The notes under the pieces: model-generated | What the model was told of the DNA's origin: nothing | The model's database searches: none | The model's input: the letters and a program-made list of their open reading frames with translations, nothing else | Made by a program: the position numbers and the translations under genes | Assembly: GCA_902388545.1 (NCBI GenBank) | Contig: CABMPS010000059.1 | Coordinates: 1-9,966 of the forward strand | Direction of reading: 5' to 3' | DNA from: an uncultured Collinsella sp. | GTDB taxonomy: Bacteria; Actinomycetota; Coriobacteriia; Coriobacteriales; Coriobacteriaceae | DNA length: 9,966 bases | Shown: positions 1 through 9,966 of the stretch, one piece after another | How positions within the stretch are numbered: position 1 is the first letter of the stretch | Layout: every line of letters starts with the position of its first letter

Positions 1-166
1 GCAGCGAGCTCACCGTGAGCGCGCACACGGCACCCACGACGATGCGGCGCGTCACGCGGCGCCAGCTGCTGTGCGCGAGTCCTATGCGACGGCGAACGTC
101 GGGCTCGACAAAATGGGCTCCAGAGGTTTTGTCATTGCGCTTGGGGGTCGTGAACAAGGCGGCCAT
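1..166 (-). CDS. N-terminus of a membrane-anchored or secreted protein (partial, runs off left edge)
   Basis: The minus strand is open from an ATG at 166 to the window edge, giving 55 residues that begin MAALFTTPKRNDKTSGAHF. A basic stretch (about residues 25-41, rich in Arg, ending WRRVTRR) precedes a hydrophobic run (about 42-55, IVVGAVCALTVSSL). This is the usual order for a positively charged N-region and a signal anchor or signal peptide, so the product probably crosses or sits in the membrane. The start at 166 is preferred over in-frame ATGs at 178 and 184 because a GGGAG lies five bases upstream of it, while the other two lack a properly spaced site. I do not recognise the family; in Coriobacteriia such N-termini often belong to cell-wall enzymes, but nothing visible here proves that. 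Confidence 0.6.
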   Translation of the reverse strand, partial: MAALFTTPKRNDKTSGAHFVEPDVRRRIGLAHSSWRRVTRRIVVGAVCALTVSSL

Positions 167-298
167 GGCTACTCCCATCCTCATAGGGCCTATGCGATTA
201 CGCCCAGCATATCTGCAGGATGTAGCCGGCGGTAGTGCCGTTTGGAGGGCAAAATGTCCAAAACTCGGGAAGCAATACATCGCGCGTCCGTGCGTTGC

Positions 299-318
299 CT
301 GGCTTTAAAAGAAAAGCG
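299..318. repeat. 20-base element with a near-identical copy at 4458-4477
   Basis: CTGGCTTTAAAAGAAAAGCG here and CTGGCTTTAGAAGAAAAGCG at 4458-4477 differ at one base. This copy overlaps the U-tract and stem foot of the permease terminator; the other lies in the promoter region of the LysR gene. No function is assigned. Part of the similarity may reflect A-rich low complexity. Confidence 0.4.
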
Positions 319-344
319 CGGAGCCGCTCGATGCGACTCCGCGC
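306..344 (-). terminator. Rho-independent terminator of the purine permease
   Basis: GCGCGGAG (316-323) pairs with CTCCGCGC (337-344). After one mismatch an inner CGC/GCG pair encloses the loop TCGAT. On the minus strand the stem is followed by a U-rich run (complement of 306-315), which places it as the terminator for the permease ending at 375. Confidence 0.85.
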
Positions 345-374
345 CTTGTTGTTTTGCTTTAGCAGACTATGCTG

Positions 375-1688
375 TTACGCCACGAAGAAGTAGACGAGGA
401 AGGCAAGGGCTGCGATCCACATGAGCGGCTTGATCTTGGAGGCCTCGCCCTTAAAGAGCGCGACGATCACGTAGGCGATAAAGCCCAGGCCAATGCCGGC
501 AGAGATGGAGTAAGTGAAGGGCACGCCGGCGACAATCATGAACGCCGGGAAACCTTGCGACACGTCGGACCAGTCGATCTCGGAGGCCTCGCTCATCATG
601 AGGTAGCCGACGTAGACCAGAGCACCGCAGGTGGCGGCGCTGGAAACGATGGTGACGATGGGGGAGAAGAACGCGGCGAGGATGAACAGCACGCCGGTGG
701 TGACGGAGGTGAGACCCGTGCGGCCACCGTCGGCAGCGCCGGACGTGGACTCGACGAAAGTGGTGATGGAGGAGACGCCCATAAAGCCACCGGCAGCAGC
801 GGCCACGGAGTCGACGACCAGGATGGGACGGATGTCCTCGACATTGCCGTCCTCGGTCAGGAACTCGCCCTGCTTGGCGACGGCCATCGCGGTGCCCATG
901 GTGTCGAAGAAGTCACTCATGAGCAGCGAGAAGGCCACGACGAGCAGCATCGGGTCGGTCAGGACCTTCACGATGGCAAGGTTGCCGTCGGCAGTGCTGG
1001 CAAACGGGGCGCCGAAGGTCGAGAAGTCGAGCGGTGCGATGAGGCCCTCGGGCGCATGGGTGACGCCCAGCGGGATTCCGGCGATAACGGCGACGATGAT
1101 GCCGATGAGCAGCGAGCCCGGCACGTTGCGGGAAGCCAGGGCAACCGTCACGACGATGGAGATGATGCCGACGATAAAGGTGGGGGAGGCGATGTCGCCC
1201 AGGCCGACGAGCGTACCGGCGCCAGCGGTGATGATGCCGGCGTCGCACAGGCCGATCATGGCGATAAACAGGCCCAGACCCACCGAGATGGCGTGGCGCA
1301 GGACCACGGGGATGGCGTCCATGATGGCCTCGCGCAGGCCGCACAGGACGAGCAGCAAGATGACGATACCCTCGAGGAAGATAACGCTCATGGCCACGTG
1401 CCAGTCGCCGCCGCACATGGTGGTGGCGATGCCCGCGATCATGGCGTTGATGCCCAGACCCGACGCGCAGGCGAGCGGGCGGTTGGCGAAGATGCCCATG
1501 CAGATGGTCATGATGCCGGCGCCCAGGCAGGTGGCGCAGGCGAGCGCTCCCGCATCAATGCCAGCGCCCGAGAGCACTGCGGGGTTGACGGCGATGATGT
1601 AGGCCATCGCCAGGAATGTTGTCAGTCCAGCGCGAAGTTCGGTCCCGATTGTGGACTTGCGCTCACTGACGTGAAAAAGTTCGTCCAT
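375..1688 (-). CDS. NCS2-family purine permease (AzgA/PbuG type)
   Basis: Predicted inner-membrane importer of hypoxanthine, guanine or adenine for purine salvage, 437 residues, a normal length for the family. Visible signatures of the AzgA branch are TELRAGLTTFLAMAYIIAVNP (about 16-35), the ANRPLACASGLGINA segment (68-82), SDFFDTMGT in the TM8 region (258-266), and the TM10 region with TTFVES and GGRTG (309-325). E313 and the DFFDT aspartates are at the positions expected for substrate binding. About 12-14 hydrophobic segments are present. The ATG at 1688 is chosen because AAGGAAAGGG sits five bases upstream; an upstream in-frame GTG at 1733 would place that site inside the coding region. 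It is transcribed alone and divergently from the deformylase-like gene. Which purine it carries cannot be told from sequence; xanthine/uracil carriers of the other NCS2 branch are less likely. Confidence 0.9.
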   Translation of the reverse strand: MDELFHVSERKSTIGTELRAGLTTFLAMAYIIAVNPAVLSGAGIDAGALACATCLGAGIMTICMGIFANRPLACASGLGINAMIAGIATTMCGGDWHVAMSVIFLEGIVILLLVLCGLREAIMDAIPVVLRHAISVGLGLFIAMIGLCDAGIITAGAGTLVGLGDIASPTFIVGIISIVVTVALASRNVPGSLLIGIIVAVIAGIPLGVTHAPEGLIAPLDFSTFGAPFASTADGNLAIVKVLTDPMLLVVAFSLLMSDFFDTMGTAMAVAKQGEFLTEDGNVEDIRPILVVDSVAAAAGGFMGVSSITTFVESTSGAADGGRTGLTSVTTGVLFILAAFFSPIVTIVSSAATCGALVYVGYLMMSEASEIDWSDVSQGFPAFMIVAGVPFTYSISAGIGLGFIAYVIVALFKGEASKIKPLMWIAALAFLVYFFVA

Positions 1689-1881
1689 GCATACCCTTTC
1701 CTTGTTCAGCCCCGAGTTTAGGCCGATTGACACGAACTCACTTACTATATCGTCTTTACAACCTTGCTGTTCCTCGCATGTTGATGTTCGGCGCTTTGTA
1801 ACAGACGGACGGTATTTATCGCATGAAAATGTGTGGGTACCGTATACTTAAGCGGTTACAACGACCCCTATGGAGGAACGT
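1689..1881. promoter_or_regulatory. Divergent intergenic region with candidate promoters
   Basis: This 193-base region drives the permease leftwards and the deformylase-like gene rightwards. A TATACT at 1843-1848 is a plausible -10 element for the rightward gene, without a good -35. Half-sites TTGTAAC (1796-1802) and GTTACAA (1855-1861) are inverted, and a further TTACAA is at 1756-1761. CCGAACAT (minus strand, 1784-1791) loosely resembles a purine-repressor box core. I see no guanine-riboswitch fold. All assignments are tentative. Confidence 0.3.
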
Positions 1882-2301
1882 ATGATTAAAGAGCTTTGCC
1901 ACGACGAGGCTATCCTGTCCCAGCGTTGCGAGGTTGCGACCGTCGAGGACGAGTCGGTTGCTCAGGACCTGATCGATACCATCAAGTCGCTCGACGATGC
2001 CGGCTGCCTTGCCGCTAACCAGATTGGCGTTACCAAGAAGGTCTGCGTCTACCTGGACGACGCCGGCGAGCCCCACGTGCTCTACAACCCCCGTCTGGTG
2101 TTTGGCCTGGGCGCCAGCAAGATGGAGGAGAGCTGCCTGACGCACGAGGAGGTCACCAAGTCCACGCGCTACATCAAGTGCAAGGTTGCCTTTGACCAGA
2201 TCGTCGACGGCAAGATGAAGGAGTGCCGCCGCGACTACGCGGGCTTTGAGGCGCAGATGGTCCAGCATATGATCGACCACTGTCTTGGAAAGTTGGTCTA
2301 A
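1882..2301 (+). CDS. Peptide-deformylase-like protein lacking the catalytic Glu
   Basis: A 139-residue member of the peptide deformylase family, shorter than typical bacterial enzymes of 160-180 residues. True deformylases are metalloenzymes that remove the formyl group from the N-terminal methionine of new proteins. Motif 1 reads GCLAANQIGV (41-50), keeping the Gln of GxGLAAxQIG but with Cys for the second Gly. Motif 2 reads ESCLT (83-87) instead of EGCLS, keeping the metal-ligand Cys85. Motif 3 reads QHMIDH (128-133) instead of QHExDH: both metal-ligand His remain but the catalytic Glu is Met130 (codon ATG). The fold and metal site may therefore be retained while deformylation is reduced or lost. 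GGAGG five bases before the ATG at 1882 decides the start; an in-frame ATG at 1870 abuts that site and would place it inside the gene. A second paralogue lies at 7147-7557. Role unknown. Confidence 0.8.
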   Translation: MIKELCHDEAILSQRCEVATVEDESVAQDLIDTIKSLDDAGCLAANQIGVTKKVCVYLDDAGEPHVLYNPRLVFGLGASKMEESCLTHEEVTKSTRYIKCKVAFDQIVDGKMKECRRDYAGFEAQMVQHMIDHCLGKLV

Positions 2302-2337
2302 GGGGACCAAAGCACCGCACTTCGTCTCTTTTGGTCC
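2293..2337 (+). other. Mutually exclusive hairpins at the 3' end of the deformylase-like gene
   Basis: GACCAA (2305-2310) can pair with TTGGTC upstream (2293-2298, overlapping the last codons), or, extended to GGACCAAA (2304-2311), with TTTGGTCC downstream (2330-2337). The downstream hairpin is the longer (8 bp), but it lacks a U-tract, so it is at best a weak terminator. Confidence 0.4.
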
Positions 2338-2342
2338 GGGCG

Positions 2343-2356
2343 TGACATTGTTGTCA
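2343..2356. promoter_or_regulatory. Inverted repeat TGACA-N4-TGTCA upstream of the bile salt hydrolase gene
   Basis: TGACA (2343-2347) and TGTCA (2352-2356) are separated by TTGT, and another TGACA occurs at 2392-2396. The element lies about 77-90 bases before the start codon, a position suited to a protein-binding site. No clear -35/-10 pair is visible nearby. The bound protein is unknown. Confidence 0.3.
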
Positions 2357-2432
2357 TGTCTGGGCTTTTGTGTTTAGCGCCTTTTTGTTTGGTGACAATA
2401 ACCTTAGCAGGACCGTAAAGCTAGGAGGCGCT

Positions 2433-3398
2433 ATGTGCACGAGCATTCGATTTACCGATAATTCTGGCCACATGTATCTGGGCCGCAACCTCGACTGGAG
2501 CTTTGACTACGGCCAACAGGTTCGCGTGATGCCGCGCGGGTTCCACATTCCGTATTCGTTTATCGACGATGCGTCGGCGGCACACGCGGTAATCGGCATG
2601 TGCATCGATTACAAGAACTACCCCATGTTCTTCGACTGCGGCAACGATGCGGGCCTCGCCGTGGCGGGTCTCAATTTCCCGGGTTATGCCGAGTATGCCG
2701 AGGATCCTGCCGACGGCAAGACCAATATCGCGGCCTATGAGTTTCCCCTGTGGGTGGCAGCGACGTTCTCGACGGTCGACGAGGTCGAGGCTGCGTTGCA
2801 CGATACGGTGATTGTTGCCAAATCTGCAGGAGAGGGGCTGGGCGTGTCGCTGCTCCATTGGATTATCGGCGACAGGCAGCGTAGCATCGTGGTCGAGATG
2901 ATGGCTGACGGCCTGCACGTATACGACGATCCGGTCGACACCCTTGCCAACCAGCCGACCTTCCCGTGGCATATGGAAAATCTACGCACCTATATCACCG
3001 CCACAAGCGATTTTCCGCAGACGGCGACGTGGCGTGGCGCCGAGCTTAAGCCTTATGGTGCGGGTGCCGGCATGCGCGGTATTCCGGGTGACTGCTATTC
3101 GCCGAGCCGTTTTGTAAAGGCGGCCTATCTCAATGCCAATTACCCGCAAAAGGAGAGCGAGGCCGAAAACGTCGTCCGCATGTTCCGCTCGCTCGAGGGC
3201 GTGGCGATGATCGAGGGGGCGTCCAAGATGGGCGATGGCAAGTTCGAGAAGACGATCTACACCGGATGCTTTAGCGCTCGCACGGGCAATTATTACTATG
3301 CGACCTACGACGACCCGTCGATTCGCTACGTGAGCTTGATGGATGCCGAGGGTGCGAGCCCCGATAGGCTCGTGGTTCCCGAGCCGCGTCGCTCGTAG
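2433..3398 (+). CDS. bsh: Choloylglycine hydrolase family protein, probable bile salt hydrolase
   Basis: A 321-residue cytosolic N-terminal-nucleophile hydrolase. Removal of Met1 exposes Cys2, the nucleophile that cleaves the amide between a bile acid and glycine or taurine; some members also re-conjugate bile acids to other amines. The conserved set is present: Cys2, Arg18 and Asp21 (GRNLDWS), Asn81 (GLNFPGY), Asn173 (LANQPTF) and Arg226 (SPSRF). Asn at position 81 favours bile salt hydrolase over penicillin V acylase, where Tyr is usual. There is no signal peptide, and length matches the family. The start at 2433 is fixed by AGGAGG just upstream and by the need for Cys at position 2; an in-frame ATG at 2370 would bury the nucleophile. 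The gene appears to be monocistronic, ends at the shared terminator at 3423, and fits a gut bacterium exposed to bile. Substrate preference cannot be read from sequence. Confidence 0.9.
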   Translation: MCTSIRFTDNSGHMYLGRNLDWSFDYGQQVRVMPRGFHIPYSFIDDASAAHAVIGMCIDYKNYPMFFDCGNDAGLAVAGLNFPGYAEYAEDPADGKTNIAAYEFPLWVAATFSTVDEVEAALHDTVIVAKSAGEGLGVSLLHWIIGDRQRSIVVEMMADGLHVYDDPVDTLANQPTFPWHMENLRTYITATSDFPQTATWRGAELKPYGAGAGMRGIPGDCYSPSRFVKAAYLNANYPQKESEAENVVRMFRSLEGVAMIEGASKMGDGKFEKTIYTGCFSARTGNYYYATYDDPSIRYVSLMDAEGASPDRLVVPEPRRS

Positions 3399-3422
3399 CC
3401 GATAGCTTCACTGCAATGCAAA

Positions 3423-3456
3423 GCGCCCCTGCGTCTCCTGTGAGGTGCAGGGGCGC
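3423..3456. terminator. Bidirectional terminator hairpin between bile salt hydrolase and DMT transporter
   Basis: GCGCCCCTGC (3423-3432) pairs perfectly with GCAGGGGCGC (3447-3456) around a 14-base loop. It lies between two converging genes. U-tracts are weak on both sides (a short run follows on the minus strand), so efficiency is uncertain. Confidence 0.75.
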
Positions 3457-3490
3457 TGCGACCTGGGCTTTATCCCGCATGCGCCCCGAG
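3454..3490 (+). pseudogene. LysR-like sequence fragment inside the transporter's 3' UTR
   Basis: Read on the plus strand this stretch encodes RCDLGFIPHAPR, against RCDLGFIPREPR in the LysR gene downstream (residues 142-153). The DNA at 3454-3478 matches 4954-4978 at 23 of 25 bases; both differences are C/T changes at third codon positions. Similarity weakens but continues to 3490. The frame closes with TAA at 3502. It may be the remnant of a related LysR gene. Alternatively it may be a functional complementary segment, because on the minus strand it is part of the transporter mRNA. Confidence 0.4.
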
Positions 3491-3500
3491 AAAATGTCCC

Positions 3501-4412
3501 TTAAGCGCGTGCCGCCTGGGCGACACCGGCCTTGGCGTTTGCGCGTTTGCCGGCGAGTTCGCAAAAAATCGCGCCGCCGATGATAAGTGCGGCGCCCATC
3601 AGGCGGACCGGTGTTATGGCTTCGCCTAAAAGGACGGCGGAGAACACGACGGCCGAAAGCGGCTCGAGGTAGCCAACGACCGCGACGGTCTGGACGGGCA
3701 GCTTGGCGACGGCACTAAAGTAGAGTAGGCAACCGATGCCGGTGTTGACGACGCCGAGCATGACGACGGCGCGCCAATCAATACTGGCGGCGACGCCGGC
3801 GGACAGGAATGAGGGAGCGCCCTGCGTGATGAGCGTGAGGACCAGCGCGGTCACAAAGGCGGCACTCACCTGGAGCGCGGAGTTCTCGAGGCCTTCGATG
3901 TGTGGTGCACCCTTGCTAGCGATGACCATCAGCGCATAGCAAAATGCCGAGGCGATGCCGCAGACGATACCCGCAATGGGCATATTGCCGCCTAGACCTT
4001 GCGCTGCAATGAGAAAAGCACCGCAAGCAACGGCGATAAAGCCGGCGATTTTGCCGCCGGTCAGCTTTTCGCCAAAGATGAGCGGGGAGAGCGCCATAAC
4101 GATGATGGGGCCGCAGTAGTACAGCAGCGAGGATACGCCGACGCCTATCGTCTGATACGCGCGGAACAGAAAAATCCAGCTGGCGCCCAGTGCGGCTCCC
4201 GAAAGGATCAGGGCTGCGGCTTCTCGGGGGCGAGATGGTGCTTGCAACGTATGGCGTTGGGTGATGGCGAGGATGGTGACAAGCGAGAAGGCTCCCAGAA
4301 AGGTGCGCAGCAGCACGATATCGGAGCTCGGCAGCGCGATAGCCGCGGCGATGATGCCGTTAGAACCAAACAACAACAATGCTGCTAAATACGTAAACAG
4401 TCCGTTGTTCAT
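3501..4412 (-). CDS. EamA/DMT-family transporter
   Basis: A 303-residue inner-membrane protein with about ten hydrophobic segments and two EamA repeats (roughly 5-136 and 147-285), the architecture of drug/metabolite transporters that mostly export amino acids, metabolites or toxic compounds. Repeat 1 carries LLRTFLGAF and the SLLYYCGPIIVMALSPLIFGE segment (95-115). Repeat 2 carries GYLEPLSAVVFSAVLLGE (247-264). Both match the conserved end-of-TM4 region that closes with GE. The tail is short, basic and alanine-rich, and probably cytoplasmic. A GAGGGG lies ten bases before the ATG, a long but usable spacing. It is transcribed divergently from a LysR regulator across a 118-base region with an operator-like repeat, which suggests the regulator controls it. 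The substrate cannot be inferred. Its 3' UTR contains the segment resembling LysR coding sequence. Confidence 0.88.
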   Translation of the reverse strand: MNNGLFTYLAALLLFGSNGIIAAAIALPSSDIVLLRTFLGAFSLVTILAITQRHTLQAPSRPREAAALILSGAALGASWIFLFRAYQTIGVGVSSLLYYCGPIIVMALSPLIFGEKLTGGKIAGFIAVACGAFLIAAQGLGGNMPIAGIVCGIASAFCYALMVIASKGAPHIEGLENSALQVSAAFVTALVLTLITQGAPSFLSAGVAASIDWRAVVMLGVVNTGIGCLLYFSAVAKLPVQTVAVVGYLEPLSAVVFSAVLLGEAITPVRLMGAALIIGGAIFCELAGKRANAKAGVAQAARA

Positions 4413-4435
4413 GCGCTGCCATCCCCTCTATATCC

Positions 4436-4458
4436 GAACATGTTCACTATGGGTGAAC
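4436..4458. promoter_or_regulatory. Three-half-site operator between the DMT transporter and LysR genes
   Basis: GAACATGTTC (4436-4445) is a perfect 10-bp palindrome. Its right arm also belongs to GTTCAC-TATGG-GTGAAC (4442-4458), a perfect inverted repeat with a 5-base spacer. The three overlapping GAAC half-sites lie between divergent genes, the usual site for a LysR-type regulator. The 4442-4458 repeat spans 17 bases, similar in size to typical LysR boxes. Confidence 0.55.
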
Positions 4459-4479
4459 TGGCTTTAGAAGAAAAGCGAA

Positions 4480-4485
4480 TATAAT
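4480..4485 (+). promoter_or_regulatory. Consensus -10 box of the LysR gene
   Basis: TATAAT matches the -10 consensus exactly and lies 45 bases before the GTG start codon. The -35 position (about 4457-4462) has a poor match and borders the operator at 4436-4458, consistent with a promoter that the bound regulator activates or represses. Confidence 0.5.
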
Positions 4486-4530
4486 GCATGGAAAACATAA
4501 CAAAAACTCATGCAAGGGTGGGGACGTGCT

Positions 4531-5388
4531 GTGGAGACCAATATCCAAAAGATGCAAGTGCTGCTCGAGACGGTGCGTGCCGGCAGCTTTACGCGTGCTG
4601 CAGAGCGGCTGAGCTACTCGCAGTCGGGCGTGAGCCGCATGGTGGGCGACCTTGAGGCAGACTGGGGTTTTAAGGTGCTCGACCGCAGCCGCGAGGGCGT
4701 GGTGCTTTCTGCCGACGGGCGGCAGGTCATGCCGGCAGTCGAGGCGTTATGCGAAGAGTTTGGCCGCCTGCAGCGACGCGTGGACGAGATGCGAGGGCTC
4801 ATGCGTGGCAAGATCTGTATCGGTACGTTTTCGAGTGTGGCGACCCATGTACTGCCGCCGGTGATTGCGCGCTTTCGCGCCGATCATCCGGATGTCGATT
4901 ACGAGCTGCTGATGGGTGATTACTCCGAGATTGAGCAATGGGTGGCGGAAGGCCGCTGTGACCTGGGCTTTATTCCGCGCGAGCCACGCGGCGCCGGCAT
5001 GGCGTCGCGACCGTTGGTGCAAGACGAGTTGATGGCCGTGGTGCCAGCGGACTCCTCGCTTGCCACGGCGGAGGTCGTTTCTCTTGCCGATTTAGCCAAC
5101 GAGCAGTTTATTCTGCTAGAACGCGGCACCGATGACGAGATTACGCCGCTGTTCCGTCGGGCGGGACTGACGGTGTGCTCCAAGCTGTCGACCTGGGATG
5201 ACTATGCGATTATGGCCATGGTCGAGGACGGCCTGGGCGTGAGCATTCTTCCCGCGCTCATCTTGCGCCGCTGCCAGTTCGATGTTGCCGTGCGTTCGCT
5301 CGAGGGACATCCCCATCGGCAGATCAATGCGATATATCGCATGGCTGACGTTTCGCTTGCCGCCGCTCGATTCCTTGAATACCTCTAA
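4531..5388 (+). CDS. LysR-type transcriptional regulator
   Basis: A 285-residue regulator with the standard LysR layout: an N-terminal winged helix-turn-helix (about 5-63; FTRAAERLSYSQSGVSRMVGDLE is the helix-turn-helix core), a linker helix (about 67-92), and a periplasmic-binding-protein-like effector domain (about 94-285, starting GKICIGTFSSVATHVLPPVI). Members bind DNA as tetramers and usually change activity on binding a small metabolite. GTG at 4531 is preferred because GGGGA lies about six bases upstream; an in-frame ATG at 4510 has no ribosome binding site. The gene diverges from the EamA transporter, and GAAC-type inverted repeats lie between them. The likely role is control of that transporter and of its own gene. 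The stretch encoding residues 142-149 (RCDLGFIP) has a near-copy in the transporter's 3' UTR. The effector is unknown. Confidence 0.88.
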   Translation: METNIQKMQVLLETVRAGSFTRAAERLSYSQSGVSRMVGDLEADWGFKVLDRSREGVVLSADGRQVMPAVEALCEEFGRLQRRVDEMRGLMRGKICIGTFSSVATHVLPPVIARFRADHPDVDYELLMGDYSEIEQWVAEGRCDLGFIPREPRGAGMASRPLVQDELMAVVPADSSLATAEVVSLADLANEQFILLERGTDDEITPLFRRAGLTVCSKLSTWDDYAIMAMVEDGLGVSILPALILRRCQFDVAVRSLEGHPHRQINAIYRMADVSLAAARFLEYL

Positions 5389-5447
5389 ACGCGTACACGC
5401 CATTGTCCGCTTTGGGCAAATCTCGGAGTCCGGTACGTTTTCTTATG

Positions 5448-5532
5448 AAATTGAACTTTCGAATGAGGTGCCGCGTTATACTGCTTGCTAAATTGAACCA
5501 TGGTTCAATTCGTGTTCTATAAATTGAACTTT
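5448..5532. promoter_or_regulatory. Palindromic operator array and promoter of the XRE-aminotransferase gene
   Basis: AATTGAACCATGGTTCAATT (5491-5510) is a perfect 20-bp palindrome. Its half-site AAATTGAAC also occurs alone at 5448-5456 and 5521-5529, each followed by TTT. The three direct copies start 42 and 31 bases apart, close to four and three helical turns, so they face the same side of the DNA. TATACT (5477-5482) is a good -10 candidate. The first half-site overlaps the -35 region, the palindrome lies at or just after the expected transcription start, and the last copy lies within the leader. This arrangement suits repression, plausibly by the protein encoded here. Confidence 0.6.
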
Positions 5533-5550
5533 GCCAGCAAGGAGGTTCCT

Positions 5551-7071
5551 GTGGCCCAAGAGACGTTTAGCGATCGCCTGCGACAGACTATGTCCGATCG
5601 CGACGTTCGCCAGTCGGACGTGATCCGCGCATCGGAGATGCTCGGCAAAAAACTCGGCAAGAGTCAGATGAGCCAATATGTGAGCGGCAAGACGATTCCG
5701 CGGCGCGATGTGGCTGAGCTGCTCGCCCGTATTTTGGAGGTCGATGTTACCTGGCTGCTTGCCGGCGACGCCGATCAAGGCGAGGCATCATCACCCCGCA
5801 ACGATTCCAAGCCCGAACCCCATCCCTCAGCTCAAATTCCAAGGAGCACCACCATGCGTACTTTTTCTAAATCCGCCAAACTCGAGAACGTCCTGTATGA
5901 CGTGCGCGGCCCCGTCGTCGACGAGGCTGCCCGTATGGAGGACGAAGGCGAGCGCATCCTCAAGCTCAACATCGGTAATCCGGCACCCTTTGGTTTCCGC
6001 ACGCCCGATGAGGTCATCAAGGACATGCGCCAGCAGCTGCCCGACTGCGAAGGCTATTCCAACTCGCGCGGCCTGTTCTCTGCGCGCAAGGCAATCATGC
6101 AGTACTCGCAGATCAAGGGCCTGCCCAATGTTCAGATGGAGCACATCTACACGGGCAACGGCGTGTCCGAACTCATTCAGCTTTCGATGAACGCGCTGCT
6201 CGACAATGGCGACGAGATTCTGATCCCCAGCCCCGACTATCCGCTCTGGACGGCGTGCGCAACCCTTGCCGGCGGTCATCCCGTTCACTATCTGTGCGAT
6301 GAGCAGGCGGATTGGTATCCCGACTTGGAGGATATGGAGTCCAAGATCACGAGCGCGACCAAAGCCCTCGTTATCATCAACCCCAACAACCCCACGGGCT
6401 CGGTCTACCCGCGCGAGGTGCTCGAGGGCATCGTCGAGGTTGCACGCAGGCATCAGCTGATGATCTTTGCCGATGAGATCTACGACCGCCTGTGCATGGA
6501 CGGTTACGAGCACGTCTCGATTGCCTCGCTCGCTCCTGATCTGCCCTGCGTCACCTTTAGCGGCCTTTCCAAGTCGCACATGATCGCGGGCTATCGTATT
6601 GGCTGGATGGTGCTTTCGGGCAACCAGCGCTGCATGAGCGACTTCATCATGGGCATTAACATGCTCTCCAACATGCGCCTGTGCTCCAACGTGCCGGCTC
6701 AGTCGATCGTTCAGACGGCACTCGGTGGTCATCAGTCCGTCAACGACTACATCCGTCCCGGCGGCCGCGTCTACGAGCAACGCAACTTTGTGTATGAGGC
6801 GCTCAACAAGATTGACGGCATCTCGGTGGTCAAGCCGCGCGCGGCGTTCTACATCTTCCCCAAGATGGATGTGAAGAAGTTCAACATCACCGATGACGAC
6901 CAGTTTGCCCTTGACCTGCTACACGAGAAGAAGATCCTGATCACCCGCGGCGGCGGCTTTAACTGGGATGAGCCTGATCACTTCCGCATCGTGTACCTGC
7001 CGCGTATGGAAGTGCTCAAAGAGTCGCTCGAAGACCTTGCCGACTTCTTCGACCATTACCGCCAGAGCTAG
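5551..7071 (+). CDS. alaA: XRE DNA-binding domain fused to an AlaA-type alanine aminotransferase
   Basis: A 506-residue fusion. Residues about 8-70 form an XRE/Cro helix-turn-helix (recognition region near SQMSQYVSGKTIP, 38-50). Residues 73-101 are a Ser/Pro-rich linker. Residues 102-506 form a complete fold-type I PLP aminotransferase closely resembling E. coli AlaA, which interconverts alanine and pyruvate using glutamate/2-oxoglutarate. Visible features are LNIGNPAPFGF (139-149), NPNNPTG (277-283), the PLP-contacting Asp308, the Schiff-base Lys341 in GLSKS, and the carboxylate-binding Arg479. All catalytic residues are intact. Start: GTG at 5551 with AAGGAGG five bases upstream; the ATG at 5500 lies inside the operator palindrome. 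The architecture recalls MocR/GabR regulators, which use a GntR rather than XRE domain. The product may be an enzyme, a PLP-dependent regulator, or both. The internal start at 5854 would give the bare 405-residue enzyme. Confidence 0.88.
   Translation: MAQETFSDRLRQTMSDRDVRQSDVIRASEMLGKKLGKSQMSQYVSGKTIPRRDVAELLARILEVDVTWLLAGDADQGEASSPRNDSKPEPHPSAQIPRSTTMRTFSKSAKLENVLYDVRGPVVDEAARMEDEGERILKLNIGNPAPFGFRTPDEVIKDMRQQLPDCEGYSNSRGLFSARKAIMQYSQIKGLPNVQMEHIYTGNGVSELIQLSMNALLDNGDEILIPSPDYPLWTACATLAGGHPVHYLCDEQADWYPDLEDMESKITSATKALVIINPNNPTGSVYPREVLEGIVEVARRHQLMIFADEIYDRLCMDGYEHVSIASLAPDLPCVTFSGLSKSHMIAGYRIGWMVLSGNQRCMSDFIMGINMLSNMRLCSNVPAQSIVQTALGGHQSVNDYIRPGGRVYEQRNFVYEALNKIDGISVVKPRAAFYIFPKMDVKKFNITDDDQFALDLLHEKKILITRGGGFNWDEPDHFRIVYLPRMEVLKESLEDLADFFDHYRQS
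5841..5856 (+). promoter_or_regulatory. Internal ribosome binding site and in-frame ATG for the bare aminotransferase
   Basis: AAGGAG (5841-5846) is followed after seven bases by ATG (5854-5856), in frame at codon 102 of the fusion. The product MRTFSKSAKLENVLYDVRG would be 405 residues, the same length as E. coli AlaA and starting at the equivalent place. This looks like the original start of a formerly separate gene, possibly still in use. Confidence 0.6.
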
Positions 7072-7095
7072 TGGGATAGAAGCTCCGCACTATGA

Positions 7096-7131
7096 AAAGC
7101 TCCCTGCAGTTGTTTTGCTGCAGGGAGCTTT
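7096..7131. terminator. Bidirectional terminator between the aminotransferase and second deformylase-like genes
   Basis: AAAGCTCCCTGCAG (7096-7109) pairs perfectly over 14 bp with CTGCAGGGAGCTTT (7118-7131) around the loop TTGTTTTG. U-rich ends flank both sides, and the hairpin lies between converging genes. Confidence 0.9.
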
Positions 7132-7146
7132 CTTGAATCGGCGGAA

Positions 7147-7557
7147 CTATATAACGATTCCGCAACAATGGTCGATTTCGTGCTGGATAATCTCGGCGGT
7201 GTAGCCCGAGAAGTTTTTGATGCGGTGGACGAAGCTCTCGTCCAGATACTCCACCTTAATGCGACGGTAGCGGGTGCAGGGGCGCTCGCCGATCAGCGAA
7301 AGACATCCTTCGCTCGTCTGATAGGAATTGACCTGCTCAAGAATTTGAGGGTTGTACATCAACAGCGCCCTGTTGCCGTCCTTTACGCAGATGATACGCT
7401 TGCGCACGCCAATCATATTGGCGGCGAGGCCCACGCACTCGTGCTCATGTTCATGGAGCGTATCCAGGAGGTCCTGCCCGGTCACGGCGTCATCGGGGCC
7501 CGCGTCTTCGGAAGGCAGGCGCAAAAAGAACTCGGATTTCATGATGGGCTTGATCAT
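7147..7557 (-). CDS. def: Peptide-deformylase-like protein with altered motif 1
   Basis: A 136-residue peptide deformylase family protein, shorter than the usual 160-180. Motif 2 EGCLS (83-87, metal ligand Cys85) and motif 3 QHEIDH (125-130, ligands His126 and His130, catalytic Glu127) are intact. Motif 1 reads CVGLAANMIG (41-50), with Met48 where deformylases carry the Gln that stabilises the reaction intermediate. Metal binding is expected, but catalytic efficiency is uncertain. The ATG at 7557 is chosen because GAGGAG lies six bases upstream and the sequence before it has no deformylase character; the frame stays open on to 7887 but would overlap the divergent MFS gene. It is a divergent paralogue of the gene at 1882-2301, which has the opposite defect. 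It converges on the aminotransferase and diverges from the MFS exporter. No other deformylase is visible in the window, so whether either serves housekeeping N-terminal processing is open. Confidence 0.82.
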   Translation of the reverse strand: MIKPIMKSEFFLRLPSEDAGPDDAVTGQDLLDTLHEHEHECVGLAANMIGVRKRIICVKDGNRALLMYNPQILEQVNSYQTSEGCLSLIGERPCTRYRRIKVEYLDESFVHRIKNFSGYTAEIIQHEIDHCCGIVI

Positions 7558-7761
7558 GGAGGGCTCCTCATGTCTCGTGCTTTCGTGGACTTTTAATAAT
7601 AGCGCGGAAGGAAAGCTGCGCGTCAGCGTTACAATCTTTCGACGTTGGACCATGTTGTCAGATCCGTCGCGTGCGGCGTCTGACGTAAGTCTAGGGCTCA
7701 TGCTCGCCCTGGACTGTTCCTCTGGGGCGATGCGACTGTCGTTCCAAGAGGAAGGAAATAC
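7558..7761. promoter_or_regulatory. Divergent intergenic region of the deformylase-like and MFS genes
   Basis: TATTAT on the minus strand (7596-7601) is a plausible -10 for the deformylase-like gene, with no good -35. An inverted repeat GTCAGA (7657-7662) / TCTGAC (7679-7684) has further internal pairing (CG-CGC with GCG-CG), making a 28-base imperfect hairpin or operator about 80-100 bases before the MFS start. No convincing rightward promoter pair is visible. Confidence 0.35.
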
Positions 7762-9177
7762 ATGGGAAGCAAATCTCAGCAACAAGTTCAAGTAACGCCA
7801 TCGGACACTTCGGCGTTTCTCGCCGTAATGTATATCGCAGCCTTTGTTGCTGCCTTTAACGAGAACATCATTAATGTGGCGTTGCACGACATCATGGCGG
7901 CCTTTTCGGTGAGTGCCACCACGGCGCAGTGGCTCGTTTCGGGCTACATGATCGTGACATCGATCTTTACGGCCACCATGGCCTATCTGTCCGGTCGTTT
8001 CTCGACGCGTAAGCTGCTGTTTTTCGCATGCGGATGCATGGTCGCCGGCGAAGTCCTGTGCCTGGTCGCCCCGTCGTTTGCCGTTTTGCTGCCAAGTCGT
8101 ATTTTGCAGGCTGCGGGATCGGGCATCTTGTTTCCGCTCATGATGAATGTGGTGCTATCTTGCGCCCCGCGCGAGAAACTCGGTCTGTATCTGAGCCTGG
8201 GTGGTGCCTGCATTACGCTGGGGCCGGCGTTTGGACCCGTGATCAGTGGTCTTATGTGCACGTTGTTTGGCTGGAGGGCGGTGTTCGTAGTGCCGCTGGT
8301 GGGCGGTGTCGTGGTCGCCGCCGCGGGCGCAAGGCTCGTTCGGAATGTCGGAAAGCGCTCGAACTCCACGCTTGATATTCTGTCGGTTGTTTTGCTCGCC
8401 GCTGGCATTACGGCGTTTGTGTATTCTGTAGGCGAGTTCTCGACCAATGCGATGACCGGTATCGTGACGCTTTTCGCCGCGGTTGTGCTGCTCGGCCTGT
8501 TTACGGCCCGTCAGCTCAAGCTCGTCCATCCGGTGCTCAACGTGCGTCCCATGACGAGCGTTCGTTTTTGGCCTGCCTGTCTGCTTGTGGTGGTGTCGAT
8601 GATGACGACGTTCTCGATGAGCGTTTTGTTGCCGCTCTATTTTGAGGGCGCATACGGCATGACCGCGCTTGTCGCGGGCCTGCTCATTTTGCCGGCGATC
8701 GCTTGCAACGCCGTGACCTCGATTGTGGGCGGACGCGTGATGGATGCCCATGGCGCATGGCCGCTGCTACCGGTCGGCTTTGCCCTGATTGCCGTGGGGC
8801 AGACTGCCATCTCGATGACGGCGGCAAGCATGAACATCGGCGTCGTCGTGGCGCTGACCGTTGTGGTGTATGCCGGAGTCGGTTTGGTGCTGAGCCCCTC
8901 GCAAACGGCCGGCTTGGAGACGCTACCTGCTGCCGAGCATCCCCACGGAACGGCGCTGCTCAACACGTGGAACATGATCGCCGCCTCGTTTGGCCCGTCG
9001 CTGTTTATCGGCCTGCTTTCGAGTTCTGCAGCGGCTGCCGGTGCCGCCGGCGTCGCGACGGACGTTGCCCAGGCGATTGGATTTGCGGCTGCCGTGCGCG
9101 TGGCGGCTGTGATTGCCGTTGTCGGGTTCGCGGTGTCGGTTGTGTACGCTCGCCGCGAGTCGCACATGTCGCATTAA
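7762..9177 (+). CDS. MFS multidrug exporter, DHA2 (14-TM) type
   Basis: A 471-residue inner-membrane proton-coupled exporter of the EmrB/QacA group, which usually expels drugs, dyes or bile acids. About 14 hydrophobic segments are present. The first membrane segment ends FNENIINVALHDI (32-44), the DHA2 motif normally written LDxTIVNVALP but with Asn-Glu-Asn in place of Asp-x-Thr. Motif A is degenerate (YLSGRFSTRKL, 75-85). Motif B is RILQAAGSG (113-121), with its functional Arg113. The antiporter motif C is recognisable in GGACITLGPAFGPVISG (147-163). GGAAGGA five bases before the ATG supports the start. It diverges from the second deformylase-like gene. I see no terminator before the next gene, 152 bases on, so some read-through is possible. 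A role in bile or antimicrobial export would suit the setting but is not shown by the sequence. Confidence 0.88.
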   Translation: MGSKSQQQVQVTPSDTSAFLAVMYIAAFVAAFNENIINVALHDIMAAFSVSATTAQWLVSGYMIVTSIFTATMAYLSGRFSTRKLLFFACGCMVAGEVLCLVAPSFAVLLPSRILQAAGSGILFPLMMNVVLSCAPREKLGLYLSLGGACITLGPAFGPVISGLMCTLFGWRAVFVVPLVGGVVVAAAGARLVRNVGKRSNSTLDILSVVLLAAGITAFVYSVGEFSTNAMTGIVTLFAAVVLLGLFTARQLKLVHPVLNVRPMTSVRFWPACLLVVVSMMTTFSMSVLLPLYFEGAYGMTALVAGLLILPAIACNAVTSIVGGRVMDAHGAWPLLPVGFALIAVGQTAISMTAASMNIGVVVALTVVVYAGVGLVLSPSQTAGLETLPAAEHPHGTALLNTWNMIAASFGPSLFIGLLSSSAAAAGAAGVATDVAQAIGFAAAVRVAAVIAVVGFAVSVVYARRESHMSH

Positions 9178-9228
9178 TGTGTGCACATAGATTCTGCAGC
9201 TAGATTGGATGGCGACACCATAAACTAA

Positions 9229-9325
9229 TTGACGTTTTGCCGAGAGGCATGAATGTTTAAAGCGCAAAGAGTGCGCGACGGGCCCCGCGAATGGGGCGAT
9301 GATGCCCGAGAGGGCCAAGAAGGAG
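9229..9325 (+). promoter_or_regulatory. Promoter and hairpin-rich leader of the RGG-tail protein
   Basis: TTGACG (9229-9234) is a good -35; the -10 is unclear (AATGTT at 9252-9257, 17 bases on, is the best-spaced candidate). Four short inverted repeats follow: TGCC-GAGA-GGCA (9238-9249), GCGC-N7-GCGC (9262-9276), GCCCC-N6-GGGGC (9282-9297) and GCCC-GAGA-GGGC (9304-9315). The first and last have GNRA-type GAGA loops. The last ends four bases before the AAGGAG ribosome binding site (9320-9325), so folding could affect translation. Confidence 0.45.
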
Positions 9326-9329
9326 TCTC

Positions 9330-9966
9330 ATGTCCGAGAACGAAGAGATCATGAACGAGACCGAGAACGAGACCATGGCTGCCGAGGTCGAGGCAGTCGA
9401 GACCGTGGAGACCGAAGCTGCCGAGGTTGAGGCTGCTGACGAGGTTTCCGCCGAGGAGGAGGCCGAGGTCGTCGAGGCCGCCGTTGATTACGATGACGAA
9501 GAGCTGATGGACAAGATGCAGAAGGCCGCCCGCCTGCTGCGTAGCCGTCGCTTTGCTATTTCCAAGGAGGAGGAGGCCAAGGCCGAGCGCATGGCGAACA
9601 TCGAGCGCGCCATCAAGCTTCTTGACCTCAAGCCCAAGATGGAGCAGAAGGAAATGTCCGACCTGCTGGGCATGCGCCTTCGCGAGCTCGATGGCCTGAT
9701 GGCCGAGGCCGAGGCTGCCGATCTGGTCGGCCGCATCGATGACGCCGAGGGCGATATGCGCAAGATCGTCGTCTTCGCTGCCGAGGATGCCGCTGAGGGC
9801 CTGGTCGAGCTTGCCAACAAGAAGGAGAAGCTCCTGCCCGAGCTTTCTTACGAGGAGGCCACCGAGCTGATGGCCGCTCTCGATAAGGTCATCGCTCCGC
9901 TCGTCGCCATGGGCCTGGACGAGGACCGCGGTCCTCGCGGCGGTCGTGACGATCGCGGTGGCCGTG
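9330..9966 (+). CDS. Acidic winged-helix-like protein with RGG-rich tail (partial, runs off right edge)
   Basis: The frame is open for 212 residues to the window end. Residues 1-58 are strongly acidic and Glu/Ala/Val-rich, and probably disordered. Residues about 59-150 look like a MarR-type winged helix: helix DKMQKAARLLRSRRFA, then LKPKMEQKEMSDLLGMRLRELDGLMAEAEAADLVGR as helix-turn-helix, then a short wing with charged residues. Residues 151-196 are a helical pair resembling a dimerisation segment. From residue 199 an Arg/Gly-rich tail begins (DRGPRGGRDDRGGR) and continues beyond the window. RGG tails commonly bind RNA. The start has AAGGAG four bases upstream. A DNA- or RNA-binding regulator is plausible. 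The acidic head could also be an auto-inhibitory nucleic-acid mimic. Family assignment to MarR is from pattern only. Confidence 0.75.
   Translation, partial: MSENEEIMNETENETMAAEVEAVETVETEAAEVEAADEVSAEEEAEVVEAAVDYDDEELMDKMQKAARLLRSRRFAISKEEEAKAERMANIERAIKLLDLKPKMEQKEMSDLLGMRLRELDGLMAEAEAADLVGRIDDAEGDMRKIVVFAAEDAAEGLVELANKKEKLLPELSYEEATELMAALDKVIAPLVAMGLDEDRGPRGGRDDRGGR

Follow-up and report, generated by a model that had tools for sequence, protein, structure and literature searches.

A single gene in an uncultured Collinsella sp. probably encodes two proteins, i.e., a 506-residue DNA-binding form and a 405-residue enzyme; the former would act through an array of upstream boxes to repress the promoter that they share. 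By comparison of sequences, this reading builds on the fusion and its retained catalytic residues, on the conservation of an internal Shine-Dalgarno (SD) sequence and ATG, on the box array and the phasing of its boxes, and on the joint absence of the DNA-binding domain and the array. The gene, xre-alaA, lies in a stretch of 9,966 nucleotides (hereafter the window; Table 1). Where the source annotation shows a name, it is "aminotransferase class I/II-fold pyridoxal phosphate-dependent enzyme"; since this mentions only the aminotransferase, the proposed regulation is hidden from annotation.

Comparisons were based on 261 loci including the window, which a helix-turn-helix (HTH) profile divided into 184 fused and 77 other loci; this profile was trained on motif-found fused genes, so that strongly divergent HTHs may have escaped it. 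L040 and L209, both among the 77, represent one record in which masked letters in the linker interrupt the fused gene, which ruled out a split pair, and dropping them left 75 loci, including one AlaA fused to a different XRE domain (L120). Removal of identical linker DNA reduced the 184 fused loci to 152 distinct genes, 47 of Bacillota type (Lachnospiraceae-type) and 105 from Coriobacteriia by source assignment; statistics were also computed for 41 representatives (<85% identity).

Table 1. Coordinates of the fused gene, its parts and the candidate control elements in the window
Feature	Position	Strand	Basis or remark
Operator box 1 (candidate), AAATTGAACTTT	5448–5459	+	Conserved array
TTGAAC of box 1, possible -35 element	5451–5456	+	Sequence
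Candidate -10 element, TATACT	5477–5482	+	20-nt spacer from TTGAAC, above usual length
Boxes 2 and 3 (candidate), inverted, forming a perfect 20-bp palindrome, AATTGAACCATGGTTCAATT	5491–5510	.	Sequence
Operator box 4 (candidate), AAATTGAACTTT	5521–5532	+	Sequence
Long-form Shine-Dalgarno, AAGGAGG	5539–5545	+	Sequence; -12.1 kcal/mol vs anti-SD
xre-alaA fused gene, 506 aa, GTG start	5551–7071	+	Open frame; architecture common to 184/261 loci
XRE/CI-type helix-turn-helix, residues 6–71, five helices	5566–5763	+	AF2, fold, profile
Ser/Pro-rich linker, predicted disordered, residues 74–101	5770–5853	+	pLDDT, relatives
Internal Shine-Dalgarno, AAGGAG	5841–5846	+	Sequence; conserved at DNA level
Predicted short product, 405-aa AlaA-like enzyme from ATG 5854 (Met102)	5854–7071	+	AlaA alignment, catalytic columns

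A phage-CI-like HTH fused to an AlaA-like aminotransferase

The frame of xre-alaA runs uninterrupted over 506 codons in the window, and its product shares 96–99% identity with the fused proteins at 19 Collinsella loci, which makes Collinsella aerofaciens or a near relative in that genus the very likely source. The original prediction had read this frame as an XRE HTH, a linker and a complete AlaA-like enzyme, an architecture borne out by Pfam, fold and E. coli AlaA matches. The HTH was modeled by AF2 with a pLDDT of 88 and helices at residues 6–16, 21–30, 37–45, 52–62, and 66–71. Its best fold match was the TP901-1 CI NTD (E 5e-5), and TP901-1 CI was also its best single-domain profile match (E 2e-16); two BurrH rows that topped the profile listing were set aside as sums of many weak repeats. 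In Pfam, residues 6–66 matched HTH_31 at 23.4 bits (gathering cut-off 27) and residues 29–69 matched HTH_3 at 21.1 bits (cut-off 23), so that the window copy falls just under both cut-offs. Among three fused relatives scanned, L036 exceeded both (33.5 and 33.9 bits), L034 exceeded that of HTH_3 (24.2 bits), and L042 exceeded neither. Model, fold, and profile agree on a five-helix CI-type HTH of the XRE/Cro-CI kind, and we conclude that, as predicted from these matches, the domain is a phage-CI-like XRE domain.

Residues 74–100 had pLDDT values <50 and are thus predicted to be disordered, as judged from a poor full-length AF2 model (pLDDT 65) that served only for the HTH and for linker disorder. 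Across the 152 relatives, the linker, taken from the end of the HTH profile to the Met102 column, varied in length from 1 to 87 aa.

For the enzyme part, residues 136–485 matched Aminotran_1_2 (2e-54), and E. coli AlaA (4cvq) aligned end to end with residues 101–505 (E 1e-165), which places Met102 (ATG 5854–5856) where a free AlaA starts. All catalytic residues had been predicted to be kept, and the key PLP and substrate columns bear this out: K341, D308, Y311, N280, Y230, R349, G204, and G142 were found in 152/152 fused relatives and R479 in 151/152, the remaining row being a gap; the R173 column, also examined, varies. We take Lys341 to be the catalytic lysine, with the roles of active-site residues presumed from fold-type I aminotransferases. 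Scores stayed below the NCBIfam alanine aminotransferase equivalog cut-offs (PRK08363, 340.7 bits against 534; PRK08175, 136.7 against 647), so the enzyme part is called AlaA-like by homology and its activity is a predicted one. On these alignments, it is a complete AlaA-like aminotransferase with intact active-site residues and a predicted alanine maker.

Other genes in the window include a choloylglycine hydrolase family member (2370–3398, +; bile salt hydrolase/penicillin acylase type, CBAH 303 bits) and two different peptide deformylase-like genes within 10 kb (1870–2301, +; 7147–7887, -). A LysR-type regulator gene (4510–5388, +) ends about 60 bp before box 1 and is adjoined by an EamA transporter gene on the other strand (3501–4412).

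An internal translation start is conserved across two phyla

In the window, AAGGAG (5841–5846) is followed by seven bases and an in-frame ATG at 5854, i.e., at the start of a free AlaA, as originally predicted together with the length of 405 residues. The AAGGAG-N7-ATG pattern has a single occurrence in the window (0.05 expected) and turned up at least once in 10 of 200 shuffles; by itself, the motif is therefore modestly unusual there, and the weight lies on its conservation. The ATG stood exactly at the Met102 column in 135 of the 152 distinct fused genes, was shifted in frame in 13, and was lacking near the boundary in 4. Overall, 148/152 genes had an in-frame ATG ≤10 codons upstream or ≤2 codons downstream of this column, and a nearby in-frame ATG was present in 13 of the 17 genes that had lost the Met102 ATG; chance expectations were computed for SD strength, as follows.

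Internal SD strength reached ≤ -5 kcal/mol in 140/152 fused genes (mean -7.99). We compared this with a synonymous-codon null in which the same peptide was recoded with the gene's own synonymous codons (300 trials, protein unchanged): the null mean was -3.95, with 66/152 genes on average at ≤ -5 and a maximum of 78 over the 300 sets. Among the 41 representatives, the mean was -7.58 against -4.66 for the null, and 35/41 reached ≤ -5 against 19.8 (maximum 26). The observed mean strength thus exceeded all 300 null sets for both the 152 genes and the representatives, and the null mean of -4.66 indicates that amino-acid preference accounts for part of the signal. Other internal Met codons (n = 2074) had a mean SD of -2.1 with 19% at ≤ -5; at Met14, a conserved HTH residue, 12/144 genes reached this level. 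Both lineages retained the signal: any internal ATG was found in 47/47 Bacillota-type and 101/105 Coriobacteriia genes, and an SD of ≤ -5 in 46/47 and 94/105, respectively.

At the protein level, the SD core codes for Arg-Ser, Gly-Gly, Lys-Glu, Glu-Gly, Arg-Glu, and others, with all three codon phases in use, and linker peptides from one phylum do not, by eye, resemble those from the other, yet SD and ATG are retained. Because the linker protein differs between phyla while SD and ATG persist, we conclude from this comparison that the internal start is kept by selection. This persistence led us to reject a recent fusion carrying a relic start; it also does not support the original view of nothing more than a leftover "old gene start" and is the opposite of a conserved linker peptide with a drifting AAGGAG/ATG, the pattern named beforehand as contrary to a working internal start. 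The prediction of two proteins from one mRNA is in turn supported by the SD and ATG counts above.

The internal SD was weaker than -3.5 in 8/152 genes, three of which are among the four fused genes with no internal ATG close to the boundary (L211, L216, L231, and L239). A second AlaA was sought in the genomes of these four at E ≤ 1e-120 and none was found, which suggests that they can do without the short form.

The long frame is maintained too, alongside the internal start and across linkers of 1 to 87 residues. The best candidate long-form start had a mean SD of -9.2, a value biased toward strong SDs since the strongest of several starts was taken, and a search across the loci for a CI-type HTH in a separate frame found none apart from the masked L040/L209 record.

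A candidate operator array accompanies the CI-type HTH

Upstream of the fused gene, a candidate operator array spans positions 5448–5532. Its boxes contain the only four AWTTGAAC octamers in the 10-kb window, a number reached in 0/200 shuffles. A strict promoter and terminator scan of the window found nothing and did not pick up the candidate -10 element TATACT. In an open k-mer count, the octamer AATTGAAC stood upstream in 38/41 representatives (1.0 expected); overall, it preceded 142/152 fused genes (2.5 expected) vs 2/75 loci outside the fused set, and the hexamer TTGAAC preceded 150/152 vs 12/75. The 150 genes together carry 629 TTGAAC boxes, mostly 4–5 each, with the consensus AAATTGAACTT, and the two fused genes without a box are L083 and L107. 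The inverted arrangement TTGAAC-N4-GTTCAA was found in 40/260 loci, and in the 19 Collinsella loci that have it, it sits 58 bp before the long start. The array and the relationship of the HTH to phage CI both go beyond the original prediction.

Distances between boxes were phased at 10.5 bp (41 representatives, 249 pairs, R 0.379), which was the peak among periods of 8–14 and was matched by 0/2000 jittered sets; Rayleigh p-values for this phasing assume independent pairs and are thus no more than indicative. A box 21–27 before and a box 13–19 after a -10-like hexamer occurred together in 34 of 87 hexamer-bearing genes (other offsets, 1–10), an arrangement that was weaker in the representatives (6/23; other offsets, 0–4), and in some cases the array continues far beyond any -10-like hexamer on its upstream side.

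Read on the opposite strand, the box is AAGTTCAATTT, and its core AGTTCA is that of the published half-site of TP901-1-type CI, given as AGTTCAYR in the accessible part of PMC8516035; the TP901-1 CI operators OL and OR appear in the accessible parts of PMC4941734 and PMC7250872, respectively. Taken with the occurrence of the boxes before fused genes, this sequence evidence ties a putative operator at the gene's own promoter to the DNA-binding domain that the gene encodes.

Across 12 genomes, a tandem box pattern was found 21 times (overlaps counted apart) in nine genomes and was absent from three, and a reversed control pattern had 0 occurrences. Fourteen of the 21 patterns lie at the fused gene itself (one of them inside coding sequence), which, with the control at 0, points to a putative regulator that acts mainly on the gene encoding it. 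Seven lie elsewhere; six overlap other open frames, one transposase-like by eye, and a larger regulon was set aside on account of these overlaps.

Boxes of the AATTGAAC type also occur within coding sequence before the internal start in 6/152 linkers. The linkers of L193 and L264 (G437) carry such a box, and the L193/G437 box abuts the internal SD.

Distribution and origin of the fusion

An AlaA match at E ≤ 1e-120 was present in 153 of 296 Coriobacteriia genomes, and at least 142 Coriobacteriia rows among the 150 matches listed had, by eye, an open frame of ≥489 aa, one row being cut by masking. In the Blautia An81 family, 106/397 genomes had a match, with 39 verified as fused and 38/106 left out. 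A Bacillota-wide sample yielded matches in 28/398 genomes at 1e-150, including one full-length fused gene (G011, Blautia An81) and a 521-aa frame in which the match begins at residue 84 (G835).

We next placed 42 fused rows in an AlaA tree with the other loci, reduced from 75 to 61 by similarity or masked letters; this is a quick tree in which 40 of 100 inner branches are open. All 42 fused rows fell within one 52-row clade (SH-aLRT 96) that also holds 10 nested unfused rows, and an exclusive clade of fused rows was rejected (AU test, p 0.00013), a result consistent with loss of the HTH at later points. Read most simply, the domain was gained once and lost several times, to which transfer could have added. 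The ten nested unfused genes had no CI-type HTH in the upstream DNA searched and 0–1 TTGAAC within 600 nt, i.e., HTH and array are absent together.

The fusion had been ascribed to a regulator gene reading through into a neighboring aminotransferase gene, with separate XRE and alaA genes expected in the same order in relatives. No such pair emerged: within the span searched upstream of the 75 loci (up to 1.5 kb, less on short contigs), there was no HTH frame of CI type, and an ancestral XRE-alaA neighbor pair was set aside.

Outside the main fused clade, L120 joins AlaA to a different XRE domain (HTH_3, 42 bits); the 300 nt preceding it contain no TTGAAC, and from its sequence it is an independent fusion. 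In this Blautia An81 family genome (L120:1111–2631), the AlaA start has a TTG a short way downstream of AAGGAA. Two Moraxellaceae AlaA genes (L077:3815–5272 and L079) have an N-terminal extension of 77 residues that by eye resembles an HTH; that of L077 had no Pfam HTH match up to E 0.05.

A proposed feedback circuit and its alternatives

Under the reading we favor, both forms would be made from one gene, each from a conserved ribosome-binding site and start of its own. Fold-type I PLP enzymes that stand alone form homodimers or homotetramers (accessible part of PMC3870968), so AlaA would supply dimerization: its dimer would join two HTHs and thereby grip two boxes, with the flexible linker letting the paired HTHs span about 21, 31, or 42 bp on one helix face. 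Occupancy of the -35 and +1 regions would then repress transcription. With less certainty, mixing of short and long subunits may give one-HTH dimers that bind poorly and weaken repression, and the isoform ratio, perhaps together with the enzyme's PLP/PMP or substrate state, may set the strength of feedback.

A different possibility is that the gene yields meaningful amounts of the long protein only, as enzyme and repressor in one, the internal SD being a fossil or a by-product of linker amino acids. The four fused genes lacking an internal ATG near the boundary would fit, and Gly-Gly and Arg-Ser linker residues do favor SD-like codons, as reflected in the null mean of the representatives. We nevertheless consider this quite unlikely, given that the mean SD surpasses every synonymous null set for all genes and for representatives, that SD and ATG outlast changes of the linker protein between clades, and that loss of Met102 goes with a nearby in-frame ATG in 13 of 17 cases.

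As for the boxes, the long form might use those at -35 and further upstream to activate its own promoter, with no repression involved. Boxes that flank the -10-like hexamer, at -35 and just downstream, in the window and in 34/87 genes speak against activation, as does the presence of many phage repressors among the nearest fold relatives; since some arrays extend far upstream of any such hexamer, we rate activation as unlikely rather than dismiss it. It would be very improbable, in turn, that the boxes serve another regulator, such as a prophage CI or a stand-alone XRE protein, with the fused HTH inert or used for another purpose. CI-type repressors of this fold do occur in phages; however, the boxes accompany the CI-type HTH and are absent from genes without it, none precede the fusion to a different XRE domain in L120, the nearest solved relative of the HTH recognizes the same AGTTCA core (accessible part of PMC8516035), and two-thirds of the tandem patterns (14/21) lie at the fused gene.

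Repression by the long form, with the short enzyme made from the same gene, therefore stays our preferred reading. Tentatively, and with somewhat more doubt than belief, it can be extended to a self-titrating switch in which the enzyme would be the dimerization and sensing module of a phage-type repressor. One mRNA would yield DNA-binding and antagonist subunits, only long-long dimers would grip the array, and the relative use of the two starts, adjusted by the state of the enzyme, would set alanine synthesis without a separate regulator gene.

Comparison with known systems

E. coli AlaA (4cvq) matches the enzyme part of xre-alaA and has no HTH. BirA and PutA are enzyme-repressors, or trigger enzymes, and xre-alaA would resemble them as a metabolic enzyme that also controls transcription; they differ from it in fold and reaction, and xre-alaA has a second conserved start that separates enzyme-only and DNA-binding forms.

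The analogy with MocR/GabR regulators drawn in the original prediction holds for the layout, i.e., an N-terminal DNA-binding domain, a linker, and a fold-type I aminotransferase-like domain (accessible part of PMC5320631), the latter corresponding here to the Aminotran_1_2 match. It does not extend to the parts themselves: MocR/GabR proteins have a GntR wHTH, whereas xre-alaA has a CI-type XRE HTH, with no GntR family among its Pfam matches up to E 0.1, and an intact-looking enzyme. Unlike MocR/GabR as described there, xre-alaA has conserved catalytic residues, a conserved internal start for an enzyme-only form, and boxes found mainly at its own gene.

In TP901-1 CI, a flexible linker connects the HTH to a dimerizing domain, and binding is much stronger for the dimer than for the HTH alone (accessible part of PMC4941734). 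HTH fold, sequence profile, AGTTCA half-site, and flexible linker are all shared with xre-alaA, which replaces the oligomerization domain by an enzyme; its boxes are mostly direct and variably spaced, whereas TP901-1 CI uses inverted half-site pairs.

For the words searched, titles and opening lines of abstracts in the open-licence PMC literature gave no description of such a system. Enzyme-regulator fusions are known; here, an aminotransferase that looks complete, a likely repressor domain, a likely operator, and a built-in antagonist form would be packed into one gene, a shape retained across Coriobacteriia and Lachnospiraceae-type Bacillota. The gene thus offers a concrete test case for selection that keeps internal starts in bacteria, for the capture of an enzyme by a phage-type DNA-binding domain, and for the control of alanine in these bacteria.
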